64,000 nucleotides of DNA from Parabacteroides faecis (lineage in GTDB: Bacteria > Bacteroidota > Bacteroidia > Bacteroidales > Tannerellaceae), in NCBI RefSeq assembly GCF_014647375.1, contig NZ_BMPB01000005.1, forward strand, positions 124,001 through 188,000, given 5' to 3'. Position numbers and translations under genes: made by a program. The stretch's first letter is position 1. The number at the start of each line of letters is the position of its first letter. Below, piece after piece: positions 1-64,000 of the stretch. The notes under the pieces were generated by a model. It was given only the letters and a program-made list of their open reading frames with translations. It was not told where the DNA came from and did no database searches.

Positions 1-407
1 ATGCCTTGACAAATGTACTGAATGGTATCCAGGAAGTGCTCGACGGCAGAGGCCGCATCATCACCGTGGTGGGGGCGGGTGGCAACCGTGACAAAGGCAA
101 ACGTCCGCTGATGGCGAAAGAAGCTGCCAAACTGAGCGACCAGGTGATCCTGACCTCTGATAATCCTCGTTTTGAAGAACCGGACGAGATCATTCAGGAT
201 ATGGTGGCCGGACTGAGTAAGGCGGATATGGAACGTACGCTTTGCATCACTGATCGTATGCAAGCGATCAAGACAGCGACTATGCTGGCAAAGAAAGGCG
301 ATGTGATCCTCGTGGCCGGTAAAGGACATGAAGATTATCAGGACGTGAAAGGCGTAAAACACCATTTTGACGACCGGGAAGTAATAAGAAATATATTTAA
401 TAGTTGA
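1..407 (+). CDS. murE: MurE, C-terminal part (UDP-MurNAc-L-Ala-D-Glu:meso-DAP ligase)
   Basis: Only the last ~135 residues are in the window; the reading frame is open at base 1. The segment is the C-terminal domain of a Mur ligase. Its DNPR motif (residues about 51-54 of the visible part) is the signature that contacts meso-diaminopimelate in MurE, so the peptidoglycan is predicted to be of the meso-DAP type. MurE adds the third residue of the stem peptide in the cytoplasm. It is followed by mraY in standard dcw order. The TGA stop codon at 405-407 lies at the first unit of a TTGACAG heptad repeat, so the repeat appears to form the gene's end. Confidence 0.95.
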
Positions 408-483
408 CAGTTGACAGATGATGGTTGACAGTTAAATGTACATCACAAATAACTGTCAACTGTCACTTGTCACTTGTCAACTG
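402..483. repeat. Heptad repeat copy 1 (two facing arms)
   Basis: The left arm is built of GTTGACA units. The right arm, from about 452, is built of the complementary units CTGTCAA and CTTGTCA. A central spacer of about 25 bases separates them. The arms can pair as a hairpin. The copy fills the murE-mraY gap, and its left edge contains the murE stop codon. Confidence 0.85.
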
Positions 484-497
484 AAAACAAAGTTTTT

Positions 498-1757
498 ATG
501 TTGTATTATCTTTTTAATTATCTGGATCAATTCGACTTACCTGGAGCGGGTATGTTTAAATATGTATCATTCCGTTCCGGATTGGCGTTGATTCTCTCTT
601 TGTTCATCTCGACAGCCATCGGCCGCCGTATTATCGACCGCTTGCAGATGTTGCAGATCGGCGAGACGGTACGTAATCTCGGATTGGAAGGACAGATGAG
701 CAAGAAAGGCACTCCGACGATGGGTGGAATCATTATCATCATTGCGATTCTGATTCCGACCTTGCTTTGTGCGAAACTGAATAACATCTATGTGATCCTG
801 ATGATGGTTACCACCGTTTGGCTGGGTGCCCTGGGTTTTGCCGACGATTACATTAAAGTATTCCGTAAGAACAAAGAAGGAATGCACGGTAAATTCAAGA
901 TCGTAGGTCAGGTCGGCCTGGGGCTGATTGTCGGGCTGGTGTTGTTTATGAGTCCTGATGTCGTGATCAAAGAGAATATGGAAGTGCGTCACGATAACGT
1001 AATTGAGGAAGTTCATTATCACACGGTGGAAACAAAATCGACCAAGACGACCATTCCATTTATGAAGAATAATAATTTCGATTATGCCCAACTGGTTAGC
1101 TGGGCAGGCGATTATAAAGAAGAAGCAGCCTGGCTGGTATTCGTTTTGATGACCATATTCGTGGTGACGGCCGTTTCTAACGGTGCGAACCTTACCGACG
1201 GACTGGACGGACTGGCGGCAGGAAGTTCTGCTATCATTGGGGTTGCATTGGGTATATTGGCCTATATGTCTGCCCACTTCGAATTTGCTTCCTTCCTGAA
1301 TATCATGTTTATCCCCGGTGCAGAGGAATTGGTGGTTTTTGCTGCTGCCTTTATCGGGGCGACAGTCGGTTTCCTTTGGTATAATTCATACCCGGCACAG
1401 GTGTTTATGGGAGATACGGGTAGTTTGACGTTGGGAGGTATTATTGCTGTGTTCGCTATAATTATACGTAAAGAGTTGCTAATACCGATTCTTTGTGGTA
1501 TTTTTCTCGCTGAAAGTATTTCGGTTATGGTACAGGTTGCCTACTTCAAATATACAAAAAAGAAGTATGGTGAAGGGCGTCGTATATTTAAGATGACGCC
1601 GTTGCACCATCATTTCCAGAAGGCGGGAAACGCAGGAATACAAGCGTTGCTGCAAAAACCGTTCAACGTGGTGCCCGAATCGAAGATCGTGGTACGTTTC
1701 TGGTTGATCGGTATTATTCTGGCGGTTATTACGATTGTGACATTGAAGATGAGATAA
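498..1757 (+). CDS. mraY: MraY, phospho-N-acetylmuramoyl-pentapeptide transferase
   Basis: This integral membrane enzyme transfers phospho-MurNAc-pentapeptide to undecaprenyl phosphate, making lipid I. Visible motifs are KKGTPTMGG (residues 69-77), the catalytic aspartates in FADDYIK (D116-D117), the NLTDGLDGL motif in the middle and PLHHHFQ near the C terminus. About ten hydrophobic segments are present. The start is ATG 498; an upstream in-frame TTG lies inside the heptad repeat and is unlikely. The protein is 419 aa against about 360 in E. coli. The surplus is a polar insert around residues 155-205, which I recall as typical of Bacteroidota MraY. Confidence 0.97.
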
Positions 1758-1760
1758 ATT

Positions 1761-1843
1761 CAGTTGACAAGTGACAGATGACAGTTGACAGATAAGGTTA
1801 GCGACTGATACCTGTCAACCGTCACTTGTCAACTGTCAACTAA
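1761..1843. repeat. Heptad repeat copy 2 (two facing arms)
   Basis: The left arm carries CAGTTGACAAGTGACAG-type units and the right arm the complementary CTGTCAA / CTTGTCA units, with a short spacer. It fills the gap between the mraY stop and murD. Confidence 0.85.
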
Positions 1844-1858
1844 AAAATAAAGTTTTTT

Positions 1859-3193
1859 ATGAAGCGGATTGTTGTATTAGGGGGAGGAGAAAGCGGTGCA
1901 GGTGCAGCCGTGTTGGCGAAGGCAAAAGGATTTGACGTGTTCGTTTCCGACTTTTCGTCTATCAAACCCAAGTATAAGGATATGCTCGACGCCCACGGGA
2001 TCCGTTGGGAAGAAGGACAGCATACCGAAGCCGACATTCTGAATGCCGACGAGATCATCAAAAGCCCCGGAATACCCGACAAGGCTCCGATGATCCAGAA
2101 ACTGAAAGCGCAGGGGACGCATATCATCTCCGAAATCGAATTTGCCGGGCGATACACCGATTCGAAGATGATCTGTATCACCGGAAGTAATGGTAAGACA
2201 ACGACTACCATGCTTACATACCACGTCCTGAAAGAAGCCGGAGTGGATGTCGGCCTGGCCGGAAACGTAGGGAACAGCCTGGCATTACAGGTTGCCGAAG
2301 ACCCGCACGCGGTCTACGTGATCGAACTGAGCAGTTTTCAGTTGGACAACATGTACGACTTCAAAGCGGATATAGCTATCTTGTTGAATATAACGCCCGA
2401 TCATCTGGACCGTTATAACTACGAGATGCAGAATTATGTGAACGCCAAGTTCCGCATAATCCAGAACCAAACGTCGGAAGATGCGTTCATCTTCTGGAAC
2501 GACGACCCGATCATAGCCCGCGAGATCGCTAAACGCCATCCTGCGGCTACTCTTTACCCATTCGCCGAAACGCATGAAGACGGCGTGAAGGGATATACGG
2601 ATAATAAGCAAATAGTAATTGAAACCTCAAACGGAACATTTACAATGGATCAGGACTTATTGGCATTAACGGGTACACATAACCTGTACAATTCGCTGGC
2701 ATCGGGCATCGCATCCAAAGTGGTCGATATCCACGATGAAAATATACGAGCTTCACTGAGTGACTTTACCGGGGTGGAACACCGCCTGGAGAAAGTGGCC
2801 CGTGTACGCGGAGTAGATTATATCAACGACTCGAAAGCGACGAACGTGAACTCTTGCTGGTATGCCTTGCAAAGTATGACGACCAAACTGGTACTGATAC
2901 TGGGCGGAACGGACAAGGGTAACGACTACTCCGAGATTGAAGAACTTGTAAAACAAAAAGTACGTGCCTTGATCTTTCTGGGTGTCGACAATAACAAGCT
3001 GCATACTTTCTTCGACGGAAAGGTGGCGCAGATTGAAGATGCTCGCTCGATGGAAGAAGCGGTAAACAAGGCTTATAAACTGGCAGAAAAGGGAGACACC
3101 GTGTTGTTATCGCCCTGTTGCGCCAGCTTCGACCTCTTCAAGAGTTATGAAGACCGCGGTGATCAGTTTAAGGCTTGCGTACGTAATTTGTAA
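1859..3193 (+). CDS. murD: MurD, UDP-MurNAc-L-alanine:D-glutamate ligase
   Basis: MurD adds D-glutamate to UDP-MurNAc-L-Ala using ATP in the cytoplasm. The N-terminal dinucleotide-binding segment reads VVLGGGESG (residues 5-13). The Mur ligase P-loop GSNGKTTTT is at 109-117, followed by the central domain with an NITPDHLDR motif, and a C-terminal domain with GGTDKGNDY. Length (444 aa) is normal. The ATG start follows a heptad repeat and an A-rich leader. Transcription is co-directional with mraY and ftsW. Confidence 0.97.
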   Translation: MKRIVVLGGGESGAGAAVLAKAKGFDVFVSDFSSIKPKYKDMLDAHGIRWEEGQHTEADILNADEIIKSPGIPDKAPMIQKLKAQGTHIISEIEFAGRYTDSKMICITGSNGKTTTTMLTYHVLKEAGVDVGLAGNVGNSLALQVAEDPHAVYVIELSSFQLDNMYDFKADIAILLNITPDHLDRYNYEMQNYVNAKFRIIQNQTSEDAFIFWNDDPIIAREIAKRHPAATLYPFAETHEDGVKGYTDNKQIVIETSNGTFTMDQDLLALTGTHNLYNSLASGIASKVVDIHDENIRASLSDFTGVEHRLEKVARVRGVDYINDSKATNVNSCWYALQSMTTKLVLILGGTDKGNDYSEIEELVKQKVRALIFLGVDNNKLHTFFDGKVAQIEDARSMEEAVNKAYKLAEKGDTVLLSPCCASFDLFKSYEDRGDQFKACVRNL

Positions 3194-3204
3194 AATAAAT
3201 TAAA

Positions 3205-4497
3205 ATGGATCTGGCAAGTAAATTATTCAAGGGCGACCGGGTGATATGGATCATCTTTATGTTCCTGTGCCTGATTTCGGTGATTGAGGTGTTCAGTGCC
3301 ACGAGTACGATCGCCTACAAGAACGCGAATCATTGGGCGCCGATCGTCCGGCATGCCACTTTCCTGTTGGGGGGATTTGTGCTTGTCTTGTTGCTGCACA
3401 ATGTCCCGTGCCGGTTCTTTCCGGCGTTTATTTTGTTGCTTCCCGTATCGGTGCTGATGTTGATCGTCACGCCTTTTGTGGGGATCAATGCCAATGATGC
3501 GCACCGTTGGCTGGAGATATTCGGGATACAGTTTCAGCCTTCCGAGTTTGCGAAGCTGGCATCTATTGTGTTCATCGCCTTCCTGCTCAGCAAGCGGAGC
3601 AGGTTTACCGACGACCAGATATTCAAGTATATCCTGATTGGGGTGGGAACGACTTGCGTGCTGATCCTTCCGGAAAACTTTTCGACGGCTTTCATGTTAT
3701 TCGGGGTGTGTTTCCTGATGATGTTTATCGGACAATTGCCGCTGTTGAAGCTGGGTAAATTGGCGGGTGTCCTGATATTGGCACTTATCCTGTTTATCAT
3801 GTTGTTGCGGTTTACGCCGGCAGGAGTCACCCAATATTTGCCCGATCGTTTTGCTACGTGGCAGGGGCGTCTGGAACGTTTCTTCGACGGGCACGAATCG
3901 GATACGGATGAAAATGGTGTATATAAGATAACCGATGATAACTACCAGGTCTCCCATGCAAAGATCGCAATTGCACACGGAGGATTGTTCGGACAGTTGC
4001 CTGGTCACGGTCAGCAGAGAGATTTCCTTCCGCAGGCCTATTCCGACTTTATTTATGCGATTATTATAGAAGAGTTGGGAGTAGTCGGAGGCGTATTCGT
4101 GCTGATGCTATATATCATGCTGCTGGTACGAGTCGGGATGATCGCCAGGAAATGCGATAAAGCCTTTCCGAAATACCTTGTGCTGGGGTGCGGCTTGTTG
4201 GTCGTGGTGCAGGCTCTTGCCAATATGGCGGTGGCAGTCAACCTGATACCGGTGACCGGACAGCCGATGCCGTTGGTTAGCCGTGGTGGTACCTCTACGG
4301 TGATATCCTGTATTTATTTCGGGATCATCCTGAGTGTAAGCCGTTTCGGAGCTAATATGGGTAATGAAGAAGATGAGCTTCCGGAAGAGGAAACCGAAGG
4401 TGCCGGTGCACCCCCGGCCATCACGGAAGAAGAAATATCCAACTGGGTGCCTGATACGCAACCCGCAACAGAGGAAGAAGTAACAGAAACAAAATAG
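3205..4497 (+). CDS. ftsW: FtsW/RodA/SpoVE family glycosyltransferase FtsW
   Basis: This SEDS-family polytopic membrane protein polymerises lipid II at the septum with its cognate class B PBP. It has about ten hydrophobic segments and the conserved PLVSRGGTST motif near residue 355. Genomic position between murD and murG supports FtsW rather than RodA. After the last membrane segment comes a cytoplasmic tail of about 50 residues very rich in Glu, Pro and Thr; its role is unknown. It starts 11 bases after murD and ends 3 bases before murG, so translation is probably coupled. Confidence 0.95.
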   Translation: MDLASKLFKGDRVIWIIFMFLCLISVIEVFSATSTIAYKNANHWAPIVRHATFLLGGFVLVLLLHNVPCRFFPAFILLLPVSVLMLIVTPFVGINANDAHRWLEIFGIQFQPSEFAKLASIVFIAFLLSKRSRFTDDQIFKYILIGVGTTCVLILPENFSTAFMLFGVCFLMMFIGQLPLLKLGKLAGVLILALILFIMLLRFTPAGVTQYLPDRFATWQGRLERFFDGHESDTDENGVYKITDDNYQVSHAKIAIAHGGLFGQLPGHGQQRDFLPQAYSDFIYAIIIEELGVVGGVFVLMLYIMLLVRVGMIARKCDKAFPKYLVLGCGLLVVVQALANMAVAVNLIPVTGQPMPLVSRGGTSTVISCIYFGIILSVSRFGANMGNEEDELPEEETEGAGAPPAITEEEISNWVPDTQPATEEEVTETK

Positions 4498-4500
4498 AAA

Positions 4501-5613
4501 ATGAAACAGTACCGTATAATAATAAGTGGCGGCGGAACCGGAGGTCATATCTTCCCGGCCATCTCCATCGCCAATACCATCAGGAAACGTTTTCCTGATG
4601 CGGAAATCTTATTTGTAGGTGCGGAAGACCGGATGGAAATGGAAAAGGTTCCGGCCGCCGGCTATCAGATAGTAGGTTTACCGGTGAGCGGCTTCGACCG
4701 TGCTCACCTGTTCAATAATATAAAGGTGCTCAACCGTCTGCGTAAAAGTCTCGGAATGGCGAAGAAAACGATCCGTGAGTTCCATCCCGATATTGCAGTA
4801 GGCGTAGGAGGTTATGCCAGTGGTCCGACTCTGTGGATGGCGGCTTCGCAAGGTATTCCGACGCTGATTCAGGAGCAGAATTCCTATGCAGGGGTGACGA
4901 ATAAGTTGCTTGCAAAGAAAGCATCGAAAATATGTGTCGCTTACGATGGGATGGAGAAGTTTTTCCCTGCAGAAAAAATTGTGGTAACCGGAAATCCTGT
5001 CCGTCAGGATCTGGAGGAAGCACTCGATAAGAAAGAAGAGGCTTTGTCCTTTTTCGGACTATCGCCAGAGAAGAGAACGATCCTGGTGGTAGGAGGCAGC
5101 CTGGGGGCACGGACGATCAACCGGAGTATCCAGGGCGACCTCGACAAACTGTTCGCTTCCGATGTACAGGTGATCTGGCAGACCGGACGTTATTATTACA
5201 ACGAAGCCACCAAGCATCTGAAAGCCTATCGTGGTATGCCGGTCTGGTGTTCCGACTTTATCACCCGTATGGATTATGCCTATTCGGCCGCCGACCTGAT
5301 CATATCCCGTGCCGGTGCAAGTTCGATTTCCGAACTTTGCCTGTTGAAGAAACCGGTTATTCTGGTTCCTTCTCCCAACGTGGCGGAAGATCATCAGACA
5401 AAAAATGCGCTTGCTTTGGTAAACAAAGACGCGGCGATCATGGTTGCTGATAAAGATGCGGAGCAGGAATTGGTCACGAAAGCGCTCGAAGTCGTTCACG
5501 ACGACGAACGGCTGGCGTTGATGAGCCGTAATATAGAAAAGTTGGCCCATCATCACAGTGCGGACCAGATTGTCGATGAGATTATTAAAATAATAGAACA
5601 GAAAACGATATGA
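4501..5613 (+). CDS. murG: MurG, lipid II synthase (GlcNAc transferase)
   Basis: MurG transfers GlcNAc from UDP-GlcNAc to lipid I on the inner face of the membrane. The N-terminal glycine-rich motif GGGTGGHIFPA is at residues 10-20, VGVGGYASGP in the N domain, and the C-terminal nucleotide-sugar site includes a SRAGASSISEL stretch. Length 370 aa is typical. Its TGA stop overlaps the ATG of murC by four bases (ATGA), indicating translational coupling. Confidence 0.97.
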   Translation: MKQYRIIISGGGTGGHIFPAISIANTIRKRFPDAEILFVGAEDRMEMEKVPAAGYQIVGLPVSGFDRAHLFNNIKVLNRLRKSLGMAKKTIREFHPDIAVGVGGYASGPTLWMAASQGIPTLIQEQNSYAGVTNKLLAKKASKICVAYDGMEKFFPAEKIVVTGNPVRQDLEEALDKKEEALSFFGLSPEKRTILVVGGSLGARTINRSIQGDLDKLFASDVQVIWQTGRYYYNEATKHLKAYRGMPVWCSDFITRMDYAYSAADLIISRAGASSISELCLLKKPVILVPSPNVAEDHQTKNALALVNKDAAIMVADKDAEQELVTKALEVVHDDERLALMSRNIEKLAHHHSADQIVDEIIKIIEQKTI

Positions 5614-7043
5614 ATATAAATACGATAACGGCCGTTTATTTTGTCGGAGCCGGAGGAATCGGGATGAGTGCCTTGATCCGCTACTTCCTTTCAAAAGGAA
5701 AGCAAGTAGCCGGATACGATAAAACACCCTCCGACCTGACCGCTCAGCTAAACCGCGAAGGAGCCGTTATTCATTACGAAGATAATGTTTCCTTGATACC
5801 GGATACCTTCAGGGATCCGGCTCGAACATTGGTAGTCTACACCCCGGCCGTTCCCGAATCGCATACTGAACTAAGCTATTTCCGTCAGAACGGCTTTGAA
5901 GTTATGAAGCGTGCCCGTGTCTTAGGTGAAATAACCAACTGCTCACGCGGTCTTTGTATTGCCGGGACGCACGGAAAGACAACGACTTCTTCCATGCTTG
6001 CCCACCTGCTGAAACAATCGCATGTAGATTGTAATGCTTTCCTGGGCGGTATCCTGAAGAACTATGACAGTAACCTGATGCTCTCCGATAAAAGTGACCT
6101 GACCGTCATCGAAGCCGATGAGTTCGACCGTTCTTTCCATTGGCTGACCCCTTATATGGCAGTGATCACCGCCGCCGACCCGGATCACCTGGATATCTAT
6201 GGTACGGCAGAAGCCTATCGTGAAAGCTTTGAGCATTTTACCTCACTGATTCGTCCTGACGGCTGTCTGGTTATGAAGAAAGGTATCAATGTGACACCCC
6301 GCTTGAAAGAAGGTGTTAAGCTCTTCACCTACACTGGAGCTGAAGAAGATAACGGTCATCTGTCAAGTGTCAAGTGTCAAGTGTCAACTGAAAAAGCTGA
6401 TTTCCATGCCGAAAACATCCGTATCGGTAATGGTGAGATTTGGTTCGATTTCGTAGGCCCTGATATCCGTATTGCCGATATCCAGTTGGGTGTTCCTGTA
6501 AAAGTAAACATAGAGAATGGTGTTGCTGCCATCGCTTTGGCATGGATGAACGGCGTAACACCCGAAGAAATAAGAAGAGGTATGGCTTCTTTCGGAGGTC
6601 CGAAACGCCGTTTTGATTTCCACCTGAAGAAAGATAATATTGTCCTGATCGATGATTATGCCCACCATCCCGCCGAACTGGCTGCCAGCATCCAATCCGT
6701 TAAGGAACTCTATGCCGGACGCAAAGTGACGGGCATTTTTCAGCCGCACCTGTACACTCGTACACGCGACTTTGCACCTGACTTTGCCGCCAGCCTGTCG
6801 CTGTTGGACGAACTGATCCTGCTGGATATTTATCCTGCGCGGGAAGAACCTATTCCGGGGGTCACTTCGGAAATCATATTCGATGCTGTTACTATTCCTT
6901 CCAGGAAGCTGATCCGCAAAAGCGAACTGCTCGACCTGGTAGCGAAAGAGGCGGATACGTTTGAAGTTGTATTGATGGTCGGCGCCGGTGATATCGACCG
7001 GTTGATCGAACCTGTAAAACAAATATTGGATAAGAAATTGTGA
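5610..7043 (+). CDS. murC: MurC, UDP-N-acetylmuramate:L-alanine ligase, with an embedded repeat
   Basis: MurC adds the first stem-peptide residue. It has an N-terminal Rossmann motif VGAGGIGMS (12-20), the ATP P-loop GTHGKTTTS (119-127), DEFDRSF in the central domain and DDYAHHPAE in the C-terminal domain. The start overlaps murG. Codons 251-261 (bases 6360-6392) are a copy of the intergenic heptad repeat read in frame (LSSVKCQVSTE), in the loop between central and C-terminal parts where Mur ligases vary. The frame is intact on both sides, so the enzyme is presumably functional. Confidence 0.96.
   Translation: MNINTITAVYFVGAGGIGMSALIRYFLSKGKQVAGYDKTPSDLTAQLNREGAVIHYEDNVSLIPDTFRDPARTLVVYTPAVPESHTELSYFRQNGFEVMKRARVLGEITNCSRGLCIAGTHGKTTTSSMLAHLLKQSHVDCNAFLGGILKNYDSNLMLSDKSDLTVIEADEFDRSFHWLTPYMAVITAADPDHLDIYGTAEAYRESFEHFTSLIRPDGCLVMKKGINVTPRLKEGVKLFTYTGAEEDNGHLSSVKCQVSTEKADFHAENIRIGNGEIWFDFVGPDIRIADIQLGVPVKVNIENGVAAIALAWMNGVTPEEIRRGMASFGGPKRRFDFHLKKDNIVLIDDYAHHPAELAASIQSVKELYAGRKVTGIFQPHLYTRTRDFAPDFAASLSLLDELILLDIYPAREEPIPGVTSEIIFDAVTIPSRKLIRKSELLDLVAKEADTFEVVLMVGAGDIDRLIEPVKQILDKKL
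6360..6390. repeat. Heptad repeat copy 3, inside murC
   Basis: Three TGTCAAG units are followed by TGTCAACTG. This is a single arm with no facing partner, and it is the only copy in this window that lies inside an open reading frame. Confidence 0.85.
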
Positions 7044-7768
7044 TTCGTATAGTTTCCATAGTAGTAGCTACACTGTTGTTTTGTTACATCGTGTTTGTTT
7101 CCTTTTTCTTCCGGGATATGAGGCAGGACAAGGTGTGCCAGGATCTCCAGGTCGTGGTGAAAGACAGTCTTGACAAACATTTCGTAAGCGAAAGCGACCT
7201 GGTGTCGATCCTTAAAAAGGCCGATCTGAACCCGATCAAAAAGCCTATGGATGCGATCAATACCGACAAGATAGAAACAGAACTGAAAAAGAACGAGATG
7301 ATCGCCCGTGTCGAAGCATATAAAACACCTTCCGGGATCATTAAGCTTGAAGTTGAGCAGAAAATTCCTATCTTGCGTGTGATAAGCTCCAGAGGGAACT
7401 TCTACGTGGATAATCTCGGCACTACGATGCCGGTCAGTTTCCGTTATGTTGCCGACGTTCCTTTAGTAAGCGGATATGTCGAAAAAGAGCTGGCGATAAC
7501 CGACTTATACAAATTTGCATTATTTTTGCAGGAGAATGAGTTCTGGAATAATCAGATAGAACAGATTTATGTTCATCCTGATAACGAAGTGGAGCTGATT
7601 CCCCGGGTGGGCAACCATCGTATTGTACTGGGTTCTTTCGACAACTTTGAAGAAAAGCTGGATAACCTGCGGCTCTTCTATGATAAAGTCGTTCCGAAAA
7701 CGGGTTGGGAGAAATACAGTATACTGAATTTAAAATACAAAGATCAGATTGTTTGTACTAAAAGATAG
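7040..7768 (+). CDS. ftsQ: FtsQ/DivIB-like cell division protein
   Basis: A bitopic membrane protein of the divisome. There is a short cytoplasmic N terminus, one membrane segment at about residues 4-24, then a POTRA-like region (QVVVKDSLDKHFVSESDLVSILKK) and a C-terminal beta domain. The start is GTG at 7040, overlapping the murC TGA (GTGA). Length is 242 aa. Sequence divergence of FtsQ is usual; the position between murC and ftsA is the strongest argument for identity. Confidence 0.88.
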   Translation: MIRIVSIVVATLLFCYIVFVSFFFRDMRQDKVCQDLQVVVKDSLDKHFVSESDLVSILKKADLNPIKKPMDAINTDKIETELKKNEMIARVEAYKTPSGIIKLEVEQKIPILRVISSRGNFYVDNLGTTMPVSFRYVADVPLVSGYVEKELAITDLYKFALFLQENEFWNNQIEQIYVHPDNEVELIPRVGNHRIVLGSFDNFEEKLDNLRLFYDKVVPKTGWEKYSILNLKYKDQIVCTKR

Positions 7769-7773
7769 ATAAT

Positions 7774-9120
7774 ATGGCATACACAGACTTTATAGCAGCC
7801 ATCGACCTTGGCTCTTCTCACATGGTCGGTATGGTAGGAACGAAGAGCCCGACGGGCGCTCTCTCGATTATTGCCTACGAAGTTGAGAACTCCGCTACCT
7901 GTATACGAAGAGGATGTGTATATAATGTGGAAGAAACGGCGAATAAGATCAAACGGCTTATCCTGAAGCTCGAGAATAAACTGAACGGCGCGAAAGTCGG
8001 TAAGGTTTATGTCGGTATCGGCGGTCAATCGTTGCGTTCGATCGACCACACGGTTCCCCGTATCCTGGGCACAGACGGAGTAGTGACGGAGGAAATTATC
8101 AAGGGGCTGTATGAGGAATGCTGTAATTACCACCCGGACATGCTGGATGTGCTGGCTGCGGTTTCGCCTACCTATGTTTTAGACGACAAACCTGAACCCA
8201 ATCCGGTAGGTATTCCCTGTACCCGGATTGAAGCACGTTATAAGCTGATTGTCGGACGGCCTTCGTTGAAGCGTTACGTGGTCAACAGTATTGCCGACCG
8301 TGCTAAAATAGAAATTGCCGATATCGTTGTCTCTCCGCTGGCTTTGGCCGATGTAGTGCTGACCGACAACGAGAAAGATCTGGGGTGTGCCCTGATCGGT
8401 TTCGGTGCCGGAGTGACAACACTGACGGTTTATAAAGGCGGCCAGCTGGTCAATCTTTCCGTCATTCCTTTCGGAGGAAACCTGATCACCCGCGATATTA
8501 CCAGTCTCCATCTGGTGGAAGCTGAAGCCGAACGTGTGAAGTTGACTTATGGGAGTGCCCTGATGGAAAAAGACAACGACCTGAGTATTCAGGTGAGTTC
8601 CGCCGATGGTATGGGACTGCGTGAGGTTAAACTGGCTGATCTCAATAATGTGATCGAAGCCCGTATGAAAGAGATACTCGAAAATGTATATGCCCGTCTT
8701 GAAGCGACCGGCCTGATGAATTCGCTGGGTGCAGGTATCATTATTACCGGTGGCGGTGCCGCCCTGAAGAACCTGCCTGAAGTGATTCGTGAACGCTTGA
8801 AAATGGATGTACGCTATTCTGCCGTACGCAAAGGCATCGTGGAAAGTGGCGAGATGATCGCCAACAATCCTGAATATGCTGTCGCTGTCGGCCTGTTGGC
8901 AAGGGGAACAGAAAACTGTGCCCTTTATATTCCTCCCAAAGTTGAACCGATACCGGAGAAGAAGGAAGAAGAGCCCGTTGTGGAAGAACCCAAGAGAGCT
9001 CCCGAACCTCCCAAGAAGAAACCGGAGAAGAAGAAAGGCCCCGGCCTGTTCGGACGCCTGACCAAGGGAATAGATACGTTTGGCAAGAGCCTGTTTGACG
9101 ACGAAGACGATATAAAGTAA
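7774..9120 (+). CDS. ftsA: FtsA, divisome actin-like protein
   Basis: This cytoplasmic actin-fold ATPase tethers FtsZ to the membrane. The N-terminal phosphate-binding segment AAIDLGSSHMVGMVG, a SHS2-like insertion and the C-terminal ATP-binding motif GAGIIITGGGAALKNLPE are visible. The tail (about residues 390-448) is Pro/Glu/Lys-rich and ends in a short amphipathic stretch (GLFGRLTKGIDTFGKSLF), which resembles a membrane-targeting helix. It is 5 bases after ftsQ and 29 before ftsZ. Confidence 0.96.
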   Translation: MAYTDFIAAIDLGSSHMVGMVGTKSPTGALSIIAYEVENSATCIRRGCVYNVEETANKIKRLILKLENKLNGAKVGKVYVGIGGQSLRSIDHTVPRILGTDGVVTEEIIKGLYEECCNYHPDMLDVLAAVSPTYVLDDKPEPNPVGIPCTRIEARYKLIVGRPSLKRYVVNSIADRAKIEIADIVVSPLALADVVLTDNEKDLGCALIGFGAGVTTLTVYKGGQLVNLSVIPFGGNLITRDITSLHLVEAEAERVKLTYGSALMEKDNDLSIQVSSADGMGLREVKLADLNNVIEARMKEILENVYARLEATGLMNSLGAGIIITGGGAALKNLPEVIRERLKMDVRYSAVRKGIVESGEMIANNPEYAVAVGLLARGTENCALYIPPKVEPIPEKKEEEPVVEEPKRAPEPPKKKPEKKKGPGLFGRLTKGIDTFGKSLFDDEDDIK

Positions 9121-9149
9121 ATCAGCGAATGGATTAAAACCGGAAGACA

Positions 9150-10517
9150 ATGGACGACACAATATTAAGTTTCAATTATCCGACAGATACTCCTAAGATC
9201 ATCAAAGTAATTGGTGTAGGAGGCGGTGGTGGTAACGCTGTTACCCACATGTACAAAGAAGGTATACATGATGTTACATTCGTTCTGTGTAACACAGACA
9301 ACCAGGCGCTGAACCGTTCGGACGTGCCGGTCAAAGTGCCGCTGGGCCGTAATATCACCCAGGGACTGGGAGCTGGTAACAAGCCCGAACGTGCCATGAT
9401 GGCAGCTGAGGAAAGTATGGAAGATATCCGTAAGATGTTGAGCGATGGAACCAAAATGGTCTTTATCACTGCCGGAATGGGTGGTGGTACGGGGACGGGC
9501 GCTGCTCCGGTTATTGCCCGCATCGCCAAGGATATGGGAATACTGACCGTCGGTATCGTAACCATACCTTTCGTTTTTGAAGGCGAACGCAAGATTATCC
9601 AGGCCCTGAACGGGGTGGAGGAGATCAGTAAGAATGTGGATGCCCTGCTGGTGATCAACAACGAACGCCTGCGTGCTATCTATTCCGACCTGACTATGAC
9701 GAATGCGTTCGGAAAGGCGGATGATACCCTGACGATTGCCGCCAAGAGCATTGCTGAGATCATCACCCTTCCGGGTATTATCAACCTTGACTTTGCCGAT
9801 GTCAACACCACCATGAAAGACGGTGGCGTAGCATTGATGAGTAACGGTTTCGGTGAGGGAGAAGGTCGTGTGCGCCAGGCGATTGAAGACGCATTGAACT
9901 CTCCGTTGCTTAACAACAACGATGTATTCAATGCCAAGAAGATATTATTCAACGTATCATTCGGCGAAGAAGCCGAGTTGCGTATGGAAGAAATGAACGA
10001 TGTACATGACTTCATGTCACGCTTCGGACGCGATATCGAGGTGATCTGGGGTACGGCAATCGACAATACACTCGGAACACGGGTGAAAATGACGATCCTT
10101 GCGACCGGGTTCGGTATGGAAGATATTCCGCAGATCGCAGAGAAACGTCAGATCGAACAGGGCCGTATGACCGAAGAAGAACTTCGCCTGGAGGAAGAAC
10201 GGTTGAATAAGGAACGTGCCGAAAAAGATCTGATCGACAAATATTACGGTGCTTCCGGTCAGCGTATGCGCCGTGTGGCTGCCCGTGCCAAGGCTGTTGT
10301 ATTGACGCAGGACGAACTGGACGATGACGCATTGATCGCCCTGATCGAAGATAATCCTACTTATAACCGTGATCCGAAAGTGATCGCCCGTGCCCGTTCT
10401 AAAGTGCAGGGTGGAGATATTCCGGTATCATCGGCAACCGTAACGGCTCCGTCGGCTCCGCGTCCGGAAGGAAAGAAGCCGGATACAGGAGGTAAGCAGG
10501 TGATAAGTTTCCGATAA
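9150..10517 (+). CDS. ftsZ: FtsZ, tubulin-like division GTPase
   Basis: It polymerises into the Z ring. The N-terminal motif VGGGGGNAV, the tubulin signature GGGTGTGAAP and the T7 loop region NLDFADVNTTMKDGG are all present. After the GTPase and C-terminal domains there is a long charged linker (about residues 320-440) and a short C-terminal peptide GGKQVISFR that would bind FtsA. Length 455 aa is longer than the E. coli protein because of the linker. Confidence 0.98.
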   Translation: MDDTILSFNYPTDTPKIIKVIGVGGGGGNAVTHMYKEGIHDVTFVLCNTDNQALNRSDVPVKVPLGRNITQGLGAGNKPERAMMAAEESMEDIRKMLSDGTKMVFITAGMGGGTGTGAAPVIARIAKDMGILTVGIVTIPFVFEGERKIIQALNGVEEISKNVDALLVINNERLRAIYSDLTMTNAFGKADDTLTIAAKSIAEIITLPGIINLDFADVNTTMKDGGVALMSNGFGEGEGRVRQAIEDALNSPLLNNNDVFNAKKILFNVSFGEEAELRMEEMNDVHDFMSRFGRDIEVIWGTAIDNTLGTRVKMTILATGFGMEDIPQIAEKRQIEQGRMTEEELRLEEERLNKERAEKDLIDKYYGASGQRMRRVAARAKAVVLTQDELDDDALIALIEDNPTYNRDPKVIARARSKVQGGDIPVSSATVTAPSAPRPEGKKPDTGGKQVISFR

Positions 10518-10538
10518 TTTTTAATAAGAAATTAAGAT

Positions 10539-10991
10539 ATGGATTTGTTTGAAAGAGTCAGCGAAGACATTAAAAACGCAATGAAGGCAAAAGATAAAGT
10601 AGCCCTCGAAACACTGAGAAATGTAAAAAAAGTCTTTCTGGAAGCTAAAACAGCTCCGGGAGCAAACGATACCCTGTTAGATGCCGATGCGACCAAGATG
10701 ATCCAGAAGCTGGTAAAACAGGGCAAGGATTCAGCAGAAATCTATGCCCAGCAAGGTCGTGCAGACCTGGCGGAGGCTGAATTGGCACAGGTTAAAGTGC
10801 TTGAAGCATACCTCCCGAAACAGATGACTGCCGAGGAACTGGAAACAGAAATAAAAGCTATCATCGCCCAGGTGGGTGCTGCCGGCCCGAAAGATATGGG
10901 GAAGGTAATGGGGGTTGCCTCCAAAGCTCTTGCCGGAAAAGCGGAAGGACGTGCCATTTCAGAAACGGTAAAACGTTTGCTGAATAGCTAA
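10539..10991 (+). CDS. YqeY/GatB-domain protein
   Basis: A 150-residue, mostly helical cytoplasmic protein. The N-terminal region (MDLFERVSEDIKNAMKAKDK, ETLRNVK) and the C-terminal GPKDMGKVMGVASKAL motif match the YqeY family, which is related to the tRNA-binding tail domain of GatB amidotransferase. The family is proposed to influence tRNA amidation, but its role is not settled. It follows ftsZ by 21 bases and is probably the last gene of the division transcript, as a hairpin follows it. Confidence 0.85.
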   Translation: MDLFERVSEDIKNAMKAKDKVALETLRNVKKVFLEAKTAPGANDTLLDADATKMIQKLVKQGKDSAEIYAQQGRADLAEAELAQVKVLEAYLPKQMTAEELETEIKAIIAQVGAAGPKDMGKVMGVASKALAGKAEGRAISETVKRLLNS

Positions 10992-11015
10992 TATATCGCT
11001 TTGAAAGTAACTTAT

Positions 11016-11081
11016 CCCCTCTTGAAAGGGGCAGGGGTGTGTTAGAGTCAGTCTAACGAAACTATAACACACCCTTTTTCC
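11016..11081 (+). terminator. Hairpin pair and T-run after the dcw/YqeY unit
   Basis: A small stem CCCCT/AGGGG (11016-11031) is followed by GGGTGTGTT (11035-11043) pairing with AACACACCC (11066-11074) and a run of five T. An internal GTTAGA/TCTAAC stem competes with the outer one. This fits transcription termination for the division cluster. Confidence 0.6.
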
Positions 11082-11145
11082 CCATTTATTTTTCTTTAGA
11101 CTCATTCTTTTAGAACATAGACCGTATTCTAATAACTCTTATACA

Positions 11146-12552
11146 ATGATAACCTTTATCTGCTGCCTGGCAACCCTTATTGCAGGCTATTTCATCTACG
11201 GTTCTTTTATAGAACGTATCTTCGGGATCGATCCTTCCCGTAAAACTCCCGCTTATACTCATCAGGACGGAGTCGATTATATCCCGATGTCTTCCTGGAA
11301 AGTCTTTATGATCCAGTTCCTGAATATCGCAGGTCTCGGACCGATCTTCGGTGCCATAATGGGGGCAAAGTTCGGTACGGCCTCTTTCCTCTGGATCGTT
11401 TTGGGAACGATCTTTGCCGGAGCGGTTCATGACTACCTGGCAGGAATGCTTTCCTTGCGGCATAATGGAGAAAGTCTGCCTGAGATCATCGGCCGTTATC
11501 TCGGAAACAACTTCAAGCAGTTTATGCGTGGTTTTACTGTGGTTCTGATGATATTGGTCGGTGCTGTCTTTGTTGCAGGTCCGGCAGGTTTGCTGGCAAA
11601 GCTGACACCTGAATATCTCGATGCTACTTTTTGGATATTTGTTGTATTCATCTATTATATCCTGGCTACCTTATTACCGGTCGATAAGATTATCGGTAAG
11701 ATATATCCGTTGTTTGCTGCAGCCCTGCTGTTTATGGCTGTCGGTATTCTGGTGATGTTGTTTGTGAATCATCCGCCGTTACCGGAGTTGACAGACGGTT
11801 TGACAAATAAGCATCCGGAGAATCTGCCTATTTTCCCGATCATGTTTGTCAGTATTGCCTGTGGAGCGATTTCCGGATTCCATGCGACTCAAAGTCCGTT
11901 GATGGCACGTTGTATCAAGAATGAAAAAATGGGACGCCCGGTCTTTTTCGGCGCTATGATCACCGAAGGTATCGTAGCTTTGATCTGGGCTGCAGCTGCT
12001 ACTTATTTCTATCATAACAACGGAATGGGGGAGAGCAATGCCGCTGTTATTGTAGATAGTATCACAAAAGAGTGGTTAGGCACAGTCGGTGGTGTACTGG
12101 CGGTGTTGGGGGTTATTGCAGCGCCGATTACTTCCGGCGATACGGCATTCCGTTCGGCTCGTCTGATCGTTGCCGATTTTCTGCATAAGGAGCAGAAAAG
12201 TATAGCAAGCCGTTTGATGATCTGTATCCCTCTGTTTATCGTAGCTATAGGCATATTGCTTTACAGCTTGAAAGATAAAGACGGTTTCGATATGATCTGG
12301 CGTTATTTCGCCTGGACGAACCAGACTCTGGCTGTATTTACCTTATGGGCATTGACGGTCTTTCTGGCGCGTTCTAAAAAGCTGTATATTGTTACCTTGA
12401 TTCCGGCTTTGTTTATGACAGCCGTTTGTTCTACGTATATTTTTGTCGCTCCGGAAGGATTAGGTATGGGGGTTGCTATTTCGCAGACGATTGGCGTGGT
12501 GATTACAATCATCACATTGATCGCATTTTTATGGTGGAAAAGAAAACAGTAA
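11146..12552 (+). CDS. cstA: CstA-family carbon starvation / pyruvate-peptide transporter
   Basis: A polytopic inner-membrane protein with about a dozen hydrophobic segments. Characteristic motifs are the N-terminal GPIFGAIMGAKFGTASFLWIV segment, GAVHDYLAGMLSLRHNGES and SGFHATQSPLMARC. CstA proteins import peptides or pyruvate. At 468 aa this is the short form common in Bacteroidota; E. coli CstA is about 700 aa. It stands alone between a terminator and a convergent MATE gene. The exact substrate cannot be read from sequence. Confidence 0.88.
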   Translation: MITFICCLATLIAGYFIYGSFIERIFGIDPSRKTPAYTHQDGVDYIPMSSWKVFMIQFLNIAGLGPIFGAIMGAKFGTASFLWIVLGTIFAGAVHDYLAGMLSLRHNGESLPEIIGRYLGNNFKQFMRGFTVVLMILVGAVFVAGPAGLLAKLTPEYLDATFWIFVVFIYYILATLLPVDKIIGKIYPLFAAALLFMAVGILVMLFVNHPPLPELTDGLTNKHPENLPIFPIMFVSIACGAISGFHATQSPLMARCIKNEKMGRPVFFGAMITEGIVALIWAAAATYFYHNNGMGESNAAVIVDSITKEWLGTVGGVLAVLGVIAAPITSGDTAFRSARLIVADFLHKEQKSIASRLMICIPLFIVAIGILLYSLKDKDGFDMIWRYFAWTNQTLAVFTLWALTVFLARSKKLYIVTLIPALFMTAVCSTYIFVAPEGLGMGVAISQTIGVVITIITLIAFLWWKRKQ

Positions 12553-12572
12553 AATCTCCATCCGTATAAACG

Positions 12573-13931
12573 CTACTGGTCTTTCATCTTTTCCAGAATT
12601 TTCGGAAACTGCCAGAAAAACAGCAGCGTGCAGCAGATAGCTGCGGTGGCGTCGGATATGGCTTCTGCAGCATATACACCGGTTACACCCATAAAATGCG
12701 GAAGTATCAGTGCTAACGGGATCAGCAGGATTACCTTGCGGAGCAAAGCGATGAAAATGGATATCCGGGCCTGCCCCAAAGCGACAAACATATTCTGACA
12801 GGCACGCTGTAATCCGAAAATGGTCATGCCACCCAGAAAGACGGGCATTGTCCAGCTGACCGTTTCTATCAACCTTTCGTCGCTTGTAAAAGCTGACGCT
12901 ATTGTGGAAGGGAACACGATCATAAACAGCATCAGAATCAAATTGAAAGAGAACATCGTGATCAGCGCGATACGGAAACATTCTTTCACACGCCGTTTGT
13001 CACCATGGCCGTAATTATAACTGACTATCGGGACGAAACCTTGTGCAAATCCTGTCAGCGGAACACTGGCGAATTGCATCGAGGTTTGCAGAACCGTCAG
13101 GGCACTGACATAAATATCTCCGAACTCTTTCAGGCTGCTGTTCAGTACAAAGCCGACCAGACTCTCGGTGCTTGCCATAATGAACGGAGATATTCCCAGA
13201 GCAAGCATCGCAACCACGATCCCTTTGTCCGGTTTCATATAACGTCTTTCTAAAGGCAAAGAGGCACGTCGGGAAAAAAGAAAGAGCAACACCCATATGG
13301 CGCTGCAAGCCTGTGAAATCACTGTAGCCAAAGCTGCTCCTTTCACCCCCATGTCAAGCCAGAAAATAAAGATCGGATCGAGAATGATATTCAGGAAAGC
13401 ACCGATCAGCACTGAACCCATGGCAATAGCAGGCCGTCCCTGGGCATTGATGAAAGAGTTCAGTCCGGTAGAGATCTCCACAAAGATTGTCCCCAGCAAA
13501 TAAATGGAAAGATAATCGACTGCATATCCCAATGTATGTTCCGAAGCTCCTGTAAAGAGCAGGATGGGTTCCATAAAGGTATAGGCTATGGAAGAGGTCA
13601 AGATGGTGAACAGGATCAGCAGAATAAAACCATTTCCCAATATCTTCCCGGCACGCTGGCGGTCGCCTTGCCCGAGGGCTATCGCAGCCAACGGCGCACC
13701 CCCTCCTCCGACGATCGCCGAGAAAGAAGAGATCAGCACGACGAGGGAGATGGTTACTCCCACGCCTGCCAATGCTTCGGTTCCAATGCCCGGAATATGT
13801 CCGATATAGATACGGTCGACAATGCTGTAAAGCAAGTTGACGAACTGGGCTGCTACAGCCGGGAGTGCCATCCTGAAGACCAACGGCAACATGCGCTCGG
13901 TCCCCAGGCGTTCTTCATATTTATTTACCAT
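12573..13931 (-). CDS. MATE-family multidrug/Na+ antiporter
   Basis: A 452-residue protein with twelve predicted membrane segments in two homologous halves. The first half includes AGVGVTISLVVLISSFSAIVGGGGAPLAAIALGQ, typical of MATE (NorM/MepA-type) exporters, and the second half repeats the pattern. It would export cationic drugs or metabolites in exchange for Na+ or H+. It converges with cstA (20-base gap) and has its own -7 box upstream. The substrate is unknown. Confidence 0.93.
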   Translation of the reverse strand: MVNKYEERLGTERMLPLVFRMALPAVAAQFVNLLYSIVDRIYIGHIPGIGTEALAGVGVTISLVVLISSFSAIVGGGGAPLAAIALGQGDRQRAGKILGNGFILLILFTILTSSIAYTFMEPILLFTGASEHTLGYAVDYLSIYLLGTIFVEISTGLNSFINAQGRPAIAMGSVLIGAFLNIILDPIFIFWLDMGVKGAALATVISQACSAIWVLLFLFSRRASLPLERRYMKPDKGIVVAMLALGISPFIMASTESLVGFVLNSSLKEFGDIYVSALTVLQTSMQFASVPLTGFAQGFVPIVSYNYGHGDKRRVKECFRIALITMFSFNLILMLFMIVFPSTIASAFTSDERLIETVSWTMPVFLGGMTIFGLQRACQNMFVALGQARISIFIALLRKVILLIPLALILPHFMGVTGVYAAEAISDATAAICCTLLFFWQFPKILEKMKDQ

Positions 13932-13958
13932 CTTGAATCTTATCGCCTAAAATGGCTA

Positions 13959-13966
13959 CAAAGATA
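13959..13966 (-). promoter_or_regulatory. -7 box of the MATE gene
   Basis: On the minus strand the bases read TATCTTTG, matching the Bacteroidota -7 consensus TAnnTTTG, 28 bases upstream of the MATE start codon. No clear -33 TTTG is seen. Confidence 0.5.
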
Positions 13967-13978
13967 CAAGAAATAGCG

Positions 13979-14284
13979 TTAACCGACTACGCTATAAATA
14001 CAAACCTCCGGTGCGGCCTGGAAGAAAGGCTTCAACTCGACCACTACATCCTGATTGAATAAATCGGAATGTAGATATCCTTCGGCTTCCGCCACGGAGG
14101 AAAAACCGTGAAGAACCTGCACATCCTCTTTTCTTACAAGCAATTGTTTGCTGACTGCTCCCGAAATCGTATCCAGAAACGGTTGTCGATACTTGGTGTA
14201 CACTGCCGCAGCTGCGCCACGGTCGCTTTCATTCACTTTGAGAGTTATCTCCAGATAAGCTCCTGCTTTTTTTTCTGTTGTCAT
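13979..14284 (-). CDS. Small protein of unknown function, ABM/ferredoxin-like fold suspected
   Basis: It encodes 101 aa from the ATG at 14284; a longer frame to 14341 adds a Lys/Asn-rich stretch that looks non-coding. The alternation of strands and helices (YLEITLKVN..., VQVLHGFSSVAEAEGYLHSDLF, DVVVELKPFF) recalls dimeric alpha-beta barrel proteins such as antibiotic-biosynthesis monooxygenase relatives, but I do not recognise a family. It is divergent from an AraC-type regulator, which may control it. Confidence 0.65.
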   Translation of the reverse strand: MTTEKKAGAYLEITLKVNESDRGAAAAVYTKYRQPFLDTISGAVSKQLLVRKEDVQVLHGFSSVAEAEGYLHSDLFNQDVVVELKPFFQAAPEVCIYSVVG

Positions 14285-14419
14285 AATCTTTTTGTTTTTA
14301 ATGAACGATACAAAGGTAGGAGTGCCGGTAACGGTATTCAATGCGGATTCAGGACAAAGAATGGTAAATTTGGGAATGTGGTCTTGTCTTTATTCCCCTG
14401 TTTCCCAAATATACCATTT

Positions 14420-14427
14420 TATGTTTG
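14420..14427 (+). promoter_or_regulatory. Possible -7 box of the AraC-type gene
   Basis: TATGTTTG matches TAnnTTTG, 63 bases upstream of the ATG at 14491. A second match, TACCTTTG, lies at 14460-14467. Neither has a well-spaced -33 element. Confidence 0.35.
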
Positions 14428-14490
14428 CATTTTACCATCATCGGAATCAAAGAACAAACTACCTTTGCTCCGGACAAAAACAGGAACCGT

Positions 14491-15366
14491 ATGAAGAAGA
14501 ATGAAGTATTTACAAAATATGATCTGGAAAAGGATGCACCTGACGGGATACAGTTCGATATCATGGAAATGCCCTCCTTCTTTATTGAGAACGGGGATAA
14601 CCCTATGTATCCGCATATTCATGGTTTTTACCAGATCATTTGGTTCAGGAAAGGGACAGGAGCGCATTATGTCGACTTTAAAGAATATAGCATAACAGAC
14701 AATACCCTGTTTTTTCTTTCGCCGGGACAAATACATTCTTTCGATGGGAAGCGCGATCAGGAAGGGATCATCATCCACTTCAACGAGAGTTTTCTTTCCG
14801 ATGAAGGAAGCAGCGAGAACGTTTTCCTCAAATACAATGTATTCAATGCCTTCGATGCCGTTCCTTACTATAATATAGCGCCTGCAGATACCCGACGGCT
14901 GAATTATATCGTGGAAGAAATGGAAATAGAGACGCAACATACGAATGCTTTTGCTCATAAAGATTATCTGAAATATCTGGTAAAAATGTTCCTGATCTAC
15001 GTGCAGCGGACAGGGCAGAAGGGAACTGGCCTTCCGTTATGTATCAACAATTCATCCAACCGTACTTTTGTCCAGTTTCGGCAAATGCTGGAACACCATT
15101 ATCGGCATATGCATACGGTAAAAGAATATGCGAATCGTCTGAATGTCTCCACCAAGACATTGACCAATTGCGTATATGAGAGTTCCCGCAGCACCCCTTT
15201 AAAGATTATCAACGACCGGATCATCCTTGAAGCGAAACGGCAGCTCCTCCATTCCAGTTTAAAGATCAAAGAGATTGCTTTTTACCTGGGATTTGAAGAT
15301 CCGTCATATTTCGTAAAGTTCTTCAAGCGCCAGACGGGATATTTGCCGGTAGAATTCAGGGAGTAA
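14491..15366 (+). CDS. AraC-family transcriptional regulator
   Basis: It encodes 291 aa from ATG 14491; the frame extends upstream but that part looks like promoter sequence. The N-terminal half has a cupin-like sensor (PHIHGFYQIIWFRKGTG, LFFLSPGQIHSF). The last ~100 residues hold the two helix-turn-helix units, with VKEYANRLNVSTKTLTNCV and KIKEIAFYLGFEDPSYFVKFFKRQTGYLP. The second unit is the classic AraC signature. Likely targets are the divergent small gene and the downstream GNAT gene, 20 bases away. The inducer is unknown. Confidence 0.92.
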   Translation: MKKNEVFTKYDLEKDAPDGIQFDIMEMPSFFIENGDNPMYPHIHGFYQIIWFRKGTGAHYVDFKEYSITDNTLFFLSPGQIHSFDGKRDQEGIIIHFNESFLSDEGSSENVFLKYNVFNAFDAVPYYNIAPADTRRLNYIVEEMEIETQHTNAFAHKDYLKYLVKMFLIYVQRTGQKGTGLPLCINNSSNRTFVQFRQMLEHHYRHMHTVKEYANRLNVSTKTLTNCVYESSRSTPLKIINDRIILEAKRQLLHSSLKIKEIAFYLGFEDPSYFVKFFKRQTGYLPVEFRE

Positions 15367-15386
15367 ATCAAACAAACTAACAGAAG

Positions 15387-15788
15387 ATGAATATTGTATA
15401 TCGAAAAACGAAAGATTTCACAGAAAAGGAAATAGAAGAGTTATTCCTTTCGGTCAACTGGTTATCAGGTAGATATCCGGAACGTCTGATCAAAGCCTTA
15501 AAGGCGTCTTCATGTGTGGTTACAGCATGGGACGGCACAAAGCTGGTCGGCCTTATTCGGGCCTTGGATGATGGCGGGATGGTTGCATTCCTCCATTATT
15601 TATTGGTACATCCGGATTATCAGGGGAAAGGTATCGCTGCCACATTGTTGACAATAGTAAAGGAAAAATATAAAGATTATCTCTATCTTAACATAATGCC
15701 GGATGAAAAGAAAAATATCTCTTTTTATGAAAAACACGGTTTTTCTCTGTTGGAGGAAGGAGCAGCCATGCAAATAAAACATTTGTGA
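15387..15788 (+). CDS. GNAT-family N-acetyltransferase
   Basis: A compact 133-aa GNAT domain. The acetyl-CoA pyrophosphate-binding loop is visible as VHPDYQGKGIAATLL (V, then Q-G-K-G-I-A), preceded by the beta-strand FLHYLLV and followed by YLNIMPDEKKNISFYEKHGF. The acceptor substrate cannot be deduced. It follows the AraC gene by 20 bases and is probably co-transcribed with it. Confidence 0.9.
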   Translation: MNIVYRKTKDFTEKEIEELFLSVNWLSGRYPERLIKALKASSCVVTAWDGTKLVGLIRALDDGGMVAFLHYLLVHPDYQGKGIAATLLTIVKEKYKDYLYLNIMPDEKKNISFYEKHGFSLLEEGAAMQIKHL

Positions 15789-15839
15789 TTTTCCACAAAT
15801 AAAGGTTCATCTTTTCTTAAAAAATACCGTTGAAGGGTA

Positions 15840-15870
15840 TTGTATATGTAAAAAGGACACTCTACATTTG
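15840..15870 (+). promoter_or_regulatory. Promoter of the EamA transporter gene
   Basis: TTG (15840-15842), a 20-base spacer and TACATTTG (15863-15870) give a near-perfect Bacteroidota sigma-ABfr promoter, 42 bases upstream of the start codon. Confidence 0.7.
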
Positions 15871-15912
15871 TCGACCGTTATCGATAGTATAAATTAGCAA
15901 ATATCTACCTAT

Positions 15913-16842
15913 ATGAATGCAAAGGTTAAGGGGTACATGCTGGGAGCCATTGCGGCTGCCACTTATGGCATGAATCCTCTTTTTGCTCTTCCCTTGTATA
16001 AGGCAGGAATGGATCCTGACTCAGTGCTTTTTTTCAGATATCTGTTTGCCCTCCCCGTGTTGGGAATAATGCTGAAAGCAAGAGGTCGGAATTTTAAATT
16101 ATGCCGGAAGGACCTGCCGCCGTTAATTATCCTGGGCTTCCTGGTCGCTTTTTCATCGCTGGCTTTGTTCCAGAGTTATAATTATATGGAAGCCGGTATC
16201 GCTTCAACCTTGCTGTTCGTTTATCCGATCATGGTCGCTTTGCTTATGTCGCTGCTTTTCAAGGAGAAGTTAACCCTGCAAACTGTCTTATGTATTTTGC
16301 TGGCATTGGGCGGCATCGGACTACTCTACAAAACAGGGAGCGGAGCGACCCTTAGTACGACAGGAGTTCTACTGGTGATGGGATCGGCTCTCTCTTATGC
16401 CATTTACATTGTTGGCGTGAATCGTCCGAGATTAAAGGATATAGCCACATTGAAGCTGACTTTTTACATATTGCTTTTCGGAGTGGCCCTTTTTCTGATT
16501 CGTGTTGATTTCGGAAAAAGTCTGCATGTTGTCGATGACTGGTATCTATGGGGGAACCTGATCGCTTTAGCAATCTTTCCCACTGCTATATCATTCCTGT
16601 GTACCACGCAGGCTATCCAGTATATCGGTTCTACACCGACCGCTATCCTGGGGGCACTGGAACCTCTGACAGCCGTGTTTTTCGGAGTGACTATCTTCGG
16701 TGAAGTTCTGACCCCCAGACTGGGTTGCGGGATCGTGATGATCATTCTGGCTGTTACGCTCATCATCGCCGGGAGCAATGTCACGACTTACCTGATCCGC
16801 TTCAGAAAGTTATTTCCCCGACTTCCGTTCCCGAAAAAGTAA
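15913..16842 (+). CDS. EamA/DMT-superfamily transporter
   Basis: It encodes 309 aa with ten predicted membrane segments arranged as two EamA repeats (about residues 7-140 and 150-290). The second repeat includes PTAILGALEPLTAVFFGVTIFGE, the hallmark of the family. Such proteins export amino acids or metabolites across the inner membrane. It is a single-gene unit with its own promoter; the substrate is unknown. Confidence 0.9.
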   Translation: MNAKVKGYMLGAIAAATYGMNPLFALPLYKAGMDPDSVLFFRYLFALPVLGIMLKARGRNFKLCRKDLPPLIILGFLVAFSSLALFQSYNYMEAGIASTLLFVYPIMVALLMSLLFKEKLTLQTVLCILLALGGIGLLYKTGSGATLSTTGVLLVMGSALSYAIYIVGVNRPRLKDIATLKLTFYILLFGVALFLIRVDFGKSLHVVDDWYLWGNLIALAIFPTAISFLCTTQAIQYIGSTPTAILGALEPLTAVFFGVTIFGEVLTPRLGCGIVMIILAVTLIIAGSNVTTYLIRFRKLFPRLPFPKK

Positions 16843-16938
16843 GAATATATCCTATCGGTTAAGATTCCATTCCCCCGGATTTAACCATTCTGTAAAAGAA
16901 ATGCCCCGCTAAAACTATTTTATGTGGCGTTAATTCTT

Positions 16939-16946
16939 TACATTTG
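16939..16946 (+). promoter_or_regulatory. -7 box of dxs
   Basis: TACATTTG lies 18 bases ahead of the dxs ATG, implying a leader of only about 12 bases. The upstream TTTTATG about 18-20 bases earlier is a weak -33 candidate. Confidence 0.45.
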
Positions 16947-16964
16947 CCACAAAAATTAGCGGAC

Positions 16965-18869
16965 ATGATAGATTGCAAGGATGAACATATATTGAACGTC
17001 ATTAATTATCCGGAGGATTTGCGTAAGTTGCCTCCCGAAAAATTGGGCCAGGTATGTGCAGAGTTGCGTCAATACATTATAGATATACTTTCTGAAAATC
17101 CCGGACACCTGGGTGCCAGTCTCGGAACGGTTGAACTGACCGTTGCCCTGCACTATGTTTTCAACACCCCGTACGACCGGATTGTCTGGGACGTCGGACA
17201 CCAGGCTTACGGACACAAGATACTGACCGGACGCCGGGATGTTTTTCATACGCTCCGGAAGTTCAAAGGGATCAGTGGCTTTCCTAACCCGGGAGAAAGT
17301 GAGTATGACGCTTTTATTGCCGGCCATGCCTCCAACTCCATTTCGGCTGCCATGGGTATGTCGGTCGCTTCCGAACTCAAAGAAGAACATAACCGGCATG
17401 TCATTGCTGTGATCGGTGACGGCGCAATGACCGGTGGACTGGCCTTTGAAGGACTGAACAATGCCTCGGCAAATCCCAACAACCTGCTGATCATTCTCAA
17501 CGACAACGATATGGCTATCGATAATTGCGTAGGAGGATTGAGCCAATATCTGGTGGACATCACCACCAGTCAGGCATACAATAAGATGCGCTATGATGTG
17601 TACAGGGGATTGCGGAAGATGAAACTGATCAATAATGACCGTCGTGGAAATATTCTCCGTTTCAACAATAGCCTGAAAGCATTGATCACACAACAACATA
17701 ACCTGTTTGAAGGATTCAGTATCCGTTATTTCGGACCTGTGGACGGGCATGATGTCAACTATATGATCAAGCTGCTGAACGATATAAAAGATCTGCAAGG
17801 CCCCAAACTATTGCATATCAAGACTAAAAAAGGCAAAGGCTTCAAGCCTGCCGAGGAATCGGCAACCGAATGGCATGCACCGGGCAAGTTCAATAAAGAG
17901 ACCGGACAGCGGATTATCGTCCACAAACTGGACGAACCGCAATTGTATCAGGATGTTTTCGGACATACACTCGTTGAACTGGCTGAACAGGACGAACGGA
18001 TCGTGGGTATTACTCCCGCCATGCCAACCGGAAGTTCCATGATCTATATGATGAAAGCTTTTCCCAAACGGGCATTCGATGTCGGAATAGCAGAAGGACA
18101 CTCGGTGACCTTCTCTGCCGGACTTGCTAAAGAAGGGATGATCCCGTTCTGCAACGTCTATTCATCGTTCATGCAACGGGCGTACGATAATCTCATACAC
18201 GATGTCGCTTTGCAAAAGCTGCATATGGTGATCTGTCTGGATCGTGCCGGGCTGGTCGGTGAAGACGGAGCCACGCATCACGGGGTGTTCGACCTGGCAT
18301 ACCTGCGTCCGATCCCCAACCTGACGATCGCCTCGCCGCTCAACGAACTGGATCTGCGGAACCTGATGTACACCGGGTACAAAGAGGCACCGGGTACTTT
18401 TGTGATCCGTTATCCACGTGGCAAAGGAGAGAAGAAAGACTGGCGCAACGAAATGCAGGTCCTTCCCATCGGAAAAGGGAAAAAACTGAACGAAGGAGAC
18501 GATATAGCTGTTTTATCTATCGGGCCGATCGGAAATGAAGTGATAAAAGCTATAGAGGAAGTGGCCGGTGAAGGACTATCGGTTGCACATTACGACATGA
18601 TTTATCTGAAACCGATCGATGAAGAGTTATTACATGAGATAGGCAGGAAGTTCAAACGCGTCATTACCGTAGAGAACGGTGTAGTGAAAGGCGGATTGGG
18701 CACAGCCGTTCTTGAATTTATGGCAGACAACGGATATACTCCGCGGGTGAAACGCATCGGTATACCCGACACATTCATTGAACACGGATCTATCCCCGAA
18801 CTTTATAAATTATGCGGTCTGAATGCCGAAAGTTTGGCCGGAGAGATCCGAAAAATGATGAACGATTAA
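16965..18869 (+). CDS. dxs: DXS, 1-deoxy-D-xylulose-5-phosphate synthase
   Basis: This thiamine-diphosphate enzyme condenses pyruvate and glyceraldehyde 3-phosphate, the first step of the MEP isoprenoid pathway. The N-terminal domain has [20 protein letters not shown], the TPP motif [17 protein letters not shown] and NDNDMAI. The central pyrimidine-binding domain has [17 protein letters not shown], and a transketolase C-terminal domain follows. ATG 16965 is preferred over an upstream TTG that overlaps the -7 box. Length 634 aa is normal. Confidence 0.97.
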
Positions 18870-18926
18870 ATATTAATGACAACTTGCCGGACGATGCGGC
18901 AAACGGAATGAGTAACAATTAGTAAA

Positions 18927-20264
18927 ATGAAGATTATTATTGCCGGGGCAGGCGAAGTGGGTACACATCTCGCGAAGATGTTATCTCAGGAAAAGCAGGA
19001 TATCATCCTGATGGACCCGAGTGAGGAACGATTGAATATCACCAATTCCAATATGGAGATTCTTCCTATGGTTGGAAATCCGACTTCGATCCGTGACCTG
19101 GAAGAAGCCGGTATAAAAAAGACAGACCTGTTCGTCAGCGTTACTCCTGAAGAGACGACGAATATTGCTGCAAGTATCCTGGCTTCCAAGTTGGGAGCAC
19201 GCAAAACCCTGGCACGTATCAATAACTACGAATATTTGTTACCCAAAAACAAAGAGCTGTTCGAAAAGTTGGGGATCCACTCGATGATCTATCCGGAAAT
19301 GCTGGCTGCTAAAGAGATTGTCAGTGCGATACGCCGTCCGTGGACACGCCAGTACTGGGAACTGTTCGGGGGCGCCCTGATCCTGCTGGGAGTGAAGGTC
19401 CGTGAGAATTCCCGCCTGGTAAACAAACAACTGGTCGAACTGCTGAACGAACAGAAGCTATACCATATCGTTGCCATCAAACGGCAATATGAAACGATTA
19501 TCCCGCGCGGTACCGATTATATCCTGCCCGGCGACATCGTTTTTTTTACGACTACCAAGGAACATATCAAGGATGTGCAGCTACATGCCGGTAAAAAAGA
19601 CCCGGAAGTGAAAAAGATCTTTATCATGGGAGGCAGCCGTATCGCCATCCGTACCAGCCAGTATCTGCCGAATAATATCCGGGTAAAGATATTGGAGACA
19701 AATAAAGAGAAAAGTCACCGCATAGCCGAAGTGGTGCCGAGCAATGTCCTGATCATTAACGGCGACGGACGCGATACGGAGCTACTGATGCAGGAAGGAA
19801 TCAAGGATGCTCAGGCATTCGTTGCCCTGACGGATAATTCAAGTACGAATATCCTTGCCTGTTTGGCTGCCAAACGTTTCGGCGTATTCAAAACGGTGGC
19901 CAAGATCGAGAATATCGATTATATCCCATTAGCCGAAAATATGGATATCGGTTCGGTTATTAACAAAAAGCTGATCGCCGCCAGCCATATCTATCAGTTC
20001 CTGCTGGATGCCGATGTTTCCAACGTAAAGTTCCTTACCTTTGCCAACGCCGATGTGGCTGAGCTCGTTGCCCGTCCCGACTCGAAGATCACCCGCAAAC
20101 AGGTGAAAGACCTGCATTTACCGAAAGATCTGACTTTAGGAGGGTTGATACGAGACGGAGAGCCGATGATGATTAAGGGAGACACCCAGATACAAGCCTA
20201 CGACCACGTGGTGGTGTTCTGTCTGGAGACGGCTATGCGCAAACTGGAAGATTATTTTAATTAG
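18927..20264 (+). CDS. trkA: TrkA, K+ uptake regulatory NAD-binding subunit
   Basis: A cytoplasmic 445-aa protein with two tandem RCK units. The first begins MKIIIAGAGEVGTHLAKML with a classical Rossmann glycine motif and an acidic residue binding the ribose (LMDPSEE). The second begins near residue 233 with FIMGGSRIAIRTSQ, whose glycine motif is degenerate. It gates the TrkH channel by nucleotide binding. Its stop is one base before trkH, so the two are translationally linked; dxs lies 57 bases upstream. Confidence 0.95.
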   Translation: MKIIIAGAGEVGTHLAKMLSQEKQDIILMDPSEERLNITNSNMEILPMVGNPTSIRDLEEAGIKKTDLFVSVTPEETTNIAASILASKLGARKTLARINNYEYLLPKNKELFEKLGIHSMIYPEMLAAKEIVSAIRRPWTRQYWELFGGALILLGVKVRENSRLVNKQLVELLNEQKLYHIVAIKRQYETIIPRGTDYILPGDIVFFTTTKEHIKDVQLHAGKKDPEVKKIFIMGGSRIAIRTSQYLPNNIRVKILETNKEKSHRIAEVVPSNVLIINGDGRDTELLMQEGIKDAQAFVALTDNSSTNILACLAAKRFGVFKTVAKIENIDYIPLAENMDIGSVINKKLIAASHIYQFLLDADVSNVKFLTFANADVAELVARPDSKITRKQVKDLHLPKDLTLGGLIRDGEPMMIKGDTQIQAYDHVVVFCLETAMRKLEDYFN

Positions 20265-20265
20265 T

Positions 20266-21723
20266 ATGTTACTGAATATACGTTTCATAATAAAGATGCT
20301 GGGGATGATGTGCATCCTCGAAACGCTGTTCATGCTGATGGCAACGGTTGTCGCCTTCCTCTACAAAGGCGGTGATTTCTATACGTTGCTTTTGTGCAGC
20401 GGAATACTGTTCGGGGTGGGCGTATCGCTTTATGCTATCGGCTTCCGTGCAAACGAATATATGGCCGGACGACGGGAAGGGATGCTGACGGTGACATTCA
20501 CCTGGATATTACTTTCTCTATTAGGCATGTTGCCTTTTTACCTGGGAGGCTATATAGATAACGTGACGGATGCCTTTTTCGAAACGATGTCGGGCTTCAC
20601 GACGACCGGATCGACCATCCTGACCGATATTGAGTCATTGCCGAAAGGAATCCTGTTCTGGCGTAGCCTTACCCAATGGCAGGGAGGTATCGGGATGATC
20701 GTGTTCACCGTAGCATTAATGCCTATCCTGGGCGGCGGTGCGACACAGATGTTCAATGCTGAGACGCCGGGGATTACCCATGAGCGTTTCCGTCCTCGCG
20801 TGACACAGGTAGCCAAGCGCCTTTGGGGTGTTTACCTGTTCCTTACTTTTCTGTTGATCGGGCTGTTATGGATCGGACCAATGGATTTGTATGACGCTGC
20901 CAACCATGCCCTGACGGCTATCTCTACAGGAGGATATTCCACAAAGAATGCCAGTATTGCTTATTGGAATTCCGCTTATATCGAATATATTATCACGATC
21001 TTCATGTTCATCGGGGCGACCAATATCACATTGATCTATTTCTGCCTGAACGGGAATGTGAAGAAATTGTTTTTTGATGAAGAGTTCCGTTGGTTTTTCT
21101 GGTTTGTCATGCTTATGATAGCCGTGACAACTGGATGGATCATGTATAAGGGGTTCTTTACCGACTTCCCGACTGCATTCCGGCAGGCAGCCTTCCAGGT
21201 GGTGACATTGGTCTCTACGTGCGGATTCGCTACGGAAAACTATATTCCCTGGGGACCGTTCTTCTGGATGATCGCATTGATATTGATGTTTATTTGCGGT
21301 TGTGCCGGCTCTACCTGTGGAGGGTTGAAGATGGGACGTTTCGTGATCCTTTCGAAGAATCTCTTCAATGAATTCAAGAAACAGACACACCCGCATGCGA
21401 TTATACCTGTACGGATGGATTCGCATATCGTATCCGGAGATATTGTTCATCGCGTGCTGGCATTTGCTTTCGCTTATATGTCCCTGATCGTGATCAGTTG
21501 TATCGTTCTGATGCTCGACGGTTTGGGATTCGAGGAGTCGATCGGTGCTGCAGTCTCGGCCATCAGCAATGTCGGTCCGGGGCTTGGCAAGCTGGGACCG
21601 GTGGATAACTTCTCTGAAGTGCCTGTCGTATCCAAATGGTTCCTTTCCTTCCTGATGATGACGGGACGTCTGGAAATATTTACCGTATTGACATTACTTG
21701 TTCCGGGATTCTGGAAACAATAA
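20266..21723 (+). CDS. trkH: TrkH/KtrB-family potassium transporter subunit
   Basis: It encodes 485 aa with four membrane-pore-membrane repeats. Pore-loop signatures seen are TMSGFTTTGSTIL, ALTAISTGGYST, VSTCGFATENY and AVSAISNVGPGLG, each with the glycine of the K+ filter. It partners the adjacent TrkA to import K+ across the inner membrane. Confidence 0.95.
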   Translation: MLLNIRFIIKMLGMMCILETLFMLMATVVAFLYKGGDFYTLLLCSGILFGVGVSLYAIGFRANEYMAGRREGMLTVTFTWILLSLLGMLPFYLGGYIDNVTDAFFETMSGFTTTGSTILTDIESLPKGILFWRSLTQWQGGIGMIVFTVALMPILGGGATQMFNAETPGITHERFRPRVTQVAKRLWGVYLFLTFLLIGLLWIGPMDLYDAANHALTAISTGGYSTKNASIAYWNSAYIEYIITIFMFIGATNITLIYFCLNGNVKKLFFDEEFRWFFWFVMLMIAVTTGWIMYKGFFTDFPTAFRQAAFQVVTLVSTCGFATENYIPWGPFFWMIALILMFICGCAGSTCGGLKMGRFVILSKNLFNEFKKQTHPHAIIPVRMDSHIVSGDIVHRVLAFAFAYMSLIVISCIVLMLDGLGFEESIGAAVSAISNVGPGLGKLGPVDNFSEVPVVSKWFLSFLMMTGRLEIFTVLTLLVPGFWKQ

Positions 21724-21736
21724 AATAACAGCTGAT

Positions 21737-22624
21737 ATGAAAACACGTACAATGCTTCTTTCGATCATGAGTTGCCTGTTTATCGGAGTAACGACCGGAG
21801 CACAGACAGCCGTACAGCGCGAAACGACCGACTTACTGCCGGAAGGTACTTTCACCAACGGAATAGAAGGCCCCGCCACCGATAAATCCGGTAATCTGTA
21901 CGCCGTCAACTATGGTAAAGAAGGAACGATAGGCATTGTACGCCCGGACGGATCGCACGAATGTTTCGTGACACTTCCCGAAGGTTCTACGGGCAACGGT
22001 ATCCGTTTCAATAAGGCCGGAGAGATGTTGGTCGCAGATTATACCGGCCATAACATTCTGAAAGTAGACATGAAAACCAAAGGCATCAGCGTCTATGCCC
22101 ACGAGCCGAAGATGAACCAACCCAACGATATCGCCCTGGCACCCAATGGTAACCTGTATGCCAGCGACCCGGACTGGCCGAACAAGAAAGGACAGCTTTG
22201 GCTGGTCACTCCGGACGGTAAAGTCACCCTGCTGGAAGGTGATATGGGGACGACCAACGGCATTGATGTCAGTCCTGACGGTAAAAAACTTTATGTTAAC
22301 GAGTCTGCACAACTTAAAGTATGGGTGTACGACATAAAACAGGACGGAACACTTAAAAACAAGACACTTTTCCATACGTTCGAAGGTTTCGGTATGGACG
22401 GCATCCGTTGCGACGTAAAAGGCAACCTGTATCTCTGCCGTTATGAAAAAGGAACGGTAGCCCTTATAAATCCGAAAGGGAAACTGATCCGTGAAATACA
22501 GCTGAAAGGAAAGAAACCGTCGAACATTACATTCGGAGGCCCTGACAACCGTCGCTGTTTCGTCACGCTACAGGACCGCGGCTGTTTCGAAACCTTTACT
22601 GCCGAATACCCTGGAAGGGAATAA
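21737..22624 (+). CDS. SMP-30/gluconolactonase-like beta-propeller protein, secreted
   Basis: It encodes 295 aa from ATG 21737; a longer frame overlaps the end of trkH. The N terminus is a signal peptide (MKTRTMLLSIMSCLFIGVTT, cleavage near GAQ). The rest is a six-bladed propeller of SMP-30/gluconolactonase type, with the repeats EGPATDKSGNLYAVNY, PNDIALAPNGNLYASDP and TNGIDVSPDGKKLYVNES carrying the expected metal-site Glu, Asn and Asp. It probably hydrolyses a sugar lactone in the periplasm; the substrate is not determined. Confidence 0.87.
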   Translation: MKTRTMLLSIMSCLFIGVTTGAQTAVQRETTDLLPEGTFTNGIEGPATDKSGNLYAVNYGKEGTIGIVRPDGSHECFVTLPEGSTGNGIRFNKAGEMLVADYTGHNILKVDMKTKGISVYAHEPKMNQPNDIALAPNGNLYASDPDWPNKKGQLWLVTPDGKVTLLEGDMGTTNGIDVSPDGKKLYVNESAQLKVWVYDIKQDGTLKNKTLFHTFEGFGMDGIRCDVKGNLYLCRYEKGTVALINPKGKLIREIQLKGKKPSNITFGGPDNRRCFVTLQDRGCFETFTAEYPGRE

Positions 22625-22672
22625 ATATTTACCTATTTGAATATTTCTTTAGGTCTGATATACGCTTTTGCT

Positions 22673-22680
22673 TAATTTTG
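22673..22680 (+). promoter_or_regulatory. Possible -7 box of ruvA
   Basis: TAATTTTG matches TAnnTTTG, 37 bases ahead of the ruvA ATG. The -33 element is poor. Confidence 0.4.
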
Positions 22681-22717
22681 CGTTATTATATGTACGAATA
22701 ACTAGAAGAGACGCAAA

Positions 22718-23308
22718 ATGATAGAATATATTAAGGGGGATATCGTAGAACTTACTCCCACACAGATGATCATCGAATGTGCAGGGATTGGCTACGAACT
22801 TAACATATCTCTGACTACATACAGCGCTTTCAGCGGGAAACCTACCGGGAAAATTTACGTATATGAAGTCATACGTGAAGATGCCCATCTTTTGTTCGGT
22901 TTCGCTCAAAAGGCTGAACGTGAGTTGTTTTTATTGTTGACATCGGTATCCGGAGTCGGCCCTAATACAGCACGTATGATCTTGTCTTCTCTTCCTCCTG
23001 CCGAATTGATCCAGGTAATTGCCAACAAAAATGAAACGGCCCTGACTTCGGTAAAAGGGATCGGACAGAAAACTGCACAGCGTATTCTGGTCGACCTGAA
23101 AAATAAGGTAAAGGCCGGCGATTCGATAGCAAGTGCAGGAGCTCCTGTTACGGGGGGAAACGGTGCGGTTGCCCAGGAAGCGGTTGCCGCCCTTGTGATG
23201 TTGGGATTCCAGAAGGTTGCTTCGCAAAAGGCAGTCAGTTCGATACTGAAAAGTTCGCCGATGCTGGCAGTGGAACAAGTGATAAAAAGTGCACTCAGAA
23301 TGCTTTAA
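22718..23308 (+). CDS. ruvA: RuvA, Holliday-junction branch-migration subunit
   Basis: It encodes 196 aa. The N-terminal OB domain begins [28 protein letters not shown]. Two helix-hairpin-helix motifs follow ([17 protein letters not shown] and [19 protein letters not shown]), then a flexible linker and a C-terminal three-helix domain ([12 protein letters not shown]) that contacts RuvB. It binds four-way junctions as a tetramer. The gene next to it is sprA; I recall the ruvA-sprA neighbourhood from other Bacteroidota. Confidence 0.96.
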
Positions 23309-23309
23309 T

Positions 23310-23362
23310 AGTTGACAGGCAGGGGAGGTTTGCCGACCACCCTTACAAGTACAGTTGACAAT
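23310..23362. repeat. Heptad repeat copy 4, degenerate
   Basis: GTTGACAG (23311-23318) and CAGTTGACA (23352-23360) flank a G/C-rich spacer in the ruvA-sprA gap. Both units point the same way and the facing arm is missing, so this is a decayed or partial copy. Confidence 0.5.
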
Positions 23363-23367
23363 TTAAA

Positions 23368-26300
23368 ATGAAAAAGAAAACTCTTAAATATCTTATCTGG
23401 GTTACAATACTGCTATTCGGGGTCAGTATGGTCTCATTGAATGCCGATTACCTGACTTATACCGCTGAGTTGCCGGATATACAGTTGCTTGAAGAACAGG
23501 ATTTTCCGGATGGAAAAGATACGGTTCCGGCAACCCGTTATCCGGTGTCGAAAACCATACCGGAAGGTTATGAGGACCTGGGCAAAAAGTTGCCGATGGA
23601 CTTACGTGACCCGGAAAACGTAAAGACGGTCGTTGAATACGACATCAATACCGGAAGATATGTAGTCCGTACCCGTTTAGGTGAGAAAGACCTGACCACG
23701 CCGATCGACTTGAGTCCCGAAGAATATCAGGACTATAGCATGAAGCAATCGCTCCGCTCTTATTATCGTCAGAAAAACGAAGAAGAATTTCAGAAAGAAG
23801 CGGATAAGCAGTTCAACCTGGCAGATATGCAGTTCGGTATCGGTGCGGCAGAACGCATATTCGGTCCCGGAGGTGTACGTGTAAAGACACAAGGGTCGGC
23901 AGAAGTTACTTTAGGTTTAAAGAGGAATAGTACCAAAGATCCTTCGCTGCCTGAACGTGCCCGTAGCAATACCATTTTTAACTTCGATGAAAGCGTGCAG
24001 TTGAATGTACAGGCATCCGTGGGCTCGAAAGTGAATTTCGATATGAATTATAACACGGAGACTTCTTTCGACTTCGACTCCAAAAAGCTGAAACTGGCTT
24101 ATACGGGTGAAGAGGATGAGATCATCAAATCATTGGAAGCCGGTAACGTATCGATGACGACAAGCAACTCGCTGATCAATGGCGGGGCGGCTTTGTTCGG
24201 TATGAAAGCAGACCTTCAGTTCGGTAAACTGAGGGTTAATGCGTTGTTTGCACAACAGAATTCGGAGTCTAAAACAGTGAACTCCAAAGGCGGTGTGCAG
24301 ACCAAAGATTTTGAGTTGAAGATCGACGAGTATGATGAGAACCGACATTTCTTTCTGGCACATTATTTCCGGAATAGATATAACGAGGCTGTGGCCAGTT
24401 TACCCCAGATATATGCAGATATAAACATTACCCGCCTGGAAGTTTGGGTGACGAATAAAAGAGGCAATTACGATCAGTCACGCAATATTGTTGCCTTTAC
24501 CGATATTGGTGAAAATGATGATGCATACATGGCTAACCCCGGTGCTTTTCCGGTCAGTGGTAGTAAGTATCCTGCCAATAGTGCGAACAGCTTGTACAAC
24601 CAAATGACTACGACTTACTCGGGTGCCCGTCAGATTAGTCAGGTGGCACAGGTGTTGTCGGGTTTTACAGGAGGTGCTGAATATGAAGAGGTGGAGAGTG
24701 CCCGTTTGTTGGATGCTAACTCTGAATATACATTTGACAAACAGTTGGGATATATCTCATTGAATACAAGTTTGCAGACAGATGAAGTGTTGGCTGTCGC
24801 TTTTGAATATGAATACAATGATGTTTCCGGTAAACGTACGGGAAGAGTCGGTGAATTTTCCGACAGTGATCCGGCTAACCCCAACAACTGTCTTTATGTC
24901 AAGTTGCTGAAAGGTGTAAACATGTCTCCGCCCATGATGTACTGGGACCTGATGATGAAAAATATCTATTCTCTCGGTGCCTATTCTGTCCAGAAAGAGA
25001 AGTTCCGCCTGGATGTCATGTACCAGAGCGATACGACTGGTACTTATGTAAACTATTTGCCGGAAGCCAGTCAGGATACCGCTTCCAGGAAAATCTGGAT
25101 ACGCTTGATGGGAGCAGACCGTCTGAATGCCCAGAACGAAAAGCATCCCGACGGATATTTTGATTTTGTGGAAGGATATACTGTACAACCTGCTACCGGT
25201 AGAGTGATCTTCCCGACCATCGAGCCGTTCGGTTCCAGTTTGAAAGAGAAATTGCAGGGTGTCGTCAGTCCGGCTATCGCAGACAAATATGTATTCCAGG
25301 AATTGTACGATACGACACAAACCGCCGCCCGCCAGATCGCAGAAAAGAACAAGTTCATCATGCGGGGGGAATATAAGGCATCTTCCGCTTCCGAGATACA
25401 GTTGGGAGCCAGCAACGTGGCACGCGGCTCGGTACGCGTAACGGCAGCAGGTGCCACATTAACGGAAAATGTGGATTATGCGGTCGATTATACATCCGGT
25501 ACCGTTACTATTCTGAATGAGAGTATCATTGCTGCCGGAACCCCCGTAAGCGTTTCGTTGGAAAACCAGACGGCATATAATATGCAACGAAAGACAATGA
25601 TGGGGTTGGATCTCAACTATCAGTTCAATCCGGACTTTTCGCTGGGAGCCACCATTATGCATATGTCGGAAATGCCGTTGAGCACTAAAACGGCATTCGG
25701 TGACGAGTCTATTAAAAATACATTGTGGGGATTCAATATTGCCTATAAAACGGAAAGCCAATGGCTGACAAACGCATTCGACAAACTGCCGTTGCTGAAC
25801 CTGACAAAACCCAGCCAGATTGCATTCACTGGTGAATTTGCCCACCTGATAGCCGGACATTATGAAAACAAATATACCGGAGGTTACTCTTATCTGGACG
25901 ATTTCGAATCGACACAAAGTGGTTTCGACCTGTTGAATCCGTATCCGTGGAAACTGGCCAGTGTACCCTGGGATGATAACGCCACAGCTCGTTTCCCCGA
26001 AGCCAGCCTGACAAACGATATCGAATATGGTAAAAACCGTGCCTTGCTGGCATGGTACTATGTCGACGGATTATTCAATCGCAAGAATTCCAGTCAGGCA
26101 CCCACGCATATCCGTAATGATAAAGAACAGTTGTCCAACCATTACGTTCGTGCCGTCTATGTAGATGAATTGTTTCCGGATAAAGACCAGGGTTATAATG
26201 AATCGAGCACAATTCAGGCGCTCAACCTTGCCTATTATCCGAATGAACGTGGTCCATATAACCTCGATGCCGATCTGGTCAACTCTGATGGTACGTTGCA

Positions 26301-29300
26301 AAATCCGGAAAAGCGTTGGGGCGGTATCATGCGTAAGATCGACCAAAGTGATTTCGAGACTGCCAATGTCGAATATATTGAGTTCTGGTTACTCGATCCT
26401 TATCTTTATGAGGCACAGGAAGGTGTTACGGCAAAAGGCGGTGACCTTTATTTTAACCTGGGAGAAGTATCGGAAGATGTGCTGAAAGATGGAAAGAAGT
26501 TCTACGAGAACGGCTTGCCTGTCGATGGTGACAGAAGCAGGGTCGATTCAACAGTCTGGGGACTTGTACCGAAGCAGCAAAGTACGGTCTATGCCTTCGA
26601 CAATACTTCCGGAGCACGTGCAAGACAAGATGTTGGCCTTAATGGTTTATCGGCGGAAGAAGAACGGGAGTATCCCGCCTATGCGGAGTTTATCAGCAAA
26701 TTGATGACTAAGTTGTCGCCGACAAAGATCGATTCGATGATGAAGGATGATTATTCGCCTTTAATGAATCCGGCAACCGATAAATACCGTTATTTCCGCG
26801 GCACAGACCTGGATGAAAATGGAGTTAGCATTCTCGACCGCTACAAACGTTACAATGGAACAGAGGGCAACTCTGCTGAGAGTGGAACTTCCGGAGAGCG
26901 TTACGATACTTCCGCCTCCAAGAATCCGGATGTGGAAGACCTGAATCAGGATAACACGATGAACAAAAACGAAAAGTATTTTGAATACAAGGTGTCTATT
27001 CGTCCGGAAGACCTGAAAGTAGGAAAGAATTTTATTGTGGATGTGAAGGAAACTTTTCCGAAACTGCCTAATGGTGATAACGAGACCAGTGGTAAAAAGA
27101 ACCCGGCGAAATGGTATCTTTTCAAGATTCCGGTGAAGAAATACGACCGTGCTGTCGGGGCTATTAGTGACTTTAAAAGTATCCGCTTTATGCGTATGTA
27201 TATGACTAATTTCTCCAAGCCGACAATTTTGCGTTTCGGAACATTCGAGTTGGTACGTGGCGAATGGCGTTCATACGAACAAGACCTGTCCGACCCGAAA
27301 GTGCCGCCGATGGTCAATGGATCACTGGAGGTTTCTTCGGTGAATATAGAAGAAAATAGTCGTAGGGAGCCTATTCCTTACAGGGTTCCTCCCGGCGTAA
27401 GCCGTACACAAGACCCCGGTCAACCTCAGGTAAACCGGCAGAACGAACAGGCCCTGTCCATGAAAGTGACTGAGTTGGCAACGAGAGATGCACGTGCCGT
27501 TTACAAGACGACAGCTTACGACCTGCGCCAGTATAAACGCTTACAATTGTTTACCCATGCGGAAGCATTGCCTCTGGATGCAGATAATTATACCCAGCTT
27601 GTCGACGGAGACTTATCAGTGTTTATCCGTTTGGGTTCCGATTATAAAAATAATTATTACGAATATGAAGTTCCGTTGAAAGTGACTCCGACAGGGAAAG
27701 GTTCATACGAAGATATTGATGTCTGGCCGGCAGAGAACATGCTCGATTTCCGTTTTGAAGTATTGACCAATCTCAAACTGAGCCGGAACAAAAAGAAGCG
27801 GGCGGGTGACAAAGGCATTACTTTCAATACCGTTTATTCGGAGCCTGACCCTGACAATTTAAGCAATACGATCAGTATCGTAGGTAACCCGAGCTTATCG
27901 GAAGTGAAAACGATTATGATCGGTGTCCGTAATGTATCTGGCTCGAATGCAGTCAGAAGCGGTGAGGTGTGGATCAACGAATTACGTCTGGGTGAATTCA
28001 ACGAAGAAGGCGGTTGGGCGGCCAATGCCAACCTGAACGTGGCCGTGTCTGACCTGGCTACGGTGAATGTAGGCGGGCGTATCGAAACGGCTGGTTTCGG
28101 TGCACTCGACCAGTCGCTGGCTGAACGCCGCATCGACGACTTTACGCAATACAACGTAGCGGCCAACATCGAATGGGGTAAATTCTTCCCCGAAAAGGCA
28201 AAGGTCAGCATCCCGATGTACTATGCTTACTCTAAAGATCAGACGAAAGCAAAATACAATCCGCTCGATCAGGATATCAAGCTGGACGATGCTTTGGATG
28301 CTGTCGAGACGAAGGCGGAAAAAGACTCCATCAAGAGTGTGGCAGTCGATCAGACAGTTATCAAGAGTATCTCATTCAACAACGTAAGGGCAGATATCCG
28401 CAGTAAGACACCGATGCCTTACGACCCGGCGAACTTCTCGATCGGCTATTCATTCAGCCAGACGAAAAGGCAGAATCCGGAAACGGAATATGAAACGACA
28501 AAAGATTATCGCGGCAACTTCGCCTACAACTATACACCGTATGCGAAACCGTTCCGTCCGTTCCAGAAGATGAAGAAGAACAATGGCTACACCCGTTATA
28601 TCAAACAGTTCAGCTTGAACTATCTGCCGTCGAATATCAGTTTCCAGACAGCTATGATGCGTAATTATAACGAAATGCAGCTGCGCGACCTGGAAAACAC
28701 CGGCTACAAACCGGAGGTAACTTTCAGCTCCGAGTTCTACTGGGACCGTGCTTTCAGCTTGCGCTGGGACTTTACGAACAACCTGAACATGACCTTCACT
28801 TCCGGAACAAATGCCCGGATCGAGGAACCGTACGTTCAGGTCAACAAAGAACTGGCTGCCGACCAATATCAGGTTTGGAAAGATTCTGTTAAACAGAGTA
28901 TCGCCGACCTGGGTACGCCTTTGAAATATGACCAGACATTCAATGTCACCTGGAACATGCCGTTGCAGTATATCCCGGTTCTGGACTGGGTGAACAGTTC
29001 CGTCACATACAATGCGCAATATAACTGGGATCGCGGGGCGGTCACCGATACGCAATATGAGCTCGGTAATACGATCACCAACCAGCGTCAGATCGACTGG
29101 CAGGGTAGCTTGAACCTGCAATCGCTTTACAACAAGAACAAGTTCCTGAAGAAAGTGAACCAGAAGTTCTCGGCAACCCGTACGGCAACCAAGAAGAAAG
29201 AACCGAAAGAGATAAAGCTGGAAAGAGACATCCAGCTGAACATGGACAGCGGTACGGTCGTGCAGCACGGAATGTTCACCAAAAAGGTGCGTATCACTGC

Positions 29301-30876
29301 CCGCGGAGCCGACGGCAAAGTGTATGCGATTAAGTATAAACCGCTCAACTATGCGCAGGTAATGATCCTGAATCAGGATACGGCCCATTTGAAACTGACC
29401 ATCAAGCCGGGCCCGAAAGCAACGGAAGACTTCCTGTATAAAGCTGCCGAACACGCCAGCCGCTTCCTGATGATGGTTCGTCGCATCAATATTCAGTATG
29501 CCACTACGGATGGTATGATGGTGCCCGGATTCTCCCCGATGATCGGTGATATCTTCGGGCAGGGACGTTCACCGTTCGGCCTGACACCGGGATTGGGTTT
29601 TGCCTTTGGAGCCGTGAACCGCGACTTCCTGTATGATGCCAAAGACCGTGGCTGGCTGATCGAAAATACGACCAATGTCAACCCGGCTGTCATGACCAGC
29701 GCGAAGAACCTGAATATCCGGGCGAACCTGGAACCGATCACCGGATTGAAGATCGACCTGAATGCCAATCGCGTGGACACCCGCAGCACCGATATACAAT
29801 ATATGTATGCTGGAATGCCGGAACTGACCGGAGGTAATTTCACAATGACGACTGTCGCTTTGGGTAGTTTCTTCAAAGGCATCGGCAATGCAGGCAACAA
29901 CTATGCCTCCAAATCGTTCGAAAAATTCATCGAGAACCGTGAGATCATAGCCCAGCGCCTTGAAAACCGTTATGCCGGGACTTTCTATCCGTATGGTGGC
30001 TTTCTTAGCCAGACCGGATATACCGGGCAACTCTACGATCCGGGAGATAACAATGAACTGGGAATCAGCCGTAACTCGTCTGACGTGTTGATCCCGGCAT
30101 TCCTTGCCGCTTATACCGGGAAAGATCCGAACAAGATTTCGCATTCACCGTTCCCCGCCATCCGTAGCATGTTGCCGAACTGGCGTATCACGTACGACGG
30201 GCTGATCCGTATTCCGGCGATAAAGAAATACTTCAAGACGGTTATGTTGAGCCATCAGTATCGCTGTACGTACAACGTCGGTGCTTACGAAACCTATTCA
30301 ACCTGGGTCGATGCCGGTCTGGGCGATAATCTCGGATTTATACAGAATGCATCCGATAAGCCTATTCCTTCTTCGCCTTACTCGATCTCTTCCGTCAGCC
30401 TGACTGAGAGTTTCAGCCCGCTGTTGGGAGTCGATGCCACGATGTTGAACAATATAACGATCCGTGCAGACTATACGACTACACGCAATCTGAACCTGAA
30501 TATCTCGTCTTACCAGATCGTAGAGGCGCTGTCCAATAAATACACGATCGGGTTGGGATACAAGTTTGCCGAGTTCAACAAGATATTGAAGATGAAGAAA
30601 ACACGTGATTTCAGCAACGACCTGACCGTGCGCCTGGACTTCTCGTACAACAAGATGCAATCATTGATCCGTAAGATCGAGGATAGCTTCACGCAGGCTA
30701 CCAGCGGTAACGTTGCGAAGACAATCCAGTTCTCTGCCGATTACGGTTTGAGCCGCGCGTTGACCCTTCGTGCGTTCTACGACCTGCAGATCAATGAGCC
30801 GCTGATCTCTAATGCAGCTTATCCGACAAGTAACTCGAATTACGGTGTCGCCCTCCGGTTCTCACTGGCGCAGTAA
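23368..30876 (+). CDS. sprA: SprA (Sov), T9SS outer-membrane translocon
   Basis: A giant 2502-aa protein with an N-terminal signal segment (MKKKTLKYLIWVTILLFGVS). The rest is rich in beta-strands with aromatic termini, ending in a short strand and a C-terminal Gln (GVALRFSLAQ) as in outer-membrane barrels. Size, the early YTAELPDIQLLEEQDFPDG region, LDDFESTQSGFDLLNPYPW and the barrel repeats match SprA/Sov. SprA forms the 36-strand channel that exports proteins bearing T9SS C-terminal domains. The other T9SS core genes are not in this window. Confidence 0.93.
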   Translation: MKKKTLKYLIWVTILLFGVSMVSLNADYLTYTAELPDIQLLEEQDFPDGKDTVPATRYPVSKTIPEGYEDLGKKLPMDLRDPENVKTVVEYDINTGRYVVRTRLGEKDLTTPIDLSPEEYQDYSMKQSLRSYYRQKNEEEFQKEADKQFNLADMQFGIGAAERIFGPGGVRVKTQGSAEVTLGLKRNSTKDPSLPERARSNTIFNFDESVQLNVQASVGSKVNFDMNYNTETSFDFDSKKLKLAYTGEEDEIIKSLEAGNVSMTTSNSLINGGAALFGMKADLQFGKLRVNALFAQQNSESKTVNSKGGVQTKDFELKIDEYDENRHFFLAHYFRNRYNEAVASLPQIYADINITRLEVWVTNKRGNYDQSRNIVAFTDIGENDDAYMANPGAFPVSGSKYPANSANSLYNQMTTTYSGARQISQVAQVLSGFTGGAEYEEVESARLLDANSEYTFDKQLGYISLNTSLQTDEVLAVAFEYEYNDVSGKRTGRVGEFSDSDPANPNNCLYVKLLKGVNMSPPMMYWDLMMKNIYSLGAYSVQKEKFRLDVMYQSDTTGTYVNYLPEASQDTASRKIWIRLMGADRLNAQNEKHPDGYFDFVEGYTVQPATGRVIFPTIEPFGSSLKEKLQGVVSPAIADKYVFQELYDTTQTAARQIAEKNKFIMRGEYKASSASEIQLGASNVARGSVRVTAAGATLTENVDYAVDYTSGTVTILNESIIAAGTPVSVSLENQTAYNMQRKTMMGLDLNYQFNPDFSLGATIMHMSEMPLSTKTAFGDESIKNTLWGFNIAYKTESQWLTNAFDKLPLLNLTKPSQIAFTGEFAHLIAGHYENKYTGGYSYLDDFESTQSGFDLLNPYPWKLASVPWDDNATARFPEASLTNDIEYGKNRALLAWYYVDGLFNRKNSSQAPTHIRNDKEQLSNHYVRAVYVDELFPDKDQGYNESSTIQALNLAYYPNERGPYNLDADLVNSDGTLQNPEKRWGGIMRKIDQSDFETANVEYIEFWLLDPYLYEAQEGVTAKGGDLYFNLGEVSEDVLKDGKKFYENGLPVDGDRSRVDSTVWGLVPKQQSTVYAFDNTSGARARQDVGLNGLSAEEEREYPAYAEFISKLMTKLSPTKIDSMMKDDYSPLMNPATDKYRYFRGTDLDENGVSILDRYKRYNGTEGNSAESGTSGERYDTSASKNPDVEDLNQDNTMNKNEKYFEYKVSIRPEDLKVGKNFIVDVKETFPKLPNGDNETSGKKNPAKWYLFKIPVKKYDRAVGAISDFKSIRFMRMYMTNFSKPTILRFGTFELVRGEWRSYEQDLSDPKVPPMVNGSLEVSSVNIEENSRREPIPYRVPPGVSRTQDPGQPQVNRQNEQALSMKVTELATRDARAVYKTTAYDLRQYKRLQLFTHAEALPLDADNYTQLVDGDLSVFIRLGSDYKNNYYEYEVPLKVTPTGKGSYEDIDVWPAENMLDFRFEVLTNLKLSRNKKKRAGDKGITFNTVYSEPDPDNLSNTISIVGNPSLSEVKTIMIGVRNVSGSNAVRSGEVWINELRLGEFNEEGGWAANANLNVAVSDLATVNVGGRIETAGFGALDQSLAERRIDDFTQYNVAANIEWGKFFPEKAKVSIPMYYAYSKDQTKAKYNPLDQDIKLDDALDAVETKAEKDSIKSVAVDQTVIKSISFNNVRADIRSKTPMPYDPANFSIGYSFSQTKRQNPETEYETTKDYRGNFAYNYTPYAKPFRPFQKMKKNNGYTRYIKQFSLNYLPSNISFQTAMMRNYNEMQLRDLENTGYKPEVTFSSEFYWDRAFSLRWDFTNNLNMTFTSGTNARIEEPYVQVNKELAADQYQVWKDSVKQSIADLGTPLKYDQTFNVTWNMPLQYIPVLDWVNSSVTYNAQYNWDRGAVTDTQYELGNTITNQRQIDWQGSLNLQSLYNKNKFLKKVNQKFSATRTATKKKEPKEIKLERDIQLNMDSGTVVQHGMFTKKVRITARGADGKVYAIKYKPLNYAQVMILNQDTAHLKLTIKPGPKATEDFLYKAAEHASRFLMMVRRINIQYATTDGMMVPGFSPMIGDIFGQGRSPFGLTPGLGFAFGAVNRDFLYDAKDRGWLIENTTNVNPAVMTSAKNLNIRANLEPITGLKIDLNANRVDTRSTDIQYMYAGMPELTGGNFTMTTVALGSFFKGIGNAGNNYASKSFEKFIENREIIAQRLENRYAGTFYPYGGFLSQTGYTGQLYDPGDNNELGISRNSSDVLIPAFLAAYTGKDPNKISHSPFPAIRSMLPNWRITYDGLIRIPAIKKYFKTVMLSHQYRCTYNVGAYETYSTWVDAGLGDNLGFIQNASDKPIPSSPYSISSVSLTESFSPLLGVDATMLNNITIRADYTTTRNLNLNISSYQIVEALSNKYTIGLGYKFAEFNKILKMKKTRDFSNDLTVRLDFSYNKMQSLIRKIEDSFTQATSGNVAKTIQFSADYGLSRALTLRAFYDLQINEPLISNAAYPTSNSNYGVALRFSLAQ

Positions 30877-30890
30877 GCATAAACGAGGCT

Positions 30891-31009
30891 TTGTCACCCT
30901 TATGACACAACCTTGCCATGCCTTTGGCACAACTCTGCCAAAGGCATGGCAAAAGATTGTCACTTGCATGGCAAAACTCTGCCAACACTGTGGCAAAACA
31001 TTTTGCCCG
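30891..31009 (+). repeat. Series of short hairpins downstream of sprA
   Basis: Four successive inverted repeats follow the sprA stop: TGTCA/TGACA (30892-30907); a perfect 17-bp stem with left arm TTGCCATGCCTTTGGCA (30913-30929), loop CAACTC and right arm 30936-30952; TGGCA/TGCCA (30969-30984); and an imperfect GGCAAAA/TTTTGCC (30992-31007). The first three have 6-base loops. They probably end or protect the sprA transcript. Confidence 0.7.
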
Positions 31010-31048
31010 GCACAAGAGGTCGGTTACAGAATAGACTTATTCAACAGA

Positions 31049-31747
31049 TTACAGCATGTGGTAACCCTTAAGCTCATGGCGTAAAGCAAGCGCCTTATTG
31101 TCTGTCACGCTGTTCAGTAGTTTCCAGAAACGGTCGCTGTGGTTCATCTCCACCGTATGGCAAAGTTCATGGAGCAGGACATAATCGATCAGATGCCAGG
31201 GGAGAAGCATCAATGATAAAGACAGGTTAATGCTTTTGCGTGTGCTGCAACTTCCCCACCGGGTCTTGCTGTTCATGATCCGTACGCCTGTGCAGGTGAA
31301 ACGATGGCGGGCGGCCAGCGCCATCAGCCGGTCGGGTAACAACCGCTTGGCTTCGTGGCGGAGTGCTTTCTCCAGTAAATCCTTTAAGATCTCCTGTACC
31401 CTGTCCGACTCGAAACGGGTTCCGGACGGGCAGGCGATACGAAGTATCCCTTCCTTCAGAGTCATGTAATAGTTGTTGCGGTCGGTACGGAATATTTCCA
31501 CCCGGAAGGTAGTCGCCTGCAATGCGGTCGCTTCGTTCAGCAACGGGCGTGCCGGGTGTTTCTTCAGGGCGGCGAGCAGCTTTTGGCGGTTTTCTTCGAT
31601 AAAAGACAACATCCATCCTTCATCCCCTCCCTCCGGCATGGTGGCGGTGATCATTCCCTTTGATATTTTCAGCGTATAACGGGTGGCTCGCGGGGTAGTA
31701 CGGAGAAGGATGGTTCCCAGATCGTTGTCGTATATCTTCTTTTCCAT
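31049..31747 (-). CDS. YgjP-like (DUF45) zinc metallopeptidase-domain protein
   Basis: It encodes 232 aa from ATG 31747; an upstream GTG at 31756 is possible. The C-terminal part carries the zinc motif HELCHTVEMNHSDRFW (HExxH plus a downstream H), preceded by the family motif RWGSCSTRKSINLSLSLMLLP. This matches the YgjP/SprT-like DUF45 family, related to M48 and wss1-type peptidases. There is no signal peptide, so it is cytoplasmic. Its substrate is unknown. It converges with sprA, and the gpmI promoter region lies upstream of it. Confidence 0.9.
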   Translation of the reverse strand: MEKKIYDNDLGTILLRTTPRATRYTLKISKGMITATMPEGGDEGWMLSFIEENRQKLLAALKKHPARPLLNEATALQATTFRVEIFRTDRNNYYMTLKEGILRIACPSGTRFESDRVQEILKDLLEKALRHEAKRLLPDRLMALAARHRFTCTGVRIMNSKTRWGSCSTRKSINLSLSLMLLPWHLIDYVLLHELCHTVEMNHSDRFWKLLNSVTDNKALALRHELKGYHML

Positions 31748-31797
31748 ATTTACCACAAAAGTAATACTTTAAAGGGAAATAATATTACGTCGGAAAT

Positions 31798-31827
31798 GCT
31801 TATCTTTGCAGCAAAGCGAAGATAAGC
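31798..31827. promoter_or_regulatory. Palindrome in the divergent region before gpmI
   Basis: The arms GCTTATCTT (31798-31806) and AAGATAAGC (31819-31827) are perfectly complementary across 12 bases. The left arm overlaps a TATCTTTG -7 box. It could be an operator or a hairpin leader. Confidence 0.4.
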
Positions 31828-31858
31828 TGCGCCTCGGCATAAAAAATGAACGAGTTCA

Positions 31859-31890
31859 TTTTATTCTACTCTCGACTTGCATTATCTTTG
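31859..31890 (+). promoter_or_regulatory. Promoter of gpmI
   Basis: TTTT (31859-31862), a 20-base spacer and TATCTTTG (31883-31890) fit the Bacteroidota promoter pattern, about 50 bases ahead of the gpmI start. Confidence 0.55.
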
Positions 31891-31940
31891 CACCCGGTAT
31901 TAGATATTTAATAAGTATAAACTATATAAATAAGGCAATC

Positions 31941-33464
31941 ATGAGCAAAAAAGCACTTTTATTGATCTGCGATGGCTGGGGAATCGGCGACCGTGGTAAA
32001 GATGATGTAATCTATAACACACCCACTCCCTATTGGGATTATCTGTTGAAAACATATCCTAACTCTCAGTTGCAGGCTTCCGGCGAAAACGTAGGTTTAC
32101 CCGACGGACAGATGGGTAACTCGGAAGTAGGACACCTGAACATCGGTGCAGGCCGTATCGTTTATCAGGACCTGGTGAAGATCAACATCGCATGTCGTCA
32201 GAATACAATCCTCGACAATCCCGAAATCAAACGTGCTTACAGCTACGCCAAAGAAAACGGCAAACAGATCCATTTCATGGGACTGGTTTCCGACGGTGGT
32301 GTGCACAGCTCATTGGAACACCTGTTCAAACTGGCTGATATCGCTAAGGAATATGGAGTGGACAAAGCATACGTTCATTGCTTTATGGACGGTCGCGACA
32401 CAGACCCGAAGAGCGGTAAAGGTTTCATCGAACAACTGGAAAACCATTTAAAGACGACAGGCGGCAAGATCGCGTCTATCATCGGACGTTACTATGCTAT
32501 GGACCGTGACAAACGTTGGGAACGTGTGAAAGAAGCCTACGACCTGATCGTGAACGGTACAGGCAAACCTGCCGAAGACATGGTTGTTGCGATGGAAGAA
32601 TCGTATGCAGAAGGTGTAACGGACGAATTCATCAAACCGATCGTACACGTAGAAAACGGCAAGCCGGTGGCTACTATCGAAGAGGGCGACGTGGTTATCT
32701 TCTTCAACTACCGTAACGACCGTGCGAAAGAACTGACAGTCGTTCTGACTCAGCAGGATATGCCGGAAGCTGGAATGAAGACTATTCCTAACCTGCAGTA
32801 TTTCTGTATGACTCCGTACGATGCCAGCTTCAAGGGTGTCCACATCCTGTTCGACAAGGACAATGTAGAAAATACACTGGGCGAATTCCTGGCATCAGTT
32901 GGCAAAACACAGTTGCACATTGCCGAAACAGAAAAATATGCTCACGTTACTTTCTTCTTCAACGGCGGACGCGAAACTCCGTTTGATGGCGAAGACCGTA
33001 TCCTGGTTCCGTCGCCGAAAGTGGCTACTTACGACCTGAAACCGGAAATGAGCGCGTTTGAGGTAAAAGACAAGCTGGTAGAAGCTATCTACACCAAGAA
33101 ATATGACTATATCGTTTGTAACTATGCAAACGGCGATATGGTGGGCCACACCGGTATTTACTCGGCTATCGAAAAGGCTGTCGTAACGATCGACGCTTGC
33201 CTGAACGATACGGTAGAAGCAGCGAAAGCAAACGATTACGAAGTGATCATCATCGCCGACCACGGTAATGCCGACCACGCTTTGAACGAAGACGGTACAC
33301 CGAACACGGCTCACTCTTTGAATCCTGTTCCTTTCGTATATGTAACGGAAAACAAAGAAGCTAAAGTAGAGGACGGTATCCTGGCAGACGTTGCTCCTTC
33401 CATCCTTCACATCATGGGATTGAAGCAGCCGAAAGAAATGACAGGCAAATCGTTGATTAAATAA
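31941..33464 (+). CDS. gpmI: GpmI, 2,3-bisphosphoglycerate-independent phosphoglycerate mutase
   Basis: It interconverts 3- and 2-phosphoglycerate in glycolysis, using two Mn2+ ions and a phosphoserine intermediate. [14 protein letters not shown] holds the first metal aspartate, S61 in [17 protein letters not shown] is the catalytic serine, and IADHGNADH near the C terminus supplies metal ligands. ATG 31941 gives the standard 507 aa; a longer frame upstream overlaps the promoter and is not used. Confidence 0.97.
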
Positions 33465-33473
33465 CAACTCCTA

Positions 33474-33607
33474 GAAGTTGACAGTTGACAAGTGACAGTT
33501 GACAGTTAGCAGTTGGCAAGTAACGGTTATTGTTTTTCGTAAGAAAGAGATAACTGTCATCTGTCAACTGTTATCTGTCAACTGTCCTTGTCACTTGTCA
33601 ACTATCA
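33474..33607. repeat. Heptad repeat copy 5 (two facing arms)
   Basis: The left arm runs from about 33477 to 33525 and the right arm from about 33552 to 33605, with units TTGACAG, TTGACAA, CTGTCAA, CTTGTCA and point variants. This is the longest copy in the window and fills the gpmI-DUF3109 gap. Confidence 0.85.
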
Positions 33608-33613
33608 ACCAAT

Positions 33614-34201
33614 ATGATCCAAATTGATGATACCCTGGTCAGCTTAGACCTGATCGAAGCTAATTTCATTTGCGACCTTGCCCAATGTAAAGGCATCTGC
33701 TGCGTGGAAGGCGACTCCGGTGCTCCGCTCGATAAAAGCGAGATCGCCGAACTGGAGAAAGCGCTTCCGGTTATCTGGGATGACCTTTCTCCCGAGGCAC
33801 AGGCAATCATTAAGAAGCAAGGTGTCGCCTACATCGACTGCGAAGGCGATATCGTCACTTCCATTGTCAATGGCAAGGATTGCGTATTTACCTGCTACGA
33901 CGAAGACGGAACCTGCAAATGTGCCGTCGAGAAAGCCTACCGCGAAGGCAAACTGTCTTTCTACAAACCGGTATCCTGTCACCTGTATCCGGTGCGTGTT
34001 ACCCAATACAAAGACTTCCGTGCCGTAAACTACGACCGGTGGAAAATATGTAAGGCAGCAGAAATAGTAGGGCGGAAAGAAAAACTTCCTCTGTATAAGT
34101 TCCTGAAGGAACCGCTTACCCGTAAATTCGGCCCGGAATGGTACGAGTCATTGGTGGAAGTGGCAGAAGAGTGGAGAAAACAAAAGGAAGAAGAGAAATA
34201 A
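33614..34201 (+). CDS. DUF3109 Cys-rich protein
   Basis: It encodes 195 aa and is cytoplasmic. Its cysteines, ICDLAQCKGICC near residues 19-30, CVFTCYDEDGTCKC in the middle, SCHLYPVR and ICKAA later, match the DUF3109 family, which resembles the YkgJ-type zinc- or iron-sulfur-binding proteins. The biochemical role is not known. It lies downstream of gpmI but is separated from it by a long repeat, and it ends at a bidirectional terminator. Confidence 0.88.
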   Translation: MIQIDDTLVSLDLIEANFICDLAQCKGICCVEGDSGAPLDKSEIAELEKALPVIWDDLSPEAQAIIKKQGVAYIDCEGDIVTSIVNGKDCVFTCYDEDGTCKCAVEKAYREGKLSFYKPVSCHLYPVRVTQYKDFRAVNYDRWKICKAAEIVGRKEKLPLYKFLKEPLTRKFGPEWYESLVEVAEEWRKQKEEEK

Positions 34202-34215
34202 TATATCCATAAGAA

Positions 34216-34280
34216 AATGTGCCAATATGCCCATTGAGATAGTATAGATACATCTCTTATAATTGGCATATTGGCACATT
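34216..34280. terminator. Bidirectional terminator
   Basis: The perfect 16-bp arms AATGTGCCAATATGCC (34216-34231) and its complement (34265-34280) enclose a 33-base loop that contains a second stem GAGAT/ATCTC. It lies between two convergent genes. Confidence 0.8.
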
Positions 34281-34282
34281 CT

Positions 34283-35248
34283 TTATTCTGTTTTCCGTAT
34301 CAGGTCTGCCGTCTGCGCCTCCTCTTTCAGATACGTTTCGATATGGCGTTTCTTCTTGTCTTCCAGAATTTCATTGATGGCGATCAGGATACCGGTTTCT
34401 TCCACATCGCCGAACTCATGGTTGATCGCCGTACCGAATACGCGCATCTTGGGTGAAAGGCTCATATAAGCATTTACCAGCGGCGGTACATTGATACCGA
34501 ACTTGCGGACCTCCTGGTTCAGCACCTTGTAATTATCCTTGAAATTATCATAACGGAACAACTCTTTCATCTTCTCCATATCCATATCTGTCTCCAGCGG
34601 ATATATCGGAGTGACCAGCTTGTCCGAATCCGGGAAATGCATTCCCAGGAAATAAAGGATCATATTGCGTGCTTCCGTATTATAAGTATTATACATCGTC
34701 ACTTTCCCGAAATAATACTGCAGGCTCGGATCGACTACCGACAAAGCCCCCAGTCCGTCCCATAAGTTATCGAGAACAAACAAACCTTTGGCACCGGCAC
34801 GTGTAGACTGATATTCCAGCGTTACAAAAGAACGGCCCAACTCGACCGTATACGGAAGGAATTCTTTATTGAACTTCTCAGAGAAGTTGAACAGATGCGA
34901 AGTCGCCAGCATCGGCTTCCCGTTCTCATCGAACTTGACATCCGAACCACACAGGAAACGGTATCCTCCCAGGATCTGTTCATCTTCCGGACTCCAGACG
35001 ATCAGTTGCCGATAAGCATCCTCCATCGTGTCGAACTCGTCAATATCTACCGGAAAACCTGTTCCTCCGCCATAATAACGGAAAGCGATTTCCCGCAAAC
35101 GCCCGATCTCCTGCATCACATTGGGAGAATCGTGGGCTGTAATAATGTATATCTCATTGTTTGACTTATTCGTGCTGCGGAGCTTCTTTTCTTTTGTCAG
35201 CTCCGATTTCAGAAGTGCACGATCAATCGGCTTAATAATGTCTTGCAT
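34283..35248 (-). CDS. glsB: GlsB-like N-acyltransferase (glycine lipid synthesis)
   Basis: It encodes 321 aa of the Acetyltransf_5/OlsB-like GNAT fold: YIITAHDSPNVMQEIGRLREIAFRYYGGGTG, then LGGYRFLCG, PYTVELGRSFVTLEYQ and the SLQYYFGKVTMYNTY region. In Bacteroides thetaiotaomicron glsB and glsA encode the N- and O-acyltransferases that make glycine lipids, and the neighbouring gene here is a PlsC-type partner. It would attach a 3-hydroxy fatty acid to glycine at the inner membrane. The assignment rests on family and gene pairing; hemolysin-like annotations are an older name for the same domain. Confidence 0.82.
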   Translation of the reverse strand: MQDIIKPIDRALLKSELTKEKKLRSTNKSNNEIYIITAHDSPNVMQEIGRLREIAFRYYGGGTGFPVDIDEFDTMEDAYRQLIVWSPEDEQILGGYRFLCGSDVKFDENGKPMLATSHLFNFSEKFNKEFLPYTVELGRSFVTLEYQSTRAGAKGLFVLDNLWDGLGALSVVDPSLQYYFGKVTMYNTYNTEARNMILYFLGMHFPDSDKLVTPIYPLETDMDMEKMKELFRYDNFKDNYKVLNQEVRKFGINVPPLVNAYMSLSPKMRVFGTAINHEFGDVEETGILIAINEILEDKKKRHIETYLKEEAQTADLIRKTE

Positions 35249-35265
35249 ATAAATAGAGTCTTTGT

Positions 35266-36087
35266 TTACTTGAGATTATAAGCAAGTCCCTTCACCCACT
35301 CTGCCCATTCAGCCGGCTTTTTACTATTGTCGAAAGTCTGCCACGGAACAGGTTTGCCGAAATGGATTCGGAACGTTTTATGTTTGGACCGGAACATTTC
35401 GTCCGGCAAATAAATCATTTCATAGTTCATCTTTATCCCCAACGCCTTGCGCAGATTCGCCAGCCGGTAGAAAAAATTGGAATTTCTCCCTTCGAAATAC
35501 ACCGGGACAATATCCCGTTTATGTTCGACCGCCTTCTGGATGAAGGACTTTTTCCATTCGGTGTCCTGTATCTTCCCGTTAATCTTGCGCGAACAAAGTC
35601 CTGCCGGGAATGTCACGATCTGATTGTCGGAAGCATAGGCTTCGTCGATCAGCCGGGCATTGTTCTTTCCCTGCGAACCATGTTTGTTGATAGGTACAAA
35701 GATCGATCTCAGATTTGACAAGTAGAGGAGGAGGTCGTTCACCAGATAACGGATTTTCCCGTTATAATGCTGTCCGATCACTGCCGAAAGGCAAATGCCG
35801 TCCAGCCCTCCCAACGGATGGTTGGAGGCAAAAATATAGCGACCTGTCGCCGGGATATTTTCTTCATTCACCAGCTCCAGGGTCAGGTCAAAATAACCGA
35901 TCAGTTCCTGCATAAAATCAACCCCATCCTTGTCATGATAACGGGTGAGAATATCATTCAGTTCGTCCTGATGAATGGTACGGATCAGATAATTGACAAT
36001 AAAACCGGGTATTTTTCCCGCCACTGAGGGCGCTTTTTGTTGTAATACCTGTTTTACATCAATTTGTGTAATACCTTCTTGTGCCAT
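35266..36087 (-). CDS. glsA: GlsA-like PlsC-family O-acyltransferase
   Basis: It encodes 273 aa. The catalytic NHPLGGLDG motif (HxxxxD type) and the acceptor-site FPAGLCSRK identify the PlsC/lysophospholipid acyltransferase superfamily. It precedes glsB by 17 bases on the same strand, the pairing found for glycine-lipid biosynthesis, where the O-acyltransferase adds the second acyl chain to commendamide. A role in phosphatidic acid synthesis is a less likely alternative. Confidence 0.82.
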   Translation of the reverse strand: MAQEGITQIDVKQVLQQKAPSVAGKIPGFIVNYLIRTIHQDELNDILTRYHDKDGVDFMQELIGYFDLTLELVNEENIPATGRYIFASNHPLGGLDGICLSAVIGQHYNGKIRYLVNDLLLYLSNLRSIFVPINKHGSQGKNNARLIDEAYASDNQIVTFPAGLCSRKINGKIQDTEWKKSFIQKAVEHKRDIVPVYFEGRNSNFFYRLANLRKALGIKMNYEMIYLPDEMFRSKHKTFRIHFGKPVPWQTFDNSKKPAEWAEWVKGLAYNLK

Positions 36088-36109
36088 CTTGCATAACTCT
36101 TGTCAGCAG

Positions 36110-36117
36110 CAAAGATA
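36110..36117 (-). promoter_or_regulatory. -7 box of the glsA-glsB unit
   Basis: TATCTTTG on the minus strand, 22 bases upstream of the glsA start codon. Confidence 0.5.
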
Positions 36118-36540
36118 TAGCTAATAATTAAATTTGAATGCATTCGGCATAAGTTTTTAAGAAGTTTCAAGTTCTCAGGTTATATGTTGTTTGCCGTCAT
36201 ATAAAATAATTCGGCATCTCCATTCGTTATACATATATATTATTCTGCACCTGCATGCAAAAACAGCTCCTATGATTCTTTGTAGGAATTCATATTTTTT
36301 GCATAACTTGAAACAAAATAATCAATAATTGTGTTTTTATACACAGGAACGAATTAACAAATGTGCCTAAGGATAGGTGATTATCAATATAAACCCTTGT
36401 TTTCAAAGGGAATGAAGGTAATGTCAGATTGATAGCTAAACTATTTTTAAGAAAAATGGGCTATGATTTTTACCTTTTTTGTGTGAATATTAAACTAAAA
36501 TGAGCGTTATTTGTTCTGTTAAAAAGAGAAAGTATTTGGA
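36118..36540. other. Non-coding divergent region between glsA and rprX
   Basis: About 420 A/T-rich bases without a credible ORF. It must hold the rprX promoter, but I could not single out a convincing -33/-7 pair; TACCTTTT near 36470 is the nearest. No RNA gene or repeat family member is recognised. Confidence 0.6.
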
Positions 36541-38097
36541 ATGAGGAAATCTACGATTTGGTTACTCGCTTGTGTAATGGCATTTGCTTTTGCCGGTTTG
36601 CTTTTCCTGCAGGTTAAGTACGTGAGCATTATACTCAAAAAAAGCAGCGAGCAATTCAATGAAACAGTCAAAAGGAGCTTGCACCAAGTCTCAAAAAACC
36701 TGGAGCTGGATGAAACGCGTGAGTATCTGGAAGAAGATCTCAGGCGTGAAGATAACAACTATCTGCGTAACAGCCAGAATCCGGAAGAGATCACGCAGGC
36801 GATCACTCAGCAGAAGCTGAATATAAAGGATGCCGATGGCAACAATATTATGCAGATAGAACAGTTGCATAGTTTCAGCCAGAAGTTTCAGCCGCTTTCG
36901 TCGCTCGACAAAAAGCAAGCGGCCAACAATATTGTCGGTACATCCCACGACTTGCAGCAATCATTGAAATACCGTCTGAAGTATCAGGGCGATCTGATGC
37001 AGCTGGTTTTACTGAATCTGTTGAACACTCCCAACCAGAAGCCGATTCAGGAACGTGTCGACTTTAAGAAGCTGAATAATTACTTAAAAACAGAATTTAT
37101 TAACAATGGTTTGAACCTGCCGTTCATATTTTTTGTTATTAACAAAGACGGGAAGACAGTGTACCAGAGTGGGGAAATAAAGAAGGAACCTATTGCGTCT
37201 GATATAATTACGTACGTATTGTTTCCGAATGATCCTCCCTCGAAGCAGAATTATCTGAAAGTATATTTCCCTACGAAAGGTGACTATATTTCAAGTTCTG
37301 TAACATTTATTGTACCGTCCGTGCTTTTCTCGCTGATACTTTTGGTAACGTTTATCTTTACCATTTATATTGTGTTCCGCCAGAAGAGGCTGTCAGAAAT
37401 GAAAAATGATTTTATCAACAATATGACGCACGAGCTGAAGACTCCGGTTTCCACGATCTCGTTGGCGGCACAGATGTTGAAAGATTCGGATATAACGAAA
37501 AGTCCTGATGTATTCAGACATATATCAGGCGTGATAAATGATGAGACGAAGCGATTGGGCTTCCTGGTAGAGAAGGTGCTCCAGATGTCGTTGTTCGAAC
37601 GGCAGAAAGCAGCTCTCAAATTGAAGGAAGTGGATGCGAACGACCTGGTGATCAGCGTGGCCAACACCTTCGCCCTGAAAGTCGAAAAGTACGACGGTAC
37701 GCTCGATGTAGACTTGCAGGCTGTCGATTCGTCCATTTATGTAGATGAAATGCACATCACCAATGTATTGTTTAACCTGATGGACAACGCAGTGAAATAC
37801 CGCCGTCCGGAGGTGCCCCTTACATTGATGGTAAGAACCTGGAACGACAACAACGGCAAACTGCTGATCGCCGTTGAAGACAATGGTATCGGGATCAAGA
37901 AAGAATACCTGAAAAAAGTATTCGACCGCTTCTTCCGCGTGCCGACAGGGAACGTACACGACGTAAAAGGTTTCGGTCTGGGACTTGCTTACGTCCGTAA
38001 GATTATCGAGGACCACAAGGGTACGATCCGTGCCGAGTTGGGTCCGGGAAATGTAGGAACAAAATTTATTATTACTTTACCTCTTATAAAAAGTTAG
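36541..38097 (+). CDS. rprX: RprX-like sensor histidine kinase
   Basis: It encodes 518 aa. An N-terminal membrane segment (residues 5-27), a periplasmic domain of about 230 residues and a second membrane segment near 262-282 precede the kinase core. The H-box NNMTHELKTPVSTISL places the phosphorylated histidine at 297. N-box NLMDNAVKYR, DNGIGIKKEYL and the GFGLGLAYV box follow. Length and partner match RprX of Bacteroides fragilis, found as a tetracycline-resistance regulator, and the RprY system of Porphyromonas. It overlaps nothing but ends 2 bases before rprY. Confidence 0.9.
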   Translation: MRKSTIWLLACVMAFAFAGLLFLQVKYVSIILKKSSEQFNETVKRSLHQVSKNLELDETREYLEEDLRREDNNYLRNSQNPEEITQAITQQKLNIKDADGNNIMQIEQLHSFSQKFQPLSSLDKKQAANNIVGTSHDLQQSLKYRLKYQGDLMQLVLLNLLNTPNQKPIQERVDFKKLNNYLKTEFINNGLNLPFIFFVINKDGKTVYQSGEIKKEPIASDIITYVLFPNDPPSKQNYLKVYFPTKGDYISSSVTFIVPSVLFSLILLVTFIFTIYIVFRQKRLSEMKNDFINNMTHELKTPVSTISLAAQMLKDSDITKSPDVFRHISGVINDETKRLGFLVEKVLQMSLFERQKAALKLKEVDANDLVISVANTFALKVEKYDGTLDVDLQAVDSSIYVDEMHITNVLFNLMDNAVKYRRPEVPLTLMVRTWNDNNGKLLIAVEDNGIGIKKEYLKKVFDRFFRVPTGNVHDVKGFGLGLAYVRKIIEDHKGTIRAELGPGNVGTKFIITLPLIKS

Positions 38098-38099
38098 TT

Positions 38100-38831
38100 A
38101 TGGAAGAAAAACTGAAAATCTTCTTTTGTGAAGACGACGAAAACCTGGGTATGCTATTAAGAGAATACTTACAGGCTAAAGGTTATGTAACAGATCTTTT
38201 CTCTGATGGAGAAGCAGGTTACAAAGGTTTCACCAAAGGCAAATATGATCTTTGCGTATTAGACGTAATGATGCCGAAAAAAGACGGTTTCACTCTTGCA
38301 CAGGAAATCCGTTCTATAAATCCTGACATTCCAATTATTTTCCTTACTGCCAAGACAATGAAGGAAGATATTCTGGAAGGCTTCAAGATCGGTGCCGACG
38401 ATTATCTGACAAAGCCGTTCAGCATGGAAGAGTTGCTGCTTCGTATCGAAGCGATCCTTCGCCGTGTGAAAGGTAAGAAGATGAAAGACATTCCTTTCTA
38501 TAAGCTTGGTAATTTCTTGTTCGATACCCAGAAGCAAACGCTGGCTATCGGTGACAAGGTAACGAAGCTGACAACGAAAGAATGCGAACTGCTGAGCCTG
38601 CTGTGTGCCCATGCAAATGAAATTCTGGAACGTAACTATGCACTGAAAACTATCTGGGTTGACGACAACTACTTCAATGCCCGTAGTATGGACGTGTATA
38701 TCACCAAACTTCGTAAACTGTTGAAAGATGATCCGGGAATCGAAATCATCAACATCCACGGTAAGGGTTACAAACTGATCACTCCTTCAGGAGAAGAACA
38801 GGCCCGCGAAGAAGGTATCCAGGTACTTTAA
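38100..38831 (+). CDS. rprY: RprY-like OmpR-family response regulator
   Basis: It encodes 243 aa. The receiver domain has acidic residues FCEDDE (11-13), phosphoacceptor D55 in LCVLDVMMPKKDG, T in FLTAK and the lysine in TKPFSMEEL. A winged-helix output domain (residues about 135-235) ends GKGYKLITP. It is co-transcribed with the kinase. In Porphyromonas RprY binds oxidative-stress and sodium-related promoters; targets here are unknown. Confidence 0.92.
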   Translation: MEEKLKIFFCEDDENLGMLLREYLQAKGYVTDLFSDGEAGYKGFTKGKYDLCVLDVMMPKKDGFTLAQEIRSINPDIPIIFLTAKTMKEDILEGFKIGADDYLTKPFSMEELLLRIEAILRRVKGKKMKDIPFYKLGNFLFDTQKQTLAIGDKVTKLTTKECELLSLLCAHANEILERNYALKTIWVDDNYFNARSMDVYITKLRKLLKDDPGIEIINIHGKGYKLITPSGEEQAREEGIQVL

Positions 38832-38892
38832 GGGACAGATCCCGGAGGCTGCCGCCCTACGGCTGGCACTTTCCGGAAGATGAGATAAGAAA

Positions 38893-38922
38893 GGCATTGC
38901 CCCGGTTGGGCGATGCCTTTTT
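38893..38922 (+). terminator. Rho-independent terminator after rprY
   Basis: GGCATTGCCC (38893-38902) pairs with GGGCGATGCC (38908-38917) across a 5-base loop with one G-U pair, followed by a T-run. Confidence 0.85.
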
Positions 38923-39005
38923 TAGTTTGTGGCATTGGGTTTTATATTCTGGGTGAATTCCTTATAAATGCGTCCCGATGTTGTTTTTATAAACATGGAT
39001 TATAT

Positions 39006-39013
39006 TATCTTTG
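39006..39013 (+). promoter_or_regulatory. -7 box of the Rpn-like short gene
   Basis: TATCTTTG lies 22 bases ahead of the ATG at 39036. A TTG sits 22 bases further upstream, one base more than the usual spacing. Confidence 0.5.
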
Positions 39014-39035
39014 ATGATTATATGTATTAAAGAAT

Positions 39036-39329
39036 ATGGATAAACTGGAGCGTATGCCTTTCAAGGCGCAAAAACAACTATTCGAGAAGCTGGAGAAGAT
39101 AGCCGGTGTGGCTAATCTGACCAAGGAGGAACGCCAGGAATATGACGAGGCACTCAAAGTGTATCGTGACTGCAAGAATATAGTGGATTATGCGGAGGAG
39201 AAAGGTGAAATCAAAGGAGAAATTAAGGGGATAAAGCGGACTGCCAGGAAAATGAAGGAAACAGGTTCTTCCCTTGAATATATCATGGAATGTACTGGGC
39301 TTTCCGAAGAAGATATCCATAACTTGTAA
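39036..39329 (+). CDS. Stand-alone C-terminal domain of an Rpn/PDDEXK_2-family protein
   Basis: It encodes 97 aa matching only the C-terminal helical part of Rpn (recombination-promoting nuclease / PD-(D/E)XK transposase-like) proteins: LERMPFKAQKQLFEKLEK, LTKEERQEYDEALKVYRDC and the GEIKGEIKG run just before the terminal helices. The nuclease domain is absent and not found upstream. Either it is a remnant or an independently expressed short form like RpnS, an antitoxin that in other bacteria is made from inside the long gene. A -7 box and terminator flank it, favouring expression. Confidence 0.75.
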   Translation: MDKLERMPFKAQKQLFEKLEKIAGVANLTKEERQEYDEALKVYRDCKNIVDYAEEKGEIKGEIKGIKRTARKMKETGSSLEYIMECTGLSEEDIHNL

Positions 39330-39352
39330 ACTCCTTATATAAAATAATGGAT

Positions 39353-39385
39353 AAGGCTGTCGTTTTAAACGATGGCCTTTTTTTG
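39353..39385 (+). terminator. Terminator after the Rpn-like short gene
   Basis: AAGGC...TCGTTT pairs with AAACGA...GCCTT (39353-39379) and is followed by a run of T. Confidence 0.75.
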
Positions 39386-39625
39386 TTTTTAGAACTCTGA
39401 TATAAGATCATAAATGTTGACTGTGTTTTCCTTTTTCAAATACTTAAAATGGAGCTCAATGACCCTTTTAACATTTGCTCGCTGGGTTTTGGAAAATAGG
39501 TATGCTGATATACAGTATATTAGGATATTTGCGTGTATAAATATTTGTGTCTAAATACTTAAGTATAAATGTATATTAAATATCAGGTTTAAAGGGGAAT
39601 ACGAATTTAAAGTAGTGACAAAAAT

Positions 39626-39810
39626 AAACGTTCCTTTTTTCTAGTCACAAATTTAAGAATTAATATTTACTGAATTGGCATAAACTAAAAAATAATTTAT
39701 CAATGTATATGCTTTCTTATCAACTGAATATGAAATCAAGTACAAAAATAAGTCTTTTTATTACAAAGTCATAAATGACCCGAAAAAATGACTAGAAAAA
39801 AGGAACGTTT
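39626..39810. repeat. 185-bp element bounded by 22-bp inverted repeats
   Basis: The perfect 22-bp arms lie at 39626-39647 (starting AAACGTTCC, ending CTAGTCA) and 39789-39810. The 141 bases between are strongly A/T-rich and non-coding. A further CTAGTCA copy follows at about 39813. No clear target duplication is seen. It resembles a miniature inverted-repeat element, but a long-range hairpin is also possible. It lies in the 570-base gene-free stretch 39330-39898. Confidence 0.65.
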
Positions 39811-39898
39811 TATCTAGTCATTCACTTTTGAAAGACATTCTTTTTTCAAGGCTGAAAGTATTTGAATAGCACTATTATTAATATTAAATTAGAGAATC

Positions 39899-40078
39899 AT
39901 GAACAAGGGATTATTTATTCCGGCTGCAACGGTAAGTCTTACGGAAAGTTCTATTTTCTGTAAGTATGCGGGCAACTTCGGTCGTTTGGGTTGTAACGAT
40001 GGTTACGGTTTTCCCTGCAAAGACTGCAATAAATACTGCGGAAGGAAAGGAAGAGACTCGTATTGTAGTAGCTGTTGA
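39899..40078 (+). CDS. Candidate 59-aa Cys-rich small protein
   Basis: It begins MNKGLFIPAATVSLTESS and its second half is packed with Cys, Gly and basic residues (8 Cys in the last 39 positions), ending YCSSC. I do not recognise it. A competing frame, 39966-40112, would encode 48 aa with a hydrophobic N terminus and the tail VAVEYEAAIKSITK, which also looks protein-like; only one is likely real. An 11-bp hairpin follows both. It could be a secreted or modified peptide, but no processing genes are adjacent. Confidence 0.4.
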   Translation: MNKGLFIPAATVSLTESSIFCKYAGNFGRLGCNDGYGFPCKDCNKYCGRKGRDSYCSSC

Positions 40079-40128
40079 ATACGAAGCCGCTATCAAATCA
40101 ATCACAAAATAAAAATGAAAAAGAAATA

Positions 40129-40154
40129 TAGAGACATACCCTCGTATGTCTCTA
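40129..40154 (+). terminator. Hairpin after the small Cys-rich ORF
   Basis: The perfect 11-bp stem TAGAGACATAC / GTATGTCTCTA has a CCTC loop and an A/T-rich tail. Confidence 0.6.
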
Positions 40155-40315
40155 TCATAATCAATAAATTTTAGTTGACTGTGTGGCATGTTTAATTATC
40201 TCTTTTGTATGCCAAGTACCCTGCGACAGGTGAATAAGCAGTCAATATTAATACTAAAGTAATAAAATAAAGTTCTTCTGTTCGATCTCTGTGAAGAGCG
40301 AAGGCAGACAAAAAC

Positions 40316-40351
40316 AAGCCCTGGGATTCATCGTCCAGGGCTTCGTTTTTT
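40316..40351 (+). terminator. Rho-independent terminator
   Basis: AAGCCCTGG (40316-40324) pairs with CCAGGGCTT (40335-40343) and is followed by CGTTTTTT. No gene is evident in the 160 bases before it, so it may end a short untranslated RNA or the preceding unit. Confidence 0.75.
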
Positions 40352-40408
40352 AGAAAAGTATCAACTGGTGATTAAATATTCAAACCAGATAATTAATAGT
40401 ACATCGAC

Positions 40409-40806
40409 ATGAAAAAAAAATCGAAGCCTCCCAACTGAATGGAGCAATCAGAGAGTTAAAAGAAAAATGTGAAAGAATGGAAGCCGATCTGCATGAAATA
40501 AACAAATGTGCAAGAGCTATTAACCGCTTGCTGGAACATGCCGTATTTGAAGAAGACATGGTGGAGGAAGAGAAGATCTTCTTTTACGGAGAAACAAACG
40601 AATTTATCGAACTCATCATCCCGCTGATCCGCAGCACAAAATGGCGGGTGAACGGGAATCGGATGCAGAAAAAATTTCTCCGATCTATTGATGAAGTCTT
40701 CAAAATTAAGAATGAAAAGACAAAAGACCTTCTTAAATTCGACAGTTTGTATGCTGCCTTGAAAGAGTATTTCGACAGACATTTCCCTGACGATGTTTTT
40801 TCGTAA
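40409..40806 (+). CDS. Unknown helical protein with out-of-frame A9 at its start
   Basis: An uninterrupted frame runs from an ATG at 40477 (109 aa) and is open further upstream to about 40411. The best start, ATG 40409, is followed by nine A and is out of frame by one base: with ten A it would read MKKKIEASQLNGAIRELKEKCERM and join the frame. So this is a frameshifted gene, a phase-variable or slippage-dependent one, or one starting at 40477. The protein is charged and helical (coiled coil at the start); family not recognised. A terminator follows. Confidence 0.5.
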
Positions 40807-40819
40807 AAAAACGAAAAAG

Positions 40820-40851
40820 ACAGGAAGCCAATCAATGGCTTCCTGTACCTT
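40820..40851 (+). terminator. Hairpin after the A9 gene
   Basis: ACAGGAAGCCA (40820-40830) pairs perfectly with TGGCTTCCTGT (40836-40846) around a 5-base loop; a short T-run follows. Confidence 0.7.
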
Positions 40852-40895
40852 TATAACATACCGGATAACCGGAACAATCTCCAAATCGAAACGAT

Positions 40896-43046
40896 ATGAT
40901 CGAAGCAACCGTCTTTACAAACTTCAGGTTTTGCCAGGGAAACAAACCGCTCACGGCTATTGCAGACGAAATCCTTAACGGGAAGTACGAGACAACTATC
41001 AAACTACACCGGGCCGCACTGCATGCCGGTGATCCCGCCACTGCTGAACGGATCAAGAAATCACTCGAAGCATTCACTGTCTCCGCTACCTACCGGAAGA
41101 CGCGCAAGGAACCGGACATGATCGGCTATAACCCGCTCCTGATCCTCGATATTGACAAGCTCGCACCCGAAGCGATTCCTCGCCTTAGGTCGCTTATCAA
41201 TGAAGCTCCCTATACCATTTACAGCTTCCTGAGTCCTGGTGGACAAGGACTGAAAATTATTGCCTGCTCGGCAGTAGATATCGAACAGCTCCCTCAAAAC
41301 CACCGGATCATCTATAATACCGTCAAGGCGTGGTATGAAGAATTGCTCGGTGTGGAGATCGATGCTTCGGGGAGTGACGCCGGGCGACTCTGTTTTGTCT
41401 CCTACGATCCTTTGCTTTATGCCTCTCCCCGTTTTAGTGACTGGCTGCATACCGGAAAAGGGATGCCTGAAGACTTGCCATTGCTCAAGCCTTTGCTGCA
41501 AAAAACGAGAAAAACGGCCAACACCCGCCATGTGGCTAAACAGCTCAGTAATGCCCGGAACCGACTCGACAAACAGGAGAAGTATCAGGATGGCAACCGT
41601 AACAATTATGTTTACCACTATGCCTGCCTGTGTAACCGGATAGGCGTGCCCGAAGAAGTCCTGACCGGTTATTGTACGGAAAACTTCGGCGATCTTTCGG
41701 CAGAGGAACGTTCCAGTGCGATTACGAGTGCCTACAGTCATAGAGAGGAGCACGACACCTTTCCTCTGATAAAAAACGGGAAGAAGGTGGAGCTGATCCG
41801 GGAATATCTGTCCACACATTTCTTTCTGCGTAAAAATGTAGTTCGTAACCTGGTAGAATACCGGGATAAAAGGGCAAAAAGCCACACATACCATCCTGTG
41901 ACCGATTACTGGGAGAATACCGTCTGGTGCAATCTCCAACTCGAAGGAGTCAATTGCAAGATCACTGAATTGAGGTCGGTGATCCATTCCGGATTCAGTA
42001 AAGAATTTGACCCGTTCAAGTTCTATTTCAGTAAATTGCCGTCATGGGATGGCGAAACAGATTATATCGCCCGGCTTGCTTCGACCGTCAGTACCACACG
42101 GCCTGAATACTGGCTGACCTGCCTCCGGAAATGGCTCGTAGCCACTGTGGCCTGTGCCATAGACGAAAAGACGGAGAACCATGCCGTATTGCTGTTGAGT
42201 GGCGGGCAGGGATTGGGTAAAACAACCTGGTGCCGTAATCTGGTACCACCTGAACTGCATCAATATGTCTATTCCGGCAATCTCGATCCTGCCTCGAAAG
42301 ATGCTTCCCTGCTCCTGAGTGACTGTTTCCTGATCCTGCTCGACGAGCTTTCGGGACAAAGCCGCATGGAACTGAACCGCCTGAAAGCAATGATCACGAA
42401 AAACAGTGTACACGAGCGCCGCGCCTATGCGCATAATTCGGAAACATATGAGCGCCGTGCTTCATTTGCCGCTACGGTCAACGACAGCCAGGTGCTGACC
42501 GACCGTACCGGTTCGCGTCGTTTCCTTTGTTTTGAAACAGTCCGGATAGATTATCTTACTCCTGTCGACTACAGCCATATCTATTCGCAGGCACTGGCTT
42601 TGTATAAAGGCGGCTTCAAGTACTGGTTTTCCGATACTGATATTGCAGAGATCAACGATAACAACGAACCTTTTCAGCAGAGCAGTCCGGAGGAGGAATT
42701 GTTCTATACTTTTTTCCGTAAACCCTGCCGTTTCGAGGCTTATTTACAGTTATCCAGCAGTGAAATAATAGCCAAAATAGCTGAAAAGACCCGTATGCCT
42801 ATTACTCAAATCAACGTGGTTAACCTCGGAAAAATGTTGAAAAGGACAGGGTTTGAACATTTTATACGTAACGGGAAACGCTTTTTCAACGTTATAGAAC
42901 TTACGTTCGACGAAGTAAAAGCTGTACAGCTCGGAATCCGTTCGTATGACAATGTAGATGCTCAAGCTGTTGATAATAAAGGAGTGGTTCCTGATGATAA
43001 AACAGATGAAGGGAATGAAAAACCTCAAATTCAATTGCCCTTCTGA
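40896..43046 (+). CDS. Primase-like / VirE-type SF3-helicase-like protein
   Basis: It encodes 716 aa. The N-terminal domain (about residues 60-190) is of the BT4734/VirE_N type and shows primase-like motifs: LILDIDKL (D85, D87), SPGGQGLKI (113-121) and SDAGRLCFVSYDP (D161, R164). The C-terminal half is a VirE/D5-type ATPase: Walker A GGQGLGKTT (436-444), Walker B FLILLDEL (D483, E484) and an arginine-finger region TDRTGSRRF. Such proteins serve replication of phages, plasmids or integrated elements. It has its own leader downstream of a terminator and ends with QLPF. No integrase, capsid or relaxase lies nearby. Confidence 0.87.
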   Translation: MIEATVFTNFRFCQGNKPLTAIADEILNGKYETTIKLHRAALHAGDPATAERIKKSLEAFTVSATYRKTRKEPDMIGYNPLLILDIDKLAPEAIPRLRSLINEAPYTIYSFLSPGGQGLKIIACSAVDIEQLPQNHRIIYNTVKAWYEELLGVEIDASGSDAGRLCFVSYDPLLYASPRFSDWLHTGKGMPEDLPLLKPLLQKTRKTANTRHVAKQLSNARNRLDKQEKYQDGNRNNYVYHYACLCNRIGVPEEVLTGYCTENFGDLSAEERSSAITSAYSHREEHDTFPLIKNGKKVELIREYLSTHFFLRKNVVRNLVEYRDKRAKSHTYHPVTDYWENTVWCNLQLEGVNCKITELRSVIHSGFSKEFDPFKFYFSKLPSWDGETDYIARLASTVSTTRPEYWLTCLRKWLVATVACAIDEKTENHAVLLLSGGQGLGKTTWCRNLVPPELHQYVYSGNLDPASKDASLLLSDCFLILLDELSGQSRMELNRLKAMITKNSVHERRAYAHNSETYERRASFAATVNDSQVLTDRTGSRRFLCFETVRIDYLTPVDYSHIYSQALALYKGGFKYWFSDTDIAEINDNNEPFQQSSPEEELFYTFFRKPCRFEAYLQLSSSEIIAKIAEKTRMPITQINVVNLGKMLKRTGFEHFIRNGKRFFNVIELTFDEVKAVQLGIRSYDNVDAQAVDNKGVVPDDKTDEGNEKPQIQLPF

Positions 43047-43237
43047 GGCTTTCGGGTGGAGAAGGTGGAGGTTGTTTAACGGTTGGCACACTTTCTGTAT
43101 TTATGTTTATATATTACTATCAACAACAACCGAAAGGTCTCCTTATATTTATAAAAGTCGGCCGAAATGTATTTTCATCTTCACCTCCTCCACCTGCTGC
43201 TTCCTCCGGTGATCTCTTCCGATAGTTCCCGACCGAA

Positions 43238-43284
43238 AAAAATCCGTTCCCGACCCATTTATTTTCAGTCGGGAACGGATTTTT
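43238..43284. terminator. Bidirectional terminator between the primase and DUF4248 genes
   Basis: A perfect 17-bp stem (AAAAATCCGTTCCCGAC and complement) with a 13-base loop has A-run and T-run ends on both strands. Confidence 0.85.
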
Positions 43285-43305
43285 GCGTTGATAACTATTC
43301 CTCTT

Positions 43306-43530
43306 TTAAGGTTCTCCCAAATGTTCCACGATACAGATCACCTGTTTGGGGGTGAAACAGCGAATCCCCGGATGATACCCGAGGGTAACCAGTTTTTGTT
43401 TGAGGATGTCGTGATGGTTGATCCAACGCCAGAGCTGCATGACGGCGCCGCGGTGGGAGAGATGGGGATTATATAGCTGGGCGAGTTCGCCGACACCATA
43501 TGCACGGATGACAAATGTTTTCTGTTCCAT
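43306..43530 (-). CDS. DUF4248 small protein
   Basis: It encodes 74 aa from ATG 43530. The sequence MEQKTFVIRAYGVGELAQLY followed by AVMQLWRWINHHDILKQKL and CFTPKQVICIVEHLGEP matches DUF4248, a compact helical family found in Bacteroidota next to VirE-type and HU-like genes. The order of helices suggests a small DNA-binding fold, but that is inference. It is divergent from the HU-like gene and is the only minus-strand gene of the island. Confidence 0.85.
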   Translation of the reverse strand: MEQKTFVIRAYGVGELAQLYNPHLSHRGAVMQLWRWINHHDILKQKLVTLGYHPGIRCFTPKQVICIVEHLGEP

Positions 43531-43723
43531 AGCATTTATTGTTTTACTTCTATAAATGTACATATTAATGATAAGAAAAACAAGGCTTTAGATGGGAATA
43601 AACAAAATAAAATGCTGCTTCGTCACGTCTGCTCACATAGGGCATCGACGAGGCTATCCGGGTGTTGTATCTTTATGATGTAATTAATTGCAAAACAGTT
43701 TTATAACTAAAAACAATCGGATT

Positions 43724-44176
43724 ATGGCAGTACAGTATCACTTGGTTCTCAGAAAGAACATGAGCAAAGAAGTAGAAGAGGGGAAAGAGAAGCTCTATTA
43801 TGCACAGACCCGTGCCACGCGCACCTGTGGTTTCGATGAGCTATGCGACCTGATCGCTGAAAGTTCCACAGCATCCAGCGGTGATGTCAAAGTCGTTCTC
43901 GACCGTATGAATAAGTTTGCCGCGAAAGCACTCGAACGTGGCGAAGTTGTCCAGCTGGGCGAACTCGGCAGCCTTCAGCTGATCATGGGCAGTAAAGGGA
44001 GTGCGACAACGGAGGGTTTTTCCTCGACCTTGCTGAAGAAGGCGCGTTTGTGTTTCCGTCCCGGTACGATTCTGCGAAACACGACGCAGGTGGCTAAAGG
44101 GGAACGTACGACTATCGATGTTACTCCGGTAACACCTCCTACAGGTGGCGGAGGCGACCGTCCTGAAATTGAATAG
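43724..44176 (+). CDS. HU/IHF-like DNA-binding protein
   Basis: It encodes 150 aa from ATG 43724. MAVQYHLVLRKN and FDELCDLIAESSTASSGDVKVVLDRM, then VVQLGELGSLQLIMGSKG, correspond to the HU-like fold of Bacteroidota (HU-family with an extended N terminus). A proline/glycine tail ends the protein. Such proteins bend DNA; in this cassette it is usually the neighbour of a lysozyme or amidase gene. It is followed by the glucosaminidase gene after 23 bases. Confidence 0.87.
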   Translation: MAVQYHLVLRKNMSKEVEEGKEKLYYAQTRATRTCGFDELCDLIAESSTASSGDVKVVLDRMNKFAAKALERGEVVQLGELGSLQLIMGSKGSATTEGFSSTLLKKARLCFRPGTILRNTTQVAKGERTTIDVTPVTPPTGGGGDRPEIE

Positions 44177-44199
44177 TAACACATTAACCCGACTTTCCA

Positions 44200-44715
44200 A
44201 TGGATAAACAATCATTTGTAAAACTGTATCTTCCTGCCGCGCGTATGGCTGGAGATCTGTACCGGATCAATCCGGTCGTCATTCTGGCTCAATCGGCCAT
44301 TGAAACAGGATGGGGCGAGAGCGCGCTGGCACGGCAATACAATAACTTCTTCGGATTAACCGGATATGGTGTCGTAAACACCTACTGGCATGGAGGAAAG
44401 GTTAGCCTTGAAGAGAATGGCCTGTTGTTCAGGCGTTACGACGCACCGGAAAATAGTTTTCTTGATTTTGCACGGCTGATCTCTACCGCTTATCGTCTTG
44501 CCGCCGCAGTCAGTAACTACCCCGCTGCCTATGCTCGTGAAATAGCTTACAGCCGTTATATCAGTGAAGTGAACGGTGATAACCGGGCGGCGTATGAAGA
44601 AATGCTTACAAGGATTGCGCGGAGCCTGATGCCTTTGGTGGAGGAAAGGCTGCGTCAAGAGGGGTTTTGTGAGGAAAGGACGCGCAATGTTGGCCTGTGT
44701 ACAAAGAAACCGTAA
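44200..44715 (+). CDS. Glucosaminidase-domain (GH73-like) peptidoglycan hydrolase without signal peptide
   Basis: It encodes 171 aa. The motif ILAQSAIETGWGESALARQYNNFFGLTG contains the probable catalytic Glu35 and the NNFFG signature of the glucosaminidase/FlgJ family. A Tyr-containing segment (YAREIAYSRYI) follows. There is no signal peptide or membrane anchor, as in phage endolysins, so export would need a holin or lysis. The tail has two Cys. The gene sits between the HU-like gene and a tiny hydrophobic ORF. Confidence 0.87.
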   Translation: MDKQSFVKLYLPAARMAGDLYRINPVVILAQSAIETGWGESALARQYNNFFGLTGYGVVNTYWHGGKVSLEENGLLFRRYDAPENSFLDFARLISTAYRLAAAVSNYPAAYAREIAYSRYISEVNGDNRAAYEEMLTRIARSLMPLVEERLRQEGFCEERTRNVGLCTKKP

Positions 44716-44751
44716 AGGCGGATATTATTTAATCATTTAAAATGAATCAGT

Positions 44752-44841
44752 ATGAGCAAATTAAAATCTGTTTTTGAGTTTATTATGGCGTTGCTGGGAT
44801 TCCTTCTGGATTTCGGAAGGAAAAAAGAGAAGAAGGAATGA
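44752..44841 (+). CDS. 29-aa membrane-type micropeptide
   Basis: It begins MSKLKSVFEFIMALLGFLLD and ends in a very basic tail (FGRKKEKKE). One hydrophobic helix of about 14 residues is followed by clustered Lys/Arg. It is 36 bases after the glucosaminidase gene in the same direction. Small peptides in this position are known in Bacteroidota and some are named smalltalk in protein family databases, as I recall; this one is similar in size and charge, but identity is unproven. It could help release the cytoplasmic hydrolase. Confidence 0.6.
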   Translation: MSKLKSVFEFIMALLGFLLDFGRKKEKKE

Positions 44842-44903
44842 CGGAATTGAAAGTTCCTGTTTCCTGTGCGCATGCTCTGTGATGTAGACCGTATGCGGGA
44901 GAC

Positions 44904-45023
44904 TTTTCAACAAACTAATGGTTTATCAACAAAGTTATCAACAGGTTAATTGATTGATAATATTTATTTTAGATGTTTTGTTAATAAGATATGAACAAAA
45001 GCGCATAACTCTGTTGTGAATAA
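44904..45023. other. Cluster of DnaA-box-like 9-mers around an A/T-rich segment
   Basis: TTTTCAACA (44904-44912), TTATCAACA (44923-44931) and TTATCAACA (44935-44943) are on the plus strand. TTATTCACA, an exact TTWTNCACA box, is on the minus strand at 45015-45023. About 70 bases of A/T-rich DNA lie between. The arrangement is origin-like. Confidence 0.4.
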
Positions 45024-45042
45024 CTTTGGCAGCCTATAAAAA

Positions 45043-45078
45043 GAAAACAGCCTCAGAATAAATCTGAAGCTGTTTTTC
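45043..45078. terminator. Hairpin between the island and tRNA-Lys
   Basis: GAAAACAGC...TCAGA pairs with TCTGA...GCTGTTTTTC across a short loop, with T-runs on both strands. It could end the tRNA transcript on the minus strand. Confidence 0.75.
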
Positions 45079-45084
45079 TTTGAG

Positions 45085-45157
45085 TGATCCGCCTGGGGTT
45101 CGAACCCAGGACCCCATCCTTAAAAGGGATGTGCTCTACCTGCTGAGCTAGCGAATC
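45085..45157 (-). tRNA. tRNA-Lys(TTT)
   Basis: Read on the minus strand the gene starts GATTCGC, which pairs with GCGGATC at the 3' end. It has the D-loop TAGCTCAGCAGGTAGAG, an anticodon stem CATCC/GGATG around CTTTTAA (anticodon TTT) and a T-loop GGTTCGAACCC. CCA is not encoded. Length is 73 bases. It marks the right edge of the accessory island, a common integration site, but I found no duplicated tRNA 3' end. Confidence 0.93.
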
Positions 45158-45266
45158 ATCCTGTGCATACTCTGTATTGCGGTGTGCTTTACTTCTGTAT
45201 TGCGGGTGCAAAGGTAGGGTTTATTTTTTAATTTGCAATAGCAGGAGGATCTTTTTTTGAAAAAAG

Positions 45267-46403
45267 TTACTTTTTTTCTTCCTCCTTCGGTTGAATATCG
45301 GCTGGCGGGGGAGGTAGAATGTCCCCTTCCAGTAAGATAAAACGCTTATAATAAGACAGGCAGAGTGTTGTGAGCGGCAGGGCGATGATCAAGCCGATGA
45401 AACCGAGCAAAGTTCCCCAGATAGACAAAGAAAGAAGGATGATGGCTGGATTCAGGCCCATCGCTTTCCCCATGATGCGGGGCGTGAGGTATAAATCCTG
45501 GATACATTGGACGATTCCGAGTATCAGTAATCCGGAGCCCAAAATAAGCCAGAAATTATCTCCCGTCTCTGCCGATTTCAGCAAACTGAGGATGACCATC
45601 GGGATCAGTCCGATCGTTTGCAGGTAAGGGATCAGATTGAGTACGCCGATAAATAGTCCGAGTGTGACCCCCAGCGGGAAACCTACGATCTTGAATCCGA
45701 TAGCCAGCAGGACGCCGACACACAACGCGATCAGCGACTGGCCGCGGAAGTAACGGTTCATGCTCTGTTCCACGTCGTCGGCCAACCCTTTGGCGAAAGG
45801 ACGGATATGCGCCGGGATCAGGTTGATCCACCCGTTGGCTATCTTCTCGTAATCCAGCAGGATGAAAATGAAATATAACAGGATCACAAAGATGATCGTT
45901 ATGCTGAAAAGGATCGAAAAGGTGTTCGACAGGATATTCCATACTTTGGGCGCCAGCTGCTTGATGGCATTCTGGATGTTTTCGCGGCTGAGAAGTTCCA
46001 TCAACTGGTTGATGTCCACATTATTCTCCAGATATGTGATCCACGACTCGGGGATAAGCGGGATATGCCCTTCACCCGGATTGTGCGTACGCATCAGGTT
46101 CAGGGTTCGTTCGGCTTCCTGGGCGATGGAGGGGACAACCAGTGCAGCTGCCGCACCGATGATCAGCGAGGCGCAGATAATTACGGCTATGATAGCCAGG
46201 ATGCGGCTTTTCAGCTTCAGCTTGTATTGGAAAAATTTCACGAAGGGTTGCATCATATAGGCCAGCAGCCACGCGATCAGGAAGGGGAGCAGGGCAGTCC
46301 GCAGTATGGTGATCAGATAGAGCAATGCGCCGATGATGACGATACTGAATACGATACGTGTGACACGGTCGAATGTAAATGGCCTTTCGAATAATGAGTT
46401 CAT
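45267..46403 (-). CDS. AI-2E family (PerM/UPF0118) transporter
   Basis: It encodes 378 aa with about eight membrane segments and a central soluble stretch (residues about 85-150). The motif PLGVTLGLFIGVLNLIPYLQTIGLIP and the later TPRIMGKAMGLNPAIILLSLSIWGTLLGFIGLIIALPLT are characteristic. Members are proposed exporters of autoinducer-2 or Na+(Li+)/H+ antiporters; the substrate here is unknown. The C terminus is Pro/Glu/Lys-rich. It shares a short divergent promoter region with dacB. Confidence 0.9.
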   Translation of the reverse strand: MNSLFERPFTFDRVTRIVFSIVIIGALLYLITILRTALLPFLIAWLLAYMMQPFVKFFQYKLKLKSRILAIIAVIICASLIIGAAAALVVPSIAQEAERTLNLMRTHNPGEGHIPLIPESWITYLENNVDINQLMELLSRENIQNAIKQLAPKVWNILSNTFSILFSITIIFVILLYFIFILLDYEKIANGWINLIPAHIRPFAKGLADDVEQSMNRYFRGQSLIALCVGVLLAIGFKIVGFPLGVTLGLFIGVLNLIPYLQTIGLIPMVILSLLKSAETGDNFWLILGSGLLILGIVQCIQDLYLTPRIMGKAMGLNPAIILLSLSIWGTLLGFIGLIIALPLTTLCLSYYKRFILLEGDILPPPPADIQPKEEEKK

Positions 46404-46414
46404 ATTTTAATTTT

Positions 46415-46437
46415 TATCTTTGCCTGCGACAAAGATA
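46415..46437. promoter_or_regulatory. Palindromic divergent -7 boxes (dacB and PerM gene)
   Basis: TATCTTTG on the plus strand (46415-46422) and the identical box on the minus strand (46430-46437) are separated by 7 bases, forming one palindrome. The two transcripts would start a few bases apart. Confidence 0.6.
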
Positions 46438-46462
46438 AAATAAACTGGAATAGGATAATAAG

Positions 46463-47932
46463 ATGATAAAGAAAATATTATGTGCTGCTTTACTGTTAGG
46501 CTGCTTTTCACAGCCGCAGGCACAGACTCCCCAACCTGTAAAACAATTGCTGAATGCCCCTTATATGAAGGGGGCGACTTTCTCCATTGTGGTAAAAGAC
46601 GTGCAGGATGGAAAGACGGTTTACAGCTATGACGAGGATCGTGAGGTTTCTCCGGCTTCTGTCCTGAAAACGGTCGCGACGGCTACGGCTCTCGAAATAT
46701 TGGGAGACGATTATCGGTACGCTACGTCGCTGGAGCATGACGGGAGTATCAAAGAGGGTGTCCTGAACGGAAATCTGTATATCAGGGGAGGCGGTGACCC
46801 GTCGCTGGGGTCGTCGCATTTCGCTCCCGACAGGAATCGTTATACGCCCGCACAGAATACCTTTATTCCCGAATGGATAGCGGCGCTGAAGAAGGCGGGT
46901 ATCCGGAAGATCACCGGGGCGGTGGTGGCCGACGAACGTATTTTCGATACGGAGGGTGCTTCTATCAAATGGCTGCGGGAAGATATGGGAAATTATTATG
47001 CACCGGGAAGCTATGGGCTTTCGGTGTTCGACAATATGTATAAGTTGTCCCTGAAGACGGGGGCTGCCGGAACTCGTCCGGAGGTCGTTGGGACTGATCC
47101 GGCAATTCCTTCCCTGCGGTTTATCAATTATCTGAAAGCGTCGTTGTCGGATAGTGCTTATATAATCGGTGCCCCGTTGTCCGGCGAGCGTTATTTACAG
47201 GGTGTCGTTCCTGCTAACCGCGAGAATTATGTGTTGAAAGGCGATATTCCCGATCCGGCTTTGTTTCTGGCGGAATATCTGACCGGTTGCCTTGAGCACG
47301 AAGGTATTGTGGTAGGAAAGGAGCCGACTTGTTACCGGATCGAATCGGAAGCCGGGCGGTGGAAAACGGTCGAGAGGAAGCCGGTTGTAACGACTTATTC
47401 GCCGACATTGAAAGAGATTGCGAGCGTGACGAATCATGTCAGTCATAATTTGTTTGCGGATGCGCTGGTGAAAACGGTCGGTCTGCAATATGTTCCCCGG
47501 AAAAACGAGGTGATCTCTTCTTTCGGACGGGGCGTGCAGGTGGTACTCGATCATTGGAGGAAGAAGGGGCTGGATGTGTATCCGTTGCGGATGTATGACG
47601 GCAGCGGACTGGCTCCGGCCGATAAGGTATCGGCTGAGTTTATTGCTGATCTACTGGTGTATATGGCGACGAAATCGGAGGTTTCCGAAGCTTTCTTCGA
47701 GTCATTGCCGCAGGCGGGTGTGGAAGGCTCGGTCCGCAACCTGTTGAAAGGAAGCAAGCTGCAAGGGAAAGCTCGTTTGAAGAGTGGCGGGATAACGGGA
47801 GTACGTAGTTATGCCGGGTATATAGACAAAGACGGTAAACGTTATGCTGTTGCCGTTTTCTCCAATAATTATTCCTGTAGCATGGGGCAGATGACGAAGG
47901 GGCTGGAAAAGTTGCTGTTGCAACTTTTCTAG
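46463..47932 (+). CDS. dacB: DacB/PBP4-type D-alanyl-D-alanine carboxypeptidase/endopeptidase
   Basis: It encodes 489 aa of the S13 peptidase family, exported to the periplasm (signal peptide 1-20, cleavage near QAQ). The active-site motif SVLK (S66, K69), SHN in ITNHVSHNLFADAL and KSG in ARLKSGGITGVRSYAGYI are the three penicillin-binding motifs. It trims or cuts peptidoglycan cross-links. The TAG stop at 47930-47932 abuts the first heptad unit of the following repeat. Confidence 0.95.
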   Translation: MIKKILCAALLLGCFSQPQAQTPQPVKQLLNAPYMKGATFSIVVKDVQDGKTVYSYDEDREVSPASVLKTVATATALEILGDDYRYATSLEHDGSIKEGVLNGNLYIRGGGDPSLGSSHFAPDRNRYTPAQNTFIPEWIAALKKAGIRKITGAVVADERIFDTEGASIKWLREDMGNYYAPGSYGLSVFDNMYKLSLKTGAAGTRPEVVGTDPAIPSLRFINYLKASLSDSAYIIGAPLSGERYLQGVVPANRENYVLKGDIPDPALFLAEYLTGCLEHEGIVVGKEPTCYRIESEAGRWKTVERKPVVTTYSPTLKEIASVTNHVSHNLFADALVKTVGLQYVPRKNEVISSFGRGVQVVLDHWRKKGLDVYPLRMYDGSGLAPADKVSAEFIADLLVYMATKSEVSEAFFESLPQAGVEGSVRNLLKGSKLQGKARLKSGGITGVRSYAGYIDKDGKRYAVAVFSNNYSCSMGQMTKGLEKLLLQLF

Positions 47933-48011
47933 TTGACAGTTGACAGTTGACAGTTGACAGGTTATTGATAGAGTCTCAAACTGTCAACTGTCACTTGTCA
48001 ACTATCAACTG
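47933..48011. repeat. Heptad repeat copy 6 (two facing arms)
   Basis: The left arm is four consecutive TTGACAG units (47934-47961), the cleanest array of the family. The right arm from about 47981 is CTGTCAA / CTTGTCA units. It joins two convergent genes and touches both stop codons. Confidence 0.9.
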
Positions 48012-48782
48012 CTAAGGCAGTAGCGACCTCTGTGCCAGAAACTCCATGAACTTCTGTTTGTAGTTGTCGGAGATAGGAATATATTCTTTGCCAAAGACGA
48101 TGCGGTTGCGTTCGATCACTTTGATCTTTTCCGGCTGGACGATGAAGGAACGGTGTACGCGGATGAAACGGTTGGTCGGCAGCATGTCTTCCAGGCTTTT
48201 CATACTCATCAGCGAGAGGATCGGATGCGGTTCGCCTTCGATAAATATTTTGACATAATCTTTCAGTCCTTCGATGTATAATATCTTGCGGAGTTCGACC
48301 TGCACCAGTTTGTATTCTGTCTTGATAAAAATGCTTTCGATCGATGTCTGGGATTGTACTGCCGGGGCGGTCGGCTGGCCGTCTTTCCCGGGATCGGCTT
48401 TCCCCTCTTTTCCTTCCCGCAACAGTTCGTACCATTGCAGCGCCTTGTTGGCCGATTTCAGGAAGTCGGCATAACTGATCGGTTTCAGCAGGTAATCGAG
48501 AGCGTTTACCTTGTAACTGTCGAGTGCATATTGGCTGAAAGCCGTTGTGAAGATGATCCGTGTCTCGGCTTCCAGTATGCGGGAAAATTCCATGCCGTTG
48601 AGTTCGGGCATCTGGATGTCCAGGAACAGGAGGTCGACAGGCTCTTTGGTGAGCATGGGCAGGGCATTGACCGCACTGTTGTATTTCCCGGCAAGTTCCA
48701 GGAACGGGGTCTTGTTGACATAACTTTCCAGCAGGCTGATTGCCAAAGGCTCGTCGTCGATGATTGCACAAGTCAGTTTCAT
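48012..48782 (-). CDS. LytTR-family response regulator
   Basis: It encodes 256 aa. The receiver domain has IIDDE at 7-11 and phosphoacceptor D55 in LLFLDIQMPELNG. A Lys/Asp/Gly-rich linker (about residues 120-145) leads to a LytTR DNA-binding domain (FIKTEYKLVQVELRKILYIEG, FIRVHRSFIV, EYIPISDNYKQ). It is partnered by the sensor kinase upstream, although a 114-base gap holding a repeat separates them. It probably controls the efflux operon in which it sits. Confidence 0.92.
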   Translation of the reverse strand: MKLTCAIIDDEPLAISLLESYVNKTPFLELAGKYNSAVNALPMLTKEPVDLLFLDIQMPELNGMEFSRILEAETRIIFTTAFSQYALDSYKVNALDYLLKPISYADFLKSANKALQWYELLREGKEGKADPGKDGQPTAPAVQSQTSIESIFIKTEYKLVQVELRKILYIEGLKDYVKIFIEGEPHPILSLMSMKSLEDMLPTNRFIRVHRSFIVQPEKIKVIERNRIVFGKEYIPISDNYKQKFMEFLAQRSLLP

Positions 48783-48798
48783 AAATAATACTTATTTA

Positions 48799-48899
48799 GT
48801 TGACAGTTGACAGTTGACGGTTGACAGTTATTTCGGCTTTTACCGATTTGTTTACCGGATGCGAAGCCTAACTGTCAACTGTCACTTGTCAACTGTCAA
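48799..48899. repeat. Heptad repeat copy 7 (two facing arms)
   Basis: The left arm is TTGACAG x2, TTGACGG, TTGACAG. The right arm begins near 48870 with CTGTCAA / CTTGTCA units. It separates the kinase and regulator genes, and the kinase stop codon (48896-48898 on the minus strand) is inside its right arm. Confidence 0.9.
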
Positions 48900-49969
48900 T
48901 TGATTTGTATTTCCAGCATGCTATGATAACTGTCACCGTCTACACCGCATGAGAAAATATGTTTGTTCGGATAAATTAATTCAAGCCGTTTGCGCAGGTT
49001 CTTGATGCCGATTCCCGAACCGCTCTTGTCCTGTTCCGCATCTTTGGGGAAATAACTGTTTTTCAGGATGCAGACAACCAGGTCGCCGTTCTGGTGTATA
49101 TCCAGATGGATGAACGAGGGCTGGCTGTTGCTGACGCCATGTTTGAAGGCATTCTCGATCAGGGAGATGAACAACAAGGGGGCGATCATGGCATCCGGTT
49201 TGGCGGCAGATATCTCCGTTTTCAGTTCCACATGCTCCGGCAGGCGGATGCGCATCAGTTCCACATAGTTGCGGATAAAATCCAGTTCGCTTTCCAGCAA
49301 GACGTGCGGCTGGCTACTGTCGTAAAGGACGTAACGCAGCAGGCGGCTCAGGTCGTGGACTGCTTCTTGTGCTCGTTCGGGACTGAAAGCGATCAGGCTG
49401 TAGATATTGTTGAGCGTGTTGAACAGGAAATGTGGGTTCAGCTGGCTTTTCAGGTTCTGAAGTTCGGCTTCCGCCCGGCTCTTCTCCAGTTCGCGGCGCA
49501 TGGATTCTACCTGATACCAGCCGCTTGTCATCTTGATGGCGACACTCAGGCCTGCCACCAGCGCATACAGCATGGCATTGACGAGGAAGAAGCCGATAAT
49601 CTCCTGCAACTCCCTTTCCGGACGGTGCGGGCGGTGTATCTCCGGCGGCGGAAGCAGTTGCATCAACAGATGTACCGCCAGCATCGCAAAGGCGATCAGC
49701 AGGACGTTGCTGAGGAAGAACTTCCATCCGTGGCGTGAAAACAGATAACGGTTTACCAACAGGAAATAGTTCACATAGAAAACCATCATGAACGAAAGCG
49801 GAACGATGACGGAGCGCAGATAGCTGATCACCGTCAGTTCCTGTGATTCCCTGCCCGTAAAGAAGAACGGCAGGCCGAACAAAATCCCCCAGGCAGCAAT
49901 ATGGATAATGCTGCCCATTCCCTTGAAAGGAGGAGATATATGCGTATGTGTTGTCGTTTCTGTTTTCAT
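48896..49969 (-). CDS. LytS/YpdA-type sensor histidine kinase
   Basis: It encodes 357 aa. Four membrane segments occupy residues about 18-150. A coiled linker then leads into the His_kinase domain with LKSQLNPHFLFNTLNNIYSL (phospho-His near 179), and a HATPase domain with LLFISLIENAFKHGVSNSQ and SGIGIKNLRKRLELIY. It signals to the LytTR regulator. It follows the MacB permease gene by 26 bases, so the two-component pair is probably part of the efflux operon. Confidence 0.93.
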   Translation of the reverse strand: MKTETTTHTHISPPFKGMGSIIHIAAWGILFGLPFFFTGRESQELTVISYLRSVIVPLSFMMVFYVNYFLLVNRYLFSRHGWKFFLSNVLLIAFAMLAVHLLMQLLPPPEIHRPHRPERELQEIIGFFLVNAMLYALVAGLSVAIKMTSGWYQVESMRRELEKSRAEAELQNLKSQLNPHFLFNTLNNIYSLIAFSPERAQEAVHDLSRLLRYVLYDSSQPHVLLESELDFIRNYVELMRIRLPEHVELKTEISAAKPDAMIAPLLFISLIENAFKHGVSNSQPSFIHLDIHQNGDLVVCILKNSYFPKDAEQDKSGSGIGIKNLRKRLELIYPNKHIFSCGVDGDSYHSMLEIQIN

Positions 49970-49995
49970 CTTTTACAAAGATATTAAATAATTTC

Positions 49996-51216
49996 TTATT
50001 CGTAACGGATTGCTTCGATCGGATCGAGCTGGGCGGCTTTCTTGGCCGGATACCATCCGAAGAAGACACCGGTAACGGTACAGACAGCGAATGAAAGCAT
50101 AACGCTCCATGGTTGGATATAGATCGGGAAGTGGGCGACGCCGTTCACCACCAGGGCGGCTCCTACACCCAATACGACACCGATCAGTCCGCCGGTCACA
50201 CTGATCAGGATAGATTCGATCAGGAACTGGGCGAGGATGTCGATCCCTTTTGCCCCGATACTCATACGCAAGCCGATCTCGCGGGTACGCTCCGTGACGC
50301 TGACATACATGATGTTCATAATCCCGATACCACCAACGAGCAACGAAATACCCGCCACAGCCGCCAACAGCACGGTCATCATGTCCGTAGTGCTTGTCAA
50401 CATCGTGCTCAACTCCTGCTGACTACGGATGGTAAAATCATCATCGTCACTTTCCTTCAACTTATGGTTGCGGCGCAGTATTTCTGTTATCTCGTCAATA
50501 GCCTGGTCGGTGTATTCCTCTTTGAGGGCCGAACAGGTGATGCCTTGCAGATGGGTGATGGCCAGAACTTTTTTCTGAATAGTTGTGTATGGAGCTAAGA
50601 TTAGGTCGTCCTGGTCCATTCCCATGCTGTTGTATCCTTTGCTTTCCAGCACACCTACGATGCGGAAAGGTAATTTCTGAAAGCGTATGACTTTGCCGAC
50701 GGGGCTTTCGCCGTTGGTAAAGAGGTTGTCGACTACGGTTTTACCGACTACACAGACCTTTGCTGCCGTCTGGATGTCCTGTTCGGTGAACATATCGCCG
50801 TCTTCCACCTTGTAACGGCGGATTTCGAGATAGTCGGGACTGATACCGTAGACGGTGGTCGGGGCGTTGTTGGCTCCGAAGATGGCTTGTCCGCTGCTGT
50901 TGACCGAAGGGGAGACGGCAGAGACGTAACGGGTTTCGTCGACGATGTTCTGATAGTCTTCCAGCTTCAGTGTCTCCATAGCGGAAGCATCCTGACGGAC
51001 ACCTCCCCGGACATCGGCACCGGGATGTATCATGATCATATTCGAGCCCATCTCGCTGATCTGTTCCTGTATGCTCCGCTTCGATCCTTGTCCGATGGCA
51101 AGCATCGTGATCACGGAGGCAACGCCGATGATGATACCGAGCATCGTCAGGAATCCGCGTAGCTTGTTGTTGGCAAGGGCACGGAGGGCTATTTTTATGA
51201 GGTTTGTTCCGTTCAT
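49996..51216 (-). CDS. MacB-type ABC transporter permease
   Basis: It encodes 406 aa. A membrane segment near residues 20-42 is followed by a MacB periplasmic core domain (about 50-240), then three membrane segments in the FtsX domain, with GIGIMNIMYVSVTERTREIGLRMSIGA and the terminal GWYPAKKAAQLDPIEAIRYE. These are signatures of MacB/LolC-like mechanotransmission permeases. The ATPase is a separate gene just upstream. Substrates could be drugs, peptides or lipoproteins. Confidence 0.92.
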   Translation of the reverse strand: MNGTNLIKIALRALANNKLRGFLTMLGIIIGVASVITMLAIGQGSKRSIQEQISEMGSNMIMIHPGADVRGGVRQDASAMETLKLEDYQNIVDETRYVSAVSPSVNSSGQAIFGANNAPTTVYGISPDYLEIRRYKVEDGDMFTEQDIQTAAKVCVVGKTVVDNLFTNGESPVGKVIRFQKLPFRIVGVLESKGYNSMGMDQDDLILAPYTTIQKKVLAITHLQGITCSALKEEYTDQAIDEITEILRRNHKLKESDDDDFTIRSQQELSTMLTSTTDMMTVLLAAVAGISLLVGGIGIMNIMYVSVTERTREIGLRMSIGAKGIDILAQFLIESILISVTGGLIGVVLGVGAALVVNGVAHFPIYIQPWSVMLSFAVCTVTGVFFGWYPAKKAAQLDPIEAIRYE

Positions 51217-51228
51217 TTTGAATAATTA

Positions 51229-51969
51229 TTAATCGTCATTCTTAGGCAGCCTGGCTAATGCCTCTGCTGCATTTTGTACATTGTTGTTCACCGTGTCGGC
51301 CGTTACATGTCCGTCACGCAGGGTGATGTTACGGCTGCTGTACTGGGCAATTTCCGGGTTGTGCGTTACGAAGATGATGGTACGTCCTTCGGCATGCAGC
51401 TTCTGGAAGAGTACCAGGATCTCGAATGACGTACGTGTATCCAGGTTTCCCGTTGCTTCGTCGGCAAGGATCACTGCCGGGTCGTTCACCAGGGCGCGGG
51501 CGATGGCTACACGCTGCATCTGTCCGCCGGACATCTGGTTGCTCTTGTGCATCAGGCGGTCGCCCAGGCCGACGGCAACCAATGCCTGCACGGCTTTCTC
51601 ATGGCGGGCGGAGGCACTGAAGTTGGGGTTGTACATCAGAGGTAGTTCTACATTTTCTACGGCTGTCGTTTTGGGCAACAGGTTGTAACTCTGAAAGACA
51701 AATCCGATCTTCCGGTTGCGCAGGGTGGCACGGGCGTTCTTTCCCATCGTGCGGACGGAGACGCCGTCGAGATAATATTCGCCCTTGGTCGGTGTGTCGA
51801 GACATCCCAACGTGTTCAGCAGCGTACTTTTTCCCGAGCCGGAGGTTCCCATGATGGTGACGAACTCTCCTTCGTGTATCGTGAAGGAGACGCCACGCAG
51901 GGCATGGACGATCTCGTCTCCGACCTTGAAGTCACGCCTGATGTTATCTAATTTGATTATCTCTTTCAT
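51229..51969 (-). CDS. ABC transporter ATP-binding protein (MacB/LolD type)
   Basis: It encodes 246 aa. Walker A is GTSGSGKST, the signature is MSGGQMQRVAIARALV, Walker B is VILADEATGNLD, followed by the switch histidine in FVTHNPEIA. This is the LolD/MacB ATPase subfamily. It overlaps in function with the permease 12 bases downstream. A heptad repeat arm lies just upstream of its start. Confidence 0.95.
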   Translation of the reverse strand: MKEIIKLDNIRRDFKVGDEIVHALRGVSFTIHEGEFVTIMGTSGSGKSTLLNTLGCLDTPTKGEYYLDGVSVRTMGKNARATLRNRKIGFVFQSYNLLPKTTAVENVELPLMYNPNFSASARHEKAVQALVAVGLGDRLMHKSNQMSGGQMQRVAIARALVNDPAVILADEATGNLDTRTSFEILVLFQKLHAEGRTIIFVTHNPEIAQYSSRNITLRDGHVTADTVNNNVQNAAEALARLPKNDD

Positions 51970-51981
51970 TGCTGTTGTTTT

Positions 51982-52017
51982 TAACTGTCAACTATCACTT
52001 GTCAACTGTCAACTATT
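51982..52017. repeat. Heptad repeat copy 8 (single arm)
   Basis: It is built of CTGTCAA, CTATCA, CTTGTCAA and CTGTCAA units and lies between the ATPase start and the MacA stop codon. The facing arm is missing. Confidence 0.75.
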
Positions 52018-52018
52018 T

Positions 52019-53239
52019 TTATTTCTTCTTCTTATCGCTTCCCGGAGGGCCAGGCATGAACGGACTCTTTTCCGTTGGGGCAGCGGCCTGTGCCGGTGCG
52101 TCCGAAGTAAGGTCGACAGCGATTTCTTCGCCTTCGTTCAGTCCGTCGATCACTTCGATCATATTACCGCTTGTCGATCCGACAGTAACGGCTTTCGGGT
52201 GCAACTGCTGTCCTTCTTTAACCCAAACCAGACGTTTGCCGGCCGGTGCTTCCTGGGCACTGTTTTCGGCGATCAGGCCGGTGCCGACGAGTAGTTCTTC
52301 TTCCGGAACGAAACGTAACGACTTGGTCGGAATGGTCAGGACGTTATCGCGTTCGAGCGTGTAAATCGTCACGTTGGCTGTCAGACGGGGTTTCAGTTTC
52401 AGGTCCGGATTGTCGGCGGTAATCACTACTTCATAGGTTACGACCGTAGAGGATGAGCTGGTGGAGCTGCTCGAACTGCTGCTACTGCTGTCGCCCAAGC
52501 GGATCTGCCAGACGGTTCCTTCGAATACATCGTTCGGATAGGCATCGACGGTAAAGCTGACACGCTGTCCGTCGTGTACGTTGCCTATATCGGCTTCATC
52601 GACATCGGCGATCACCTGCATCTTGGTCAGGTCGGCGGCGATGGTGAACAGGGTCGGTGTTTCGAATCCGGCGGCAACGGTCTGCCCTTCTTCAACGGCA
52701 CGGTTGATAACGACACCGTCGATCGGGCTGGTGATCGTGGCGTATTCGAGGTTACGGTTCACTTTGACCATCGCTGCCTGATTCTGTTCGTAGGAGGCTT
52801 TCGACTTTTCATAATTGTAAGTCGCTGTCTCATAATCGGAGTCGCTGATCAGTTTCTTTTCGTAAAGCACCTTGTTACGTGCGTAATTCTTCTGCTGGTA
52901 TTCGTATTCGCTCTTGCTGCTTGCCAGCTGGGCCTGGGCGGATGCCAGTTCGGCCTTCAGGTTTACTTTATCCATTTCTGCGATCAATTGTCCGGCTTTC
53001 ACTACGTCGTTGTAGTCTGCGTACAATTTATCGATGATGCCGGATACCTGCGTACCGACTTCCACTTCCGTCACCGGTTCTACTGTTCCGGTAGCTGTCA
53101 CTGTGTTTGAGATGGAGCTGCGGTTCACTTTGGCGGTTTCGAGGCTGATGCCGCCTTTCGACGATTTACCTGTAAAGAACCAGATTCCTCCGGCTACGAC
53201 CAGCACGCCTGCTATACCGATAATAAGTTTCTTGTTCAT
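52019..53239 (-). CDS. MacA-like periplasmic adaptor (HlyD/RND MFP family)
   Basis: It encodes 406 aa with an N-terminal membrane anchor (residues 4-21). The lipoyl/barrel-sandwich halves are GTVEPVTEVEVGTQVSGIIDKLYADYNDVVKAGQ and VVINRAVEEGQTVAAGF, flanking a helical hairpin. Around residue 250 an unusual run of serines (nine, then Thr, then four more) interrupts the beta-barrel domain. The C terminus is Lys-rich. It links the MacB permease to TolC and is co-transcribed with tolC. Confidence 0.92.
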   Translation of the reverse strand: MNKKLIIGIAGVLVVAGGIWFFTGKSSKGGISLETAKVNRSSISNTVTATGTVEPVTEVEVGTQVSGIIDKLYADYNDVVKAGQLIAEMDKVNLKAELASAQAQLASSKSEYEYQQKNYARNKVLYEKKLISDSDYETATYNYEKSKASYEQNQAAMVKVNRNLEYATITSPIDGVVINRAVEEGQTVAAGFETPTLFTIAADLTKMQVIADVDEADIGNVHDGQRVSFTVDAYPNDVFEGTVWQIRLGDSSSSSSSSSTSSSSTVVTYEVVITADNPDLKLKPRLTANVTIYTLERDNVLTIPTKSLRFVPEEELLVGTGLIAENSAQEAPAGKRLVWVKEGQQLHPKAVTVGSTSGNMIEVIDGLNEGEEIAVDLTSDAPAQAAAPTEKSPFMPGPPGSDKKKK

Positions 53240-53264
53240 ATCTTTTTCTGTTTTTATTTTTTAC

Positions 53265-54620
53265 TTAGAACATCACGATTTCTTCACCTTGGTAGAAGCG
53301 CAGCAAACCTGCGTTGAGGATGGCCGTATATTTGGCCTGTAGCGTTTCCTGCTGGGCACTCAGGAGATTGTTTTTCTCGGTGAGCAGTTCTACCGTATTT
53401 TTCATGCCGACGTTGAACTGTTCGCTGACAAGGGCGTAGCTGGCTTCTGTGCTTTTCAGTTTCTGTGCTGCGGCTACATATTGCTGTTGGGCGCTGTTGG
53501 CTGTCAGCCAGAGGCTTTCAATCGTTTTGTAGAGTGTCTTCTGGTTGTCCATCAGGTCGAGCTCGCTGGTTTGCTTTTGCAGCTTCGCTTTGTTGACAGC
53601 TGTCTTTGCCTGTCGTTTGTCGAAGATAGGGATGCTCAGGGTCAGGCCCAGGGAGTTATTCCAGTTCTGTTTGACCTGTTCGCTGAAGCTGAAATCGTTG
53701 CCGTTGGCATTGGTCGTTCCGATCCCGGCGCTGAGGCTCAGTGTCGGGATATATCCGGCACGTGCCATCTTGATACTCAGGTCGGAAGACTGGATATTCA
53801 GTTTCCCGGATTCTATTTCAGGGCGCAGGTTGAGGGCGGTCTGGTAGACATCGTCTTTGCCGGGCAGCGGTATCAATACGCTGCTGTCGTCGAGTTGCGG
53901 CATGTAAAGATCCATTTCGAAATCGCCGTCCAGTTCGAGCAGCTGTTTCAGTTGCAGCTTGTAATCCTGCAAAGTTGTTTGCGAGGTGACCAGTTGGTAG
54001 TTATTGCTGCTTACCTGTGCTTCGAGTTGGGCGAGGTCGCTGGAGGCGATGCTGCCGGCGTTGAACAGTTCCTGTGCACGTTCGTATTCTTTCTGACTGA
54101 CTTCCAGGGTCGATTCGTTCACTTTGACTGCTTCGGCGGAATAGAGTATCTGTACGTACAGCTGGGTGATGTTTTCCTCGATGGTGTTTTCGCTTTCATC
54201 GACGGAGAGTTCGGCGATGCGGCTGTTCAGTTGTTGCTGTTTGACAGTGTTTACCCGTTTGCTGCCGTTGTAAACCGTCCAGTTGGCATCGATGCCGTAG
54301 CTACCGTTATAAGAGGTTTTACTTTCGCTGGTGGTGATGTTGTCGCCACTGATGATCGTACCGCTGGCACTGTTCGGGCGGTTCACGATGCGCTGGCTGA
54401 TATTTCCACTCAGGGAAGGAAGGAAATCCGCTTTTGCCGACTTTACATCTTCTTGCGTGCTCTCGACGCTGATGCGGTTACGGCGGATGGTGATGTTATG
54501 CTCCAGGGCATAATCAATGCAATCACGAAGCGTCCACTGCTTCGGCATGTCGTCCTCTGCTTTCATTCCGGCAGGCAGAAGAAGCAGGCAGGATAGGATT
54601 ATTAGAGAGATCTGTTTCAT
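53265..54620 (-). CDS. TolC-family outer-membrane efflux protein
   Basis: It encodes 451 aa from ATG 54620, with a signal peptide (MKQISLIILSCLLLLPAGM, cleavage near KAE). Two OEP repeats follow, with typical periodic helices (ALEHNITIRRNRISVESTQEDVKSAKADFLPSLSGN in the first). It is the outer-membrane duct of the tripartite efflux pump and the first gene of the operon tolC-macA-ATPase-macB-kinase-regulator. The in-frame extension to 54674 includes the promoter and is not used. Confidence 0.93.
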   Translation of the reverse strand: MKQISLIILSCLLLLPAGMKAEDDMPKQWTLRDCIDYALEHNITIRRNRISVESTQEDVKSAKADFLPSLSGNISQRIVNRPNSASGTIISGDNITTSESKTSYNGSYGIDANWTVYNGSKRVNTVKQQQLNSRIAELSVDESENTIEENITQLYVQILYSAEAVKVNESTLEVSQKEYERAQELFNAGSIASSDLAQLEAQVSSNNYQLVTSQTTLQDYKLQLKQLLELDGDFEMDLYMPQLDDSSVLIPLPGKDDVYQTALNLRPEIESGKLNIQSSDLSIKMARAGYIPTLSLSAGIGTTNANGNDFSFSEQVKQNWNNSLGLTLSIPIFDKRQAKTAVNKAKLQKQTSELDLMDNQKTLYKTIESLWLTANSAQQQYVAAAQKLKSTEASYALVSEQFNVGMKNTVELLTEKNNLLSAQQETLQAKYTAILNAGLLRFYQGEEIVMF

Positions 54621-54671
54621 AATGCTTTCGTTTTGCGACCTAAACAATCTTTTTACCTTTATTTTCTGAAG

Positions 54672-54679
54672 CAAAACTA
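54672..54679 (-). promoter_or_regulatory. -7 box of the tolC operon
   Basis: TAGTTTTG on the minus strand matches TAnnTTTG, 52 bases upstream of the tolC start. Confidence 0.45.
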
Positions 54680-54803
54680 CTTTGTATTAAATTCCTCTAC
54701 AATTAGAATAGAAATAGGAGGTTGGTTCATAGACGAAAACGGGGATTTTGCCGATAAACGGAATAGAAGGGATATGAAAAGGTTTGGTAATTAAATCCGT
54801 AAT

Positions 54804-54918
54804 TAGAAAGGGGACGCAGACCACGCAGAAGACGTAGAGTAACGCAGATATTTTTATTCTAAATAATAAATAAGTCTGCGAAATCTGCGTCTTCTGCGTG
54901 GTCTGCGTCCCCTTTCTA
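54804..54918. repeat. 115-bp element with 31-bp perfect inverted repeats
   Basis: The arms at 54804-54834 and 54888-54918 are exact complements, beginning TAGAAAGGGGACGCAG. Within them ACGCAGA-type units recur (ACGCAGACC, ACGCAGAAG, ACGCAGAT). It is non-coding, lies in the 341-base gap between tolC and the lipoprotein gene, and has a 53-base A/T-rich core. It is either a miniature mobile element or a terminator-like structure. Confidence 0.7.
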
Positions 54919-54961
54919 TGATTACGAGCTATATGAGCGGAACTTAAAAATTCCGGATCAT

Positions 54962-55585
54962 TTATCGTTTGAAAGAAACGGTTGTTTTTCCTCCGGTTTT
55001 TTGGATGAATACTTTTTTGTCGTGTTCATCGTCATCCGAATATATATGTGTGCCGTTATATTTCCAGGATGATATCTTGGCGTAATATTTACCGCCGATA
55101 ACGTTTTTGTCTGTGTATTTATAGGTGATTTCCAGTTGGTCGGTATCACCGTTTACATAGATAGGAAACGTATAGGTACTGTATCTTGAATCTCCGTATG
55201 CGCTCAATGTGCAGTAATACAGATTTTCCTCTTTGTCGAAATAAATCCAGTTATGATTGCCATTGTAACGTATGATAGTGTCGGCGACGTCTGTCTGCCG
55301 GTCCTTGGTACGTTCGATCGGATTCTCCAGTTTCTCGCTCCATGATACGGGATACGTGTTCGGGTCATTCGGATGGATCAAGCTGTTCCCTTTCTCGTCG
55401 ATATAGTAAAGACGTAAAGTGTTCGCCCTTCCGAAAAAATTACCGTCCGGTATGCTGTTCATCCATTCTTCCCCTTCTTCTTCCGGGTCCTCGGCATTGG
55501 GATTCAGGAGATGATCGTTACAGTTGGTAAGACCGACCGTACACAATAAAAGTAACAAGATACCGAATAAATGATTTGTTTTCAT
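54962..55585 (-). CDS. Lipoprotein of unknown function
   Basis: It encodes 207 aa. The N terminus is a lipoprotein signal (LLLLLCTVGLTNC, lipidated Cys22), followed by an acidic linker (EDPEEEGEEW) that in Bacteroidota favours surface exposure. The remainder is rich in Tyr, Asp and beta-strand pattern and ends in a basic strand (GGKTTVSFKR). No domain is recognised. It lies 28 bases downstream of the DUF1080 gene and may be co-transcribed. Confidence 0.75.
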   Translation of the reverse strand: MKTNHLFGILLLLLCTVGLTNCNDHLLNPNAEDPEEEGEEWMNSIPDGNFFGRANTLRLYYIDEKGNSLIHPNDPNTYPVSWSEKLENPIERTKDRQTDVADTIIRYNGNHNWIYFDKEENLYYCTLSAYGDSRYSTYTFPIYVNGDTDQLEITYKYTDKNVIGGKYYAKISSWKYNGTHIYSDDDEHDKKVFIQKTGGKTTVSFKR

Positions 55586-55613
55586 GATGTATAAACACTT
55601 TACCTGTTGTCTC

Positions 55614-56399
55614 TTATAATTCTCTTAACCAGATATTACGGAAGCTGATCGGTTCGCTGGGATCACCGTGGCTCTGCAGGATGATCGGGCCGGCTCCGTG
55701 AGGGATCACTTTCGGGAAGCCGATGTATTCGGTTGTTCCGAGGATCGTCGTGTTGTTCTGCAAAACGATGCCATTCTGAATAACGGTGATACGGGGCGGC
55801 ACGCGATAGGTTCCGTCTTCTTTGAAAACAGGAGCGGAGTAAATGATATCGTATACATTCCATTCACCCGGTTTACGCATGGCGTTTGCCAACGGCGGTG
55901 TCTGTTTGTAGATACTTCCGGTCTGTCCGTTCACGTATGTTTCGTTGTTGTAGCAATCGAGCACCTGAACTTCATACATTCCTTGCATGAAGATGCCGCT
56001 ATTGCCACGTCCCTGGCTTGTTCCCGTGATGTTTTCAGGAACGCACCATTCGATATGCAGCTGGTAGCTGTCGAATTTCTGTTTGGTCTGGATATCTCCG
56101 GCTTTTTTATTCACGGTGAAAACGCCATCGTGTACAATCCATTGAGCCGGTTCACCTTTGGTGTTTTCCCAAGCGGAAAGGTCTTTGCCATCGAACAGGA
56201 CGATGGCGTCAGACGGAGCCGAGTTTGTTTTAATATCTCCCGGAGTAACGATTTTGGGTTGAGGAGTCCAGTATTCCGACATGCCCGGAGTCATTGGCTC
56301 CTGTTTCGGATACTCCTTCTGCTGTGCGCTGATGCTTACACAAGCCGTACAGGCAATGGCTGCCAGCACGGCTTTGTTGGTGAAGTCTCTTTTCTTCAT
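55614..56399 (-). CDS. Secreted DUF1080 (3-keto-disaccharide hydrolase-like) protein
   Basis: It encodes 261 aa with a signal peptide (cleavage near ISAQQ). The concanavalin-like DUF1080 domain is recognised from IVLFDGKDLSAWENTKGEPAQW, HIEWCVPENITGTSQGRGNSGIF and MYEVQVLDCYNN. Family members hydrolyse 3-keto-glucosides or bind polysaccharide; the reaction here is inferred. It has its own -7 box (TAGATTTG, 56436-56443 on the minus strand). Confidence 0.88.
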   Translation of the reverse strand: MKKRDFTNKAVLAAIACTACVSISAQQKEYPKQEPMTPGMSEYWTPQPKIVTPGDIKTNSAPSDAIVLFDGKDLSAWENTKGEPAQWIVHDGVFTVNKKAGDIQTKQKFDSYQLHIEWCVPENITGTSQGRGNSGIFMQGMYEVQVLDCYNNETYVNGQTGSIYKQTPPLANAMRKPGEWNVYDIIYSAPVFKEDGTYRVPPRITVIQNGIVLQNNTTILGTTEYIGFPKVIPHGAGPIILQSHGDPSEPISFRNIWLREL

Positions 56400-56435
56400 G
56401 GTCTAAATTATTTTATATTTACATATTAAATGTTG

Positions 56436-56443
56436 CAAATCTA
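56436..56443 (-). promoter_or_regulatory. -7 box of the DUF1080 gene
   Basis: TAGATTTG on the minus strand, 36 bases upstream of the start. Confidence 0.45.
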
Positions 56444-56488
56444 CATAATAATTTGCCATGTTGTAACAGCTTTTACAGGAAAATGCGT

Positions 56489-56953
56489 TTAAGCGTTATG
56501 ATTGAAAAGACGTTGTTCCGCCAGTTTCTCATATTTGGTCCCCGGACGGCCGTAGTTGCAATAGGGATAAATGCTGATTCCGCCGCGTGGGGTGAAGATT
56601 CCTGTCACCTCGATATATTTCGGGTCCATCAGCTTGACTAGGTCTTTCATGATGATGTTGACACAGTCTTCATGAAAGGCGCCGTGGCTGCGGAAACTGA
56701 AGAGGTATAGTTTCAGGCTCTTGCTTTCCACCATCTTCACATCGGGGATATAGTCGATATGGATGGTCGCAAAATCCGGTTGTCCGGTGATCGGGCAGAG
56801 GCTGGTAAATTCCGGGCAGTTGAAACGTACCCAGTAATCGTTGCCCTGGTGTTTGTTGGTGAATGCTTCCAGCACTTCCGGGGCATAATCCTGTTTATAT
56901 TCGGTAGAGCTGCCTAAAAGGTGCAGTTCGTTTTCTTCTTTTCTTGTATCCAT
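56489..56953 (-). CDS. queF: QueF, NADPH-dependent preQ0 reductase (short form)
   Basis: It encodes 154 aa. The catalytic Cys is in [13 protein letters not shown], and the following [21 protein letters not shown] carries the QueF motif (E, S, K, S, R) that binds NADPH. It reduces preQ0 to preQ1 in queuosine synthesis. The gene is 4 bases after queC. The C terminus ([11 protein letters not shown]) is normal for the short tunnelling-fold form. Confidence 0.95.
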
Positions 56954-56957
56954 AATC

Positions 56958-57620
56958 TTATTTCTTCTTCCTGTTTAGGTATTTCTCCAATCCTTCTCTG
57001 CGCAATTTGCAGGCGGGGCAATGACCGCAACCGTCGGCAGGAACGCCGTTGTAGCAGGTCAGTGTCTGTGTACGAATCAGGTCGAATACGCCCAGTTCGT
57101 CGGATAACTCCCATACTTCACTCTTGTCACGGTCCATCAGCGGGGTGTGGATGACGAACTGTTCGTCCATAGCTAGATTCAGCGTGACGTTCAGTGAGCG
57201 GACAAAGGTGTCGCGACAGTCGGGATATCCGCTGAAATCAGCTTCCGATACGCCGGTTACTAGGTGAAAAATCCCTTTGCTTCGTGCCATGATGGCGGCG
57301 AAAGTCAGGAAAACCATGTTTCTTCCGGGAACGAATGTGTTGGGATAGCTGTCTGCCGGTTTGTCCTCATCCATGACGATTGAGGTATCCGTCAGCGAAT
57401 TTGGAGCCAACTGGCTGATTAACGATACGTCCAGCAATTGGAACGGAACATGCGCATCGGCTGCAATCTTTCTTGCAATTTCAATCTCCTGGGAATGTTT
57501 TTGGCCGTAGGTAAAACATACGGCTTCTACGCGTTTAAAGTGCTTCTTAGCCCAGAAAAGGCAGGTCGTGGAATCTTGTCCACCGGAGAAGCATACCAAA
57601 GCGGCTTCTTGATGTTTCAT
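56958..57620 (-). CDS. queC: QueC, 7-cyano-7-deazaguanine (preQ0) synthase
   Basis: It encodes 220 aa. The N-terminal ATP PP-loop [13 protein letters not shown] is at residues 12-24. The C-terminal zinc site is formed by C in TLTCYNG, then [11 protein letters not shown]. It converts 7-carboxy-7-deazaguanine to preQ0. Together with queF it forms a minimal preQ1 operon; queD and queE are not in this window. Confidence 0.96.
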
Positions 57621-57682
57621 ATTTTTCTTGTTTTATACGTGGTTCAGCAAGCACACGGAAAAGGAGACGTTCCTTTTCGCTG

Positions 57683-57690
57683 CAAAGATA
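57683..57690 (-). promoter_or_regulatory. -7 box of queC-queF
   Basis: TATCTTTG on the minus strand, 62 bases upstream of queC. Confidence 0.5.
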
Positions 57691-57697
57691 CTTTTTT

Positions 57698-57728
57698 AAT
57701 TGAAAATTGAGAATTGAAAATTGAAAAT
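57698..57728. repeat. TTGAAAA/TTGAGAA short tandem repeat
   Basis: TTGAAAA, TTGAGAA and TTGAAAA units of 7 bases follow one another, giving four phases of an A/T-rich heptad, just upstream of the queC promoter. It has the same unit length as the TTGACAG family but a different sequence. Confidence 0.6.
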
Positions 57729-57817
57729 AGAGGGACATAGCTGGAGCTATTGCACAAAAATGATGTAATTGTGCCGCACATTTCTGTTAAAAGTGTGCAA
57801 TATTAAAGAAAAGTCTT

Positions 57818-57825
57818 TATCTTTG
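57818..57825 (+). promoter_or_regulatory. -7 box of the FadL-type gene
   Basis: TATCTTTG lies 56 bases upstream of the ATG. Confidence 0.5.
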
Positions 57826-57881
57826 CCGCCGTTTGCATCTGAGAGGATGTTATAAAAGAGGTATTAATTAATGAATATTTT

Positions 57882-59339
57882 ATGAAGAAAATTATCGCTT
57901 TAGCATGTCTTTCCATGCTTCCGTTGTCGTACGCTGCGGCAGAAGGTTATCAGGTGAACGCCCAGAGTACCAAGCAGGCAGGTATGGGACACGTTGGTGC
58001 TGCCATGAAGTTGGGTGCAGAAAGCATGCATTTTAACCCGGCAGGTCTGGTGTTTATGGATAAGAGTGTGGACTTGTCGGCAGGTATAACCGGTGTGTTT
58101 GCCAACGGTAAGTTTACAGGAGATAATGGATACGTTCAAAAAACGGATAATAAGGCAAGTACGCCTTTGTATGTATATGCCGGTTTCAAGATTTATGATT
58201 TCCTAGCTGCCGGTATCAGTGTAAATACCCCTTATGGGAGTGCCATTAACTGGGGACGCGACTGGAAAGGTGCTCACCTGGTACAGGATATTTCTTTAAA
58301 AGCGTTCAATATTCAGCCAACCGTTTCCTGGAAGATTATGGATAACCTGAGTATCGGTGCCGGTCTGATGATGGAATTCGGTAATATCGAACTGAACCGT
58401 GCCCTGATCGCGCCGCGTGCAATGACAGGGTTGGCTGAAAGTATGATGGGACAACTCGGTCCGATATTGGAAGCCATGCCACAATATAAGCCGATCGTCG
58501 ATCAACTCGTATCAGAAATGTCCAAATATGATGAAACATCTGCTGTTTCTGCTTCTTTGAAAGGGGATGCCGGTATTCGTCTGGGATTCAATGTCGGTGC
58601 GATGTACGATATTAACGATAAATTTACGGTCGGTGTATCTTATCGTTCAAAAGTAAAAGCCCGTGTGAAAGAAGGCGATGTTCGTTTGAGTTATGCCAAT
58701 GAATTAGGTTTCAAAGGATTGCTGGGACAAGTGAATGGTTTGGTTAATCAACTGGAAGGAATGGGGATTGCTATCCCGGGTATTCCCAAAGACGGTATTC
58801 AGATTCCCCCGTTGGATCAGGCTACTTTTTCTGCGGAATTGCCTCTGCCGGATAACTGGAATGTCGGTTTGACTTACAAGCCTACAGACCGTTGGGTCGT
58901 ATCGGGAGAAGTTCAGTTCGTCGGTTGGGGTGCTTACAACTCGTTGGTTGTGAATTTCTATCCGGCTTCGGAATTGAGCCAATATGATATCGATGCTCCG
59001 AAGAAATACAAAAACTCACGTATTTATCGTCTGGGAACTCAGTTTGCGGCAACTAATCGTCTTGATCTTCGTTTAGGTGCTTACTTTGACGAAACTCCGG
59101 TAGAAGATAATTACTTGAATCCGGAAACTCCGAGTATGAATAAGTTGGGTATCACGGCCGGTCTGAGCTTCCGTCCGCTGGAATCTTTGTCTGTTGATTT
59201 TGCATTTTCTTATGTGACCGGATTCGGACGCGACGGTTCTTATACGGATCTCGATTTGTTAGGAAAACCTCGTACATTCGGTGGACATTACAATGTATAT
59301 GCTTTGATGCCGTCAATCGGTCTTTCTTACGCTTTTTAA
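57882..59339 (+). CDS. OmpP1/FadL/TodX-family outer-membrane transporter
   Basis: It encodes 485 aa with a signal peptide (cleavage near AAAEG). The N-terminal plug motif GYQVNAQSTKQAGMGHVGAAMKLGAES and FNPAG are the FadL hallmarks. The C terminus ends in a strand with terminal Phe (IGLSYAF), as required for barrel insertion. FadL barrels import long-chain fatty acids or other hydrophobic compounds. PorV of the T9SS belongs to the same superfamily, but nothing here specifically points to it. Confidence 0.9.
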   Translation: MKKIIALACLSMLPLSYAAAEGYQVNAQSTKQAGMGHVGAAMKLGAESMHFNPAGLVFMDKSVDLSAGITGVFANGKFTGDNGYVQKTDNKASTPLYVYAGFKIYDFLAAGISVNTPYGSAINWGRDWKGAHLVQDISLKAFNIQPTVSWKIMDNLSIGAGLMMEFGNIELNRALIAPRAMTGLAESMMGQLGPILEAMPQYKPIVDQLVSEMSKYDETSAVSASLKGDAGIRLGFNVGAMYDINDKFTVGVSYRSKVKARVKEGDVRLSYANELGFKGLLGQVNGLVNQLEGMGIAIPGIPKDGIQIPPLDQATFSAELPLPDNWNVGLTYKPTDRWVVSGEVQFVGWGAYNSLVVNFYPASELSQYDIDAPKKYKNSRIYRLGTQFAATNRLDLRLGAYFDETPVEDNYLNPETPSMNKLGITAGLSFRPLESLSVDFAFSYVTGFGRDGSYTDLDLLGKPRTFGGHYNVYALMPSIGLSYAF

Positions 59340-59369
59340 CCTATACATATATATAATAAATCAGAAGAA

Positions 59370-59404
59370 AAGGGCTTGTCCGGGGTGGCAAGTCCTTTTT
59401 TCTT
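59370..59404 (+). terminator. Terminator after the FadL-type gene
   Basis: AAGGGCTTG pairs with CAAGTCCTT (one G-U) and is followed by a T-run. Confidence 0.8.
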
Positions 59405-59459
59405 TATCAATGAATGAACAAGGTTTTTTATTTGCGGGTGAAAAAAGTTTCATCCTAGT

Positions 59460-59543
59460 GGGGAAAGTTTCCCATTATACCGGGGCTTTTCCCCCACTTG
59501 TGTGGGGATTTTTCCCCATAGTTATGAAAATTGTGGGGAAATG
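59460..59543. repeat. Cluster of GGGGAAA/TTTCCCC palindromes
   Basis: GGGAAAGTTTCCC, CCCCACTTGTGTGGGG and GGGGATTTTTCCCC follow one another, and GGGGAAATGG closes the block. It lies between two convergent genes and probably acts in termination. Confidence 0.55.
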
Positions 59544-59558
59544 GAAACGATGCTTCCC

Positions 59559-59888
59559 TTAGCGGATCGCTACTTTGCGGACAGTTTCGCCGATGCGGAC
59601 GATGTAATACCCCTTGGCGATATCGACAGTGTATTCACCATCCGGTTGCTTCATTTTGATTTCTTTGACACGGATGCCTACCACGCTGTATATTTCCAGT
59701 TTACTACCGATAGGAGCATTCTTTACAACGATCTTGTTGTCGTAGGCACTGATTTCGATAGAGTCGGGTTCTGCTATTTCAGCCTGTTTTACGGCATGCG
59801 TAGTTGTTGCCACTTGCTGTGCATTGACAGTGAGTGGATTACCAACGTAAGCGCTGATCAACAGGATTATGGCAAATAATGATCTCAT
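59559..59888 (-). CDS. Small secreted protein with a T9SS-like C-terminal sorting domain
   Basis: It encodes 109 aa from ATG 59888. The signal peptide covers residues 1-23 (cleavage after VNA). Residues about 49-109 (YDNKIVVKNAPIGSKLEIYS, then VKEIKMKQPDGEYTVDIAKG and YYIVRIGETVRKVAIR) match the type A T9SS C-terminal domain: N in the first strand, G..L.IY...G, and the closing G-Y-Y-I-V-R...K-V sequence. Only about 25 residues separate the signal from this domain, so no separate cargo is present. It is convergent with the FadL-type gene. Confidence 0.7.
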   Translation of the reverse strand: MRSLFAIILLISAYVGNPLTVNAQQVATTTHAVKQAEIAEPDSIEISAYDNKIVVKNAPIGSKLEIYSVVGIRVKEIKMKQPDGEYTVDIAKGYYIVRIGETVRKVAIR

Positions 59889-59974
59889 ATTCAAAACCCT
59901 AAATTCGTACAAATGTATGAATAATTTTGAATATGGTGGATATTTGGCAGTTATTATTTAAGAAAAGGGCCTTA

Positions 59975-60889
59975 TTATATGGGTAAGACCATGCCTTCGC
60001 TTCCTAAAATTGTTCCGGGAAATATCTCCTTTGCTTCTTTATGTAATTCTGCGAGTTCTTCGTAACGGGCAGAATAATGACCGATGACAAGCCGTTTTAC
60101 TCCTGCCTTTAATGCAATATCTGCTGCTTGGCGGGCGGTTGAATGAAACGTCTCTTTGGCACGTGCTTTGTCGCATTCGGCAAAAGTTGCTTCATGGTAA
60201 AGGAGGTCTACGCCTTCAATAATCGGAATGACAGACGGATTGTAGGCGGTGTCCGAGCAATAGGCATAGCGTTTGGGCGGTGCTGCCGGGCGCGTCAGCC
60301 GGGAACAGGGGATCACTTCTCCTTCCGGGGTGATATAATCTTTTCCCTGTTTGATATCTTTCATGCAGCGTATGGGTACCTGATAGAAATCAGTCATTTC
60401 GCGGATGATATGCGCTTCTTTGGCCTTTTCGGCAAACAAGAAACCACAAGTCGGAATCCGGTGCTTCAGGGGAATGGAATAAACAGACAGAGAACGGTCT
60501 TCCATGATCAGCGAATGACTGTAAGTATCTATATGGTTGAAACGGACTTTGTAAGGCATTCCTTTGCAGAATGTATCCAATACAGGACGCATGTAGTTTT
60601 CGATCTCTTTGGGGGCATGTATCACCAGTTCGCCGGTACGTCCCAGCATACCCAGCGTGGAAATAAGACCCGGCAGTCCGAAGCAATGGTCTCCATGTAG
60701 ATGGGAAATGAAAATATGGTTTAAGCGGCTGAATTTGATACGCATATGACGCATCTGTACCTGCGTGCCTTCACCACAGTCTATCATATATAATTTATCA
60801 CGTAAATCTACTACCTGAGAAGTTGCCAGATGCCGTGTTGTGGGTAAGGCTGAACCGCATCCTAAAATGTTTAAATTGAAATCTGCCAT
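59975..60889 (-). CDS. rnz: RNase Z (tRNA 3'-processing endonuclease)
   Basis: It encodes 304 aa from ATG 60889. The metallo-beta-lactamase motif SHLHGDHCFGLPG is present, with further metal ligands in YCSDTAYN (Asp) and VIGHYSARY (His). The N terminus NILGCGSALPTTRHLATSQ is typical. It cleaves tRNA precursors lacking encoded CCA, consistent with the tRNA-Lys gene in this window. A longer frame upstream runs through the promoter. Confidence 0.95.
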   Translation of the reverse strand: MADFNLNILGCGSALPTTRHLATSQVVDLRDKLYMIDCGEGTQVQMRHMRIKFSRLNHIFISHLHGDHCFGLPGLISTLGMLGRTGELVIHAPKEIENYMRPVLDTFCKGMPYKVRFNHIDTYSHSLIMEDRSLSVYSIPLKHRIPTCGFLFAEKAKEAHIIREMTDFYQVPIRCMKDIKQGKDYITPEGEVIPCSRLTRPAAPPKRYAYCSDTAYNPSVIPIIEGVDLLYHEATFAECDKARAKETFHSTARQAADIALKAGVKRLVIGHYSARYEELAELHKEAKEIFPGTILGSEGMVLPI

Positions 60890-60915
60890 AAAGGAATCCC
60901 TTGGATAATTGTTTG

Positions 60916-60923
60916 CAAAGATA
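60916..60923 (-). promoter_or_regulatory. -7 box of rnz
   Basis: TATCTTTG on the minus strand, 26 bases upstream of the rnz ATG. Confidence 0.5.
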
Positions 60924-61111
60924 ATACAAAAGCATCTGCGTTCTGTGAAAAATAACAAAAAAAGCGGTCCGATTGTTCCGAAGATGGCCCGGATTACATA
61001 TATTTGTTTGCTGTCCTTCGGGAAGCAATGTTTAGTAAGTAAAAAAGACTTAAGATATTTTATTCTAAGCCTTAACTAACTTTTTCTTTTTGTTTAAAAC
61101 GGTTAAATGTA

Positions 61112-61193
61112 GAAACGGCCAAGCGTGAGCTTCGCCGTTTCCTTTGTTTTATAGGGTATGTATCTTGCAAGGGCGGTTTTTTTTGACCGCCCC
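61112..61193 (-). terminator. Two hairpins downstream of cydB
   Basis: GGGCGGT/ACCGCCC (61171-61192, T-rich loop) and GAAACGGC...GCCGTTTC (61112-61141), whose inner AAGC/GCTT stem closes a GTGA tetraloop, follow the cydB stop on the minus strand. They likely end the cyd transcript. No gene is supported between 60924 and 61198. Confidence 0.6.
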
Positions 61194-61198
61194 GTACA

Positions 61199-62353
61199 TT
61201 AATAAGTGTGACTGTCTTTCTCTTCCATTTCTTCCGCATCGATCTTATGAAGATCAAGTGCCCGCCATGCATAGAATATGTAGGCAAGGACGAAAGGTAC
61301 CAGGATGGATACGTAACTCATCACTTTCAAAGTAAATGGACTGGAACAACTGTTCTGTATGGTCAATGAACTTTGCAGGTCGGTCAGTGACGGATAGTAA
61401 GCCGTGTTGTTCCATCCGGCACAGAGCAATAATGCCAATACGGTGAGAACAGTTCCTGTTCCGGCAAACCAAATCCCTTTTCGCCATGTTTGCGACACGA
61501 TCGTTTTGATGATTCCATACAGAACGAGTACCACACCGGCAAGCAGTACAGCCAGCACGGCAGGCATTTCTATCAGATTGATGAAATATTTATAAGGCTG
61601 CATGAATACTTCCTGTGTTTCCGGATTTACGGCAAATCCGCTTACCAGCATTAAACGTATGAGGAATACCAGGAAGAACACCAGGAATAAAGCTGTTTCC
61701 GGGATCAACCGTTTCCGGCAGCGACTGACTATATCCTTATTGTCGATGTTGTTGATAAAATAGAGGAGTGCCTGTACACGTGCCAGGAAGAATACTGCCA
61801 ATCCGAGACATACGTTCCAGAATACAAAGGCAGCTTCCAGCCCATGCAATGAATTGTTCCAGGTCGAAATAACCGGCATGGCTATATCCGTCATCTGTCC
61901 TTTGTTCACCGAAAATTCGGCTCCATTGAAGAAGGTGGCAACTGCCGTACCCAGTAAGATCGGGCCGAGTACGCCGTTGATGATCAGGAATACCTGATAT
62001 GTTTTCTTACCTAACAAATTACCTTTCTTTGCCTGATATTCGTACGATACGGCTTGGATAACGAAGCAAAGCAGGATGAGCATCCATACCCAGTATGCCC
62101 CACCGAAGCTGGTCGAATAGAACAGGGGAAATGATGCAAAGAACGCACCACCGAAAGTCACTAGTGTCGTAAAGGTAAACTCCCATTTACGCCCGGTGGA
62201 GTTTATTAACATTTTTTGTTCCAACTCAGTCTTTCCGATCGAGAAGAGTAACGACTGACCTCCCTGGACAAAGAGCAGGAATACTAACAGTGCTCCCAGC
62301 AGGGATACAAGGAACCACCAGTAATGTTGTAATAATATATATGTACTATCCAT
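61199..62353 (-). CDS. cydB: CydB, cytochrome bd oxidase subunit II
   Basis: It encodes 384 aa with about nine membrane segments. The N-terminal WWFLVSLLGALLVFLLFVQGGQSLL and WEFTFTTLVTFGGAFFASFPLFY regions match CydB. It forms the terminal quinol oxidase with CydA, allowing nanaerobic respiration and oxygen scavenging. It starts 11 bases after cydA. Confidence 0.95.
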   Translation of the reverse strand: MDSTYILLQHYWWFLVSLLGALLVFLLFVQGGQSLLFSIGKTELEQKMLINSTGRKWEFTFTTLVTFGGAFFASFPLFYSTSFGGAYWVWMLILLCFVIQAVSYEYQAKKGNLLGKKTYQVFLIINGVLGPILLGTAVATFFNGAEFSVNKGQMTDIAMPVISTWNNSLHGLEAAFVFWNVCLGLAVFFLARVQALLYFINNIDNKDIVSRCRKRLIPETALFLVFFLVFLIRLMLVSGFAVNPETQEVFMQPYKYFINLIEMPAVLAVLLAGVVLVLYGIIKTIVSQTWRKGIWFAGTGTVLTVLALLLCAGWNNTAYYPSLTDLQSSLTIQNSCSSPFTLKVMSYVSILVPFVLAYIFYAWRALDLHKIDAEEMEEKDSHTY

Positions 62354-62364
62354 GGTGTATATTT

Positions 62365-63930
62365 TTAGTTTTCATTGTTAGTAGATACGGCGGGACCTTT
62401 CTTGATGGCTTTCACCATAATGCCTATCTCTGCGATCAGCAGGATCGTGAAGAGGATCAGGAACAAGAAGAAAGTGGTCTGCACGGACGATGTGGCGAGT
62501 TTGGAAATAGAAGCACTTGTCGGAAGGATATCCTGTATCGCCCAGGGTTGACGTCCCACCTCGGCTACAATCCATCCGGCCTGTCCGGCGATATATCCCA
62601 GCGGGATAGACCACAGGCATACTTTTTGCAGCCAGCGTGCATCCTGGAATTTATCTTTCTTATTCCATACTAAAGCAATGATAAAGAGCAGGATGAAATA
62701 TCCCCCTAGAATAACCATGATGCGGAACGAATAGAATGTCATGCCGACATGAGGAACCAGGTCGCCCGGATCTTTGATATAGCCGTAACCAAAATAGGGG
62801 AAGTTTTCTTCCAGCGTAGCCCGGTATTGCTTGGCGGCTGTTTCGTCTTTATCTTTCTTTGCTTGGCGGTAATTGGCCAATGCCTGGATAGCCTGTTGGC
62901 CTTTCTCGATCTTTTCGGCAGCAGAGAGGGCAGGGGTGCCTTCTTTCGTTGTGTAACCTCCTTCGATCAGGTTATTGATGCCCGGAACGTAGCCGTTGAG
63001 GTCACGTTCTGCCAGGAAAGATAACATCCCCGGTATCTTTATATCGAAAATAAAAGGATCGGCATTGTCTTTATAACTGGTTTTGTCCGGATTCAGCACA
63101 CCTATGCCGACCAGTCCGACTTTGTTTCCTCCTTCATAGAGACCTTCCATTGCCGCCAGTTTCATTGGCTGTTTCTGTGCTACCTGGTAAGCAGAACCGT
63201 CACCCGTCCAAACGATCAGGATAGATGCGACCAGACCGAATATGGCGCTTATCTTAATGCTCTCCAGGGCAAAGCGTGTGTTCCGTTTCTTCAACAGGTA
63301 CCAGCTGCTGATGCCGATAACGAACAAGGCCCCCACGATCCAGCCGGATAATACAGTATGGAAGAATTTATTGATGGCAACCGGCGACAGAGCAACCGCC
63401 CAGAAGTCGAACATTTCATTGCGGACCGTATCCGGGTTGAAATGCATGCCTGCCGGATGCTGCATCCATGCGTTGGCGATCAGAATCCATAAGGCTGATA
63501 AAGTCGCACCGATAATAGTTAGCCAGGTGGAAGCCAGGTGGAAACGTTTGCTCACCTTGTCCCATCCAAAGAACATTACGGCAATGAATGTAGCTTCCAT
63601 GAAGAAAGCAAGGATACCTTCGATGGCCAGTGGCGCTCCGAAAATATCTCCGACGAACCAGCTGTAGTTCGACCAGTTCGTTCCGAATTCAAATTCGAGG
63701 ATCAGACCGGTGGCAACACCGATCGCGAAGTTAATACCAAACAGCTTCATCCAGAACTGCGCTGTCTTTTTCCAGAATTCGTCACCTGTTTTGTAATAAA
63801 TGGTTTCCAGGATAGCCTGGATCACACCAAGCCCTAAAGTCAGGGGTACAAAAAGCCAGTGATACATGGCCGTAAGAGCGAACTGCGCCCTAGACCAGTC
63901 AATCAAAGAAGTGTCAATGCTTTCGATCAT
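62365..63930 (-). CDS. cydA: CydA, cytochrome bd oxidase subunit I
   Basis: It encodes 521 aa with nine membrane segments. Residues near the N terminus (RAQFALTAMYHWLFVPLTLGLG) supply the heme b595 histidine, and GWIVAEVGRQPW is the conserved CydA motif near the C-terminal end. The periplasmic Q-loop region (about residues 250-330) contains the quinol site. It heads the cydAB operon, preceded by a DUF4492 gene as in many Bacteroidota. Confidence 0.96.
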   Translation of the reverse strand: MIESIDTSLIDWSRAQFALTAMYHWLFVPLTLGLGVIQAILETIYYKTGDEFWKKTAQFWMKLFGINFAIGVATGLILEFEFGTNWSNYSWFVGDIFGAPLAIEGILAFFMEATFIAVMFFGWDKVSKRFHLASTWLTIIGATLSALWILIANAWMQHPAGMHFNPDTVRNEMFDFWAVALSPVAINKFFHTVLSGWIVGALFVIGISSWYLLKKRNTRFALESIKISAIFGLVASILIVWTGDGSAYQVAQKQPMKLAAMEGLYEGGNKVGLVGIGVLNPDKTSYKDNADPFIFDIKIPGMLSFLAERDLNGYVPGINNLIEGGYTTKEGTPALSAAEKIEKGQQAIQALANYRQAKKDKDETAAKQYRATLEENFPYFGYGYIKDPGDLVPHVGMTFYSFRIMVILGGYFILLFIIALVWNKKDKFQDARWLQKVCLWSIPLGYIAGQAGWIVAEVGRQPWAIQDILPTSASISKLATSSVQTTFFLFLILFTILLIAEIGIMVKAIKKGPAVSTNNEN

Positions 63931-63941
63931 AACTATATTAA

Positions 63942-64000
63942 TTAAGGAGTAATTGCTCGATTGATCAATTCACCCGATACGTGTTCTTCTTTCTCGGAAT
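63942..64000 (-). CDS. DUF4492 protein, C-terminal end
   Basis: Only the last ~19 codons are inside the window: SEKEEHVSGELINRAITP then TAA. This resembles the end of the small DUF4492 membrane protein that often precedes cydA. The stop is 11 bases from the cydA start. Confidence 0.65.
   Translation of the reverse strand, partial: SEKEEHVSGELINRAITP

Follow-up and report, generated by a model that had tools for sequence, protein, structure and literature searches.

The segment 40477–44841 of the window (the whole analyzed stretch of 64,000 nt from Parabacteroides faecis) holds a recurrent gene cassette, which we tentatively read, with a probability of roughly 0.4, as a replication-and-lysis unit accompanying variable surface-coat loci, here beside an S-layer-like gene that has decayed and whose promoter looks invertible. 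This reading is based on the conserved gene set and order, the swappable modules, the constraint on the encoded proteins, an excess of capsule markers near such sites, the S-layer-like neighbours, and the lack of packaging and conjugation genes among the scanned neighbours. The features are compiled in Table 1.

Table 1. Features of the cassette and its surroundings (window coordinates)
Feature	Position	Strand	Remarks
Inverted-repeat pair like an invertible promoter, 5' of the S-layer relic	39616–39820		32-nt arms 39616–39647 and 39789–39820; 141 nt between
Relic of DUF6383/S-layer-like surface protein gene	39629–40112	+	Leader and first codons to 39906; C-terminal stub about 40050–40112
orf109, small conserved protein	40477–40806	+	10 more matches in other cassettes, two of which (L073, L097) are one locus
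AEP primase and VapE/SF3-type helicase, BT4734/BF3469-like	40896–43046	+	Predicted from Pfam, PHROG, PDB
DUF4248 protein	43306–43563	-	Pfam E 1.5e-24; divergent to HU gene
Promoter-like TATCTTTA, then operator-like palindrome TGTAATTAATTGCA	43668–43692	+	Palindrome with 6/7 pairs
HU-HIG DNA-binding protein	43724–44176	+	Pfam PF18291, E 6.5e-27, from longer frame beginning at 43688
Glucosaminidase, GH73-like peptidoglycan hydrolase	44200–44715	+	Pfam E 2.4e-19; PDB matches to FlgJ and glucosaminidase
29-aa cationic amphipathic micropeptide	44752–44841	+	9 matches including the window, two of which (L073, L097) are one locus; follows the hydrolase
tRNA-Lys with DnaA-box-like repeats of its neighbourhood	44923–45157	-	Cassette-free in G022 (L214)
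tRNA-Lys	45084–45157	-	Outside the cassette

The cassette comprises orf109, the primase/helicase gene, a divergently oriented DUF4248 gene and the genes of an HU-HIG protein, a glucosaminidase and a 29-aa peptide, with tRNA-Lys adjoining. Pfam matches and ORF coordinates confirmed the content given in the original prediction (primase/helicase, DUF4248, HU-like protein, signal-less glucosaminidase, micropeptide); orf109, unnamed there, is counted as a member on the grounds of its matches in other cassettes. The protein encoded at 40896–43046 is, by family, a predicted primase and helicase with the domains BT4734-like_N (E 7.7e-32; 110.7 bits, curated cut-off 22.4), VapE-like (E 1.2e-34; 120.2 bits, cut-off 25) and DUF3874. 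It also matches PHROG helicase/primase families and the VapE-like PDB entry 7pds (E 1.5e-10), and its translation contains the sequence GGQGLGKTT, which we take to be a Walker-type motif. The HU-HIG protein scored 94.5 bits against PF18291 (cut-off 26.2); its start is probably the ATG at 43724. For orf109, no Pfam match was obtained at 0.1. The AF2 models of orf109 (pLDDT 57) and of DUF4248 (all-helical, low confidence, pLDDT 60), each built from two sequences, were too weak to be used for fold search. The glucosaminidase, by family a lysis-type peptidoglycan hydrolase, shows no signal peptide on inspection by eye. The peptide described earlier as a cationic membrane micropeptide is indeed cationic (charge +3), but it is amphipathic (moment 0.48) and has no clear transmembrane segment; the cassette contains no clear holin, this peptide being a candidate.

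DUF4248 is a candidate regulator, as suggested by its position. Upstream of the HU gene, TATCTTTA, which resembles the -7 consensus of Bacteroidota (TAnnTTTG), precedes the operator-like palindrome, the P. gordonii version of which has 7/7 pairs. Fully palindromic 12-mers after TAnnTTTG were present in 11 of 58 HU upstream regions vs 1 of 551 other genes; this count required strict TAnnTTTG, 13 of 71 HU regions without it being unscored, and the elements of the window and of P. gordonii both fall outside the strict pattern.

The right edge of the cassette lies at about position 44920. DnaA-like 9-mers do exist in the sequence (at 44923, 44935, 45023 and others), and the original prediction had included such origin-like boxes as a component of the island. 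However, homology to G022, a genome without the cassette at this site, begins at 44923 and continues across the boxes, the first of which is altered in G022. Since the boxes thus occur without the cassette, they were rejected as a part of it and are assigned to the neighbourhood of tRNA-Lys. No origin was found for the cassette, and the GC skew did not switch sign in any lasting way at the island.

Cassettes of this kind recur. Among 79 DUF4248 sites, an HU gene was found near 63, a peptidoglycan hydrolase gene near 48, primase and/or helicase genes near 52, and all three near 37, as compared to HU in 2 of 20 control loci (from six of the genomes, at round coordinates) and none of the other modules in any of them. 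The module counts are not independent, because the loci share ancestry; two of the 80 fetched sites (L125, L134) lacked a called DUF4248 gene and were omitted, and at 16 of the 79 sites neither hydrolase nor primase/helicase was located within 5 kb. The window belongs to the recurrent type, with DUF4248 beside HU, hydrolase and primase/helicase. Pfam assignments of representative slot fillers comprised Glucosaminidase and Amidase_2 as well as AEP, DUF3987, DnaB, DnaG-type and Toprim-DnaB proteins; judging from these families, the hydrolase and primase/helicase types are interchangeable within the cassette. The expectation that the families recur together in Bacteroidota was thus borne out, and the strain is not alone in having this gene order, which is shared by P. 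gordonii and other sites. Two of the interpretations offered earlier are compatible with these data: a domesticated replicon, as the replication slot holds AEP-type or DnaG/Toprim-type primases with differing helicase parts, and a lysis module, as the hydrolase slot holds a glucosaminidase or an amidase, followed by a small amphipathic peptide.

DUF4248 sites are located near capsule genes more often than expected by chance, though most are not near. In nine genomes, picked for few contigs, a Bac_transf or Poly_export gene lay no more than 20 kb from 17 of 73 sites (4.6 on average for random points, which were placed only on site-bearing contigs; p 2e-4), and 56 of 73 had neither marker that close; omitted were four DUF4248 matches of G013 that were weak or fragmentary and two fragments covering the second half of Bac_transf genes. 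A broader count of surface clusters (36/79 vs 0/20 controls) was set aside in favour of this test because the clusters had been chosen after inspection. S-layer-like genes occurred near 15 of 99 DUF4248 loci, including all three window-type loci of P. gordonii. Neither the capsule and S-layer-like neighbourhoods nor the relic described below figured in the original prediction. Among the 25 top Pfam families listed for the nearest flanks (145 of 150 cassette-flank genes) were NusG (4), Bac_transf, CpsB_CapC, Glycos_transf_2, Glyco_transf_25 and YjbH (3 each) and others; none of these six was among the 25 top families listed for the controls (145 of 155 genes).

The window itself has a relic of a surface protein gene, an intact S-layer gene not being present at the locus. 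Positions 13247–13526 of L097 (the same locus as L073) align to window 39629–39906 at 70% (blastn), and the stub resembles, by eye, the end of a 1210-aa protein of P. gordonii, the C-terminus of which matches DUF6383. The repeat pair in front of the relic is like an invertible promoter and is regarded as a putative one. Its 19-nt core pair also occurs 5' of S-layer-like genes in L097, L098, L099, L101 and L107 (2 mismatches in the last). It was further seen at the far ends of L120 and L132, two loci in which an S-layer-like gene was not called, and in weaker form (3 mismatches) in L127 and L042; none of the 20 control loci had it.

In P. gordonii, the cassette occupies the same place in the same order. 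Rough dN/dS values in this comparison were 0.113 for the primase/helicase, 0.109 for DUF4248, 0.065 for HU-HIG and 0.078 for the micropeptide (28 codons), so that these four proteins look constrained by sequence comparison; dS was saturated for two of the six cassette genes, among them the glucosaminidase gene (dN 0.11). Synonymous divergence of the cassette (pS 0.61–0.82) exceeds that of the neighbouring AI-2E (0.60) and S13 (0.58) genes, and the cassette is missing from G022 and G024, whose AI-2E genes are no more distant than that of P. gordonii; long vertical residence is therefore not supported. Two P. gordonii copies are mosaic, with 90% identity from peptide through hydrolase and HU to DUF4248, 72% on the primase side, 87% in the S-layer leader and an unaligned S-layer body, which also fits ordinary gene conversion. 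At cassette-free tRNA-Lys sites, the left flank differs between genomes. At one of the tRNA-Lys loci (L221, of G016), about 8 kb separate the tRNA gene from a stretch that is S-layer-like (44% over 97 residues).

The main rival, which we consider rather unlikely, is anti-phage abortive lysis, with HU-HIG and the primase/helicase recognizing or engaging invading DNA, freeing the hydrolase and killing the cell. Burroughs, Aravind and colleagues reportedly predicted in 2017 that the HU expansions of Bacteroidetes pre-empt invasive DNA. The multitude of divergent copies in one genome (HU-HIG with 34 matches, 25 scoring >76 bits, and DUF4248 with 8 in the genome under study) and a lysis-type gene in the cassette accord with such a role, as do the PADLOC matches of the primase domain to PrimPol (5e-35) and RTasVirE-PriCT2 (1e-34). 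However, the other PADLOC matches are weak (orf109 to the candidate PDC-S15, E 0.0051; hydrolase to Cas5d, E 0.0048), DUF4248, HU and the peptide gave none, and no sensor domain was found; nor is there, by the usual functions of these families, a clear defence system among the 25 Pfam families listed for 145 cassette-flanking genes. A location beside coat genes would suit defence too, as surface loci govern phage permissiveness according to excerpts of PMC12118408.

A degraded phage, satellite or plasmid that has lost its packaging and integration genes and of which a replication and lysis part remains appears improbable. It would account for the replication and endolysin-type PHROG matches and for the position next to a tRNA gene, a site at which 20 further loci from the genus showed no cassette (absence being weak for four that end <2 kb past the tRNA and for L230, which gave no tRNA), its presence not tracking AI-2E similarity. 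The constraint on four proteins and the recurrence of this modular set at many sites, with differing enzymes, argue against it, as does the lack of a matching phage: among 50,697 phage records, DUF4248 had 6 matches, glucosaminidase 4 (partial), HU 3 and the primase 407, the six DUF4248 records all being unannotated faecal contigs, two of which, on inspection, appear to be bacterial polysaccharide loci. Among 72,556 plasmid records, 10 matched DUF4248 and 9 the glucosaminidase; those inspected look like draft-chromosome pieces filed as plasmids. Single-protein scans of viral contigs with glucosaminidase and DUF4248, in which only close relatives are detectable, yielded no confirmed relative. 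In agreement with the original prediction, neither integrase, capsid, portal or packaging genes nor relaxase or conjugation genes were found among 33 scanned non-cassette proteins of the window (a subset of its ORFs, part of them run at cut-offs of 1e-20 and 1e-10), and these flanking proteins gave no sign of a prophage or conjugative element that could explain the cassette. The phage satellite proposed earlier is weakened, as no integrase was found and the genes look constrained.

Least probable of all is a local chromatin and regulation module for surface loci, in which coat-gene expression is governed by HU and DUF4248, and the wall is remodelled by hydrolase and peptide for coat assembly without lysis: in P. 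gingivalis, the gene of the HU protein PG0121 is transcribed together with the capsule operon, transcription of which falls when PG0121 is lost (excerpts of PMC3969353), and deletion of a DUF4248-bearing transcript, located outside such a cassette, results in hyperpigmentation and oxidative-stress tolerance (excerpts of PMC6231650), but the account of PG0121 makes it a close match to E. coli HU rather than HU-HIG (PMC3969353), it is not evident what a primase/helicase would do in coat assembly, and no export signal is visible in the hydrolase.

If the cassette is a replication-and-lysis unit, a regulator, perhaps DUF4248, may hold the HU-hydrolase-peptide operon at the palindromic operator. 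Upon its release, the primase/helicase would copy local DNA, HU would organize the copies, and the amphipathic peptide might give the hydrolase, in which an export signal is not visible, access to the wall; cell lysis would then release the local DNA. Such amplification and release of local DNA are inferred. The freed surface-locus DNA could enter relatives via homologous recombination in the conserved flanks, in which case an integrase would not be needed. The furthest-reaching extension, which is quite improbable, is a self-contained form of DNA donation: over-replication of a variable surface locus by the cassette, followed by lysis of the host, would let capsule and S-layer genes spread among relatives through homologous recombination, with no need for a phage, plasmid or integrase. 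Parabacteroides and related gut bacteria contain many such sites (19 DUF4248 matches in the genome that matches P. gordonii), some beside coats met by phages and hosts. Should these cassettes replicate DNA and lyse their cells, coat variation would be linked to cell death, providing a testable reason for the variability of coat loci; if they serve defence, they form a large family still lacking a worked-out function.

Among known systems, phage replication and endolysin modules resemble the cassette in their PHROG families (primase/helicase and endolysin-type), but the window has no capsid, terminase or integrase gene nearby and no clear holin. PG0121 of P. gingivalis likewise is an HU-type protein at a surface locus, but an E. 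coli-like one, and excerpts of PMC3969353 mention no primase, hydrolase or peptide there. The phase-variable S-layer and capsule loci of Bacteroidales share the neighbourhood of inverted-repeat promoter and S-layer-like gene; in the window, however, the surface gene has decayed, and the repeat is unlike those quoted for such loci in excerpts of PMC12118408. Counterparts with the same families are the BT4734/BF3469-DUF4248-DNA-binding-hydrolase groups known from annotations of Bacteroidota, for which no function of the whole group was found in the searchable literature. A P. distasonis locus (L234) has the same families in the same arrangement (BT4734/BF3469, DUF4248, DNA-binding protein, glucosaminidase), beside SusD and TonB-receptor genes instead of a polysaccharide locus, a point against the surface-coat reading. 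Two others are variants: L235 of P. distasonis, of the DnaB/CHC2 type, is surrounded by glycosyltransferase genes, and L236 of B. finegoldii, at the end of a polysaccharide locus, comprises amidase, "smalltalk protein", DNA-binding protein, DUF4248, DUF3987 and BT4734, the "smalltalk protein" lying between HU and the amidase, whereas the window has a glucosaminidase with a different peptide after it.

The genes of the cassette, which sits in a Parabacteroides-like genome, are listed in the table. Upstream of them is an S-layer-like (DUF6383) gene that has collapsed, preceded by a promoter region with inverted repeats.

Cassette genes and the adjoining tRNA gene in the window; the plus-strand genes of the cassette together span ~40.4–44.84 kb
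Feature	Position	Strand	Remark
orf109	within ~40.4–44.84 kb	+	
AEP primase/VapE helicase	within ~40.4–44.84 kb	+	
DUF4248	between primase and HU	–	opposite strand
HU-HIG protein	within ~40.4–44.84 kb	+	
Glucosaminidase	within ~40.4–44.84 kb	+	signal peptide not visible
29-aa amphipathic peptide		+	last of the cassette genes
tRNA-Lys	after the cassette		

An upstream ATG of orf109 (40409–40480; 5513–5585 in the matching P. gordonii locus L073) leads into an A run and is out of frame with the ORF in both species, and relatives in loci L100 and L107 have an in-frame start; the 5' end of the ORF in the window and in L073 is a candidate slippage-prone start region. Positions 39036–39329 encode a C-terminal fragment of an Rpn/PDDEXK-type nuclease-transposase, scoring under curated family cut-offs, and the response regulator at 38100–38831 shows 99–100% protein identity in 6/6 genus genomes examined.

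Of the 39 genomes of the genus, 31 encode DUF4248, as do 57 of the 101 genomes drawn from the family to which G184 belongs (taken as Bacteroidaceae) and 13 of the 198 in an order-wide sample. Eighty DUF4248-centred sites were fetched, and 78 of these plus the window were tallied (n = 79). Within 5 kb of DUF4248, HU was found at 63 sites, a hydrolase at 48, a primase and/or helicase at 52, and all three at 37; 16 sites had neither hydrolase nor primase/helicase. Among 20 control loci of 18 kb each, HU occurred in two and every other module in none. The genome under study also encodes a second HU-HIG class of ~200 aa (e.g., L074, L077, L078), with no hydrolase or DUF4248 called alongside.

The hydrolase slot holds either a glucosaminidase or an Amidase_2 protein. 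The replication slot is occupied by AEP-VapE or by AEP plus DUF3987 (a Pfam domain of unknown function), which have AEP in common, or else by DnaB (alone or alongside a DnaG-type primase) or a Toprim-DnaB fusion, which have DnaB and Toprim domains in common. The best argument that both activities matter, albeit not a measurement, is that each slot accepts unrelated enzymes, be they primases or wall hydrolases. In 18 loci (including L079:11033–11359 and L093:497–799), the glucosaminidase gene is followed by an ORF of 88–117 aa, conserved in its own frame at both ends. In its middle, conservation is higher for the +1 frame (windowed identity reaching 0.77, vs 0.44 for its own frame over the same stretch), which there lacks stops in all 18 sequences and is preceded by a TTT/TTC-C slip-like site, as judged by eye; this stretch is a putative overlapping coding region.

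The nearest named relative found, P. gordonii MS-1 (primase identity 71%), has the identical cassette order next to the same two neighbours, tRNA-Lys and the AI-2E gene; an S-layer-like gene of 1210 aa lies upstream. Comparison with the window gave dN/dS values of 0.113 (primase), 0.109 (DUF4248), 0.065 (HU) and 0.078 (peptide, 28 codons), which are rough because dS is 1.3–1.9; for the glucosaminidase and orf109 only dN (0.11 and 0.23) is given, since synonymous sites were saturated. Synonymous difference was higher in the cassette (pS 0.61–0.82) than in the neighbouring AI-2E (0.60) and S13 (0.58) genes. Moreover, the relatives G022 and G024 lack the cassette at the tRNA-Lys site despite AI-2E proteins 91–92% identical to that of the window (P. 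gordonii, 90%). Both observations count against simple vertical descent. Another 20 tRNA-Lys loci from the genus showed no cassette; of these, four stop within 2 kb of the tRNA on its far side, and one yielded no tRNA. The left flank of the cassette varies from genome to genome. Two further P. gordonii copies (L098, L099) show mosaic identity to each other: 90% across peptide, hydrolase, HU and DUF4248, 72% on the primase side and 87% in the S-layer leader, the S-layer body being unaligned.

In nine genomes with 73 DUF4248 sites, the capsule-marker families Bac_transf and Poly_export were found within 10 kb of nine sites (2.5 expected, p = 0.001), within 20 kb of 17 (4.6 expected, p = 2e-4) and within 30 kb of 19 (6.6 expected; 5000 random draws), the majority of sites having no such gene nearby. 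Parabacteroides S-layers have been the subject of earlier work; 15 of 99 DUF4248 loci have an S-layer-like gene nearby, including the three window-type loci of P. gordonii as well as L100, L101 and L107. Among three annotated 28-kb records, the cassette lies in or at a polysaccharide locus in L235 (P. distasonis) and L236 (B. finegoldii), not in L234 (P. distasonis); the 3.9-kb record L237 contains DUF4248 and a primase/helicase. Judged by eye from their translations, two records filed as faecal phage (MT836553, MT837259) seem to be polysaccharide loci of bacteria that contain genes of the cassette.

The data show the gene content and order of the cassette, its recurrence, the constraint on its proteins and its association with surface loci. 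We infer a system in which the primase/helicase would replicate local DNA, HU would organize it, and hydrolase and peptide would lyse the cell upon some trigger and release DNA, replication and lysis being tied to coat loci. The main rival is abortive anti-phage lysis, in line with a prediction reportedly made in 2017 that Bacteroidetes HU expansions act in pre-emption of invasive DNA. That the cassette is a remnant, or has a regulatory role, is less likely.

Of 71 regions upstream of HU genes, 58 contain the TAnnTTTG element, the Bacteroidota –7 consensus. It is followed after 2–5 nt by a 12-mer with perfect palindromic pairing in 11/58 HU regions vs 1/551 other genes (Fisher p = 3e-11), and one with at least 5/6 pairs in 15/58 vs 47/551 (p = 2e-4), the HU loci counted sharing common ancestry. 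Upstream of HU in the window, TATCTTTA with a palindrome (6/7 pairs) does not fit the strict TAnnTTTG pattern. From its position, DUF4248 might, as a guess, be a repressor.

The searchable literature, which excludes most subscription journals, yielded no functional account of the whole cassette. One part of it has such an account: in P. gingivalis, deleting a transcript that carries DUF4248 and has a QueG-type gene and a lyase gene as neighbours led to hyperpigmentation and oxidative-stress tolerance (PMC6231650). Amidase, DUF3987, DUF4248 and smalltalk genes of B. thetaiotaomicron are on a list of genes that change with iron supply, the p values being large for many (PMC10434189). In B. xylanisolvens, a down-regulated potential capsule operon combines an UpxY and an export protein with an N-acetylmuramoyl-L-alanine amidase (PMC12118408).
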